Below are positions 1 through 36,062 of a stretch of 36,062 nt of DNA, piece by piece. A model generated the notes under the pieces. The model searched no databases. It saw nothing but the letters and a program-made list of their open reading frames with translations, and was not told the DNA's origin. How positions within the stretch are numbered: the first letter of the stretch is position 1; each line of letters opens with the position of its first letter. Position numbers and translations under genes: made by a program. This stretch comes from an uncultured Muribaculaceae bacterium (GTDB lineage: Bacteria; Bacteroidota; Bacteroidia; Bacteroidales; Muribaculaceae), in NCBI GenBank assembly GCA_947176745.1, contig CAMWRV010000027.1, positions 1 to 36,062 on the forward strand. The letters run 5' to 3'.

Positions 1-181
1 CGGTTCTGGCCGTAGCCGCCCTGCTGACGGTTCTGGCCGTAGCCGCCCTGCTGACGGTTCTGGCCGTAGCCGCCCTGCTGGCGGTTCTGGCCATAGCCAC
101 CCTGCTGGCGGTTCTGGCCGTAGCCGCCCTGCTGACGGTTCTGATTGTAGCCGCCCTGCTGACGGTTCTGACCGTAAGAAG
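1..181 (-). repeat. 27-bp in-frame tandem repeat, six full units plus a partial
   Basis: Units start at 1, 28, 55, 82, 109 and 136, with a degenerate seventh from 163 to 181. Most copies are identical or differ at one to four bases, mostly at codon third positions, so the QNRQQGGYG peptide is conserved. Because the unit is 9 codons, gain or loss of units keeps the frame. The array runs off the left edge, so its true copy number is unknown. Confidence 0.95.
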
Positions 182-512
182 AGACAGGTGCGGATGAGTC
201 GTTGTGATCAGCCTGGGGACGCTGCTGGTAAGGGCGCTGCTGGTAGCCCTGCGTGCGCTGCTGATAAGGGCGCTGCTGATAACCCTGCGGACGCTGCTGA
301 TAGCCTTGCGGGCGCTGCTGATAACCACCGTAATTTCTCTGCTGGTAACCTCCGTGGGAATGCTGGTCGTCGCCGACACGGGAATCGGACTGTACTGACG
401 AAGAGGGATAGTTCACTTTTTCGTAGCGAGTTTCATGTTCGGCGCTGTCGGACGGCATGCCGAGCGGTGCATTTCCGATGCGCGGGCGTTTTGGTTTCTT
501 AGATTCTTCCAT
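1..512 (-). CDS. N-terminal part of a low-complexity Q/G/N/R-rich protein, possibly an rRNA pseudouridine synthase (partial)
   Basis: Read on the minus strand from the ATG at 512, the frame stays open for 170 codons and leaves the window at base 1, so the C-terminal part is missing. It begins MEESKKPKRPRIGNAPLG, passes through YQQRPQG/YQQRPYQQR blocks, and ends in a nine-residue repeat of the form QNRQQGGYG. The composition predicts a disordered, positively charged, RNA-binding-like tail. In many Bacteroidetes such a tail, often starting with a KRPRIG-like stretch, precedes the catalytic domain of an RluB/RsuA-type pseudouridine synthase. That identity is inferred from memory of the family; no catalytic residue lies in the window. 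A good promoter lies upstream at 677-707. Confidence 0.6.
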   Translation of the reverse strand, partial: MEESKKPKRPRIGNAPLGMPSDSAEHETRYEKVNYPSSSVQSDSRVGDDQHSHGGYQQRNYGGYQQRPQGYQQRPQGYQQRPYQQRTQGYQQRPYQQRPQADHNDSSAPVSSYGQNRQQGGYNQNRQQGGYGQNRQQGGYGQNRQQGGYGQNRQQGGYGQNRQQGGYGQN

Positions 513-676
513 AGTCTTTTCATTTTATCCTCAGCATCGCTGCTGTGGACAGGGGGCAACGGCTTCATCAGCCCACCCCTCAGTGTTGTGTGGATATTAA
601 GTGTTGTGTGGAATTTATAACTGTGTCAAATTCATGAATTGTTCAATCTCTTTCGAAGAGTCGACTATTAAAAATG

Positions 677-707
677 CAAAAGTAACAATTAATTCTTAAA
701 ATACAAA
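677..707 (-). promoter_or_regulatory. Bacteroidales promoter for the minus-strand gene starting at 512
   Basis: On the minus strand a TTTG (-33 element, 704-707) is followed after 19 bp by TACTTTTG (-7 element, 677-684). This matches the known Bacteroidetes sigma-ABfr consensus. Transcription would start near 670 and give a leader of about 160 nt. Confidence 0.7.
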
Positions 708-712
708 ATTCG

Positions 713-865
713 GGACATTCGCTTACACGCACATTATACCCCATCCTACAAAAAATGTGGAATGGGGTCTTAAAACTCTTTTGTCGGACTGAGTGTTTTA
801 TTATAGAAATTGATTGTTAATTACAAAAAGTCAATCAATATTTAAACTTTATAATATCAACGATA
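713..865. other. Intergenic region upstream of the NlpE-like gene, with an 8-bp inverted repeat
   Basis: AT-rich and apparently non-coding. An inverted repeat ATTGATTG / CAATCAAT lies at 809-816 and 832-839, 27 bp before the ATG at 866, and could be an operator or an mRNA stem. An imperfect CCCCAT...ATGGGG stem lies near 739-767. I found no clean TAnnTTTG box for the plus-strand gene. Confidence 0.4.
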
Positions 866-1390
866 ATGAAAAGAATATTATCGATATTTGTTGCCGGTGC
901 TACACTTGCCATGGCAGGAGGATGCTCCGGACAGAGTCAGCAGAATGCTGAAAAGAACCCTGCCGATACAAACGACAGCACGGCTCTTTATTCAGGCGTG
1001 CTTCCGGGTGCCGACACAGGGGGTATCCTCTACAGGCTCAGACTTGCCTACGACAAGACTGATGAATATACGAGCGGGACTTACAACCTCTCCGTGACTT
1101 ATGACGCATCAGGCTCGGCATCGGACAGGCCAACCGCCGACTCGCTGTCGTCCGATACGGAAGGCGCATTTGTAGTCGAAGAGGGGGCGGGCGAGAACGC
1201 CGGAAAAAGATACATTCGTCTCATGGCCGACAAAAATGGCGACAAGAGCAATGCCACGTCTGTCGGGAAACAGGACGCGGCGTCATCTCTCTACTTCATG
1301 ATCGACTCTGATTCCACCATCTCTATGGTGGGAAGCGATCTGCAACCCGCACCTTCCGGCCTGGACTATTCTCTACGTCTTGTAAAATAG
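866..1390 (+). CDS. NlpE-like lipoprotein without the Cys pair
   Basis: A 174-residue lipoprotein: a basic start (MKR), a hydrophobic stretch and Cys20 after MAGG give a lipoprotein signal, so it should sit in an outer or inner membrane. Residues about 41-77 read YSGVLPGADTGGI followed by alternating beta-strand residues, which matches the start of the NlpE N-terminal domain (family pattern Y-x-G-x-LP-x-ADC-x-GI). A second half with RYIRLMADKNG and a terminal Y-S-L-R-L strand fits the same small barrel. The CxxC Cys of E. coli NlpE is absent: the position reads ADTGG. NlpE in E. coli is linked to copper and to surface sensing through Cpx; with no Cpx gene here, that role should not be transferred. 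It stands alone as a plus-strand gene. Confidence 0.65.
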   Translation: MKRILSIFVAGATLAMAGGCSGQSQQNAEKNPADTNDSTALYSGVLPGADTGGILYRLRLAYDKTDEYTSGTYNLSVTYDASGSASDRPTADSLSSDTEGAFVVEEGAGENAGKRYIRLMADKNGDKSNATSVGKQDAASSLYFMIDSDSTISMVGSDLQPAPSGLDYSLRLVK

Positions 1391-1524
1391 ACTACGAGTA
1401 ACGTTACAAGCCGTTAAATGAATTTTCAGTGTTATATTAAGTTAAAATTTATTCTTATAAAAATAATTTTGTTAATTTTTGTTATATTTGGACAAAAATT
1501 TTATGTTATATAACACTGTTTGAA
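1391..1524. other. AT-rich spacer between the NlpE-like gene and the small-RNA element
   Basis: Non-coding. It holds a 10-bp palindrome GTAACGTTAC at 1398-1407 just after the stop codon and long A/T runs. No T-tailed hairpin was seen for the lipoprotein gene. The last 25 bases or so resemble, imperfectly, the bases upstream of the second 96-bp copy (TATGTT...CACTGTTT against TATGTT...CAGTGTTT), so the promoter region was probably duplicated too. Confidence 0.4.
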
Positions 1525-1534
1525 AAATATTTTG

Positions 1535-1542
1535 TAATTTTG
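1535..1542 (+). promoter_or_regulatory. -7 box of small-RNA copy 1
   Basis: TAATTTTG matches TAnnTTTG. No TTTG lies at the right distance for a -33 element; the nearest (1519-1522) is only 12 bp away. Expression may therefore need an activator or be weak. Confidence 0.5.
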
Positions 1543-1547
1543 CATTG

Positions 1548-1617
1548 AGTTTTTCATGGTATTAGATTTTAAGGTTAACGCAAGATTGGTTGTCGGGATG
1601 ACAATCAATTTTTTTTT
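1548..1617 (+). ncRNA. Candidate small RNA, copy 1 (about 70 nt)
   Basis: The start is predicted about 6 nt after the -7 box and the end is the T run of the terminator. The 5' half (TTTTTCATGGTATTAG and on to about 1583) is predicted single-stranded and could pair with mRNA; the 3' half is the terminator hairpin. A short open frame starts at the ATG in this RNA but is not stopped before the terminator, so it is probably not translated as a unit. Paralogous multi-copy small-RNA families (for example FopS) are reported in Bacteroides; membership is untested. Confidence 0.6.
1584..1617 (+). terminator. Intrinsic terminator of small-RNA copy 1
   Basis: An 11-bp stem (1584-1594 with 1600-1610, including two G-U pairs), a GGGAT loop and seven further T residues. 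Confidence 0.85.
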
Positions 1618-1647
1618 GCATTATAACGAACCAAGACCCCATCCCAC

Positions 1648-1682
1648 AAAAAAAAATGATTCCCGGTCATTTTGACCGGGAA
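1648..1682 (-). terminator. Terminator of aspA
   Basis: A perfect 10-bp stem, TTCCCGGTCA (1660-1669) with TGACCGGGAA (1673-1682), and a 3-nt loop. On the minus strand it is followed after 3 nt by nine T residues (A run at 1648-1656). It lies 36 bp after the aspA stop. Confidence 0.85.
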
Positions 1683-1717
1683 CCGTCTGATGCCGCTGTT
1701 TAGCTGCGTGAATGCGA

Positions 1718-3151
1718 TTATTTTTTCGGCTTGATGTCGAGCTTCACAGGCTTGATCATATTCTCTGGAGCGAGTATCGTGTCAAGATCTTTCTTGTCGA
1801 GTATGCCATGTTCAAGCACAAGATCATATACGCTGCGGCCGGTCTCCATCGCCTCTTTGGCGATCTTGGTGGAGTTCTTGTAGCCTATCACCGGATTGAG
1901 GGCGGTGACGACGCTGATACTGTTGTGTACGTAAGAGCGGCATTTGTCGACATTGGCCGTTATGCCGTCAACGCAGAGTCTGCGTAGCGTATCGAAGCCG
2001 TTGATCATAAGGTCTACCGACTCGAAGTCACACTGGGCGGTCACCGGCTCCATGACGTTCAGCTCAAGCTGGGCTGCCTCCGAAGCCATTGTGACGCAGA
2101 AATCATTGCCTATGACCTTGAAACAGATCTGGTTCATCACTTCGGGAATGACGGGGTTGACCTTTCCGGGCATGATCGAGCTTCCGGGTTGACGCGGCGG
2201 CAGATTTATCTCGCCGATGCCGCATCGAGGGCCGCTTGCAAGCAGACGCAGGTCGTTGCAGATCTTGCTCACCTTGGTCGCGACGCGCTTGAGAGCCGAC
2301 GAATAACCGACCATGCACGACGTATCAGATGTAATGCCGACAAGATCGCGGGCAAGCGTGATGTTCCAGCCGGTGATCTCGGCGATTGCGGCAGTGCACT
2401 TCTCTGCGTATCCCGGCTCGGCGCATATTCCGGTGCCGATTGCGGTCGCCCCCATGTTGATCGTCAGAAAATCGGCTGCAGCCTCGTCAAGATGTCGGAT
2501 CTCATCCTCCAGTATGGATGCGAACCCGCTGAATGTCTGCCCGAGAGTCATGGGCACGGCATCTTCAAGCTGGGTGCGGCCGATCTTGATTATATCCTTG
2601 AATTCCTCGGCTTTGCGGCGGAATGCCTCGATAAGTTCGCCGTAATGACGTTTGAAACGCAGGTGCGCGAGATACATTCCTATATGTATGGCCGTCGGAT
2701 AGGCGTCGTTGGTAGACTGCGAGCGGTTTACATGGTCGTTGGGCGAACAGTATTGATATTCACCTCTCTTGTGCCCCATCAGTTCCAGCGCACGGTTGGC
2801 GATCACCTCGTTCGCATTCATGTTGGTGGAGGTTCCGGCGCCTCCCTGGATCATATCGACAGGGAACTGGTCGAGATGCTCCCCGCCTATCAGCTCGCGG
2901 CAGGCCTGTGCGATCGCATCATACTGAGCGTCGGTGAGCAGCCCGAGCTGATGGTTGGCCATGGCTGCCCCGAGCTTGGTTATGCCAAGACCTTTTACAA
3001 ACTCCGGATAGTCGTAGAGGTGGAATTTGCTGATCTCGAAATTCTCAATGCCACGAAGCGTCTGAACGCCATAAAGGACATTTTCAGGAACCTCGACATC
3101 GCCGAGCAGATCGGACTCGATGCGGAATCCTTTTTCACAATTGTCTTTCAT
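1718..3151 (-). CDS. aspA: Aspartate ammonia-lyase
   Basis: Converts L-aspartate to fumarate and ammonia in the cytoplasm. It has 477 residues, the usual length. The fumarase/aspartase signature GSSIMPGKVNP is at residues 323-333, the substrate-binding GTSTNMNANEV at about 106-116, and GRTQLEDAVPMTLGQ at 191-205. The Gln in GRTQL, where class II fumarase has His, and the N-terminal DLLGDVEVPENVLYGVQTLR both favour aspartase over fumarase. There is no signal peptide. It is transcribed away from dcuB, with 296 bp between them that hold a -7 box (3237-3244). With the periplasmic asparaginase and DcuB it completes a route from asparagine to fumarate, which can feed anaerobic fumarate respiration. 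Confidence 0.93.
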   Translation of the reverse strand: MKDNCEKGFRIESDLLGDVEVPENVLYGVQTLRGIENFEISKFHLYDYPEFVKGLGITKLGAAMANHQLGLLTDAQYDAIAQACRELIGGEHLDQFPVDMIQGGAGTSTNMNANEVIANRALELMGHKRGEYQYCSPNDHVNRSQSTNDAYPTAIHIGMYLAHLRFKRHYGELIEAFRRKAEEFKDIIKIGRTQLEDAVPMTLGQTFSGFASILEDEIRHLDEAAADFLTINMGATAIGTGICAEPGYAEKCTAAIAEITGWNITLARDLVGITSDTSCMVGYSSALKRVATKVSKICNDLRLLASGPRCGIGEINLPPRQPGSSIMPGKVNPVIPEVMNQICFKVIGNDFCVTMASEAAQLELNVMEPVTAQCDFESVDLMINGFDTLRRLCVDGITANVDKCRSYVHNSISVVTALNPVIGYKNSTKIAKEAMETGRSVYDLVLEHGILDKKDLDTILAPENMIKPVKLDIKPKK

Positions 3152-3236
3152 GTTCTTTATAATTTAAATTTAAGGTATATTGCCCTGCCGTCACGCCTCT
3201 CCGGACGTGCGGAACAGTAGTTTCCGGTAAATGCGG

Positions 3237-3244
3237 CAAATATA
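3237..3244 (-). promoter_or_regulatory. -7 box upstream of aspA
   Basis: TATATTTG on the minus strand matches TAnnTTTG; no TTTG is found 19-21 bp upstream. It would give a leader of about 80 nt. I found no comparable box for dcuB in the rest of the 3152-3447 spacer. Confidence 0.5.
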
Positions 3245-3447
3245 ACCTTTTTTTCTCTTTTCTCATGTATAAATACGCATGATTCGACAAAAGGTTCCGG
3301 AATATGCTGAACAACATATTGCGACCGCGAACAAAAGAGCGTTAAAAATGCTTTAATAATTGTCAAAGTTGCCGGGCAGCCGCCACAGCCAGTTCTTTCA
3401 GCCGTGAGACTACGATCCGGAAACCTGTAAACCAAAAACGACAAGGC

Positions 3448-4749
3448 ATGATAATCCAACTATTGTTTGTACTGGCCGCCATCGTAGTCGGCGCCCGTCT
3501 GGGAGGCATAGGACTCGGCGTCATGGGCGGTGCCGGACTGGCCGTACTGGTCTTTGCGTTCGGACTTGAGCCGACCTCCCCGCCCATCGATGTGATGCTG
3601 ATGATAGCCGCCGTCATCTCGGCGGCAGCTGCGATGCAGGCCGCCGGCGGTCTCGACTGGCTGGTGAAGGTGGCGGAAAAACTGCTCCGCAAAAACCCCT
3701 CGCACGTCACGATCGTCAGTCCGCTCGTGACATACCTGTTCACCTTCGTTGCCGGCACCGGCCATGTGGCATATTCGGTGCTTCCGGTCATTGCCGAGGT
3801 GGCTCGCGAGACGAAAATCCGACCCGAGCGTCCGCTCGGCATAGCCGTCATCGCCTCGCAGCAGGCCATAACAGCGAGTCCCATATCTGCGGCCACAGTA
3901 GCATTGCTTGGCTTGCTCACAGGATTCGACATAACTCTTTTCGACATTCTCAAGGTAACAATTCCGGCCACACTTATTGGTGTGCTTGTCGGAGCTCTTC
4001 TTTCCAAACGCGTAGGCAAGGAACTCATGGAAGACCCCGAATACCTGCGCCGTGTAGAGCAAGGCATGATCAAGGAGAATTCTCTCAAATTCAATGAAAT
4101 CCGCAATGTGCGTACCGCCATAACATCGGTTGTGCTCTTTCTTGCGGCAACTGTGCTGATTGTGCTGTTCGGTTCGATTCCGGCCATGAGGCCCACCTTC
4201 AACGGCGAAGCCGTCGGAATGCCGGCTCTGATCGAGATACTCATGCTGACCGCCTGCGCGGTGATTCTCATAGTATCAAAAACGAACGGAATCGCACCGA
4301 CTCAGGGCAGCGTTTTCATCGCCGGCATGCAGGCCGTCATTGCCATCTTCGGAATCGCATGGATGGGCGACACATTCATCAACGGCAACATATCGGTCCT
4401 GACTGAGTCGATCAAAGGTATCGTTACGGAAATGCCCTGGCTCTTCGCGGTGGCTCTGTTTGTCATGTCGATCCTGCTCTACAGTCAGGCGGCGACCGTC
4501 CGCGCAATAATGCCGCTCGGAGTGGCTCTCGGTCTGAGTCCCTGGATGCTGATAGCTCTTTTCCCTGCGGTCAACGGATATTTCTTTATTCCAAATTATC
4601 CGACACTGGTGGCTGCAATCAATTTCGACCGTACCGGCACAACCCGAATCGGCAAATACATACTCAACCATTCGTTCATGATGCCCGGCATGGTCGCAAC
4701 GATTGTGGCCATATGCACCGGTCTGCTCCTCATACAGTTCTATTCATGA
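3448..4749 (+). CDS. dcuB: Anaerobic C4-dicarboxylate transporter, Dcu family
   Basis: An inner-membrane transporter of 433 residues, close to the usual 430-446 of DcuA/DcuB. It is hydrophobic throughout, with roughly ten to twelve predicted membrane segments. The N-terminal run GARLGGIGLGVMGGAGL, the segment FVAGTGHVAYSVLPVIAEVA near residue 100 and SQQAITASPISAATVAL near 147 are typical of the family. It exchanges aspartate, fumarate or malate for succinate. It starts a three-gene plus-strand run (39 bp to the asparaginase, then 69 bp to the porin), which fits uptake of aspartate made in the periplasm. DcuA against DcuB cannot be settled from sequence alone; the DcuB label follows Bacteroidetes annotation. 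Confidence 0.88.
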   Translation: MIIQLLFVLAAIVVGARLGGIGLGVMGGAGLAVLVFAFGLEPTSPPIDVMLMIAAVISAAAAMQAAGGLDWLVKVAEKLLRKNPSHVTIVSPLVTYLFTFVAGTGHVAYSVLPVIAEVARETKIRPERPLGIAVIASQQAITASPISAATVALLGLLTGFDITLFDILKVTIPATLIGVLVGALLSKRVGKELMEDPEYLRRVEQGMIKENSLKFNEIRNVRTAITSVVLFLAATVLIVLFGSIPAMRPTFNGEAVGMPALIEILMLTACAVILIVSKTNGIAPTQGSVFIAGMQAVIAIFGIAWMGDTFINGNISVLTESIKGIVTEMPWLFAVALFVMSILLYSQAATVRAIMPLGVALGLSPWMLIALFPAVNGYFFIPNYPTLVAAINFDRTGTTRIGKYILNHSFMMPGMVATIVAICTGLLLIQFYS

Positions 4750-4788
4750 TAACATATCCCGACTAAACAATTAAAAAAATAACCAGTT

Positions 4789-5856
4789 ATGAAAAATCTA
4801 AAATCACTCGGCACGCTGGCCGTGATGCTGGTCGCTTCGGTCGCATCAGCTTTCGCACAGCAGAAACCCAATGTCTACATCCTCGCTACCGGAGGGACAA
4901 TTGCCGGAACCGGCAAATCGGCCACTGCGTCGGGATATACCGCAGGACAGGTCGCGATCCAGTCGCTGATCGACGCCGTGCCTGAAATGAAGGACGTAGC
5001 CAACGTCACCGGCGAACAGGTGGTCAACATCGGCTCGCAGGACATGAACGACCAGGTGTGGCTAACTCTGGCCAAACGCATCAACGAGCTGCTTGCATCC
5101 GATCAGGTCGACGGCATCGTGATCACCCACGGAACAGACACAATGGAAGAGACCGCTTATTTCCTCAATCTTACCGTCAAGAGCGACAAACCGGTGGTCA
5201 TCACCGGCGCAATGCGTCCTTCGACGGCAATGAGTGCCGACGGTCCTCTCAACCTCTATAATTCAGTTGTGACAGCTGCCGACCCGGCATCGGCCGGACG
5301 CGGAGTCCTGATCGTAATGAACGGTCTGATCCTCGGCGCGCACGGCACCCAGAAGATGAACACCGTCGATGTCCAGACATTTCAGGATCCCGACGGAGGC
5401 GCTCTCGGCTATGTCTACAACAGCAAACCCTATTACAACCTCACGACCACAAAGAAACACACCACTCAGAGCGTGTTCGACGTCACAGGTCTCGACTCTC
5501 TTCCCAAGGTCGGCATCGTCTATGCATATTCCAACGTCGAGGCCGACGTGATGGCTCCTTTCCTTGACAAGGCCAACGGCTACAAGGGCATAATTCATGC
5601 GGGACTCGGCAACGGCAACTATCACAAGAATATCTTCCCCACTCTGCTCGATGCCCGCAAGGAAGGCATAATAGTGGTGCGCTCAAGCCGTGTGCCAACC
5701 GGCCCGACCACACTTTATGACGAGGTGGATGACGCGAAATACCAGTTTGTCGCATCCTGGGAACTCAACCCGCAGAAAGCCCGAGTGCTTCTCATGCTCG
5801 CGCTGACAAAGACTTCCGACTGGCAGCAGATCCAACAGTACTTCGAGGAATACTGA
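4789..5856 (+). CDS. ansB: Type II L-asparaginase, periplasmic
   Basis: Hydrolyses L-asparagine to aspartate and ammonia. The first 23 residues (MKNLKSLGTLAVML... ending AFAQ) form a signal peptide, so it acts in the periplasm. Catalytic Thr37 lies in ATGGTIAG (residues 33-40), Tyr50 in SGYTAG matches Tyr25 of the E. coli enzyme, and the second signature HGTDTMEETA (114-123) gives the Thr-Asp pair. GAMRPSTAMSADGP supplies the conserved Lys/Arg region. At 355 residues it is full length. It lies 39 bp after dcuB, so it is probably co-transcribed; its product is the substrate of the transporter and then of AspA. Confidence 0.93.
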   Translation: MKNLKSLGTLAVMLVASVASAFAQQKPNVYILATGGTIAGTGKSATASGYTAGQVAIQSLIDAVPEMKDVANVTGEQVVNIGSQDMNDQVWLTLAKRINELLASDQVDGIVITHGTDTMEETAYFLNLTVKSDKPVVITGAMRPSTAMSADGPLNLYNSVVTAADPASAGRGVLIVMNGLILGAHGTQKMNTVDVQTFQDPDGGALGYVYNSKPYYNLTTTKKHTTQSVFDVTGLDSLPKVGIVYAYSNVEADVMAPFLDKANGYKGIIHAGLGNGNYHKNIFPTLLDARKEGIIVVRSSRVPTGPTTLYDEVDDAKYQFVASWELNPQKARVLLMLALTKTSDWQQIQQYFEEY

Positions 5857-5925
5857 CCTGCCTCCCGGGAGAAGATCCATTCATGATTGCTTTACAACAA
5901 CATTCACATCCACATAAACCATATT

Positions 5926-7143
5926 ATGAAAACAGCACACATAGCCCTCATGGCCGGGACAATGCTTGCCACAGGCACAGTCTTCGCACAGCAGGACGAG
6001 ACCAGTCACTTCATGACTGACAACGAGAAAGGGATAATCGAGGAAATCTTCAAGATCGAGAAGAAGACCGACAAGTTCAACCTCACCCTCGACATGCACG
6101 GAGACTTTGAGTCCGACTGGACAGGATCAAAGTTCGACGGCGGCAGATTCAAGTTTCAGGAACTGCGCGTCGAGGCCAAAGGCAACATCAACAGCTGGCT
6201 GAGCTACCGTTACCGGCAACGTCTCAACAAGGGAGACAGCACTGACGGATATTTCGACAACGTGCTCAACAGCATCGATGTCGTCGGCATCGGACTCAAC
6301 TTCAAGAAGTGGTCGCTCTTCCTCGGAAAACAATGCGCCGACTACGGCGGCATCGAGTTCGACCTCAACCCGATCGAGATTTACCAGTATTCCGACATGG
6401 TCAACTACATGTCGAACTTCATGACCGGTGTCAACGTGGCCTACAACCCCACACCCGGACAGCAGTTCCAGTTCCAGATCCTGAACTCGCTCAACAGCTC
6501 GTCGGCCGACATGTACGGCGATTACGAAAAGGCCAAGCTTCCTCTTGTATACACAGTCAACTGGAACGGCAATTTCGGCGACGTATACAAGACACGCTGG
6601 TCGGCATCATTCATGAACGAGACCAAAGGCGAGCACATGTGGTACTTCGCATTGGGCAACGACTTCCGTCTCAGCGACAAAGTGGGAATGTATTTCGACT
6701 GGATGTACTCTCTCGAAGGTGTGGATCGCAAGGGCATAATCACCGACATCGTCGCCCCGAACGGCTGGAACAGAAAGGCGGCGAAGACCGACATTATGTC
6801 GTTCATTCTCCACCTCAACTATCGCTTCCATCCGGCATGGAACCTGTTTGCAAAGGTAATGTATGAGAACGAAGGGGTCTACAAGACAAACACCATGGAC
6901 GTGCTCGCCCCTGGCGGCGAGACTGAAGTTCCCGTAGAGCTCCGGAAGGGAAAATACCGCACCGCACTCGGTTACATCGGCGGTATCGAGTACTACCCCT
7001 TCAAGGACCGCAACCTCCATTTCTTCGCTACCTACGTGGGCCGCAACTATCTTTACACAGCCAAGGCCAAGGCGTTTGGAGCTGAAGACTACAACACCAA
7101 CAGCGTGCAGGTCGGCTTCATCTGGTCGATGCCCGTATTCTGA
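5926..7143 (+). CDS. Outer-membrane porin of the OprO/OprP type
   Basis: A 405-residue protein with a signal peptide (MKTAHIALMAGTMLATGTVFA). The rest alternates hydrophobic and polar residues with many aromatic strand ends, typical of a beta-barrel, and ends in F (SMPVF), the usual outer-membrane assembly signal. Blocks such as FKFQELRVEAKGNINSWLSY and YGGIEFDLNPIEIYQYSDM resemble the phosphate-selective porin O/P family found in Bacteroides. The ATG at 5926 was chosen because the signal peptide starts there; an in-frame TTG at 5887 would add 13 residues that spoil it. Last gene of the dcuB run, it may let asparagine or dicarboxylates cross the outer membrane; the substrate is inferred from context only. 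Confidence 0.8.
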   Translation: MKTAHIALMAGTMLATGTVFAQQDETSHFMTDNEKGIIEEIFKIEKKTDKFNLTLDMHGDFESDWTGSKFDGGRFKFQELRVEAKGNINSWLSYRYRQRLNKGDSTDGYFDNVLNSIDVVGIGLNFKKWSLFLGKQCADYGGIEFDLNPIEIYQYSDMVNYMSNFMTGVNVAYNPTPGQQFQFQILNSLNSSSADMYGDYEKAKLPLVYTVNWNGNFGDVYKTRWSASFMNETKGEHMWYFALGNDFRLSDKVGMYFDWMYSLEGVDRKGIITDIVAPNGWNRKAAKTDIMSFILHLNYRFHPAWNLFAKVMYENEGVYKTNTMDVLAPGGETEVPVELRKGKYRTALGYIGGIEYYPFKDRNLHFFATYVGRNYLYTAKAKAFGAEDYNTNSVQVGFIWSMPVF

Positions 7144-7164
7144 AAATCCGGCTCATATCCGCAT

Positions 7165-7200
7165 AAGGCCGTGCATTGCCCGGGGCAATGCACGGCCTTT
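7165..7200 (+). terminator. Terminator after the porin gene
   Basis: A perfect 16-bp stem (7165-7180 with 7184-7199), a 3-nt loop and TTT at its end, 21 bp after the stop codon. It closes the dcuB-asparaginase-porin unit. Confidence 0.85.
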
Positions 7201-7341
7201 CATATGCCGCAAACTACGGTGATACGATAATTTATATGCAAATTAATGTTAATCAAATCGCATAATAATGCCATTTATTTAATTTATGTTAAATTATAGA
7301 AATATTTTTATGTTTTAGAGCAGTGTTTTAGAAATATTTTG

Positions 7342-7349
7342 TAATTTTG
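7342..7349 (+). promoter_or_regulatory. -7 box of small-RNA copy 2
   Basis: TAATTTTG, as in copy 1, again without a clear TTTG -33 element. The spacer 7201-7331 before it is AT-rich and otherwise empty. Confidence 0.5.
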
Positions 7350-7354
7350 CATTG

Positions 7355-7424
7355 AGTTTTTCATGGTATTAGATTTTAAGGTTAACGCAAGATTGGTTGT
7401 CGGGATGACAATCAATTTTTTTTT
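7355..7424 (+). ncRNA. Candidate small RNA, copy 2 (about 70 nt)
   Basis: The predicted transcript is identical to that of copy 1 because the whole transcribed part lies inside the perfect repeat. Two identical RNAs would have the same targets, so any difference between the copies must lie in the upstream promoter bases, which are only partly conserved. Confidence 0.6.
7391..7424 (+). terminator. Intrinsic terminator of small-RNA copy 2
   Basis: The same 11-bp stem, GGGAT loop and T run as at 1584-1617. Confidence 0.85.
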
Positions 7425-7510
7425 GCACCTGCCTGTCGGTGCCTACTCCAGCCGCAAACACACCGGCTCCCGATCATACATACATGCATCCACTCCGAAT
7501 CAGACTCCGT

Positions 7511-7549
7511 CAAAACAGAACGCATCCCGGCAGGCGTGCCGGGATGCGT
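7511..7549 (-). terminator. Terminator of the 940-residue secreted protein gene
   Basis: A perfect 13-bp stem, ACGCATCCCGGCA (7520-7532) with 7537-7549, and a 4-nt loop. On the minus strand it is followed by the T-rich tail TTCTGTTTTG. It lies 24 bp past the stop. The rest of 7428-7572 holds nothing I recognise. Confidence 0.7.
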
Positions 7550-7572
7550 GTTAATTAAGAGCTTGCGTCGTA

Positions 7573-10395
7573 TCAGAACATCACTCTTGCCGAGCGTGAT
7601 CCTTTGCGCACTATATAGAGACCGCGCACAGGAGTTTCGACACGCACTCCCTGAAGAGTGTAATATTCCGCATCTTCTGCATCTTCAGTCATGTCATCAA
7701 CACCGGTCTCAAGATCCTCCCCTTTGACAGTCTGTATGGGATTTTCTACAACAAGATATGAAGGTTCGATATGGTTATCCGCTCCCTCCTCGGCAGAGAA
7801 ACCGGAAGGAACGACCGGCACATACACGCGGGCAGTGACAGGATATGTAGTGTCGAGCACTTCTTTTGAAAGACCCTTGTGATATGTGTTATATTTCAGA
7901 CTTACAGTCTCAGTCCCGTTCTCCTCTGTATATTCGGGATCCTCACGGTAGAGATTTCCGGCATCGGGTGCGGTAAGCCAGTTCACATGACGATAAAGCT
8001 GCACATCGGAAAGAGGTGACACTCCGCTCTCGAGATCAAGAGCCATCCACTGGTTGACCAGTATGCCGTCCTTCTCAGTGACAGCGTCATGACTTGCCGA
8101 CGAGGCGTCATTGAGCGTCAGAACCGAAGTAGACATTACATGAATCGAGCTGTCGAGATTCACCCAGTGTAGACGGCATTCGCCCGATTCAAACTCAGGC
8201 AGGGCATATTCGTGCGAGGCAGAGAGCGGACATCCGTAGGCCTTTCCGGCCTCCATAGCGGCGAGCAGAGAGGAATTGTCCGATCCATATGACTCAACGA
8301 GATAATCGCGATATTCCCCGCAAAGACCGAGTCCGCACTCCACACGCATCGTTTTGCCACGCTCGACAATGCCGGCCACGATCTTGTGCGCGCCCTCTAT
8401 CTTAATCTGCGCGAGAATCTCAGTGTCGGCCGACACCCATTTCTCTTGCCCGGCGTCGTAAGAAAGCGAAGCCACCGAAGTGCCGTTCTCATATATATTC
8501 ACAGTCTGCGGAGCCGTTTTCCAGTCAATCATCTCAGGCACAGTCACTGTCAGATAATCACGACATTCACCTGCGACTATCTCTTCCGACGGGCCGTCTG
8601 CCCTGCTATCGCCGCCATCCCTGCTGTCAAGATCCTGACGGGTATAGGGTCCGGCCAGCTCAAACTCCGGCCTTATGTCGGGAACGGTCACAGCATCGGT
8701 AGAAAGCTCGTTGCCGTCTTCTGGCTTGGTGGAGTCATCCTTGTTGAAGTAAAGTCCGTAAAGAAGCGTATGCGCCATATCTTCATCCACATCGGCAGTA
8801 ATGTCATCAAGCTTCACCGCGATAGCTGAAAGATCTACAGTTCCTGTTAAGGGATCGTAGACAAGATCATCGTTTTGTCCGCTTGTGATCAAGCTTTTGT
8901 CTTTTGCGAAATACCACTTGTACTTCCAGTTGCCTACAAGAGGTTTTTCTTTGCTGAGCTTGAGATAACCCACCGGGGTATAGGAAGTCGATCCATCAGA
9001 GCCCTCGTTGATCGAGGCGACTGTAAGCTCCACATACCATTCTTCTCCGGTTAGAGACGGGCCTGTATGTGTCCAGTATGAAGACTTGTCGCTTGTGCTT
9101 TCTGGTATGGCTGCCACACTCAGCGGCAGGTCGGGATCGTTGGAGAACATGGCCATGTCGGAATAACTGTTCTGATATTTCACCGAACCCGTCAGCGACT
9201 TGCCATACGACACGGAAGCGGCAGGAATCACGTCCATAGTCACGACAAAAGGATATTTCACTTCTCGCGGTTTCGGCAGCCTGACGTAGGCATAATGCAC
9301 ATTAGTGGCGCCGAGATCCACATCAAGCACACTGATGCGGCGCAGCTTTAGTCCCCAGACCGGACGGTTTCCGAGTTCTTCCGCTGTCGGGATCACCATG
9401 TTGACCGAGGCCTTGCCTCCGCCTATGAGTTCCACGCCCACCGCATCGACCTGTGTTGTCTTTGCGATCTCGTTGCCGAACTGGTCGATAAACACGAGCT
9501 CCACGGCTTTGCCGAGATTAAGGTCGAGCGCCGAACCGCTCGTGAACACAAATCCGACCTCCGCGCCATAGGGAAGCTGCTCGCCGGCGTGAACGGTGTA
9601 GTAGACGCCTCCGATATTAATCGACGACACAACACCGTCTTCCAGATTGTTATTGACAAGAGTCTTGCCCGAAGTGAAGGCCATTCCGGCCACAGAACCC
9701 GACGCGTCGGGGAAATATTTCTTTATTATGGGCACCTCCGTGAAGTCATCGACAAACGCATAGTGCACTGAAATCTTGCTTATCACATCGGCCGACACAC
9801 CGCCGATTCCGAATCCGAAACTGTCGAATTCCATCGGATTGCCGTCATTGTCGGTATCAGGAGCGACAACGACAAGAGTCTGTATTCCCTTGCCGCCGAT
9901 CGAGATGAGACTGAGGTTGAGCACATCGAGTTCTTCCGACGATGCGTTCTTTGTGTAAACCAGCTCTCCGTCTTTGTAAAAATAGATCACAAACATCTTC
10001 AGGACGTCAGCCGTCAGCAGCGAGAAATCATTGCCGGAGGTCGATACGGCAAAACCGACCTTCGTGCCGGGTCCGTAGACAGTGCCGTTGCCATTCTTCA
10101 TGACAATTGTCTGGCCAAGGATAAGATCACCGTCGACAAGATTGCCGGTCGATGAGGAATTGGAGGGATCATCATCGGTTATATTGCCAAGATTCTGCAT
10201 CACAGACTGACCGATAAGATTCAGACCGTCCCACTTTCCGCCTTCGGCCCTCCATCCCTCGGAAGCGAGAAGCGGATGACCGTAGAAACCTTCATAAATT
10301 CCGTCTTCGTTCGGCAGGGAGGCCGCATGGCCAGCCGGCGCAAACAGAACCAACAGCGAGACCATCAGAAAACCAAATAAGAATTTAGTTGTCAT
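7573..10395 (-). CDS. Large secreted multi-domain protein, function unknown
   Basis: 940 residues. A clear signal peptide (residues 1-24, ending PAGHA) sends it across the inner membrane. The mature part is acidic and strand-rich, with no catalytic motif I recognise. Two similar blocks occur near residues 75-210 and 240-370: each has an "xYGxGxxVGFxxxxG" segment, a "DVL/DLN...FVIYFYK/VFIDQFGN" segment and a closing VHYAYV/FVDD strand, which suggests a duplicated beta-sandwich. The C-terminus, YYTLQGVRVETPVRGLYIVR plus a basic tail, resembles the short C-terminal cell-surface or type IX-like sorting signal common in Bacteroidales. It is a single-gene unit with its own promoter and terminator. 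A surface adhesin or binding protein is possible but not shown. Confidence 0.75.
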   Translation of the reverse strand: MTTKFLFGFLMVSLLVLFAPAGHAASLPNEDGIYEGFYGHPLLASEGWRAEGGKWDGLNLIGQSVMQNLGNITDDDPSNSSSTGNLVDGDLILGQTIVMKNGNGTVYGPGTKVGFAVSTSGNDFSLLTADVLKMFVIYFYKDGELVYTKNASSEELDVLNLSLISIGGKGIQTLVVVAPDTDNDGNPMEFDSFGFGIGGVSADVISKISVHYAFVDDFTEVPIIKKYFPDASGSVAGMAFTSGKTLVNNNLEDGVVSSINIGGVYYTVHAGEQLPYGAEVGFVFTSGSALDLNLGKAVELVFIDQFGNEIAKTTQVDAVGVELIGGGKASVNMVIPTAEELGNRPVWGLKLRRISVLDVDLGATNVHYAYVRLPKPREVKYPFVVTMDVIPAASVSYGKSLTGSVKYQNSYSDMAMFSNDPDLPLSVAAIPESTSDKSSYWTHTGPSLTGEEWYVELTVASINEGSDGSTSYTPVGYLKLSKEKPLVGNWKYKWYFAKDKSLITSGQNDDLVYDPLTGTVDLSAIAVKLDDITADVDEDMAHTLLYGLYFNKDDSTKPEDGNELSTDAVTVPDIRPEFELAGPYTRQDLDSRDGGDSRADGPSEEIVAGECRDYLTVTVPEMIDWKTAPQTVNIYENGTSVASLSYDAGQEKWVSADTEILAQIKIEGAHKIVAGIVERGKTMRVECGLGLCGEYRDYLVESYGSDNSSLLAAMEAGKAYGCPLSASHEYALPEFESGECRLHWVNLDSSIHVMSTSVLTLNDASSASHDAVTEKDGILVNQWMALDLESGVSPLSDVQLYRHVNWLTAPDAGNLYREDPEYTEENGTETVSLKYNTYHKGLSKEVLDTTYPVTARVYVPVVPSGFSAEEGADNHIEPSYLVVENPIQTVKGEDLETGVDDMTEDAEDAEYYTLQGVRVETPVRGLYIVRKGSRSARVMF

Positions 10396-10582
10396 AACTA
10401 TTCGTGTTTAGATTTATTTAGATTATGTTAGTGTTCCTGTTTACTTCGAAATATGGCGCACAGAATCACCGTCGCCCCTGAAAAGGGCAACCCACATAGG
10501 CCGGAAAATCCGTGCATCGATAAAAAATTGCAAGACACTCCGCATTGTGGAATGCAAACCTTGGCACTGCGGAAATGCGGCG
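10396..10582 (-). other. Long 5' leader of the 940-residue protein gene
   Basis: If transcription starts from the promoter at 10583-10613, the leader is about 180 nt. It can form a CCGCAT/ATGCGG stem near its 5' end and a GCCC/GGGC stem in the middle (about 10476-10491). I recognise no riboswitch class; regulatory use is a guess. Confidence 0.35.
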
Positions 10583-10613
10583 CAAAATTAATACATATAT
10601 TCGAGATTCCGAA
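10583..10613 (-). promoter_or_regulatory. Promoter of the 940-residue protein gene
   Basis: Minus strand: TTCG (10610-10613, one mismatch to TTTG), a 19-bp spacer, then TAATTTTG (10583-10590). An A run lies at 10625-10636, just upstream. The interval to the next promoter at 10782 holds nothing else I recognise. Confidence 0.6.
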
Positions 10614-10781
10614 CGCCGCGACATAAAAAAAAAAAACAAATGCAATAGTTTGCCCTCTTTTTACCAATATTGACCCATAAAGAACATTCATTCACCATCG
10701 ATAAAGAGATACATTGGGGATGTCTGAACATATATGCACTCTCCGTAAAAAAGACTCCTTTCATCAAAAAGGGAAACTGCT

Positions 10782-10813
10782 GTTGACAGATTGCAGGGAA
10801 AACACTATATTTG
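10782..10813 (+). promoter_or_regulatory. Promoter of the UbiA-HAD operon
   Basis: GTTG at 10782-10785, a 20-bp spacer and TATATTTG at 10806-10813. It overlaps the in-frame TTG at 10811, so translation cannot start there; the ATG at 10865 leaves a leader of about 45 nt. Confidence 0.7.
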
Positions 10814-10864
10814 CATTGTCGGGAGAACCGAAGAGCGGTTCGAAGAAACCTCCCCGCATTCCGC

Positions 10865-11767
10865 ATGAGACTCATAAAAGATATAATCAGACTTATAAGA
10901 GTGAGACAATGGGTCAAAAACCTGTTTGTTTTCCTGCCGCTGATATTCGGCGGCGGCCTGATGTCGGCCTCCGGTCTTCTCGCCGGCGCGGGGGTGTTTC
11001 TGTGCTTCTGTCTGGCATCATCGGCCATATACGCGCTCAACGACGTGGCCGACCGCAAGACGGATAGTCTTCATCCCGCAAAAAGCCACCGGCCGGTGGC
11101 TTCGGGCCGTATACGGCCCGAAGCGGCGGGCGCGGTCTCAGGCGGACTCGGCGCGGCGGCTCTCGCGGGAGCCGCATGGATGTTCCCACACGATCCGACG
11201 GTGTGTGCCGTTATCGGGGCGTATCTGCTGCTCAATGTCCTGTATACCTATCTGCTCAAGCACATGGCGATAATCGACGTACTGACGATAGCGACCGGGT
11301 TTGTGCTGCGGGTCTACGGCGGAGGCGCGGCATGCGGAATAGACGTCTCTCCGTGGCTCACGGTCATGGTGTTTCTCTCCACTCTCTTCATCGCGTTCGG
11401 AAAGAGGCGCGACGACCTGATGACCGCACAATCCGACAACGCACGGGAACCTGTCGCGCTGCGCAGATCTGTAGTCGACTATACTCTCGGATTCATCGAC
11501 CAGACCATGACTCTGCTTGCCTCGTGCATGATAGTGGCATATATAATATATACACTCCAGCCGGAAGTCTGCGAGCGCTTCGGCTCTGAGCAAGTCTATC
11601 TGACCACGGTCTTCGTAATCGCGGGCGTTCTGCGCTACATGCAGAAAGCCATGGTGAAGAACGAGACCGGCGACCCGTCGGCACTTGTCACCCGCGATCC
11701 GTTCATCATAGGATGCGTGGCGTGCTGGCTGGCGGCCTTCATCTTCATAATCTACATCGCGCCATGA
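10865..11767 (+). CDS. UbiA-family membrane transferase, like decaprenyl-phosphate phosphoribosyltransferase
   Basis: A 300-residue integral membrane protein with about eight or nine hydrophobic segments. It has the UbiA aspartate motif NDVADRKTDSLHP (residues 59-71; Asp60, Asp63 and Asp67) followed by KSHRPVASG, and the second motif FGKRRDD near residue 180. The RQWVKNLFVF start, the SLHPxKxHRP pattern and the GKR motif are characteristic of the branch that includes mycobacterial DPPR synthase (Rv3806c), which moves phosphoribose from PRPP to a polyprenyl phosphate. The exact lipid substrate here is unknown. The stop codon overlaps the next gene's start (ATGA), so the two are translationally coupled; the partner phosphatase would fit removal of the 5-phosphate. 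Start 10865 chosen because of the promoter. Confidence 0.82.
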   Translation: MRLIKDIIRLIRVRQWVKNLFVFLPLIFGGGLMSASGLLAGAGVFLCFCLASSAIYALNDVADRKTDSLHPAKSHRPVASGRIRPEAAGAVSGGLGAAALAGAAWMFPHDPTVCAVIGAYLLLNVLYTYLLKHMAIIDVLTIATGFVLRVYGGGAACGIDVSPWLTVMVFLSTLFIAFGKRRDDLMTAQSDNAREPVALRRSVVDYTLGFIDQTMTLLASCMIVAYIIYTLQPEVCERFGSEQVYLTTVFVIAGVLRYMQKAMVKNETGDPSALVTRDPFIIGCVACWLAAFIFIIYIAP

Positions 11768-12369
11768 CAAAGATACACCTGTTCGATTTCGACGGCACCA
11801 TCACGCGCCATGACTCCTTCACCGGATTCATTCGCCATGTCCACGGCGTCGGCGGTCTGCTGCGCGTGCTGCTTGTCTCGGCTCCGGCCATAATCCTGTG
11901 GAAAACCGGATTGAGGAGCAACACATATGCCAAACTGCGCATGTTCGCAGCTGCATTCAAGGGAATGCCTGCCGAAGAGTTCCGCCACGCCGGCGAGACA
12001 TATGCAGACAGGATCAACCGTATGGTCAGACCCGAAATAAAGGCCGCCCTCAACGCGGCGGTGAGCCACGGAGAGACCACCGCCATCGTGTCGGCGAGTC
12101 TCGGAGACTGGATCCGGCCATGGGCCGCAGGTCAGGGCGTCGGCACAGTCATAGCGACCGAAGCCGAGACAGGTCCCGACGGACGGCTTACAGGACGCTT
12201 CTCCCGGCCCAACTGCCAGCACGCCGAGAAAGTGAGACGCATAATAGAGGCTTTCCCGCAACTCGCCGACTCTCGCTCCGAATTTCATGTAACGGCATAT
12301 GGCGACAGCGACGGCGACAGCGACATGCTCGGATTTGCCGACGAGGGAATCCGGGTGCGCCACTCCTGA
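11764..12369 (+). CDS. HAD-IB family phosphatase
   Basis: A 201-residue soluble-type phosphatase. Motif I is FDFDGT (Asp8 and Asp10), motif II is the Ser in IVSASLGDW near residue 117, and motif IV is AYGDSDGDSDML near 180. This is the pattern of the subclass with a helical cap (SerB/PSP-like). One hydrophobic stretch near residues 33-48 (LLRVLLVSAPAIILW) may touch the membrane, as in HAD-IB proteins that act on lipid-linked substrates. It overlaps the UbiA gene by 4 bp, so it probably dephosphorylates that enzyme's product (polyprenyl-phosphoryl 5-phosphoribose). That is inference; in mycobacteria a different phosphatase family is proposed for the step. Confidence 0.8.
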   Translation: MTKIHLFDFDGTITRHDSFTGFIRHVHGVGGLLRVLLVSAPAIILWKTGLRSNTYAKLRMFAAAFKGMPAEEFRHAGETYADRINRMVRPEIKAALNAAVSHGETTAIVSASLGDWIRPWAAGQGVGTVIATEAETGPDGRLTGRFSRPNCQHAEKVRRIIEAFPQLADSRSEFHVTAYGDSDGDSDMLGFADEGIRVRHS

Positions 12370-12423
12370 CGCAGACTTTTCCAGATTTTTAAACCAGTAA
12401 ACAACACTCTAACCTATCCAGAC

Positions 12424-14064
12424 ATGAATAAATTACTATGGGGCACACTGATCGGGGCCCTCGCAATCGGATCGGCCGACGCCGACGCCTGCACAAACCT
12501 GATCGCGGCGAAGGGAGCCACGACCGACGGCTCCGTCATGATGACGTATTCGGCAGACTCCCACAATCTCTACGGATTCCTGCATCACAGTGCTGCGGCA
12601 AAACATGCCAAGGGGGAGACCCGCAAGATTTTCGAATGGGACACCAACAAACCGCTCGGAGAGATACCCGAGGTTGCAGAGACTTATAATGTGATCGGCA
12701 ATATGAACGAGCATCAGGTCGTGATCGGCGAATCGACATGGGGAGGACGCGAGGAACTCGCCGACACCACCGGACAGGCCGTGATGGACTACGGCTCGCT
12801 GATCTATGTGGCTCTCGAACGCTCTCGCACCGCCCGCGAGGCTATCGACGTGATGACCGACCTTGTGGCCCGCCACGGCTACGCTTCGGGCGGCGAGTCA
12901 TTCACAATAGCCGACAAGAACGAGGTGTGGGTGATGGAGATGATAGCCAAGGGAGCCGAGAAAGGAGCGGTGTGGATAGCTGTCCGGATCCCCGACAACG
13001 CCATAACCGGCCACGCCAACGAGCCACGCATCCGCAAGGTCAATCTCAAGGACAAGGAGAACGTGCGCTATTCGAAAGACATGATATCGTTCGCCCGCAA
13101 GCGCGGCTATTTCAGCGGCAAGGATGAAGACTTCTCGTTTGCTGACGCCTACGGCGAGCATGACCCCTCGACACGCCGCGGCTGCGACGCACGCGTATGG
13201 AGCTATTTCCGCCGGTTCAACAAGGATGCCGACAAGTATTTCGCATGGGTCAACGCCGACAGCAACGAGCCGATGCCTCTCTACATAGTGCCCGACCGCA
13301 AGGTCTCGCTCGCCGAGATGCAGGAGTCGATGCGCGACCTCTTCGAGGGCACACCCTATGAGATGACCTCGGATGTCGGCGCTGGCCCGTATCACGTGCC
13401 TTACCGCTGGCGTCCGATGGAATATGAGGTAGACGGCAAGAAATACTGCATGGAGCGCGCCATAGCCACCCAGCAGACCGGATGGAGCTTCGTGAGCCAG
13501 AGCCGCGACTGGCTGCCCGACCCTGTCGGCGGCGTCCTCTGGTTCGGCACGGACGACACCAACACTTCTGTCTATATGCCTATATATTGCGGCGTCACCG
13601 AAGTGCCCGCCGAGCTTGCCGAGGGCGACATCAACACCCTCTCGCTCGACGCCAATTTCTGGGTCAACAACATCGTGGCCAATCAGGCCTACAACCGCTA
13701 TGACCAGATGATTCCCGACATTCGCAAGGTGCAGGGCAGTCTCGAGGGCGGTTTCCAGAAATCGCGGCCCGAGGTTGAGGCGTCTCTTCAGGGCATAGTG
13801 GCTTCGGGCGACATGGACGCATACCGCAAGGCTGTCAACGCCGAGGCCGCAAAAGTTGCGAAAGAGGCAACCGACGCCTACCGCACTCTCGCCGGATACC
13901 TGTTTGTGAAGTGTATGGACGGCAATGTGAAGAAAACCGACGCCGACGGCAACTTCATCAAGTCGGAATACGGCATGCCGGTCTATCCGACATTCCCCGG
14001 CTACGACAAGAAGTATTACGAGAACATCGTCAAGGAATCGGGCGACCATTTCCTTATCAAGTGA
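12424..14064 (+). CDS. Secreted C69-family dipeptidase
   Basis: 546 residues, cleaving dipeptides from peptides or peptide fragments. The N-terminal 22 residues form a signal or propeptide, and Cys23 in ADACTNLIAAKG is the expected N-terminal nucleophile exposed by processing, as in peptidase C69 (PepD-like, Ntn-hydrolase fold). Conserved blocks follow: TTDGSVMMTYSADSH, a GESTWGGREEL segment near residue 100, and a WVMEMIAKG block. Length and layout match secreted Bacteroidales members. It lies 54 bp after the HAD gene on the same strand, but its function is unrelated, so read-through is possible rather than shown. Two peptide transporters lie 3.6 kb downstream. Confidence 0.85.
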   Translation: MNKLLWGTLIGALAIGSADADACTNLIAAKGATTDGSVMMTYSADSHNLYGFLHHSAAAKHAKGETRKIFEWDTNKPLGEIPEVAETYNVIGNMNEHQVVIGESTWGGREELADTTGQAVMDYGSLIYVALERSRTAREAIDVMTDLVARHGYASGGESFTIADKNEVWVMEMIAKGAEKGAVWIAVRIPDNAITGHANEPRIRKVNLKDKENVRYSKDMISFARKRGYFSGKDEDFSFADAYGEHDPSTRRGCDARVWSYFRRFNKDADKYFAWVNADSNEPMPLYIVPDRKVSLAEMQESMRDLFEGTPYEMTSDVGAGPYHVPYRWRPMEYEVDGKKYCMERAIATQQTGWSFVSQSRDWLPDPVGGVLWFGTDDTNTSVYMPIYCGVTEVPAELAEGDINTLSLDANFWVNNIVANQAYNRYDQMIPDIRKVQGSLEGGFQKSRPEVEASLQGIVASGDMDAYRKAVNAEAAKVAKEATDAYRTLAGYLFVKCMDGNVKKTDADGNFIKSEYGMPVYPTFPGYDKKYYENIVKESGDHFLIK

Positions 14065-14101
14065 CCGCTGACACACGCCTGACAGCGGCGCCCCGGTCGC
14101 G

Positions 14102-14362
14102 TCAGCCGTCGTTGTCGCGGCGTTCGATCCGGTTGCGTATCTTCTCGTAACCCACCCATCCGAGCAGAGCGACAAACATCAGGACGGCCGCCACAATGAC
14201 AACGGCCTGTATGGCCACCCTCAGCGCCCCGAGAATGATGCAGACCACGCATCCGACCACACAGAGGGCGATGAACCAAAGCACCGCCTTGATCATGAAT
14301 GAGTCGTGCTTTCCATCGCGTTCTCTCCGGCCGTCAGTACCCTTATAATCGTTTTCCTCCAT
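14102..14362 (-). CDS. Small membrane protein with two predicted helices
   Basis: 86 residues, family not recognised. A hydrophilic, charged N-terminus (residues 1-22) is followed by two hydrophobic stretches (about 24-47 and 50-71) with little loop, and a basic C-terminus (KIRNRIERRDNDG). It is probably an inner-membrane protein with a hairpin topology. The ATG at 14360-14362 lies inside one arm of a perfect 18-bp inverted repeat. A second possible start is Met23 (ATG at 14296), just before the first helix, which would avoid the hairpin. No neighbour suggests a function. Confidence 0.6.
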   Translation of the reverse strand: MEENDYKGTDGRRERDGKHDSFMIKAVLWFIALCVVGCVVCIILGALRVAIQAVVIVAAVLMFVALLGWVGYEKIRNRIERRDNDG

Positions 14363-14408
14363 AGTCTTGCATATTGGTTTCCAATTATAACAAGACTATG
14401 GAGGAAAA
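14352..14408. repeat. Perfect 18-bp inverted repeat around a start codon
   Basis: Arms at 14352-14369 and 14391-14408 are perfect reverse complements. The 21-nt loop contains a second 5-bp stem (14373-14377 with 14381-14385). On the minus strand the ATG of the small membrane protein (14360-14362) lies in the second arm, while another ATG (14370-14372) lies in the loop and opens a nine-codon frame (MQDYGGKRL) that overlaps the gene out of frame. There is no T run after the stem on either strand, so it is not a standard terminator. Confidence 0.9.
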
Positions 14409-14465
14409 TTGTTCATGCCCGCATGAGCGCGTGGCTGTCATGCGCGGCGGTTTATTGTGCGACGG

Positions 14466-15647
14466 TTACTGCGCGGCGGCTATCCGGTAGATCTCGCGGC
14501 AGTCATCCATCGACAGAGGCACATAATTGCCGAGCGTCTTGCCGACGTTGCGTTCGAGCGACTCGACCATTCCGTCGATATCCGGCTCGCATCCGATGAG
14601 TTCGCGCAGATTGGTCGTGAGTCCCAGACCGTGATAGAAGTTGCGGAGTTCCGATATGCCTTCGTCGATGATCTCGTCGGTGGTCTTCCCCGCCGGGTTG
14701 ACCGACATGACGTTGATAGCGAAACGCCACAGTTTGTCAGGATTGCGCGAGGCGCAGAATGTCATCCACGCCGGGATCATGACCGCCAGTCCGGCACCGT
14801 GTGCCACGCCATAGAAAGCCGATATCTCATGTTCGAGACGGTGCGAAGACCAGTCTTCGACCTTGCCGACACCGCAAAGTCCGTTGTGGGCGAGAGTTCC
14901 CGCCCACATCATGTCGGCCCGCGCATCGTAATTGTCGGGATCCACTCTGAGTGTGAGGGCCTGATCCATGACATCGCGCATGATCGCCTCCGAATAGGCG
15001 TCGACAAGCTGGGTGCCGGTCGTATTGGAGAAGTAACGCTCGTAAATGTGCGCCATCATGTCGACCACGCCGTAGGCGGTCTGATTCCAGGGGAGCGACA
15101 GGGTAAGCTCCGGATTCATGATCGCAAAGCGGGGACGCAGGAGTCCGGGATACCTGACCGAAATCTTCTGACGCGTCTTCTCGTTTGTTATCACCGAGTT
15201 GCCGCTCCCCTCCGACCCTGCGGCCGGGATCGTGAGTATCACTCCGACCGGAAGAGCGAAACGCGGAGTCTCCTTACCAGTATAGAAATCCCAGAAGTCG
15301 CCGGGATAGACCGCGCCGAGCGCGATGCCCTTTGCCGCGTCGATCGGCGATCCTCCGCCGACGGCGAGGATGAAATTGACCGACTGCTCGAGCGCGAGCG
15401 CAATGCCCTTATAGACGCTTTCTGCCGTCGGGTTCGGCTGAATGCCGCCATACTCGACAAAGAGGACTCCGGCTGCGGTCAGCGAGTCTTCCACCTGCTG
15501 GAGAAGACCGGTCTCTCGGATACGCTCCGAACCGTAGACTATCATTACCTTCGTGGCTCCGCGGCTCGCGAGGGCGGTGCCAGCCTTGCTCTGGGTGTCG
15601 CGCCCGAATATGAACTCGGTGGGCGAACAGAATGTGAAATTTTCCAT
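14466..15647 (-). CDS. Iron-containing alcohol dehydrogenase, YqhD/BdhA type
   Basis: A 393-residue cytoplasmic oxidoreductase that reduces aldehydes with NAD(P)H. The cofactor motif GGGSPIDAAK lies at residues 97-106. The metal ligands expected from E. coli YqhD (Asp194, His198, His267, His281) appear here as Asp196 and His200 (in VVDMMAHIYERYF), His269 (SSHRLEHE) and His283 (GVAHGAGLAV), each shifted by two. The N-terminal NFTFCSPTEFIFG is typical of butanol dehydrogenase-like members. Full length. Two 15-bp direct repeats abut its start codon. It is followed by the small membrane-protein gene on the same strand, 103 bp away. The physiological substrate cannot be read from sequence. Confidence 0.9.
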   Translation of the reverse strand: MENFTFCSPTEFIFGRDTQSKAGTALASRGATKVMIVYGSERIRETGLLQQVEDSLTAAGVLFVEYGGIQPNPTAESVYKGIALALEQSVNFILAVGGGSPIDAAKGIALGAVYPGDFWDFYTGKETPRFALPVGVILTIPAAGSEGSGNSVITNEKTRQKISVRYPGLLRPRFAIMNPELTLSLPWNQTAYGVVDMMAHIYERYFSNTTGTQLVDAYSEAIMRDVMDQALTLRVDPDNYDARADMMWAGTLAHNGLCGVGKVEDWSSHRLEHEISAFYGVAHGAGLAVMIPAWMTFCASRNPDKLWRFAINVMSVNPAGKTTDEIIDEGISELRNFYHGLGLTTNLRELIGCEPDIDGMVESLERNVGKTLGNYVPLSMDDCREIYRIAAAQ

Positions 15648-15682
15648 GAGGTCTTATCTATTTCCAAGAGGTCTTATCTATT
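15648..15682 (-). repeat. Two 15-bp direct repeats before the alcohol dehydrogenase ATG
   Basis: GAGGTCTTATCTATT occurs at 15648-15662 and again at 15668-15682, a 20-bp period, close to two helical turns. The first copy touches the start codon. It could be a repressor site or a recent small duplication of the translation start region. Confidence 0.8.
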
Positions 15683-15746
15683 GGCATGAAACGGGGATCG
15701 TCAATGCAGAGCCCGCCGATTCATGCGTATCTATGGTATATAACAA

Positions 15747-15780
15747 ACCCGGGACACCTGATTATTGTGGTGTCCCGGGT
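15747..15780 (-). terminator. Terminator of the HIT gene
   Basis: A perfect 12-bp stem, ACCCGGGACACC (15747-15758) with 15769-15780, and a 10-nt loop. On the minus strand the tail is TTTGTTATAT, a weak T tract. It lies 33 bp after the HIT stop and 100 bp before the alcohol dehydrogenase start. Confidence 0.7.
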
Positions 15781-15812
15781 AAAAATATCGTTGCAGCGGC
15801 GGGCCCGCCCTG

Positions 15813-16211
15813 TCATTCAGCCTCGAATGCCGCCGAGACTTTCTCTGCGATCTCGCGCATACGCGCCGGATCGGGATCTGAGATCTTGTGGCGGAAGTCC
15901 ATGTCTCCCTCTTTCTGGAGAGGCACGAGGTGAATGTGTGCGTGCGGAACCTCAAGCCCCAGCACCGTGACGCCGATCTTGCGGCATGGCATCGCGCTTT
16001 TGAGAGCCTTTGCGACTTTCTTGGCGAACACCATCATGTCGCCGAGTTCGGCGTCGGGGATGTCGAAAATATAGTCCGTCTCCGTTTTGGGCACTACGAG
16101 AGTGTGACCCCAGTTGACGGGATTGATGTCGAGAAAGGCAAAGAACCTGTCGTTCTCGGCAATCTTGTAAGAAGGAATCTCGCCTGCTATGATTTTTGAG
16201 AATATTGTCAT
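15813..16211 (-). CDS. HIT-family nucleotide hydrolase or transferase
   Basis: A 132-residue cytoplasmic protein with the histidine triad HAHIHLVP (His90, His92 and His94) near the C-terminal half and the N-terminal IFSKIIAGEIPSYKI typical of HinT-type proteins. The family hydrolyses phosphoramidate or other bonds to AMP. Full length for the family. It lies 130 bp after greA on the same strand; the gap holds no clear promoter or T-tailed hairpin, so co-transcription is likely. The HIT-after-greA order is common in Bacteroidetes. Confidence 0.92.
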   Translation of the reverse strand: MTIFSKIIAGEIPSYKIAENDRFFAFLDINPVNWGHTLVVPKTETDYIFDIPDAELGDMMVFAKKVAKALKSAMPCRKIGVTVLGLEVPHAHIHLVPLQKEGDMDFRHKISDPDPARMREIAEKVSAAFEAE

Positions 16212-16341
16212 GATGAAATTTTAAGATTATCGCAAGTTGCGCGGCGGATCCGCGCAGCAGCATCTGTTGAAACGGGATGAAAGCGTCGGCAAAGTGCTTG
16301 CCGGCAAAAAAGAGATACACGGCAGGAGAAGATTCCTGCTG

Positions 16342-16806
16342 TCAGATTTCTATTTTCACGATCTCGAAGTCCATCGTGCCGGCCGGGACCTGCACCTGAA
16401 CCCTGTCGCCTACGCGATGGCCGATAAGAGCCTTGGCGATCGGGGTGGTCGAAGAGATCTTCATCTCCTTGAAATTGGCCTCGCTCTCGGTGACGATGGT
16501 GTAAGCCATCTGCGCGCCGTTAGCGATATTCCTGATAGTCACTTTATTGAGCAGCTGCACCTCTTCGGTGTTAAGCTTGCTGTCGTCGATGATGCGGGCG
16601 GAAGCCACGAGCTCTTTGAGCTTGGCGATCTTCATTTCGAGCATGCCCTGCGCCTCTTTGGCCGCGTCATACTCGGCATTCTCCGACAGGTCGCCTTTGT
16701 CGCGGGCCTCGGCTATAGCCTGCTTGATCAGAGGACGCTGCGCCTCGAGTGCGCTGAGTTCCTCCATCTTCTTGTTGTAACCCTCCTGGGTAAGATATGT
16801 TGCCAT
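16342..16806 (-). CDS. greA: Transcription elongation factor GreA
   Basis: 154 residues, the usual length is about 155-160. The N-terminal coiled coil (residues 1-75) carries the acidic tip ARDKGDLSENAEYDAAKE with Asp39 and Glu42, which enter the RNA polymerase channel and stimulate cleavage of backtracked RNA. The C-terminal FKBP-like domain includes ISSTTPIAKALIGHRVGD and the final VPAGTMDFEIVKIEI. Cytoplasmic. A very good promoter lies about 180 bp upstream (16989-17020). Confidence 0.95.
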   Translation of the reverse strand: MATYLTQEGYNKKMEELSALEAQRPLIKQAIAEARDKGDLSENAEYDAAKEAQGMLEMKIAKLKELVASARIIDDSKLNTEEVQLLNKVTIRNIANGAQMAYTIVTESEANFKEMKISSTTPIAKALIGHRVGDRVQVQVPAGTMDFEIVKIEI

Positions 16807-16988
16807 TTGTCTTTTAGACTTTTACTTTAGAATTCTGTGAATTATTGTAAGCGGCGGCCGGATTTCCTGACAATATGGACGGATGCCGCATGAACACATG
16901 AACATAAAACGGCCTTATCCGGCTTTCGTGAATACGTAAAAAAATAACAGACCCCCGACTGCAGAGTCCATTAATCCTTTTCACTCGG

Positions 16989-17020
16989 CAAAGTTAACGC
17001 TTATTCTCGGATTCTCCAAA
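16989..17020 (-). promoter_or_regulatory. Promoter of greA-HIT
   Basis: Minus strand: TTTG (17017-17020), a 20-bp spacer, TAACTTTG (16989-16996), a full match to the Bacteroidetes consensus. The leader is about 175 nt. The region 16807-16988 holds no gene; an A run and an imperfect stem around 16912-16923 are all I see. Confidence 0.8.
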
Positions 17021-17134
17021 TTATTCTTAATAATACGGAAGTGTTTCAGATGTCAATTAACAATTTTTGTGGCAATCTCTCTAAAAAATAAGAGGGGAGC
17101 CCATATTAATCACAAAAATATGAAAAAAAATGCT

Positions 17135-17142
17135 TATCTTTG
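17135..17142 (+). promoter_or_regulatory. -7 box upstream of sufE
   Basis: TATCTTTG, 78 bp before the ATG. No TTTG at the -33 position. The leader contains a GC-rich stem near 17157-17167 (GGGCGTCGGGCCC). Confidence 0.55.
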
Positions 17143-17219
17143 GATTCTGAAGGACGGGGCGTCGGGCCCCTGCTTCGGCTGTCATAGCCAGTATTCATCA
17201 TAACAGACACTTAAGACAC

Positions 17220-17669
17220 ATGAGTACAGTAAATGAAGTTCAAGACGAGATAATCGGCGAATTCGAAGGTCTGACAGACTGGATGGACCGTTACGCCTAC
17301 ATAATCGACTTAGGCAACACGCTGCCTGAGTATCCTGAAAGCGAGAAAACTCCGCAGAACCTTATCGAAGGCTGCCAGAGCCGCGTGTGGATCGACGCCC
17401 ACGCCGAAAGCGACGGAGCCATCAGCTTCCGGGCAGACTCCGACGCCCTGATCGTAAAAGGGATCGTCGCGCTCCTGATGCGTGTGCTCGACCACCGCAC
17501 CCCCGACGAGATACTCGGCGCCGACCTCTACTTCATCGACCGCATCGGCCTGCGCGAGCACCTCTCTCCCACCCGCTCTAACGGACTTGTGGCGATGGTG
17601 CGCCAGATACACGACTACGCCCGGGCATTCAAGATCATGAACGAAGGCCGTAATGCCTCGGCCACCTGA
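17220..17669 (+). CDS. sufE: SufE-family sulfur acceptor protein
   Basis: 149 residues. It accepts persulfide sulfur from the cysteine desulfurase SufS and passes it on for iron-sulfur cluster assembly in the cytoplasm. The active Cys52 lies in the family motif IEGCQSRVW, preceded by LPEYPESEKTPQNLI. The pattern near residue 70-80 (FRADSDALIVKGIVALLM) and the end (GLVAMVRQIHDYA) are typical. No suf neighbours are present here; in Bacteroidetes sufE is often separate from sufBCDS. 37 bp to the first POT gene on the same strand. Confidence 0.93.
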   Translation: MSTVNEVQDEIIGEFEGLTDWMDRYAYIIDLGNTLPEYPESEKTPQNLIEGCQSRVWIDAHAESDGAISFRADSDALIVKGIVALLMRVLDHRTPDEILGADLYFIDRIGLREHLSPTRSNGLVAMVRQIHDYARAFKIMNEGRNASAT

Positions 17670-17706
17670 CGGACAAAAATACATACTCTAACCTAAATAC
17701 ACTATC

Positions 17707-19230
17707 ATGTTCAAAAACCATCCCAAAGGTCTGATTCCTGCCGCCCTCTCCAACATGGGCGAGCGGTTCGGATACTACATCATGAACGCGGTGCTGGTGC
17801 TGTTTCTCTGTTCGAAGTTCGGACTCAAGGAGGAAACCAGCGCGATCGTCTATTCATTCTTCTACGCGGGCATCTACGTGCTGAGCCTCGTGGGCGGTCT
17901 TATCGCCGACAAGACGCAGAATTACAAGTCGACCATCATCTGGGGTCTCATCGTCATGACCGCCGGATATGTCGTGCTCGCCTTCCCGATCTTCGCCACA
18001 GCCGACAACCAGACATGGCTGCTGACCCTCACCTGCTTCGCGCTCTTCATGATAGCGTTCGGCAACGGTCTCTTCAAAGGCAATCTCCAGGCCATAGTCG
18101 GCCAGCTTTACGACAACCCGCGTTATGCCTCGCAGCGCGACGCCGGCTTCCAGATCTTCTACGTGTTCATCAACATCGGCGGAGTGCTCGCTCCCTTCGT
18201 GGCTCCGCTGCTCCGCAGCTGGTGGCTCGGAGAGAACGGACTCGCCTACAACGCGTCGCTTCCGGCTCTCTGTCATGAGTATCTGAGCCTTACAGACTCG
18301 ATGAGCGAGCAGAACATCAACAACCTCTACGCTCTCATAACCGAGGTGGGAGGAAACGCTTCGGGCGATATCTCGGCTTTCTGCAGCAAGTATCTCAACG
18401 TGTTCAACACCGGCATCCACTATTCGTTTATCGCATCGGTGGCAGCCATGCTGATCTCGCTTTTCATCTTCCTCGGCACGAAGAAGATGCTCCCCACCCC
18501 CTCTCGCAAGGAGAAGGAAGGCGCGGTGAAATACACTGCCGACGAGAAAGCTCAGATGGCCAAAGAGATCAAGCAGCGCATGTACGCCCTCTTCGCCGTG
18601 CTCGGAATAGCGATCTTCTTCTGGTTCTCGTTCCACCAGAACGGCACTTCGCTCTCGCTCTTTGCCCGCGACTTCGTCAAGACAGACTCCGTCTCGCCTG
18701 AGATATGGCAGGCTCTCAACCCCTTCTATGTGATTATCCTCACGCCGTTTGTCATGATGTTCTTCTCATGGCTCGGACGCCGTGGCAAGGAGATTTCCAC
18801 TCCGCGCAAGATCGCCATCGGCATGGGTCTGGCCGGTATAGCATATCTCTTCCTCGTCATCTTCTCGGCAGTGCAGGGATATCCTTCGGCCGACGAGTTC
18901 AAGGCTCTCCCCGCCGCAGCGGCTGAAGCGATGAAGACAGGCCCGTGGGTGCTCTTCGTGCTCTACTTCTTCCTCACGGTTGCCGAGCTGTTTATCTCTC
19001 CTCTCGGGCTCTCGTTCGTATCGAAAGTCGCGCCCGAACACCTGCAGGGTCTCTGCCAGGGTCTCTGGCTCGGCGCGACAGCCGTCGGCAACCTGCTGCT
19101 CTGGATCGGCCCGCTGATCTACAACGCATGCCCGATCTGGGTGGCATGGACAGTGTTCCTGAGTGTCTGCGCCATCTCGATGGGTGTGATGTTCGCCATG
19201 GTCAAGTGGCTTGAGCGCGTCACCCGCTGA
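17707..19230 (+). CDS. POT-family (PTR2) proton-dependent peptide transporter
   Basis: A 507-residue inner-membrane protein of the major facilitator superfamily that imports di- and tripeptides with protons. NMGERFGYY near residues 16-24 is the ExxERFxYY-type signature of the first helix, although the first Glu is replaced by Asn or Met. FGNGLFKGNLQAIVGQLYDNPRYASQRDAGFQIFY (from about 119) is the PTR2 signature region. FSFHQNGTSL lies in helix 7. About twelve or more membrane segments. A paralogue follows after 36 bp. A secreted dipeptidase upstream could supply its substrates. Confidence 0.9.
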   Translation: MFKNHPKGLIPAALSNMGERFGYYIMNAVLVLFLCSKFGLKEETSAIVYSFFYAGIYVLSLVGGLIADKTQNYKSTIIWGLIVMTAGYVVLAFPIFATADNQTWLLTLTCFALFMIAFGNGLFKGNLQAIVGQLYDNPRYASQRDAGFQIFYVFINIGGVLAPFVAPLLRSWWLGENGLAYNASLPALCHEYLSLTDSMSEQNINNLYALITEVGGNASGDISAFCSKYLNVFNTGIHYSFIASVAAMLISLFIFLGTKKMLPTPSRKEKEGAVKYTADEKAQMAKEIKQRMYALFAVLGIAIFFWFSFHQNGTSLSLFARDFVKTDSVSPEIWQALNPFYVIILTPFVMMFFSWLGRRGKEISTPRKIAIGMGLAGIAYLFLVIFSAVQGYPSADEFKALPAAAAEAMKTGPWVLFVLYFFLTVAELFISPLGLSFVSKVAPEHLQGLCQGLWLGATAVGNLLLWIGPLIYNACPIWVAWTVFLSVCAISMGVMFAMVKWLERVTR

Positions 19231-19266
19231 CAGTCAACACGCTAATCACGACAAAATCAATACAGA

Positions 19267-20973
19267 ATGTTTAAGAATCAACCTCCGGGTTTATACGTCT
19301 TAGCGCTCGCCAACACTGGCGAGCGCTTCGGCTATTACACCATGCTTGCCATTTTCCTGCTATTCCTGCAAGCGAAATTCGGCTTTGACTCATCGGTTTC
19401 GGGTCAGATCTACGCCATTTTTCTGGCACTCGTGTATTTCATGCCTCTCGTGGGCGGCTGGGTAGCCGACAAGTGGAGTTTCTCAAAGTGTGTTGTGACG
19501 GGTCTGTTCGTCATGTTTGCCGGTTATGCGGTGATGTCGATACCTACCGACATACGCTCCACCGCGTCGCTCGTAATCCTATGCGGCGCGCTCGCGCTGA
19601 TCTCGATCGGCACCGGTCTCTTCAAGGGCAACCTGCAGGTCATGGTAGGCGACCTCTACAACAACAGCCGCTACAGCGGACAGCGTGACGCGGCGTTCTC
19701 GCTCTTCTACATGGCGATCAACATCGGGTCAATGTTCGCTCCGATGGCGGCCACGGCCATGTGCAACATGGCCATGCGCGCCAAGGGTCTGGTCTACAAC
19801 GCCGATCTGCCCGCCCTATGCAATGCCTATCTCGACGGAAACGGGAACGGCGCCGAACTCGTGGCTGCCGCCGGGTCGAGCGGCATGACCGTGGGCAGCG
19901 ACACAGCAGCCTGGGCCACCGAGTACATCAGCACACTCTCTACTGGCTACAGCTACGCTTTCGCAGTGGCCTGCGTGTCGCTCGTTGTGAGTTTTCTGAT
20001 CTATTTCACAGGCCGCAAGACCTACGCGCACATCATCACCGACTCGAAGAAGCAGACCGGCGCAAAGGCCGTGGAGACCGGTCCGGAACTGACCCCGGCG
20101 CAGACCAAGGCCCGCGTCGTGGCGCTACTTCTGGTGTTTGCCGTGGTGATCTTCTTCTGGATGGTGTTCCACCAGAACGGCGCGACGCTGACCGAGTTCG
20201 CCAAGAGCTGCACGTCGCCCGAGGCGTCGGGCTGGACCCGCATCGGTTTTAATGTGTGGGCATTGCTGTCGATAGCCGTGGGTGTTTACTCGCTGTTCAA
20301 CCTGTTCCAGTCGCGCACTGCACGCGGCCGCGTGGTCAGCGTGGTTCTGCTCGGCCTCGTAGCCTGGGCTCTCTGGTATTTCTATTCCTGCACTCCCGAC
20401 CCGCTCTCCGGCATACAGCCGCAGCAGTACCAGCAGTTCAACCCGTTCTACGTGGTGGCGCTGACTCCCGTGTCGCTCGCTCTGTTCGGCTGGCTCGCCA
20501 GGAAAGGGAAGGAGCCGTCGGCTCCGCGCAAGATCGGCTACGGAATGCTTATGGCCGGAGTGGCTTACGCCGTGATGATGATCGGCTCGTTCGGACTTGC
20601 CGGCACTTCGGGATCGGTATCTTCCAACTGGCTTATATCTACTTATCTGCTGCTGACCTTCGCCGAACTGCTACTCTCGCCGATGGGAATATCGTTTGTT
20701 TCGAAAGTGGCACCTCCGAAACTGAAAGGCTCGATGATGGGCGGCTGGTTTGCCGCAACGGCTGTCGGCAACTATCTGGTTTCGATACCGATGCTTATGT
20801 GGGGCAAGATTCCGGTGTATGTGCTCTGGATCATTCTGATCGCGATCTGCCTGCTGTCGGCCGGCTTCATATTCTCGATCATGAACAAACTTGAGTCTGC
20901 AACGTCCGACTCGCCGTCGCCCGAAGCCGAGCAAGCCGCAGCCGAGGCGACAGCCGCCGAAGCGGAAGCATAA
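19267..20973 (+). CDS. Second POT-family peptide transporter, tandem paralogue
   Basis: 568 residues with the same landmarks as the gene before it: ANTGERFGYY, GTGLFKGNLQVMVGDLYNNSRYSGQRDAAF, VFHQNGATLTEF and the C-terminal FAELLLSPMGISFVSKVAP. It is about 60 residues longer, through a larger loop after helix 7 (around 325-390, itself with two hydrophobic segments) and a C-terminal tail rich in Ala and Glu (EQAAAEATAAEAEA). The tandem order and conserved order of blocks indicate an old duplication with divergence, perhaps in peptide preference. Confidence 0.9.
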   Translation: MFKNQPPGLYVLALANTGERFGYYTMLAIFLLFLQAKFGFDSSVSGQIYAIFLALVYFMPLVGGWVADKWSFSKCVVTGLFVMFAGYAVMSIPTDIRSTASLVILCGALALISIGTGLFKGNLQVMVGDLYNNSRYSGQRDAAFSLFYMAINIGSMFAPMAATAMCNMAMRAKGLVYNADLPALCNAYLDGNGNGAELVAAAGSSGMTVGSDTAAWATEYISTLSTGYSYAFAVACVSLVVSFLIYFTGRKTYAHIITDSKKQTGAKAVETGPELTPAQTKARVVALLLVFAVVIFFWMVFHQNGATLTEFAKSCTSPEASGWTRIGFNVWALLSIAVGVYSLFNLFQSRTARGRVVSVVLLGLVAWALWYFYSCTPDPLSGIQPQQYQQFNPFYVVALTPVSLALFGWLARKGKEPSAPRKIGYGMLMAGVAYAVMMIGSFGLAGTSGSVSSNWLISTYLLLTFAELLLSPMGISFVSKVAPPKLKGSMMGGWFAATAVGNYLVSIPMLMWGKIPVYVLWIILIAICLLSAGFIFSIMNKLESATSDSPSPEAEQAAAEATAAEAEA

Positions 20974-21009
20974 GTAAGTGCTCAAATATAAACATAACCC
21001 CGCAGACTC

Positions 21010-21073
21010 TATAGCTTGCATAATAATAAAAGTTACCGCCTGGGCGGTAACTTTTATTATTATGCAAGCTATA
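21010..21073. terminator. Bidirectional terminator, 31-bp perfect inverted repeat
   Basis: Arms 21010-21040 and 21043-21073 pair perfectly with only a 2-nt gap. The core is a GC-rich GTTACCGCC stem followed on both strands by TTTTATTATTAT. It separates the convergent POT gene (stop at 20973) and lipoprotein gene (stop at 21076), and comes within 3 bp of the latter's stop. Confidence 0.9.
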
Positions 21074-21075
21074 AT

Positions 21076-21666
21076 TCAGCGACGGGGGGAGGGAAGATCG
21101 CGCGAGGCGGTGATCAGGACGAGGGCACCCTCAAGGCCGTTGGCCGCAGTGGCGTTGCGGACTTCATAGCGCAGATAGCCGCCTCCGAAATCATAGACTG
21201 TGGTCTCGGCTCCCTCTGCTCCGTGATACTCAAGAGAATCGACCACATCGGCTTCGGTAAGGTCGAGGCTCGATGCAAGATAGCCCTCAAGATCCTCGGG
21301 AAGCAGATCACCAATGTCGACATTACGTATCACCACACTCGAATCCGACAGAACATCGACATCCCAACCGCCGGGGAGGCCCTGTATGTTTGTATATAGC
21401 GGACGACCGATTCCGTCGGTCAGAACTCCTTCGAAATTGTAACCGGCGGTGTCGAGCGGTTCACCTACACGTATTGCGTCGGCGATGCTGCGCACGGTCA
21501 TGGCGATGTCGTTGTCGGCATGAAAATCGTCATCCCGCACAGAATCCACGCCCGCAGTGCCGGCATCTGCTGTCCGGCCGGAGTCATGTCGACAGCCCGA
21601 GATCGCAAGCATAGCGCAAAACAGGCTGCAACACAGAGATTTCCTATTTAGAATCACGTTATTCAC
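21076..21666 (-). CDS. Lipoprotein of unknown function
   Basis: 196 residues. The lipobox LAISGC (Cys25) marks a lipoprotein. The mature part is acidic, with a short low-complexity linker (residues 30-45), then a small alpha/beta-looking domain containing GYNFEGVLTDGIGRPLYTNIQG and a closing YDFGGGYLRYEVRNA strand pair. I recognise no family. It is a single gene with its own -7 box (21690-21697) and a shared terminator. Confidence 0.7.
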   Translation of the reverse strand: MNNVILNRKSLCCSLFCAMLAISGCRHDSGRTADAGTAGVDSVRDDDFHADNDIAMTVRSIADAIRVGEPLDTAGYNFEGVLTDGIGRPLYTNIQGLPGGWDVDVLSDSSVVIRNVDIGDLLPEDLEGYLASSLDLTEADVVDSLEYHGAEGAETTVYDFGGGYLRYEVRNATAANGLEGALVLITASRDLPSPRR

Positions 21667-21689
21667 AATCTAAATAACAAAAAACTCTG

Positions 21690-21697
21690 CAAAAGTA
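21690..21697 (-). promoter_or_regulatory. -7 box of the lipoprotein gene
   Basis: Minus-strand TACTTTTG, 24 bp before the ATG at 21666; the -33 region is a T run without a clean TTTG. Confidence 0.55.
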
Positions 21698-21851
21698 TCT
21701 ATTTATTTTGAAAAAACGTCAGAATCTGTTAAAAAATATTTACTGTCCGATCCTTGTCTTGTCGCCAACTTGCCGACCATCGTCAACACTACCACCAAAC
21801 CTGCCTACACCCAGACCCAGAGGCGAAAACCTCCTGACAAATAAAAAAATC

Positions 21852-21882
21852 TTGCAGATTGTGAAATTTATTTATAATTTAG
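21852..21882 (+). promoter_or_regulatory. Promoter of the hybrid two-component regulator
   Basis: TTG at 21852-21854, a 20-bp spacer and TAATTTAG (21875-21882, one mismatch to TAnnTTTG), 40 bp before the ATG at 21922. 21698-21851 holds no gene that I can see. Confidence 0.5.
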
Positions 21883-21921
21883 CGGTCGATCCTGATTTCA
21901 CATATGGCCTGACATCACGAC

Positions 21922-24693
21922 ATGCGACTTTCATACCTTATAATCGATACAATAAAAATCTTATCAGTCTTCTCTCTCTGCTTTTGTCTCTGGTCTTGTT
22001 CCGGAGAAAAGAGCGGGAGCTTCCGCATAGGCGTAGCCCAGTGCAGCTCCGACCCGTGGCGCTGGCAGACAAACGACGAGATAGAGCGCGAACTGATGTT
22101 TCACGACAATGCCACCGCCGAGATAAGAAGTGCCGACGACAGAAACGACAAGCAGATAGCCGACATCAGATATTTCATAGACAACGGATTCGACCTTATA
22201 ATCGTCAATCCCACCGAATCCGGCGCCGTCACTCCCGTAGTGAAGGAAGCATACGACAAGGGGATTCCGGTGCTTACTTTCGACAGGCGAATCAACGGAG
22301 ATTCCTACACCGCACATATTGAAGTCGACAACGAAGCCATCGGGAAAGCCGCCGGCGAATACGCCCTGTCGATGTTTCCCGACGGAGCCCGGATCGTCGA
22401 GCTGCAGGGCAACCCGACCATGACACCTACGAAAGGGCGCCACGCAGGATTCACAGACGCAATAGGCCGACATCATGGAATGCGCATGATCGAGAGTCGG
22501 TCAGCATACTGGAATCCTGACTCAGTGACAGTCATAATGGAGCACATCGCACGCGACAATCCCGACATTGACCTTGTATACGCCCACAGCGATGCCATGG
22601 CGATCAGAGCCGCCGAGATACTCGGCCGCCACGGACTGAAGAATGTCAAGGTGATCGGAATCGACGGAGCGCCCCAGGGAGGAATCAAGGCTGTGGCCGA
22701 CAGTGTGATCGAAGCCACCTTCCTGTATCCCACCTATGGCTACCGACTGATACGCACAGCACTGGCGATACTTGAAGGCAAACCTTACAGCCGTGAGACA
22801 ATACTGCCGCCGACTGCCGCAGTAGACCGGCGCAACGCCGGCATTCTTCTTCAGCAGAATGAGGCTCAACGTGAGGAAACAGACAAGATACTCCTTCTCA
22901 AAGGGAAACTCGACCAGTTTCTCGGACGCTACAGCACGCAACGATCGCTGCTTGTAGCCTCGGCGGCGATCGTCGTCCTGCTGTTCATCGGATTGTTCCT
23001 GTTCTTCAGTTCTCTGCGGGCCAACAAACGACACAGCCGCGAGCTTGAGGAGAAGAACCGGCAACTCGAAGAGGAGCGCGACAAGCAGAAAGAACTCTAC
23101 AGCAGACTCGACGAAGCCACACAGTCGAAGCTCACATTTTTTACCAATGTCTCGCACGACCTGCGGACTCCACTCACCCTGATCGAGGAACCGGCCGCCC
23201 AGGTGGCCGCGCAGCCGTATCTCACCCCGCGCGACAAGACTCTGATGGAAATTGTGTCTAAAAACGCCAAGATCCTCCGCCGTCTGATTGACCAGATTCT
23301 CGATTTCAGGAAATACGAAAGCGGCAAACTCGACCTTGACCTTGCGGAAGTCAGCATCTACCAGGTCATATCGGAATGGACTGCCGCATTTGCTGAAGTG
23401 GCCAGACGACGTGATCTCAAGATCATACGCAATATTCCTGACGATCCGAATATAACCCTTGCCGTTGACGCATGCAAGCTTGAACGGGTCTTCTTCAACC
23501 TCCTTTCCAACGCCGTCAAATACACCCCCGACAACGGCACGATCACTGTCGGCTGCCAAGTCCGCGACGACAATCTCAAGATCTGGATCGAAGACACCGG
23601 CTGCGGGATAAGCGAGGATGACATACGGCTTATATTCGACCGCTTCTATCGCGTCGAGAAGTCAAGACCTAACGGTTCGGGCATAGGGCTTGCCCTGACA
23701 CGGGCACTCATAGAGTTGCACGGCGGAAGCATCACCGTGACAAGTGAAAAAGGGAAAGGGACAAGATTCGAGGTGTTGCTCCCGGTCCGCCATGTCCCGG
23801 TCCGCCTGACCGACGTCGGCCATGAGGCATCAAGCGCAGACGTCATAGCCGAGATCATGCCGGAGGAGCCGCGACAATATCCGGATTCAGGCAGCGATGA
23901 CATAAAACCCCTGCTTCTCGTCATCGACGACAACCGCGACATTTCCGAAATGCTTACAGCCCTGCTCGGTTACGACTACACCGTACTCACAGCTTCTGAC
24001 GGCAAGGAAGGCATACGGATGGCCACCCGATACGTGCCCGACCTGATAATATGCGACGTCATGATGCCCGAAATGGACGGTCTCGCATGTTGCCGCCAGC
24101 TAAAGCGGCAGATCACCACCTCACACATTCCCGTGCTTCTGCTGACCGCCTGCTCACTCGACGAACAGCGGGCTGCCGGCTACGAAAGCGGAGCCGACGG
24201 GTACATCTCGAAGCCTTTCAGCACCCAAGTGCTAAAGACAAGATGCCGGAATCTTATCGAGAACCGCCGTATCATCACCAACCTCTGCGGCAATCCTGAC
24301 ATATCCGACCGCAGAACTGCCCACAGACCTGCCAGCGCACAGAAACGCGCCGGACTCGACAACGAGTTCTACAGTCATTTCATCGCGATAGTCCGGCGCG
24401 AGATGTCGAACGTCGATCTGTCGGTTGAAGAGATCGCCTCAGAGATGGGCATAGGCCAGTCGCAGTTCACGCGAAAGATCAAGTCTCTCACGAACTACAC
24501 CCCTGTCCAGCTTATAAGGAAAATAAGAGTCGAGAAAGGCCATTCACTCGTAGTCTCTTCCGACAAGTCCATAAGCGAGATCTGCTACGAAGTCGGCTTC
24601 GCCGCTCCCTCATATTTCACAAAATGCTTCAGCGACGCCTACGGCAGAACGCCATCAGAAGTGCGTGCCGAAGTGTCGAAAAAAAGACCATGA
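21922..24693 (+). CDS. Hybrid two-component regulator with a periplasmic sugar-binding-protein domain
   Basis: A 923-residue sensor and DNA-binding activator in one chain. Order: N-terminal hydrophobic signal with a lipobox-like LWSC (Cys26); periplasmic LacI/RbsB-type binding domain (about 34-310); one transmembrane helix (342-365); coiled coil; HisKA with His412 in SHDLRTPL; ATPase with Asn530, DTGCGI (558-563) and GSGIGL (585-590); receiver with Asp712 in ICDVMMPEMDG and Lys764 in SKPF; AraC-type HTH (about 830-915). This is the layout of BT1754 of B. thetaiotaomicron, which binds fructose and controls the fructan locus. Most other such regulators instead carry beta-propeller sensors. It lies directly upstream of the SusC gene, same strand, so it very likely regulates it. 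Confidence 0.93.
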   Translation: MRLSYLIIDTIKILSVFSLCFCLWSCSGEKSGSFRIGVAQCSSDPWRWQTNDEIERELMFHDNATAEIRSADDRNDKQIADIRYFIDNGFDLIIVNPTESGAVTPVVKEAYDKGIPVLTFDRRINGDSYTAHIEVDNEAIGKAAGEYALSMFPDGARIVELQGNPTMTPTKGRHAGFTDAIGRHHGMRMIESRSAYWNPDSVTVIMEHIARDNPDIDLVYAHSDAMAIRAAEILGRHGLKNVKVIGIDGAPQGGIKAVADSVIEATFLYPTYGYRLIRTALAILEGKPYSRETILPPTAAVDRRNAGILLQQNEAQREETDKILLLKGKLDQFLGRYSTQRSLLVASAAIVVLLFIGLFLFFSSLRANKRHSRELEEKNRQLEEERDKQKELYSRLDEATQSKLTFFTNVSHDLRTPLTLIEEPAAQVAAQPYLTPRDKTLMEIVSKNAKILRRLIDQILDFRKYESGKLDLDLAEVSIYQVISEWTAAFAEVARRRDLKIIRNIPDDPNITLAVDACKLERVFFNLLSNAVKYTPDNGTITVGCQVRDDNLKIWIEDTGCGISEDDIRLIFDRFYRVEKSRPNGSGIGLALTRALIELHGGSITVTSEKGKGTRFEVLLPVRHVPVRLTDVGHEASSADVIAEIMPEEPRQYPDSGSDDIKPLLLVIDDNRDISEMLTALLGYDYTVLTASDGKEGIRMATRYVPDLIICDVMMPEMDGLACCRQLKRQITTSHIPVLLLTACSLDEQRAAGYESGADGYISKPFSTQVLKTRCRNLIENRRIITNLCGNPDISDRRTAHRPASAQKRAGLDNEFYSHFIAIVRREMSNVDLSVEEIASEMGIGQSQFTRKIKSLTNYTPVQLIRKIRVEKGHSLVVSSDKSISEICYEVGFAAPSYFTKCFSDAYGRTPSEVRAEVSKKRP

Positions 24694-24760
24694 AATCGCT
24701 GCCCGTCATTCGGGTGTCCTCCGGTGACAATAAATCGGAGAAGAATCACAAAAAAACGTA

Positions 24761-24785
24761 CGTGCATCAAAATTAATACCGCACG
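24761..24785. promoter_or_regulatory. Possible regulator-binding site upstream of the SusC gene
   Basis: A short inverted repeat CGTGC (24761-24765) and GCACG (24781-24785), centre to centre 20 bp, about 36 bp upstream of the -7 box. The position suits an activator; the sequence signal is weak. Confidence 0.25.
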
Positions 24786-24820
24786 ACACAAATATACTAA
24801 CCCCTCAGGAGCCATCTTAC

Positions 24821-24828
24821 TAATTTTG
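24821..24828 (+). promoter_or_regulatory. -7 box of the utilisation locus
   Basis: TAATTTTG, 40 bp before the SusC-like ATG. There is no TTTG at -33, as expected for a promoter that depends on an activator. Confidence 0.6.
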
Positions 24829-24868
24829 CGGCATAATTCTAATTTTATCAACAGCAATCCAATACAAA

Positions 24869-27800
24869 ATGAGAAAAACTCTAATCGGGTGGTTGTTGCT
24901 GATCCTGACAGCAATAACGACAAACGCCCAGGAGATTACAGTTGGAGGCACCGTAATTTCCAAAGAAGACGGAGAACCGCTCATCGGAGCGACCGTGATG
25001 TCGCTCGCCACAGGCAGAGGCACCGCTACCGACATCGACGGGAACTTCTCGATAACCGTTCCCGAAGGATCTAAAATAAAGGTCACCTATGTCGGTTATC
25101 AGGACTTCACGGGAACCGCCACTCCCGTCATGACAATCGAGATGTCGGAAAACTCCGATGTGCTCGACGAGATTGTGGTCGTGGGCTACTCCACTCAGAA
25201 GAAAGCCGACGTGACCGGAGCGATCACCGCCGTCAACACCGACGAACTCGAGAAACTCGGAGAGAACAACGTAGTCAAGGCGATGCAGGGACGCGTTCCG
25301 GGCATGAACATCACCGCCGACGGCAACCTCAGCGGCTCATCGACAGTACGCATCCGCGGTGTGGGGACACTCAACAACAATGACCCGCTATACATCATCG
25401 ACGGAGTGCCGACCAAGGCCGGCATGCACGAGCTAAATCCCAACGACATCGAGTCCATCCAGATCCTCAAGGACGCGGCCTCAGCTTCGATCTACGGTTC
25501 CCGCGCGGCCAACGGCGTGATAATCATCACCACCAGGCGCGGCAAGAACCTCAAGATCACACTCGACGCCTCTGTGGCTGCCTCATTCTACAACAACCGG
25601 CTCAAAACACTCAACGCCGAGCAATACGGCCGCGTAATGTGGCAGGCTTTCGTCAATGACGGACAAGATCCCAACAGCAACGCCCTCGGATACCGCTACA
25701 ACTGGGGATACGACAAATCAGGCAATCCCGTGCTTTACAACGTGTCGATGAACAAATATCTCGACACTTCCAACACCACTCCGGCATCCGACACAGACTG
25801 GGTTGACGAGACCACCCGAACCGGTCTGATCCAGAACTACAACTTCTCCGTAAGCGGAAGCACCGAGAAACTGTCGTCGTTCTTTTCGCTCGGATACTAC
25901 AAGAACCTGGGCATCATCAAAGACACCGACTTCGACCGTTTCTCCACACGCATAAACAACGAATACAAACCAATCGACCGCCTTACCATAGGCGAGCACC
26001 TGACAATCAACCGCACAAGCGAGGTCAACGCACCCGACGGCTTCATGCAAAACGTGCTGCAGTTCAACCCTTCGCTCCCTGTTTACACTGAAGACGGAGA
26101 GTACGCCGGTCCTGTAGCCGGCTATCCCGACCGCGAGAACCCGGTGGCGCGTCTTGAACGCAACAAAGACAACCGGTATACATACTGGCGCACATTCGGA
26201 GATGCATATGTCGGCTTCGACTTCGGACGCGGATTCAGCGCACGCACCACATTCGGTCTTGACTACGCGCAGAAGAAAGCCCGCTACTTCACATACCCCA
26301 TCACCGAAGGCACAATGGCCAACCCCACCAACGCCGTCGAAGCAAAACAGGAGCACTGGACCCGCTGGATGTGGAACCTTATCGGACAATACAACCGCGA
26401 ATTCGGAGCACATCACGTAGATATACTCGCCGGCATGGAGCTCATCCGCGAGAACTTCGAGTGGTTCTCTGCCTACAAGGAAGACTTCTCGATCCTGACA
26501 CCCGACTACATGTGGCCCGACGCAGGCGTCGGCAACGCCATGGCCTACGGTTCGAGCGAGGGATATTCGCTGGCATCGTTCTTCGGCAAAGCCAACTACT
26601 CGTTTGACTCGCGGTATCTTGTCGGAATCACTCTCCGCCACGACGGTTCTTCGCGATTCGGAAAGAACAACCGTTACGCCACATTCCCGTCAGTATCAGT
26701 CGGATGGAGGGCGAACAACGAGGCATTCCTGCGTGATGTCAACTGGATCACCGAACTCAAGCCCCGCTTCTCATGGGGACAGACCGGAAACCAGGAAATC
26801 TACAATTACGCCCGTTATACGATCTATGTGCCGCAGTATTCCGGCTCGACATGGGGAGGCGGCGGCTACGGAACTTCATACGACATCGCGGGCACCAACG
26901 GCGGCGCGATACTCGATTCCGGATTCAAACGCAACCAGATAGGAAATCCCGACATAAAGTGGGAGACCACTACCCAGTATAACGCCGGTATCGATTTCGG
27001 TTTCCTCAACAACCAGCTCTTCGGATCGTTCGACTGGTACCGCAAGAAAACCTCTGATATTCTTGTGGAGATGGTCGGCATTGCGGCCATGGGCGAAGGC
27101 ACGAGCCAGTGGATTAATGCCGGAGAAGTGCTCAACCACGGTGTCGAGCTCAATATCGGATGGCGCAAGACCACAGACTATGACTTCCATTACGAAATCA
27201 CCGGCAACATTGCCACCTACCGCAACAAGATCACAAAGCTGCCGACAACAGTTGCCGCCAACGGCACATTCGGCGGCAACGGAGTCGAGAGCGTGATCGG
27301 ACATCCGATGGGATCACAGGTCGGATATGTGGCAGACGGCATTTTCCGCTCGCAGGAGGAAGTCGACAACCATGCCCGGCAGGAGGGAGCGGCACCGGGA
27401 CGCATCCGATGGGCCGACCTTGACAACAACGGGGTAATAGATGAGCGCGACCAGAAATGGATATTCGACCCTACGCCCGATTTCACCTACGGCATCAACG
27501 TCTATCTGCAGTATAAATGCTTTGACTTCTCCATGTTCTGGCAGGGCGTGCAGGGACAAGACGTGATAACCGATCTCAAGAAAGAGACCGACCTCTGGAG
27601 CGGACTCAACATCGGATTCCTCAACAAAGGCGAACGTCTGCTCGACTCATGGACTCCCGTCAACAGCGACTCGTCGATTCCGGCAGTGAGCCGTTCCGAC
27701 ATCAACAACGAGAAACGTGTCTCGACCTACTATGTCGAAAACGGTTCGTTTCTCAAACTCCGCAACATACAGATCGGATACAACTTCCCGCAAAGTGTCA

Positions 27801-27958
27801 CCGAAAAGCTGCGCATGTCAAAGCTTCGCCTATATCTGAGCGCATCGAATCTCCTGACTTTCAAGAGCAAAGATTTCACAGGCGTAGATCCGGAGAACCC
27901 CAACTACGGTTATCCCATACCGCTGACACTGACTTTCGGCCTCAACATCAACTTCTAA
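24869..27958 (+). CDS. SusC/RagA-type TonB-dependent outer-membrane transporter
   Basis: 1029 residues with a signal peptide (1-20, ending TNA). An N-terminal carboxypeptidase-regulatory-like domain (about 23-95, VGGTVISKEDGEPLIGATV) precedes the plug with the SusC signature DEIVVVGYSTQKKADVTGAI (100-119) and RIRGVGTLNNNDPLYIIDGVP. A long barrel follows and ends in FGLNINF. It imports oligosaccharides across the outer membrane together with the SusD-like lipoprotein encoded next (17 bp gap). The neighbouring GH32 enzyme and the BT1754-like sensor point to fructo-oligosaccharides. Confidence 0.95.
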   Translation: MRKTLIGWLLLILTAITTNAQEITVGGTVISKEDGEPLIGATVMSLATGRGTATDIDGNFSITVPEGSKIKVTYVGYQDFTGTATPVMTIEMSENSDVLDEIVVVGYSTQKKADVTGAITAVNTDELEKLGENNVVKAMQGRVPGMNITADGNLSGSSTVRIRGVGTLNNNDPLYIIDGVPTKAGMHELNPNDIESIQILKDAASASIYGSRAANGVIIITTRRGKNLKITLDASVAASFYNNRLKTLNAEQYGRVMWQAFVNDGQDPNSNALGYRYNWGYDKSGNPVLYNVSMNKYLDTSNTTPASDTDWVDETTRTGLIQNYNFSVSGSTEKLSSFFSLGYYKNLGIIKDTDFDRFSTRINNEYKPIDRLTIGEHLTINRTSEVNAPDGFMQNVLQFNPSLPVYTEDGEYAGPVAGYPDRENPVARLERNKDNRYTYWRTFGDAYVGFDFGRGFSARTTFGLDYAQKKARYFTYPITEGTMANPTNAVEAKQEHWTRWMWNLIGQYNREFGAHHVDILAGMELIRENFEWFSAYKEDFSILTPDYMWPDAGVGNAMAYGSSEGYSLASFFGKANYSFDSRYLVGITLRHDGSSRFGKNNRYATFPSVSVGWRANNEAFLRDVNWITELKPRFSWGQTGNQEIYNYARYTIYVPQYSGSTWGGGGYGTSYDIAGTNGGAILDSGFKRNQIGNPDIKWETTTQYNAGIDFGFLNNQLFGSFDWYRKKTSDILVEMVGIAAMGEGTSQWINAGEVLNHGVELNIGWRKTTDYDFHYEITGNIATYRNKITKLPTTVAANGTFGGNGVESVIGHPMGSQVGYVADGIFRSQEEVDNHARQEGAAPGRIRWADLDNNGVIDERDQKWIFDPTPDFTYGINVYLQYKCFDFSMFWQGVQGQDVITDLKKETDLWSGLNIGFLNKGERLLDSWTPVNSDSSIPAVSRSDINNEKRVSTYYVENGSFLKLRNIQIGYNFPQSVTEKLRMSKLRLYLSASNLLTFKSKDFTGVDPENPNYGYPIPLTLTFGLNINF

Positions 27959-27975
27959 TTCCACAGAAACATCAA

Positions 27976-29712
27976 ATGAAAAAGATAATATACACGCTGG
28001 CCGCGCTCATCATGAGCCTCACGGCCGCAAGCTGCGATTCATTTCTTGACGAGCAGAAGCCGCAGGGCGTGATGGACGACGAGCAGCTCAGACAGCCCGA
28101 ATATATCGACAATCTCGTTATCTCTGCCTATGCCATCTGGATTTCGGGCGAGGATATCAACTCCTCGTTCAGTCTCTGGAACTATGACGTGCGTTCGGAC
28201 GACGCCTACAAGGGAGGCAACGGCACGGAAGACGGCGATGTGTTCCACGCCCTCGAGATCTCTCAGGGAGTCATGACCACCGCATGGAATCTGAGCAGCA
28301 TCTGGGAACGCCTCTACAACTGCATATCGCGTGCCAACACCGCTCTCGATCTGCTGGAGAAGGTCGACGCAGACGCCTATCCGCTCAGAGACCGCCGCAT
28401 CGCCGAGATGCGTTTCCTGCGCGGGCACGGACATTTCCTGCTCAAGCAGCTTTTTAAATACATTCCGTTCGCGATTGACCCGGGAATGAGTCCTGACGAC
28501 TACAACAACCTGTCGAACCGCGAGTTCAGCAACGACGAGGGATGGGAGAAAATCGCCGAAGACTTCCGGTATGCCTACGAGACTCTGCCTGCCGTGCAGG
28601 CAGAGAAAGGACGCCCGACACGCGCGGCGGCAGCCGCCTACCTTGCCAAGACATATCTTTACAAGGCATACAGGCAGGACAACGAGGCCTCGCACGCCAT
28701 CACATCGATCAACGCCGACGACCTGCGCAAGGTGGTCGAATACACCGAATCTGCGGTGACCGGCGCGTCGGGCTGCGGTCTCGAAGCCGACTTCCGCAAC
28801 AATTTCCGTCCTGAACCGCAGTATGAGAACGGCATCGAGTCCGTATGGGCCATGCAGTATTCGATGAACGACGGCTCAAAGAACGGCAACTGCAACTGGG
28901 CGTTCGGCCTCATCGTGCCCAATATTCCCGGCGTGACCGACGGCGGCTGCGACTTCTACAAGCCGAGTCAGAACCTTGTCAACGCTTTCCGGACCGACAG
29001 CGACGGGCACCCCATGCCCGACACATTCAACAACAGCGACTACGACATGACCATCGACTATGCCGATCCGCGTCTTTTCCTCACCGTCGGACTTCCGGGC
29101 ACTCCCTACGAGTTCAATCCAAAGTACATGATGGATCGCACTGCCGACTGGAGCCGCTCCAACGGTCTCTACGGCTACTACGTATCGCTGAAGCACAATG
29201 TCGATCCCGACAGCGGGTTCATGGTAAAAGACGGTCTGTGGGCGAGTCCGATGAACCATATTGTGATCAGATATGCCGATGTGATGCTGATGCGGGCCGA
29301 AGCCCTTATCCAGCTTAACGACGGACGCATCGGCGAAGCCATCGGACTCATAAATTCGCTACGCACCCGCGCCTCCCAGAGTCTCTCGGCGATAGCTGAC
29401 TATGAGAAAGCCTACGGTATACGCATGCTCGTCAAGCCCTATACCGGCACCTACAGTCAGGAAGAGGCCATGAAGATGCTCAAATTCGAGCGACGCCTCG
29501 AACTTGCCATGGAGAGCGACCGCTTTTTCGATCTCGTCCGCTGGGGCGACGCCGAAAAGACACTCAACAGATATTACGCCGAGGAAGCGGCTAAATGCAC
29601 CATTTACTCACAGGCGCATTTCACCGCCGACAAGAACGAGTATCTTCCCATTCCGTTCGCACAGATAAGTGCCAGCAACGGACATTACACCCAGAATATC
29701 GGAGGATGGTAA
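27976..29712 (+). CDS. SusD-like surface glycan-binding lipoprotein
   Basis: 578 residues, starting at the ATG at 27976 because this gives a lipoprotein signal with TAASC (Cys20); upstream in-frame codons overlap the SusC gene. The N-terminal CDSFLDEQKPQG is typical of SusD. The helical core includes SSIWERLYNCISRANTALDLL and the AEMRFLRGHGHFLLKQLFKYIPF block of TPR-like helices. The end (RRLELAMESDRFFDLVRWGDAE ... EYLPIPFAQI) is the RagB/SusD C-terminal signature. It acts as a lid over the SusC-like barrel at the cell surface. 23 bp to the next gene. Confidence 0.95.
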   Translation: MKKIIYTLAALIMSLTAASCDSFLDEQKPQGVMDDEQLRQPEYIDNLVISAYAIWISGEDINSSFSLWNYDVRSDDAYKGGNGTEDGDVFHALEISQGVMTTAWNLSSIWERLYNCISRANTALDLLEKVDADAYPLRDRRIAEMRFLRGHGHFLLKQLFKYIPFAIDPGMSPDDYNNLSNREFSNDEGWEKIAEDFRYAYETLPAVQAEKGRPTRAAAAAYLAKTYLYKAYRQDNEASHAITSINADDLRKVVEYTESAVTGASGCGLEADFRNNFRPEPQYENGIESVWAMQYSMNDGSKNGNCNWAFGLIVPNIPGVTDGGCDFYKPSQNLVNAFRTDSDGHPMPDTFNNSDYDMTIDYADPRLFLTVGLPGTPYEFNPKYMMDRTADWSRSNGLYGYYVSLKHNVDPDSGFMVKDGLWASPMNHIVIRYADVMLMRAEALIQLNDGRIGEAIGLINSLRTRASQSLSAIADYEKAYGIRMLVKPYTGTYSQEEAMKMLKFERRLELAMESDRFFDLVRWGDAEKTLNRYYAEEAAKCTIYSQAHFTADKNEYLPIPFAQISASNGHYTQNIGGW

Positions 29713-29735
29713 ACACTAAACAACAACCTGAAAAC

Positions 29736-31112
29736 ATGAAAACAGTATTCAGCCATATATATTTACTCGCTCTCGCATTCGCACTGACATTCGGTCTGAC
29801 CGACTGCAGAGATGGAAACCGCGCGGATATGAGTCTCGACGGAGGCACGATGATCCTGAGTCTCAGCCTCGACTCATTCGAGGCCGAGATCGACAACAAG
29901 ACCAAGACGGCCATAGTCAACGTTCCCGACGGCTATGACATAACAGGCATGTCGCTCGCCGGCATCGAACTCGCGCCCGGAGCCGAGGCGGACATACACC
30001 CGGGAGAGGTATTGGACTGCAGCGTTCCCCGCAATATCCGAGTGACCAACGGCAACGTCTTCACCGACTACACACTGACCGTGAAACGCGATGACGTGAG
30101 CTTCATCAGCGCATCACTCAACGGCAGATATGCCGGAACCATCGACAACAATGCGCGTACCATCCTGTTTTATGTTCCCTTTGACGAAGACGTGACGGCA
30201 ATGCAGCTCACTTTCGAGACCGGAGAAGAGACCGCAGTCACCCCGGCGTCGGGATCTGTGCTCGATTTCTCGTCACCACAGCGGCTCGACGCAGTGTGCC
30301 GCACCGCCTCCGTGACATACACGGCGACAGCCGTCAAAAGCGAGATCTCGCAGGAGCCCAAGGCATTTGTCGGCAATGCCCCCGATGTGGCCTCTCTTGG
30401 CGATGAGGCGGCTGCCGCAGCCCGGTGGATGCTCTCTAACATACCCAACTCCCGCTTCGTGTCGCTGCAGGAGATTCTCGACGGCACCGTGAAGCTTTCG
30501 GACTTCACGATGGTGTGGTGTCACCTCGACTTCACCGACTGGCCCGGCATAATGTGGGATACCCGCGATCTTTTCAATGATTACTATATCAAAGGAGGAA
30601 ATATTCTGGCGACCCGCGACGGGGCACGCTACATCAACGACGTGTGGCGAATCGCCAAAGACCAGCAGTGCCCGGGCAACATGTTCGGCGGTGATTTCTA
30701 CGAGACTTTGGGATATGACCTCGGATTCAGCATACTCGGACACGAGTCGCACCCTCTCTTTGAGGGCCTGACTCCCGATGGCGACGGAAGAGTCTGTCTT
30801 CTTGCCGCCGGATGCGCGAACTCAAACCGCACCCTGCAGTGGATCGTCGACTGGGACACATATGGCGACATGACCATATGGGAGGAAAAGACCGGCGCCA
30901 CCGCGCTCGCTTCCGCCCACGACCACAACCCTGTCTGTGTGACCATAGCGGAATTCGCGCCCCGCGACATACTCGACGGCTACACCAGCGGACGGGTAAT
31001 CACGATCGGCACTCCCGCATTCGAATGGCATGATCCCAATGATGCGGCCAATACGTACCGTGAAAATATGTATCAACTCACTAAGAACGCCATCAACTAT
31101 CTGTGCAAATGA
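29736..31112 (+). CDS. Surface lipoprotein of DUF4960 type, probable fructan-binding protein
   Basis: 458 residues, starting at the ATG at 29736, which gives a signal ending LTDC (Cys24). Asp before the Cys is unusual for a lipobox. Two consecutive beta-sandwich-like repeats follow (about 40-120 and 120-205; each ends in a YTLTVKRD or YTATAVKS strand). The C-terminal 250 residues look alpha/beta, with GGNILATRDGARYINDVWR and HPLFEGLTPDGDGRV, reminiscent of a glutamine-amidotransferase-like fold but without a catalytic Cys I can identify. It holds the place of BT1761 in the B. thetaiotaomicron levan locus. A binding role is inferred from this position; the DUF number is from memory. Confidence 0.7.
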   Translation: MKTVFSHIYLLALAFALTFGLTDCRDGNRADMSLDGGTMILSLSLDSFEAEIDNKTKTAIVNVPDGYDITGMSLAGIELAPGAEADIHPGEVLDCSVPRNIRVTNGNVFTDYTLTVKRDDVSFISASLNGRYAGTIDNNARTILFYVPFDEDVTAMQLTFETGEETAVTPASGSVLDFSSPQRLDAVCRTASVTYTATAVKSEISQEPKAFVGNAPDVASLGDEAAAAARWMLSNIPNSRFVSLQEILDGTVKLSDFTMVWCHLDFTDWPGIMWDTRDLFNDYYIKGGNILATRDGARYINDVWRIAKDQQCPGNMFGGDFYETLGYDLGFSILGHESHPLFEGLTPDGDGRVCLLAAGCANSNRTLQWIVDWDTYGDMTIWEEKTGATALASAHDHNPVCVTIAEFAPRDILDGYTSGRVITIGTPAFEWHDPNDAANTYRENMYQLTKNAINYLCK

Positions 31113-31154
31113 CGGCAGCGGCCCGAAAGATTGCACGCCATATATCATTACAAC

Positions 31155-32744
31155 ATGAAACCAATGAGTTTACTTTCAATATCAATGTCGCTCGCGGCCA
31201 CTGTCATGGTCTCATGCGGCGAAGACAGCCACACTCCGGAAAACAGTAATCTGGAAAACAGCGCGACATATTTCGAATCGACCGACGCACAGGGATTCGG
31301 CACATATTACAAACCGGCGGTGGGCTATGTCGGCGACCCTATGCCATTCTATGATCCGCAGGAGAAGGACTTCAAAATTCTTTATCTTCAGGAATTCCGT
31401 CCCAATTCGGCGACTTTCCATCCGATATGGGGAATCTCGACCCGCGACTGCGCCAGCTACGAGTCTATGGGAGAGCTGATATCCACAGGCTCTGTAATGG
31501 AACTTGACGGCGCGATCGGCACAGGCTCAACTGTATATAATGATGCGGACGGCACGTATCACACATTCTATACCGGCCATTCGGTCAATATCGAGGCTAC
31601 CGGAATAGGAGAAGGTGTCATGGCAGCCACCTCGACCGATTTCCGCACATGGACCAAAGACCGGTCGTTCATCCTTTCGCCGGGCGATGAATACAGCACT
31701 ACCGATTTCCGCGATCCGTGCGTGTTCCGTGGCGATGACGGGCTGTGGCACATGATTGTCTCCACTCAGAAAAACGGCAAGGGTGTGCTTGCCGAATACA
31801 GTTCAGCCGACCTGCGCGCATGGGAGTCTCGCGGCATCTTCATGACAATGATGTGGGACCGCTTCTATGAGTGCCCCGACGTGTTCAGAATGGGCGACTG
31901 GTGGTATCTCGTCTATTCGGAGAAACATGCGGCTGTGCGCCGGGTGCAGTATTTCAAAGGACGCACTCTCGACGAGCTCAGAGCCTGCACCCGCGATGAC
32001 GCAGGCATCTGGCCGGACCTGCATGAAGGCATGCTCGACTCACGGGCATTCTATGCCGGCAAGACAGCTTCAGACGGCACCGACCGCTACATCTGGGGAT
32101 GGTGCCCCACCCGACCCGGCAAAGACAATGCCAACGTCGGAGCATACCCGGCGGAACCGGAGTGGGCTGGAGCTCTCGTATGCCATAGGATCGTTCAGCA
32201 TCCCGACGGAACCCTCAGTCTCGGCTCTGTCAAAGGAATTGACTCAAAACTCTCGACAGAGTCCACGCTCCGGGAAATGTCGCGCAGCGGCGACGTGACA
32301 GGCGACACAAACCGGTATACACTCGGAGCAGACAGTCATGTGCTTTTCAACCGTCTCGCCGACTGCAACCGTATATCCATGACAGTCACAGTATCGGAAG
32401 AGACCGACAGATTCGGCATCTCGTTCGTCCGCGGCACAGACTCTCAGAAATATTACACGATTATGGTCAATCCGGAAGGCGACGGACGCAGGAAGATAAA
32501 CTTCGAGGAGGAAGGCCCCGAGGGGGCGGGCTTCATCGCCGGAGCTGACGGATACCTGTTTGACGCGCCCGCCGACGGAGTCTACAACATAAAGATATAT
32601 ACCGACAATTCCGTCTGCTGCGTCTACATCAACGACAACTGCGCTTTCACGGCCCGTATCTACGGAATCCAGAAAAACTGCTGGTCGGTCAACAGCTACG
32701 ACGGCCGCATCGAATGCAGTGGTATTCAGACTTTCAAGCAATAA
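31155..32744 (+). CDS. GH32-clan lipoprotein, probable fructan hydrolase
   Basis: 529 residues. The lipobox VMVSC (Cys21) anchors it, probably at the cell surface. The five-bladed propeller part shows the three acidic motifs of GH32: Asp61 in VGDPMPFYDP (nucleophile position), Asp187 in FRDPCVF (transition-state stabiliser) and Glu239 in YECPDVF (acid/base). The usual WMNDPNG is replaced by VGDPMP, which marks a divergent subgroup. A C-terminal beta-sandwich (about 375-529) follows, as in GH32, ending CSGIQTFKQ. Start 31155 was chosen for the signal peptide. As the last gene of the locus it would cut levan or inulin; linkage cannot be told. Confidence 0.8.
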   Translation: MKPMSLLSISMSLAATVMVSCGEDSHTPENSNLENSATYFESTDAQGFGTYYKPAVGYVGDPMPFYDPQEKDFKILYLQEFRPNSATFHPIWGISTRDCASYESMGELISTGSVMELDGAIGTGSTVYNDADGTYHTFYTGHSVNIEATGIGEGVMAATSTDFRTWTKDRSFILSPGDEYSTTDFRDPCVFRGDDGLWHMIVSTQKNGKGVLAEYSSADLRAWESRGIFMTMMWDRFYECPDVFRMGDWWYLVYSEKHAAVRRVQYFKGRTLDELRACTRDDAGIWPDLHEGMLDSRAFYAGKTASDGTDRYIWGWCPTRPGKDNANVGAYPAEPEWAGALVCHRIVQHPDGTLSLGSVKGIDSKLSTESTLREMSRSGDVTGDTNRYTLGADSHVLFNRLADCNRISMTVTVSEETDRFGISFVRGTDSQKYYTIMVNPEGDGRRKINFEEEGPEGAGFIAGADGYLFDAPADGVYNIKIYTDNSVCCVYINDNCAFTARIYGIQKNCWSVNSYDGRIECSGIQTFKQ

Positions 32745-32760
32745 CGAAACGCTCTTCACT

Positions 32761-32805
32761 ATAAAAAGTCAACCCCGGCGGTGCGTGCCGGGGTTGACTT
32801 TTTAT
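32761..32805. terminator. Bidirectional terminator at the end of the utilisation locus
   Basis: A perfect 19-bp stem (32761-32779 with 32787-32805) and a 7-nt loop. The GC-rich core GTCAACCCCGGC is flanked by A5/T5 runs, so it can end transcription from both sides. It lies 16 bp after the GH32 stop and 47 bp from the stop of the convergent metallo-hydrolase. Confidence 0.9.
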
Positions 32806-32852
32806 CGTTTGAATTTGAGCGCTTGCCTGATGATCTTACGCTCTTCGCGTCT

Positions 32853-33857
32853 CTAACGGAACACGAACCAGCGCGTAGGGTCAAAGCGGGGAAGAGCCAT
32901 AAGCTGGACGTCGGCACTGCGGTCGGCAAGCGTATCCTCGGCGTTGCCTACAGTCAGTCCTCCGGCTTCGAGCGCGTCGCGGACTTCCTTCAGAGCCTTG
33001 GCAGGAGTGTTGTTGTCCTTGCTGAGATGGCAGAGGAAGATGTATTTAAGCGAGGGATTGACGATCTCGCCCAGAAAGGCGGCTGTGTCGCGGTTGTCGA
33101 GATGTCCGTTACCGGCGCGTATGCGGGCTTTGAGATATTCCGGATATCGCCCGAGCCGCAACATGTCGGAATCATAGTTGGCCTCAATGACAAGATAGTT
33201 GGCGAGGCTCATGTAGTGGCGCGCCCGGTCGGTGACGGCACCGAGGTCGGTGGCGAGCACAAAGCGGTGCCCCTCGAAATCTATCGAGAATCCCATGTTG
33301 TCAGAACCGTCGTGCGGAACATCGAACGCCGTGATCTCCATGTCGGCCACCTTGAAAGGAATCTCCTTGAATATCGGCGTGTGATAGTCTTTGATACGGC
33401 GAGATATGCTGTGGCGGCGCAGGAGGCCGTTGAGCACGCGTGGAGTGCAGTAGAGCGAGAGATGACGGTTGTTGCGCAGAAGATTGTATGAATAGCGCAC
33501 ATGGTCGCTATGGTCGTGAGTGAGAATCAGAGCCTTGACATGACGCATCGGCACTCCGTGCTCGCGGAGGATATCCTCGATCACGTCGGCGCGGATGCCG
33601 GCGTCGATCACCACTCCCCCTTTTTCGTTGCCGACATAGCAACTGTTTCCGCTCGATCCCGATGCGAACGATATGTAATTGAGGCGTCTGCGTCGCGACG
33701 CCATGTCTGCCTCGCGGTCAGCCTCGCCGACACTCAGATCCGAAGTCTGTGCATGCCTGTCGCGAGCGGCTGTCCGCACATCTTCATTTCCGTCCCATTC
33801 CTCGAACGGCAGTTCCGGCTGGTTTCTGAATGTTATCTTCTTTCCTGTCTGTCTCAT
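32853..33857 (-). CDS. MBL-fold metallo-hydrolase, WalJ (YycJ)-like
   Basis: 334 residues from the ATG at 33857, chosen because the longer frame (from 33923) would overlap the upstream gene by 50 bp. The metal motif LTHDHSDH is clear, with the start of the domain at NYISFASGSSGNSCYVG, typical of WalJ/YycJ. Further ligands lie in DVPHDGSDN, ATDLG and CHLSKDNN. Family members usually start close to the SFASGSSGN strand; here about 55 extra residues precede it (KITFRNQPELPFEEW, then a polar, probably disordered part). The real start could be Met at 33704. It probably acts in the cytoplasm as a nuclease-like hydrolase. 16 bp after the methyltransferase gene, likely same mRNA. Confidence 0.85.
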   Translation of the reverse strand: MRQTGKKITFRNQPELPFEEWDGNEDVRTAARDRHAQTSDLSVGEADREADMASRRRRLNYISFASGSSGNSCYVGNEKGGVVIDAGIRADVIEDILREHGVPMRHVKALILTHDHSDHVRYSYNLLRNNRHLSLYCTPRVLNGLLRRHSISRRIKDYHTPIFKEIPFKVADMEITAFDVPHDGSDNMGFSIDFEGHRFVLATDLGAVTDRARHYMSLANYLVIEANYDSDMLRLGRYPEYLKARIRAGNGHLDNRDTAAFLGEIVNPSLKYIFLCHLSKDNNTPAKALKEVRDALEAGGLTVGNAEDTLADRSADVQLMALPRFDPTRWFVFR

Positions 33858-33873
33858 ATGGCTGTCCACGCCG

Positions 33874-34590
33874 TCACTGGCGGTGGATAAGGAATATTGC
33901 CGGCCGCTTGTCGTAGTCGGCATTTACGTTTTTCCATTTCGAGGCAGGGAGGGTGATTATGGATTCCCGTTCGGGATCCGTTATGTCGCACGCCACGCAT
34001 AGCAGCGTGTCGGGACGCAGAGCGGAGGAGAGGAATCGGATCATGCGGTTGTTGCGGTAGGGAGTCTCGATGAAAATCTGAGTCTGCCCGAGGCGCGCAC
34101 ACCGGTTTTCGAGTTCCTTGACGGCGCGGTGACGTTCATCGTCCTTGATCGGCAGGTATCCGTTGAACGCGAACCCCTGGCCGTTGAATCCCGACGCCAT
34201 CAGCGACATCAGGATGCTCGACGGCCCGACAAGAGGCACCACCTTCAGCCCCTCACGCTGGGCAATGGCCACGACCGCCGCACCCGGATCGGCTACAGCC
34301 GGACATCCGGCCTCGCTCATCACTCCGACAGGTTCGCCGCGCCTCAGCGCGTCGAGATAGCCGGCTATGTCGCGCTCCGACGTGTGGCCGTTAAGTTCAT
34401 GAAACGTGCACTCATCAATCGGAAAAGTCCTGTCCCAGCGGCGCAGACAACGCCTGGCAGTGCGGAGATTCTCGACCACAAACGTGCGTATCTCCCTTAC
34501 AATATGAACATTCCCGGACGGGATAGTCATTTCAGACTCTCCCGCCCCGATCTCCACAGGTATAAGATACAACGCCGCTTGAATTTGCAT
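33874..34590 (-). CDS. RsmI-like SAM-dependent methyltransferase
   Basis: 238 residues of the tetrapyrrole-methylase fold. ALYLIPVEIG at residues 5-14 is the first strand, GVMSEAGCPAVADPGAAVV (about 88-106) and VVPLVGPSSILMSLMASG (about 117-134) are the SAM-binding motifs of the RsmI family (16S rRNA C1402 ribose methylation). FNGYLP and IFIETPYRNNRM follow. It is shorter than E. coli RsmI (286) and lacks the C-terminal extension, a form seen as a second paralogue in Bacteroidetes, so the target may differ. The start at 34590 is needed to keep the first strand, but it lies only 4 nt after the -7 box. Confidence 0.85.
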   Translation of the reverse strand: MQIQAALYLIPVEIGAGESEMTIPSGNVHIVREIRTFVVENLRTARRCLRRWDRTFPIDECTFHELNGHTSERDIAGYLDALRRGEPVGVMSEAGCPAVADPGAAVVAIAQREGLKVVPLVGPSSILMSLMASGFNGQGFAFNGYLPIKDDERHRAVKELENRCARLGQTQIFIETPYRNNRMIRFLSSALRPDTLLCVACDITDPERESIITLPASKWKNVNADYDKRPAIFLIHRQ

Positions 34591-34594
34591 ATCA

Positions 34595-34626
34595 CAAAAT
34601 TACAAAAAACTTTCCTCTTAAGCAAA
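34595..34626 (-). promoter_or_regulatory. Promoter of the methyltransferase gene, almost touching its ATG
   Basis: Minus strand: TTTG (34623-34626), a 20-bp spacer, TAATTTTG (34595-34602), both perfect matches. Only TGAT separates the box from the ATG at 34590, so transcription should start at or within a few bases of the start codon. Confidence 0.75.
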
Positions 34627-34883
34627 CGCACCGCAGTGCAAGCCTGTGACGACACGTCCATATCGCGCACACGATGTGCGGGGTTGCCAGGGCAATCCCA
34701 TCAATATTTGGCTCTAAGGAGCATGCCGGGCATATGGTCGTTGGAAAGGCACGCTATTCTCCTTCTCCTGCAAGACCAATCTGACAGAAATCCGCGACCC
34801 TGCATTGACATTCTTGTGGGATGGAGTCTCAATACATTATTCAATATTTTTTATTCAAATAATAGCAATATTATAAACAAATG
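34627..34883. other. Intergenic region with two adjacent hairpins, no gene recognised
   Basis: The left part is of mixed composition; from about 34840 it becomes strongly AT-rich. Two neighbouring stems occur: CGCAC/GTGCG (34666-34670 with 34676-34680) and a 9-bp stem with one G-T pair (34680-34688 with 34691-34699). No tRNA fold, terminator T run or insertion-sequence end was recognised. It may be decayed sequence at a composition boundary. Confidence 0.4.
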
Positions 34884-34915
34884 TTTGCTTATTTAAAATA
34901 ATTTTTACAACTTTG
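34884..34915 (+). promoter_or_regulatory. Promoter upstream of the AT-rich segment genes
   Basis: TTTG (34884-34887), a 20-bp spacer, CAACTTTG (34908-34915, one mismatch to TAnnTTTG). About 43 bp before the small ORF and 160 bp before the receptor gene. Confidence 0.55.
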
Positions 34916-34957
34916 CAAAGAGATATACTCTTTTTAACCACCTTAAAAATTATTAAG

Positions 34958-35059
34958 ATGGAATTACAACAAATTGGAATCTTGCTACTCCGGGAATTGA
35001 ATTGCCAAAGCAGGGAAAACAAAATGGCATCCAGATCCAAGATGTCCTCACGCAGATAA
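34958..35059 (+). CDS. Possible 33-codon ORF, or remnant of a gene
   Basis: ATG at 34958, stop at 35057-35059, 15 bp before the receptor gene; the product would be MELQQIGILLLRELNCQ and so on. Another frame over the same bases, open from 34957 to about 35068 but without an ATG, reads more like ordinary protein (ATPGIELPKQGKQNG, then IQIQDVLTQIIFN). So this may be a real leader or small peptide, or a frameshifted leftover of a longer gene. Not recognised. Confidence 0.2.
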   Translation: MELQQIGILLLRELNCQSRENKMASRSKMSSRR

Positions 35060-35074
35060 TATTCAATTGATTCT

Positions 35075-36022
35075 ATGAAAGGCTTTAACATCATAAGATA
35101 TTTCTTAGCATGCACAGTAGTTTTGTTAACTGCTGCTTCTATGCATGGAAAGACAATTGTTTTTTCAACAACTGACAACAACTTAATACCAGAAGTGCAA
35201 TGCATCGGCTTTAAAGAGGATGGAGACTCTATCGCCACATGGGTATCCAATAAGGAAGGGCTTATTGATATTCAAATTGCCGAAGGAATTAATTATATAA
35301 CAGCTTCGCATCCCCAATTTAGTGATAAAGTAATATTTTACAAAGATCTCAACGAGGGTAAAAATATTGTTATTTTATCTCAAGCGGTATCATTAAATGA
35401 AGTGGTTGTGACTCCAGCAGATGTTCAGGAATTTACAGACCGCACATCGTATCGGATAACAATGAAAGACATGGCCAGCTATGCCAATGTATTGCAATCG
35501 TTAAATGTAATACCAAATTTGACCGTACTTTCAAATGGCTCTGTATTTTTTGAGGGTAATCAAAATATCAAGATATTAATAGATGGTGTTGATGCGACAA
35601 TTCAAGAAATCCAGACACTTTCCAAAGAAGACATTGACAAGATTGATGTTTATCAGACTCCTCCTTTAAGATTTATAAACCAAGGGGTATCTGCTGTTAT
35701 AGATATCAAACTTAAATCGAATATTTATGGAGGAAATGGTGGAATAGACTTATCTCAAGCATTTCTGCCCTTAAAAGGAAATAATTCTGTTGCATTCTAT
35801 TATAATTATCGACAATCCCGGTTTTCTTTTTTATACAATAACGAAAACTCACATTATAAAAAATATCAGAAATCCGAGGTTTTGGATTACGATTATAATG
35901 GCGTAAATTATAATAAAGCCAAAGAGGGATTAGACTCCAAAAACCATTATGATGATAATAATTTCAACTTATCATATCAAATAAATCAACCGCGGAAATT
36001 TCTTTATAATGAAGTTGTTTAA
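35075..36022 (+). CDS. TonB-dependent receptor, truncated after the first barrel strands
   Basis: 315 residues with a signal peptide (MKGFNIIRYFLACTVVLLTAASMHG). Residues about 28-100 form a carboxypeptidase-regulatory-like sandwich, then SLNEVVVTPADVQ leads into a plug domain (about 115-215, with NIKILIDGVDA and IDVYQTPP). Barrel strands start near 225 (NNSVAFYYNYRQSRFSFLYNNE) and the frame stops at YNEVV. Family members of this type (outer-membrane beta-barrel 3) usually run to 650-800 residues, so more than half is missing. All three frames stop within the next 40 bases, so a single frameshift does not restore it inside the window. Codon use and base composition are far more AT-rich than in the fructan locus, a sign of transfer. 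Either a pseudogene or cut by a rearrangement. Confidence 0.6.
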   Translation: MKGFNIIRYFLACTVVLLTAASMHGKTIVFSTTDNNLIPEVQCIGFKEDGDSIATWVSNKEGLIDIQIAEGINYITASHPQFSDKVIFYKDLNEGKNIVILSQAVSLNEVVVTPADVQEFTDRTSYRITMKDMASYANVLQSLNVIPNLTVLSNGSVFFEGNQNIKILIDGVDATIQEIQTLSKEDIDKIDVYQTPPLRFINQGVSAVIDIKLKSNIYGGNGGIDLSQAFLPLKGNNSVAFYYNYRQSRFSFLYNNENSHYKKYQKSEVLDYDYNGVNYNKAKEGLDSKNHYDDNNFNLSYQINQPRKFLYNEVV

Positions 36023-36062
36023 ACTAATTTGATTTGTGAAATTTTTTAAGGAAAATAACGAT

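Follow-up and report, generated by a model that had tools for sequence, protein, structure and literature searches.

A FopS small RNA gene pair with an upstream Cur-type palindrome in an uncultured Muribaculaceae bacterium

FopS RNAs were described in Bacteroides thetaiotaomicron (B. theta). According to the sections of PMC11697453 used here, 14 FopS genes give rise to RNAs of 65–70 nt that use their 5' seed to block a SusC mRNA at its start region, and the RRM protein RbpB binds these RNAs and relieves repression. The model presented there is built around RbpB; expression responds to bile, and a further transcriptional regulator was proposed and called unknown. Conservation of the family was reported within the Bacteroidaceae, Cur is mentioned in one other context, and the main text describes no palindrome or inverted repeat (PMC11697453). 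Cur (BT4338) is a CRP-like regulator with the published consensus wwwTATGTTnTAnAACATAwww (PMC6989115, in part). Judging from the portions of the papers at hand, MasB is a Cur-activated sRNA of B. theta (PMC10994844), three further B. theta sRNAs (BTnc140, BTnc195 and BTnc364) lie near Cur sites (PMC10294740), and PM2, the promoter motif of the sRNA GibS (RF04182), has elements at −10 and −30 (PMC7366714). Our literature search for FopS together with Cur or BT4338 found no paper linking both.

The window (the whole stretch of 36,062 nt analysed here) contains, as the original prediction had stated, a perfect direct repeat of 96 bp, 1525–1620 and 7332–7427. The flanking base differs on both sides, so that the repeat is exactly 96 bp long. 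Both copies match Rfam family RF04319 (FopS) with 76.7 bits against a gathering cut-off of 56, and the RNA span given by Rfam is 72 nt (1547–1618 and 7354–7425). By this assignment, each of the repeats holds one FopS sRNA gene. The match supports the multi-copy trans-acting small RNA that had been predicted and names the family that the prediction had left open. The features of the locus are as follows.

1503–1516, + strand: Cur-type palindrome ATGTTATATAACAC, 9/10 half-site positions (consensus from PMC6989115)
1535–1542, + strand: −7 promoter box TAATTTTG of copy 1, from the sequence
1547–1618, + strand: FopS sRNA copy 1 (subfamily A), with the seed in the unpaired 5' part, then the terminator hairpin and U run (RF04319, 76.7 bits; fold)
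1718–3151, − strand: aspA, aspartate ammonia-lyase, the best-supported predicted FopS target, at its start region (NF008909, 708.8 bits; duplex)
3304–3317, + strand: Cur-type palindrome ATGCTGAACAACAT in the aspA–dcuB interval, 130 nt ahead of dcuB (pattern)
3448–4749, + strand: Dcu-family anaerobic C4-dicarboxylate transporter, here called dcuB (profile search)
4789–5856, + strand: ansB, type II asparaginase, a predicted target in relatives (NF008304, 555.4 bits; duplex)
5926–7143, + strand: Porin_O_P family porin, a weaker predicted target in relatives (PF07396, 165.7 bits; duplex)
7310–7323, + strand: Cur-type palindrome ATGTTTTAGAGCAG, 8/10 half-site positions
7342–7349, + strand: −7 box TAATTTTG of copy 2, from the sequence
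7354–7425, + strand: FopS sRNA copy 2, identical to copy 1 (RF04319, 76.7 bits)

We consider it probable that the locus as a whole represents a FopS pair switched by Cur, free of RbpB and acting on SusC-type genes as well as on aspA, ansB, dcuB and porin genes. Each gene would have a Bacteroidota promoter and a terminator of its own and give rise to an RNA of ≈72 nt. Extrapolating from B. theta, the unpaired 5' seed would be antisense to start regions and block translation of outer-membrane and nutrient-uptake genes. The CRP-like Cur would switch the genus copies via the conserved palindrome just upstream, most likely activating them when carbon is short. In this genus the RNA would work without the RRM protein RbpB, and its targets would reach beyond SusC-type genes to aspA, ansB, dcuB and the porin (aspartate/asparagine/C4-dicarboxylate). 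Beyond the published account are the lack of RRM_1 matches in the genus genomes sampled, the Cur-type box, the predicted pairing with aspA, ansB, dcuB and porin, and three subfamilies with varying bracketed genes; switching by Cur is what we infer from these sequences.

A box TAATTTTG, which we take to be a Bacteroidota-type −7 promoter box, is present in each repeat where a promoter box had been predicted. The window RNA folds into an unpaired 5' stretch and one 13-bp hairpin (MFE −13.3, z −1.8; 9 of 200 shuffles fold as well). The predicted order of an unpaired region and a hairpin was thus correct, and the stem of 11 bp has to be revised to 13. A third copy in the same genome has the same architecture, a single-stranded 5' seed followed by a single terminator hairpin, and the hairpin was obtained in 6/6 sequences given when folded separately (z from −0.87 to −3.80). 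Stem covariation was sought in a MAFFT alignment, which scattered the stem, and RNAalifold gave no pairs. No ORF of at least 80 aa covers either copy. The frame from the ATG at 1556 stays open through copy 1 and closes only past it. In subfamily B the corresponding frame ends after some nine codons, and in other copies it is shifted; therefore this is not a conserved reading frame, in agreement with the original prediction.

The genus was sampled with 61 genomes drawn from a larger genus. It has three FopS subfamilies: A, to which the window copies belong, B, and C, which has a GibS-like seed. The length, the 5' seed, the terminator-only structure and the presence of several copies per genome are as in B. 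theta FopS. In contrast to B. theta with its 14 genes, the window's own genome has three copies over the cut-off and one weaker; subfamily A differs further by a 5' GAG and an extra U, and its copies have the Cur-type box upstream. The seed CAUAGUAU of subfamily C resembles that of GibS, whereas the window copies have CAUGGUAU in its place. Unlike GibS, the C copy of the own genome is only ≈73 nt long, is without the GibS middle part and scores 33.5 bits against the RF04182 cut-off of 115. Another subfamily C copy with a GibS-like seed (L070, 7664–7736) is also only ≈72 nt long.

To score the palindrome, only the half-sites ATGTT-N4-AACAT were used, of 10 positions, and the published Cur consensus was consulted after the palindrome had been found. 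In the loci analysed, FopS was located at 144 places, 135 of which had full flanks, giving 128 distinct upstream regions in four groups. In subfamily A of the genus, the palindrome occurred at a fixed place with at least 8/10 positions in 57 of 63 distinct upstreams, as against a mean of 1.1 (largest 5) in mononucleotide shuffles of the same 63. After clustering at 70% identity, 15 of 21 A upstreams had it, compared with a shuffle mean of 0.37. When any place was allowed, the count was 58/63 versus a dinucleotide-shuffle mean of 10.4 (largest 19). Subfamilies B (0/12) and C (1/12; none clear at ≥9/10 among the 12 genus copies with flanks) serve as internal controls. Elsewhere in the order, 22 of 41 upstreams carried the palindrome ≈10 bp nearer the start, and the other 19 had none in the fixed window. 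The genus A palindrome fits the published Cur consensus and looks like a Cur docking site; control of FopS by Cur, its direction and its targets are predictions.

Counted by strand, the strict pattern ATGTTNTATARCAT matched 104 times, at 94 places and in 24 of the 26 genomes chosen, compared with 11 matches for the reversed control. Many of these matches are not at FopS; neither window box matches the strict pattern, and the six strict matches of the own genome lie elsewhere. Among 20 loci from named genomes, all metagenome-assembled, the box was present at ≥9/10 in 12 and absent at that level in eight. Judged by their letters, two of these loci, L325 and L326, look identical to L076 and L100 from the order sample. 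A box was found at 3/3 Parabacteroides FopS copies and at 1/13 copies from Bacteroides/Phocaeicola, the group to which the published FopS work belongs. Of the plasmid and phage records with a FopS match, 15 of 26 were examined. The box was not found at FopS of phage BX-TP2, and eight viral contigs keep the seed with the box in 0/8 at ≥8/10. The Bacteroides/Phocaeicola copies L342–L351, which have no Cur-type box, share another upstream stretch, approximately AAGTCCGTA, immediately ahead of the TTTG in the −7 box; it is possibly the site of the bile response.

The position of the box bears on the direction of control. In the genus, the A box starts at −43 to −46 and is centred near −38, about where class II CRP activator sites lie, and this argues for activation. 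The order-level box starts mostly at −33 to −38; its centre, near −28, falls on the usual −33 element, and a protein bound there could stand in the way of polymerase. Activation as well as repression by Cur is reported in the part of PMC6989115 used here, and another Bacteroides sRNA, MasB, is activated by Cur (PMC10994844). That the palindrome is a repressor site, through which Cur would shut FopS off when carbon is short and thereby free SusC and aspA translation, is on this evidence unlikely, yet it is the strongest competitor of activation by Cur, which we prefer.

HTH_Crp_2 matches were obtained in 18/18 genomes searched and in 14/14 control genomes; the family alone therefore says little. 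In each of ten genus genomes, one CRP-family match scored at least 47 bits and the next at most 28.4. Among 26 CRP-family proteins examined, a long branch with full support sets apart 18, including the ten from the genus. The genus protein has 233 aa in 8/10 and is longer by the first ATG in 2/10. A GTGTT-N4-AACAN box lies up to 160 nt upstream of its gene in 7/10 genus genomes, in line with the autoregulation that the literature, so far as it was available to us, proposes for BT4338. In two other genus genomes, the first-ATG start is further out and the wrong upstream stretch may have been read. A solved-structure search with the first 40 of the 233 residues gave no CRP-like match. By conservation, the similar box and the family, this protein is a putative Cur orthologue. 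Alternatively, the palindrome might serve a different dimeric regulator whose site resembles that of Cur, for example a stress or bile regulator. The bile response of B. theta FopS, with its regulator called unknown in the sections used of PMC11697453, would favour such a protein, but the box fits the published Cur consensus including its spacing, no second CRP-family protein in the ten genus genomes scores above 28.4 bits, and the single strong one has a similar box upstream in seven of them. We regard another regulator as improbable and retain Cur.

Pairing of the seed with start regions was evaluated over orthologue sets, the members of which are not independent; mechanical ORF starts, many of them false, were a poor target control and the sets were used instead. 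Of 14 gene families, ten were taken to the dinucleotide test and four with only one or two starts were dropped. Mean pairing energies were −17.8 kcal/mol for aspA (n = 8), −16.0 for ansB (n = 8), −15.2 for dcuB (n = 12) and −14.7 for the porin (n = 5), and none of 300 dinucleotide-shuffled seeds reached the mean of any of the four. For the other families, the number of 300 shuffled seeds reaching the mean was 6 for tpr662, 10 for hpt, 23 for pept, 96 for adk, 132 for cur and 144 for glyq. Since tpr662 and hpt, meant as controls, were also low, it is chiefly the aspA group that stands clearly apart. Out of 40 mononucleotide-shuffled seeds, the corresponding numbers were 0 for aspA, 0 for ansB, 1 for dcuB, 2 for the porin, 1 for tpr662, 5 for pept and 13 for hpt. 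In the window itself, only aspA pairs strongly (−18.4, as against −11.1 for dcuB, −12.5 for ansB and −11.2 for the porin). Seven SusC starts were compared with 89 other mechanical starts. The full seed gave p = 0.046 in a rank test, with 0/100 shuffled seeds as good; the short seed gave p = 0.209, with 6/100 as good. By these values, the signal for SusC targeting is weak.

A 10/10 palindrome (Y/R allowed) is located 62–133 nt before dcuB in 6/12 loci, the window included (a raw count), and the other six have no 10/10 box upstream. The dcuB gene occurs in 12/61 genus genomes and, by comparison of positions, lies within ≈5 kb of FopS in three of the 12 (G000, G005 and G008). Physical dcuB–FopS linkage as a function was considered and rejected, as the stretches retrieved around the other nine dcuB loci, some of them shortened by contig ends, contain no FopS.

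Unlike B. theta, the genus sample contained no RRM_1 (PF00076) match in any of its 61 genomes, the own genome included; 22 of them are at least 90% complete with at most 5% contamination, and the same search gave a match in a control Bacteroides genome. Order-wide, RRM_1 was present in 140/198 genomes. By comparing the two lists, it is missing from 17/45 FopS genomes (38%) as against 58/198 overall (29%); thus, FopS and RRM_1 do not travel together. For an rpoB tree, 34 of the 45 FopS genomes were chosen; two had no rpoB match and 30 were kept among the matches listed, 16 without RRM_1 and 14 with it. The RRM label needs eight changes on this tree, at least five of them forced by well-supported branches. 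One supported group, seven genomes from three families, is wholly RRM-free. The bootstrap of the tree as a whole had not quite settled. Association with RbpB characterises the B. theta system and does not enter the Rfam definition, so that the window RNAs remain members of the family. Lineages free of RRM proteins would show that FopS has no need of RbpB.

Spot 42 and CyaR are CRP-controlled sRNAs of Enterobacteria, and the predicted arrangement would, like them, be an sRNA arm of a global carbon regulator. It would share with MasB an sRNA under the Cur regulator, while the target of MasB, in the part of PMC10994844 used here, is a different one. Through a Cur-type box upstream, the FopS family would be connected to the master regulator of carbon limitation in gut Bacteroidales. 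As a tentative extension, for which we would put the chances at slightly under even, FopS outside Bacteroides may be the RRM-independent sRNA arm of the Cur regulon, in feed-forward on Cur-marked aspartate/asparagine/C4-dicarboxylate genes, and the RbpB-antagonised, mostly box-free FopS of Bacteroides may be a later rewiring of this older circuit.

Additional copies were found within the own genome and beyond it, refuting the notion that only two exist: the own genome has a third with 65.1 bits, over the cut-off (C21), and a fourth with 44 bits, below it (C33). In the genus sample, 59/61 genomes match RF04319 at E up to 0.001 and 56/61 over the cut-off; of 198 genomes order-wide, 45 have FopS, 37 of them over the cut-off. 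The original prediction had ascribed the identity of the two repeats to recent duplication or to selection. The 60 bp upstream of the two copies are identical at 42/60 positions (shuffle mean 23.9; 0/2000 as high), and the 60 bp downstream at 21/60, near background (119/2000 as high). The 72 nt of the window FopS equal both copies in another species (G031, L056), and a copy in a third species (G012, L067) scores equal to the window against itself; the flanks differ among species sharing the 72 nt. Copies can therefore be identical without having been duplicated recently. When 26 copies, hand-chosen from genus and order with subfamily C left aside, were aligned, 27 of the first 30 positions did not vary. 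Selection appears better supported than recent duplication, and gene conversion may be a source of the identity.

In the genus loci retrieved, A copies lie within 6 kb of each other in at least ten pairs, all in the same orientation, two of them with a copy cut by a contig end. The genes enclosed vary: aspA-dcuB-ansB-porin in the window, trkA-trkH and an AAA-ATPase in G031, a kinase and two proteins without family in G025, and a DUF5131 gene in G030; other pairs have only a gap of 250–400 bp between them. We read the same-strand pairs as local tandem duplication at a rearrangement-prone site. A transposon end or mobile cassette, for which a check had been proposed, found no support, as no transposase family was matched by any flanking or bracketed protein searched. 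Recent duplication of non-functional sequence, or a mobile-element end, would go with the perfect 96-bp direct repeat and the same-strand pairs with varying cargo in relatives, but is hardly credible given an Rfam match over the cut-off, a seed conserved across the order, an identical 72-nt RNA in another species, where the flanks have diverged, and no transposase family among the flanking proteins searched.

Same-strand FopS arrays were also seen in other families (L151, L152, L153 and L154); L152, for example, has four copies ≈289 bp apart. On one viral contig (L330, 3818–3922), a FopS seed lies directly behind a tRNA-Arg gene (3850–3922, − strand), as if tRNA processing released the RNA. 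Elsewhere in the window, positions 21010–21073 form a perfect inverted repeat, its 31-bp arms separated by 2 bases. Positions 3–512 hold a Gly/Gln-rich gene that contains 27-bp repeats and is truncated at the contig end; relatives of this gene adjoin FopS in several species.
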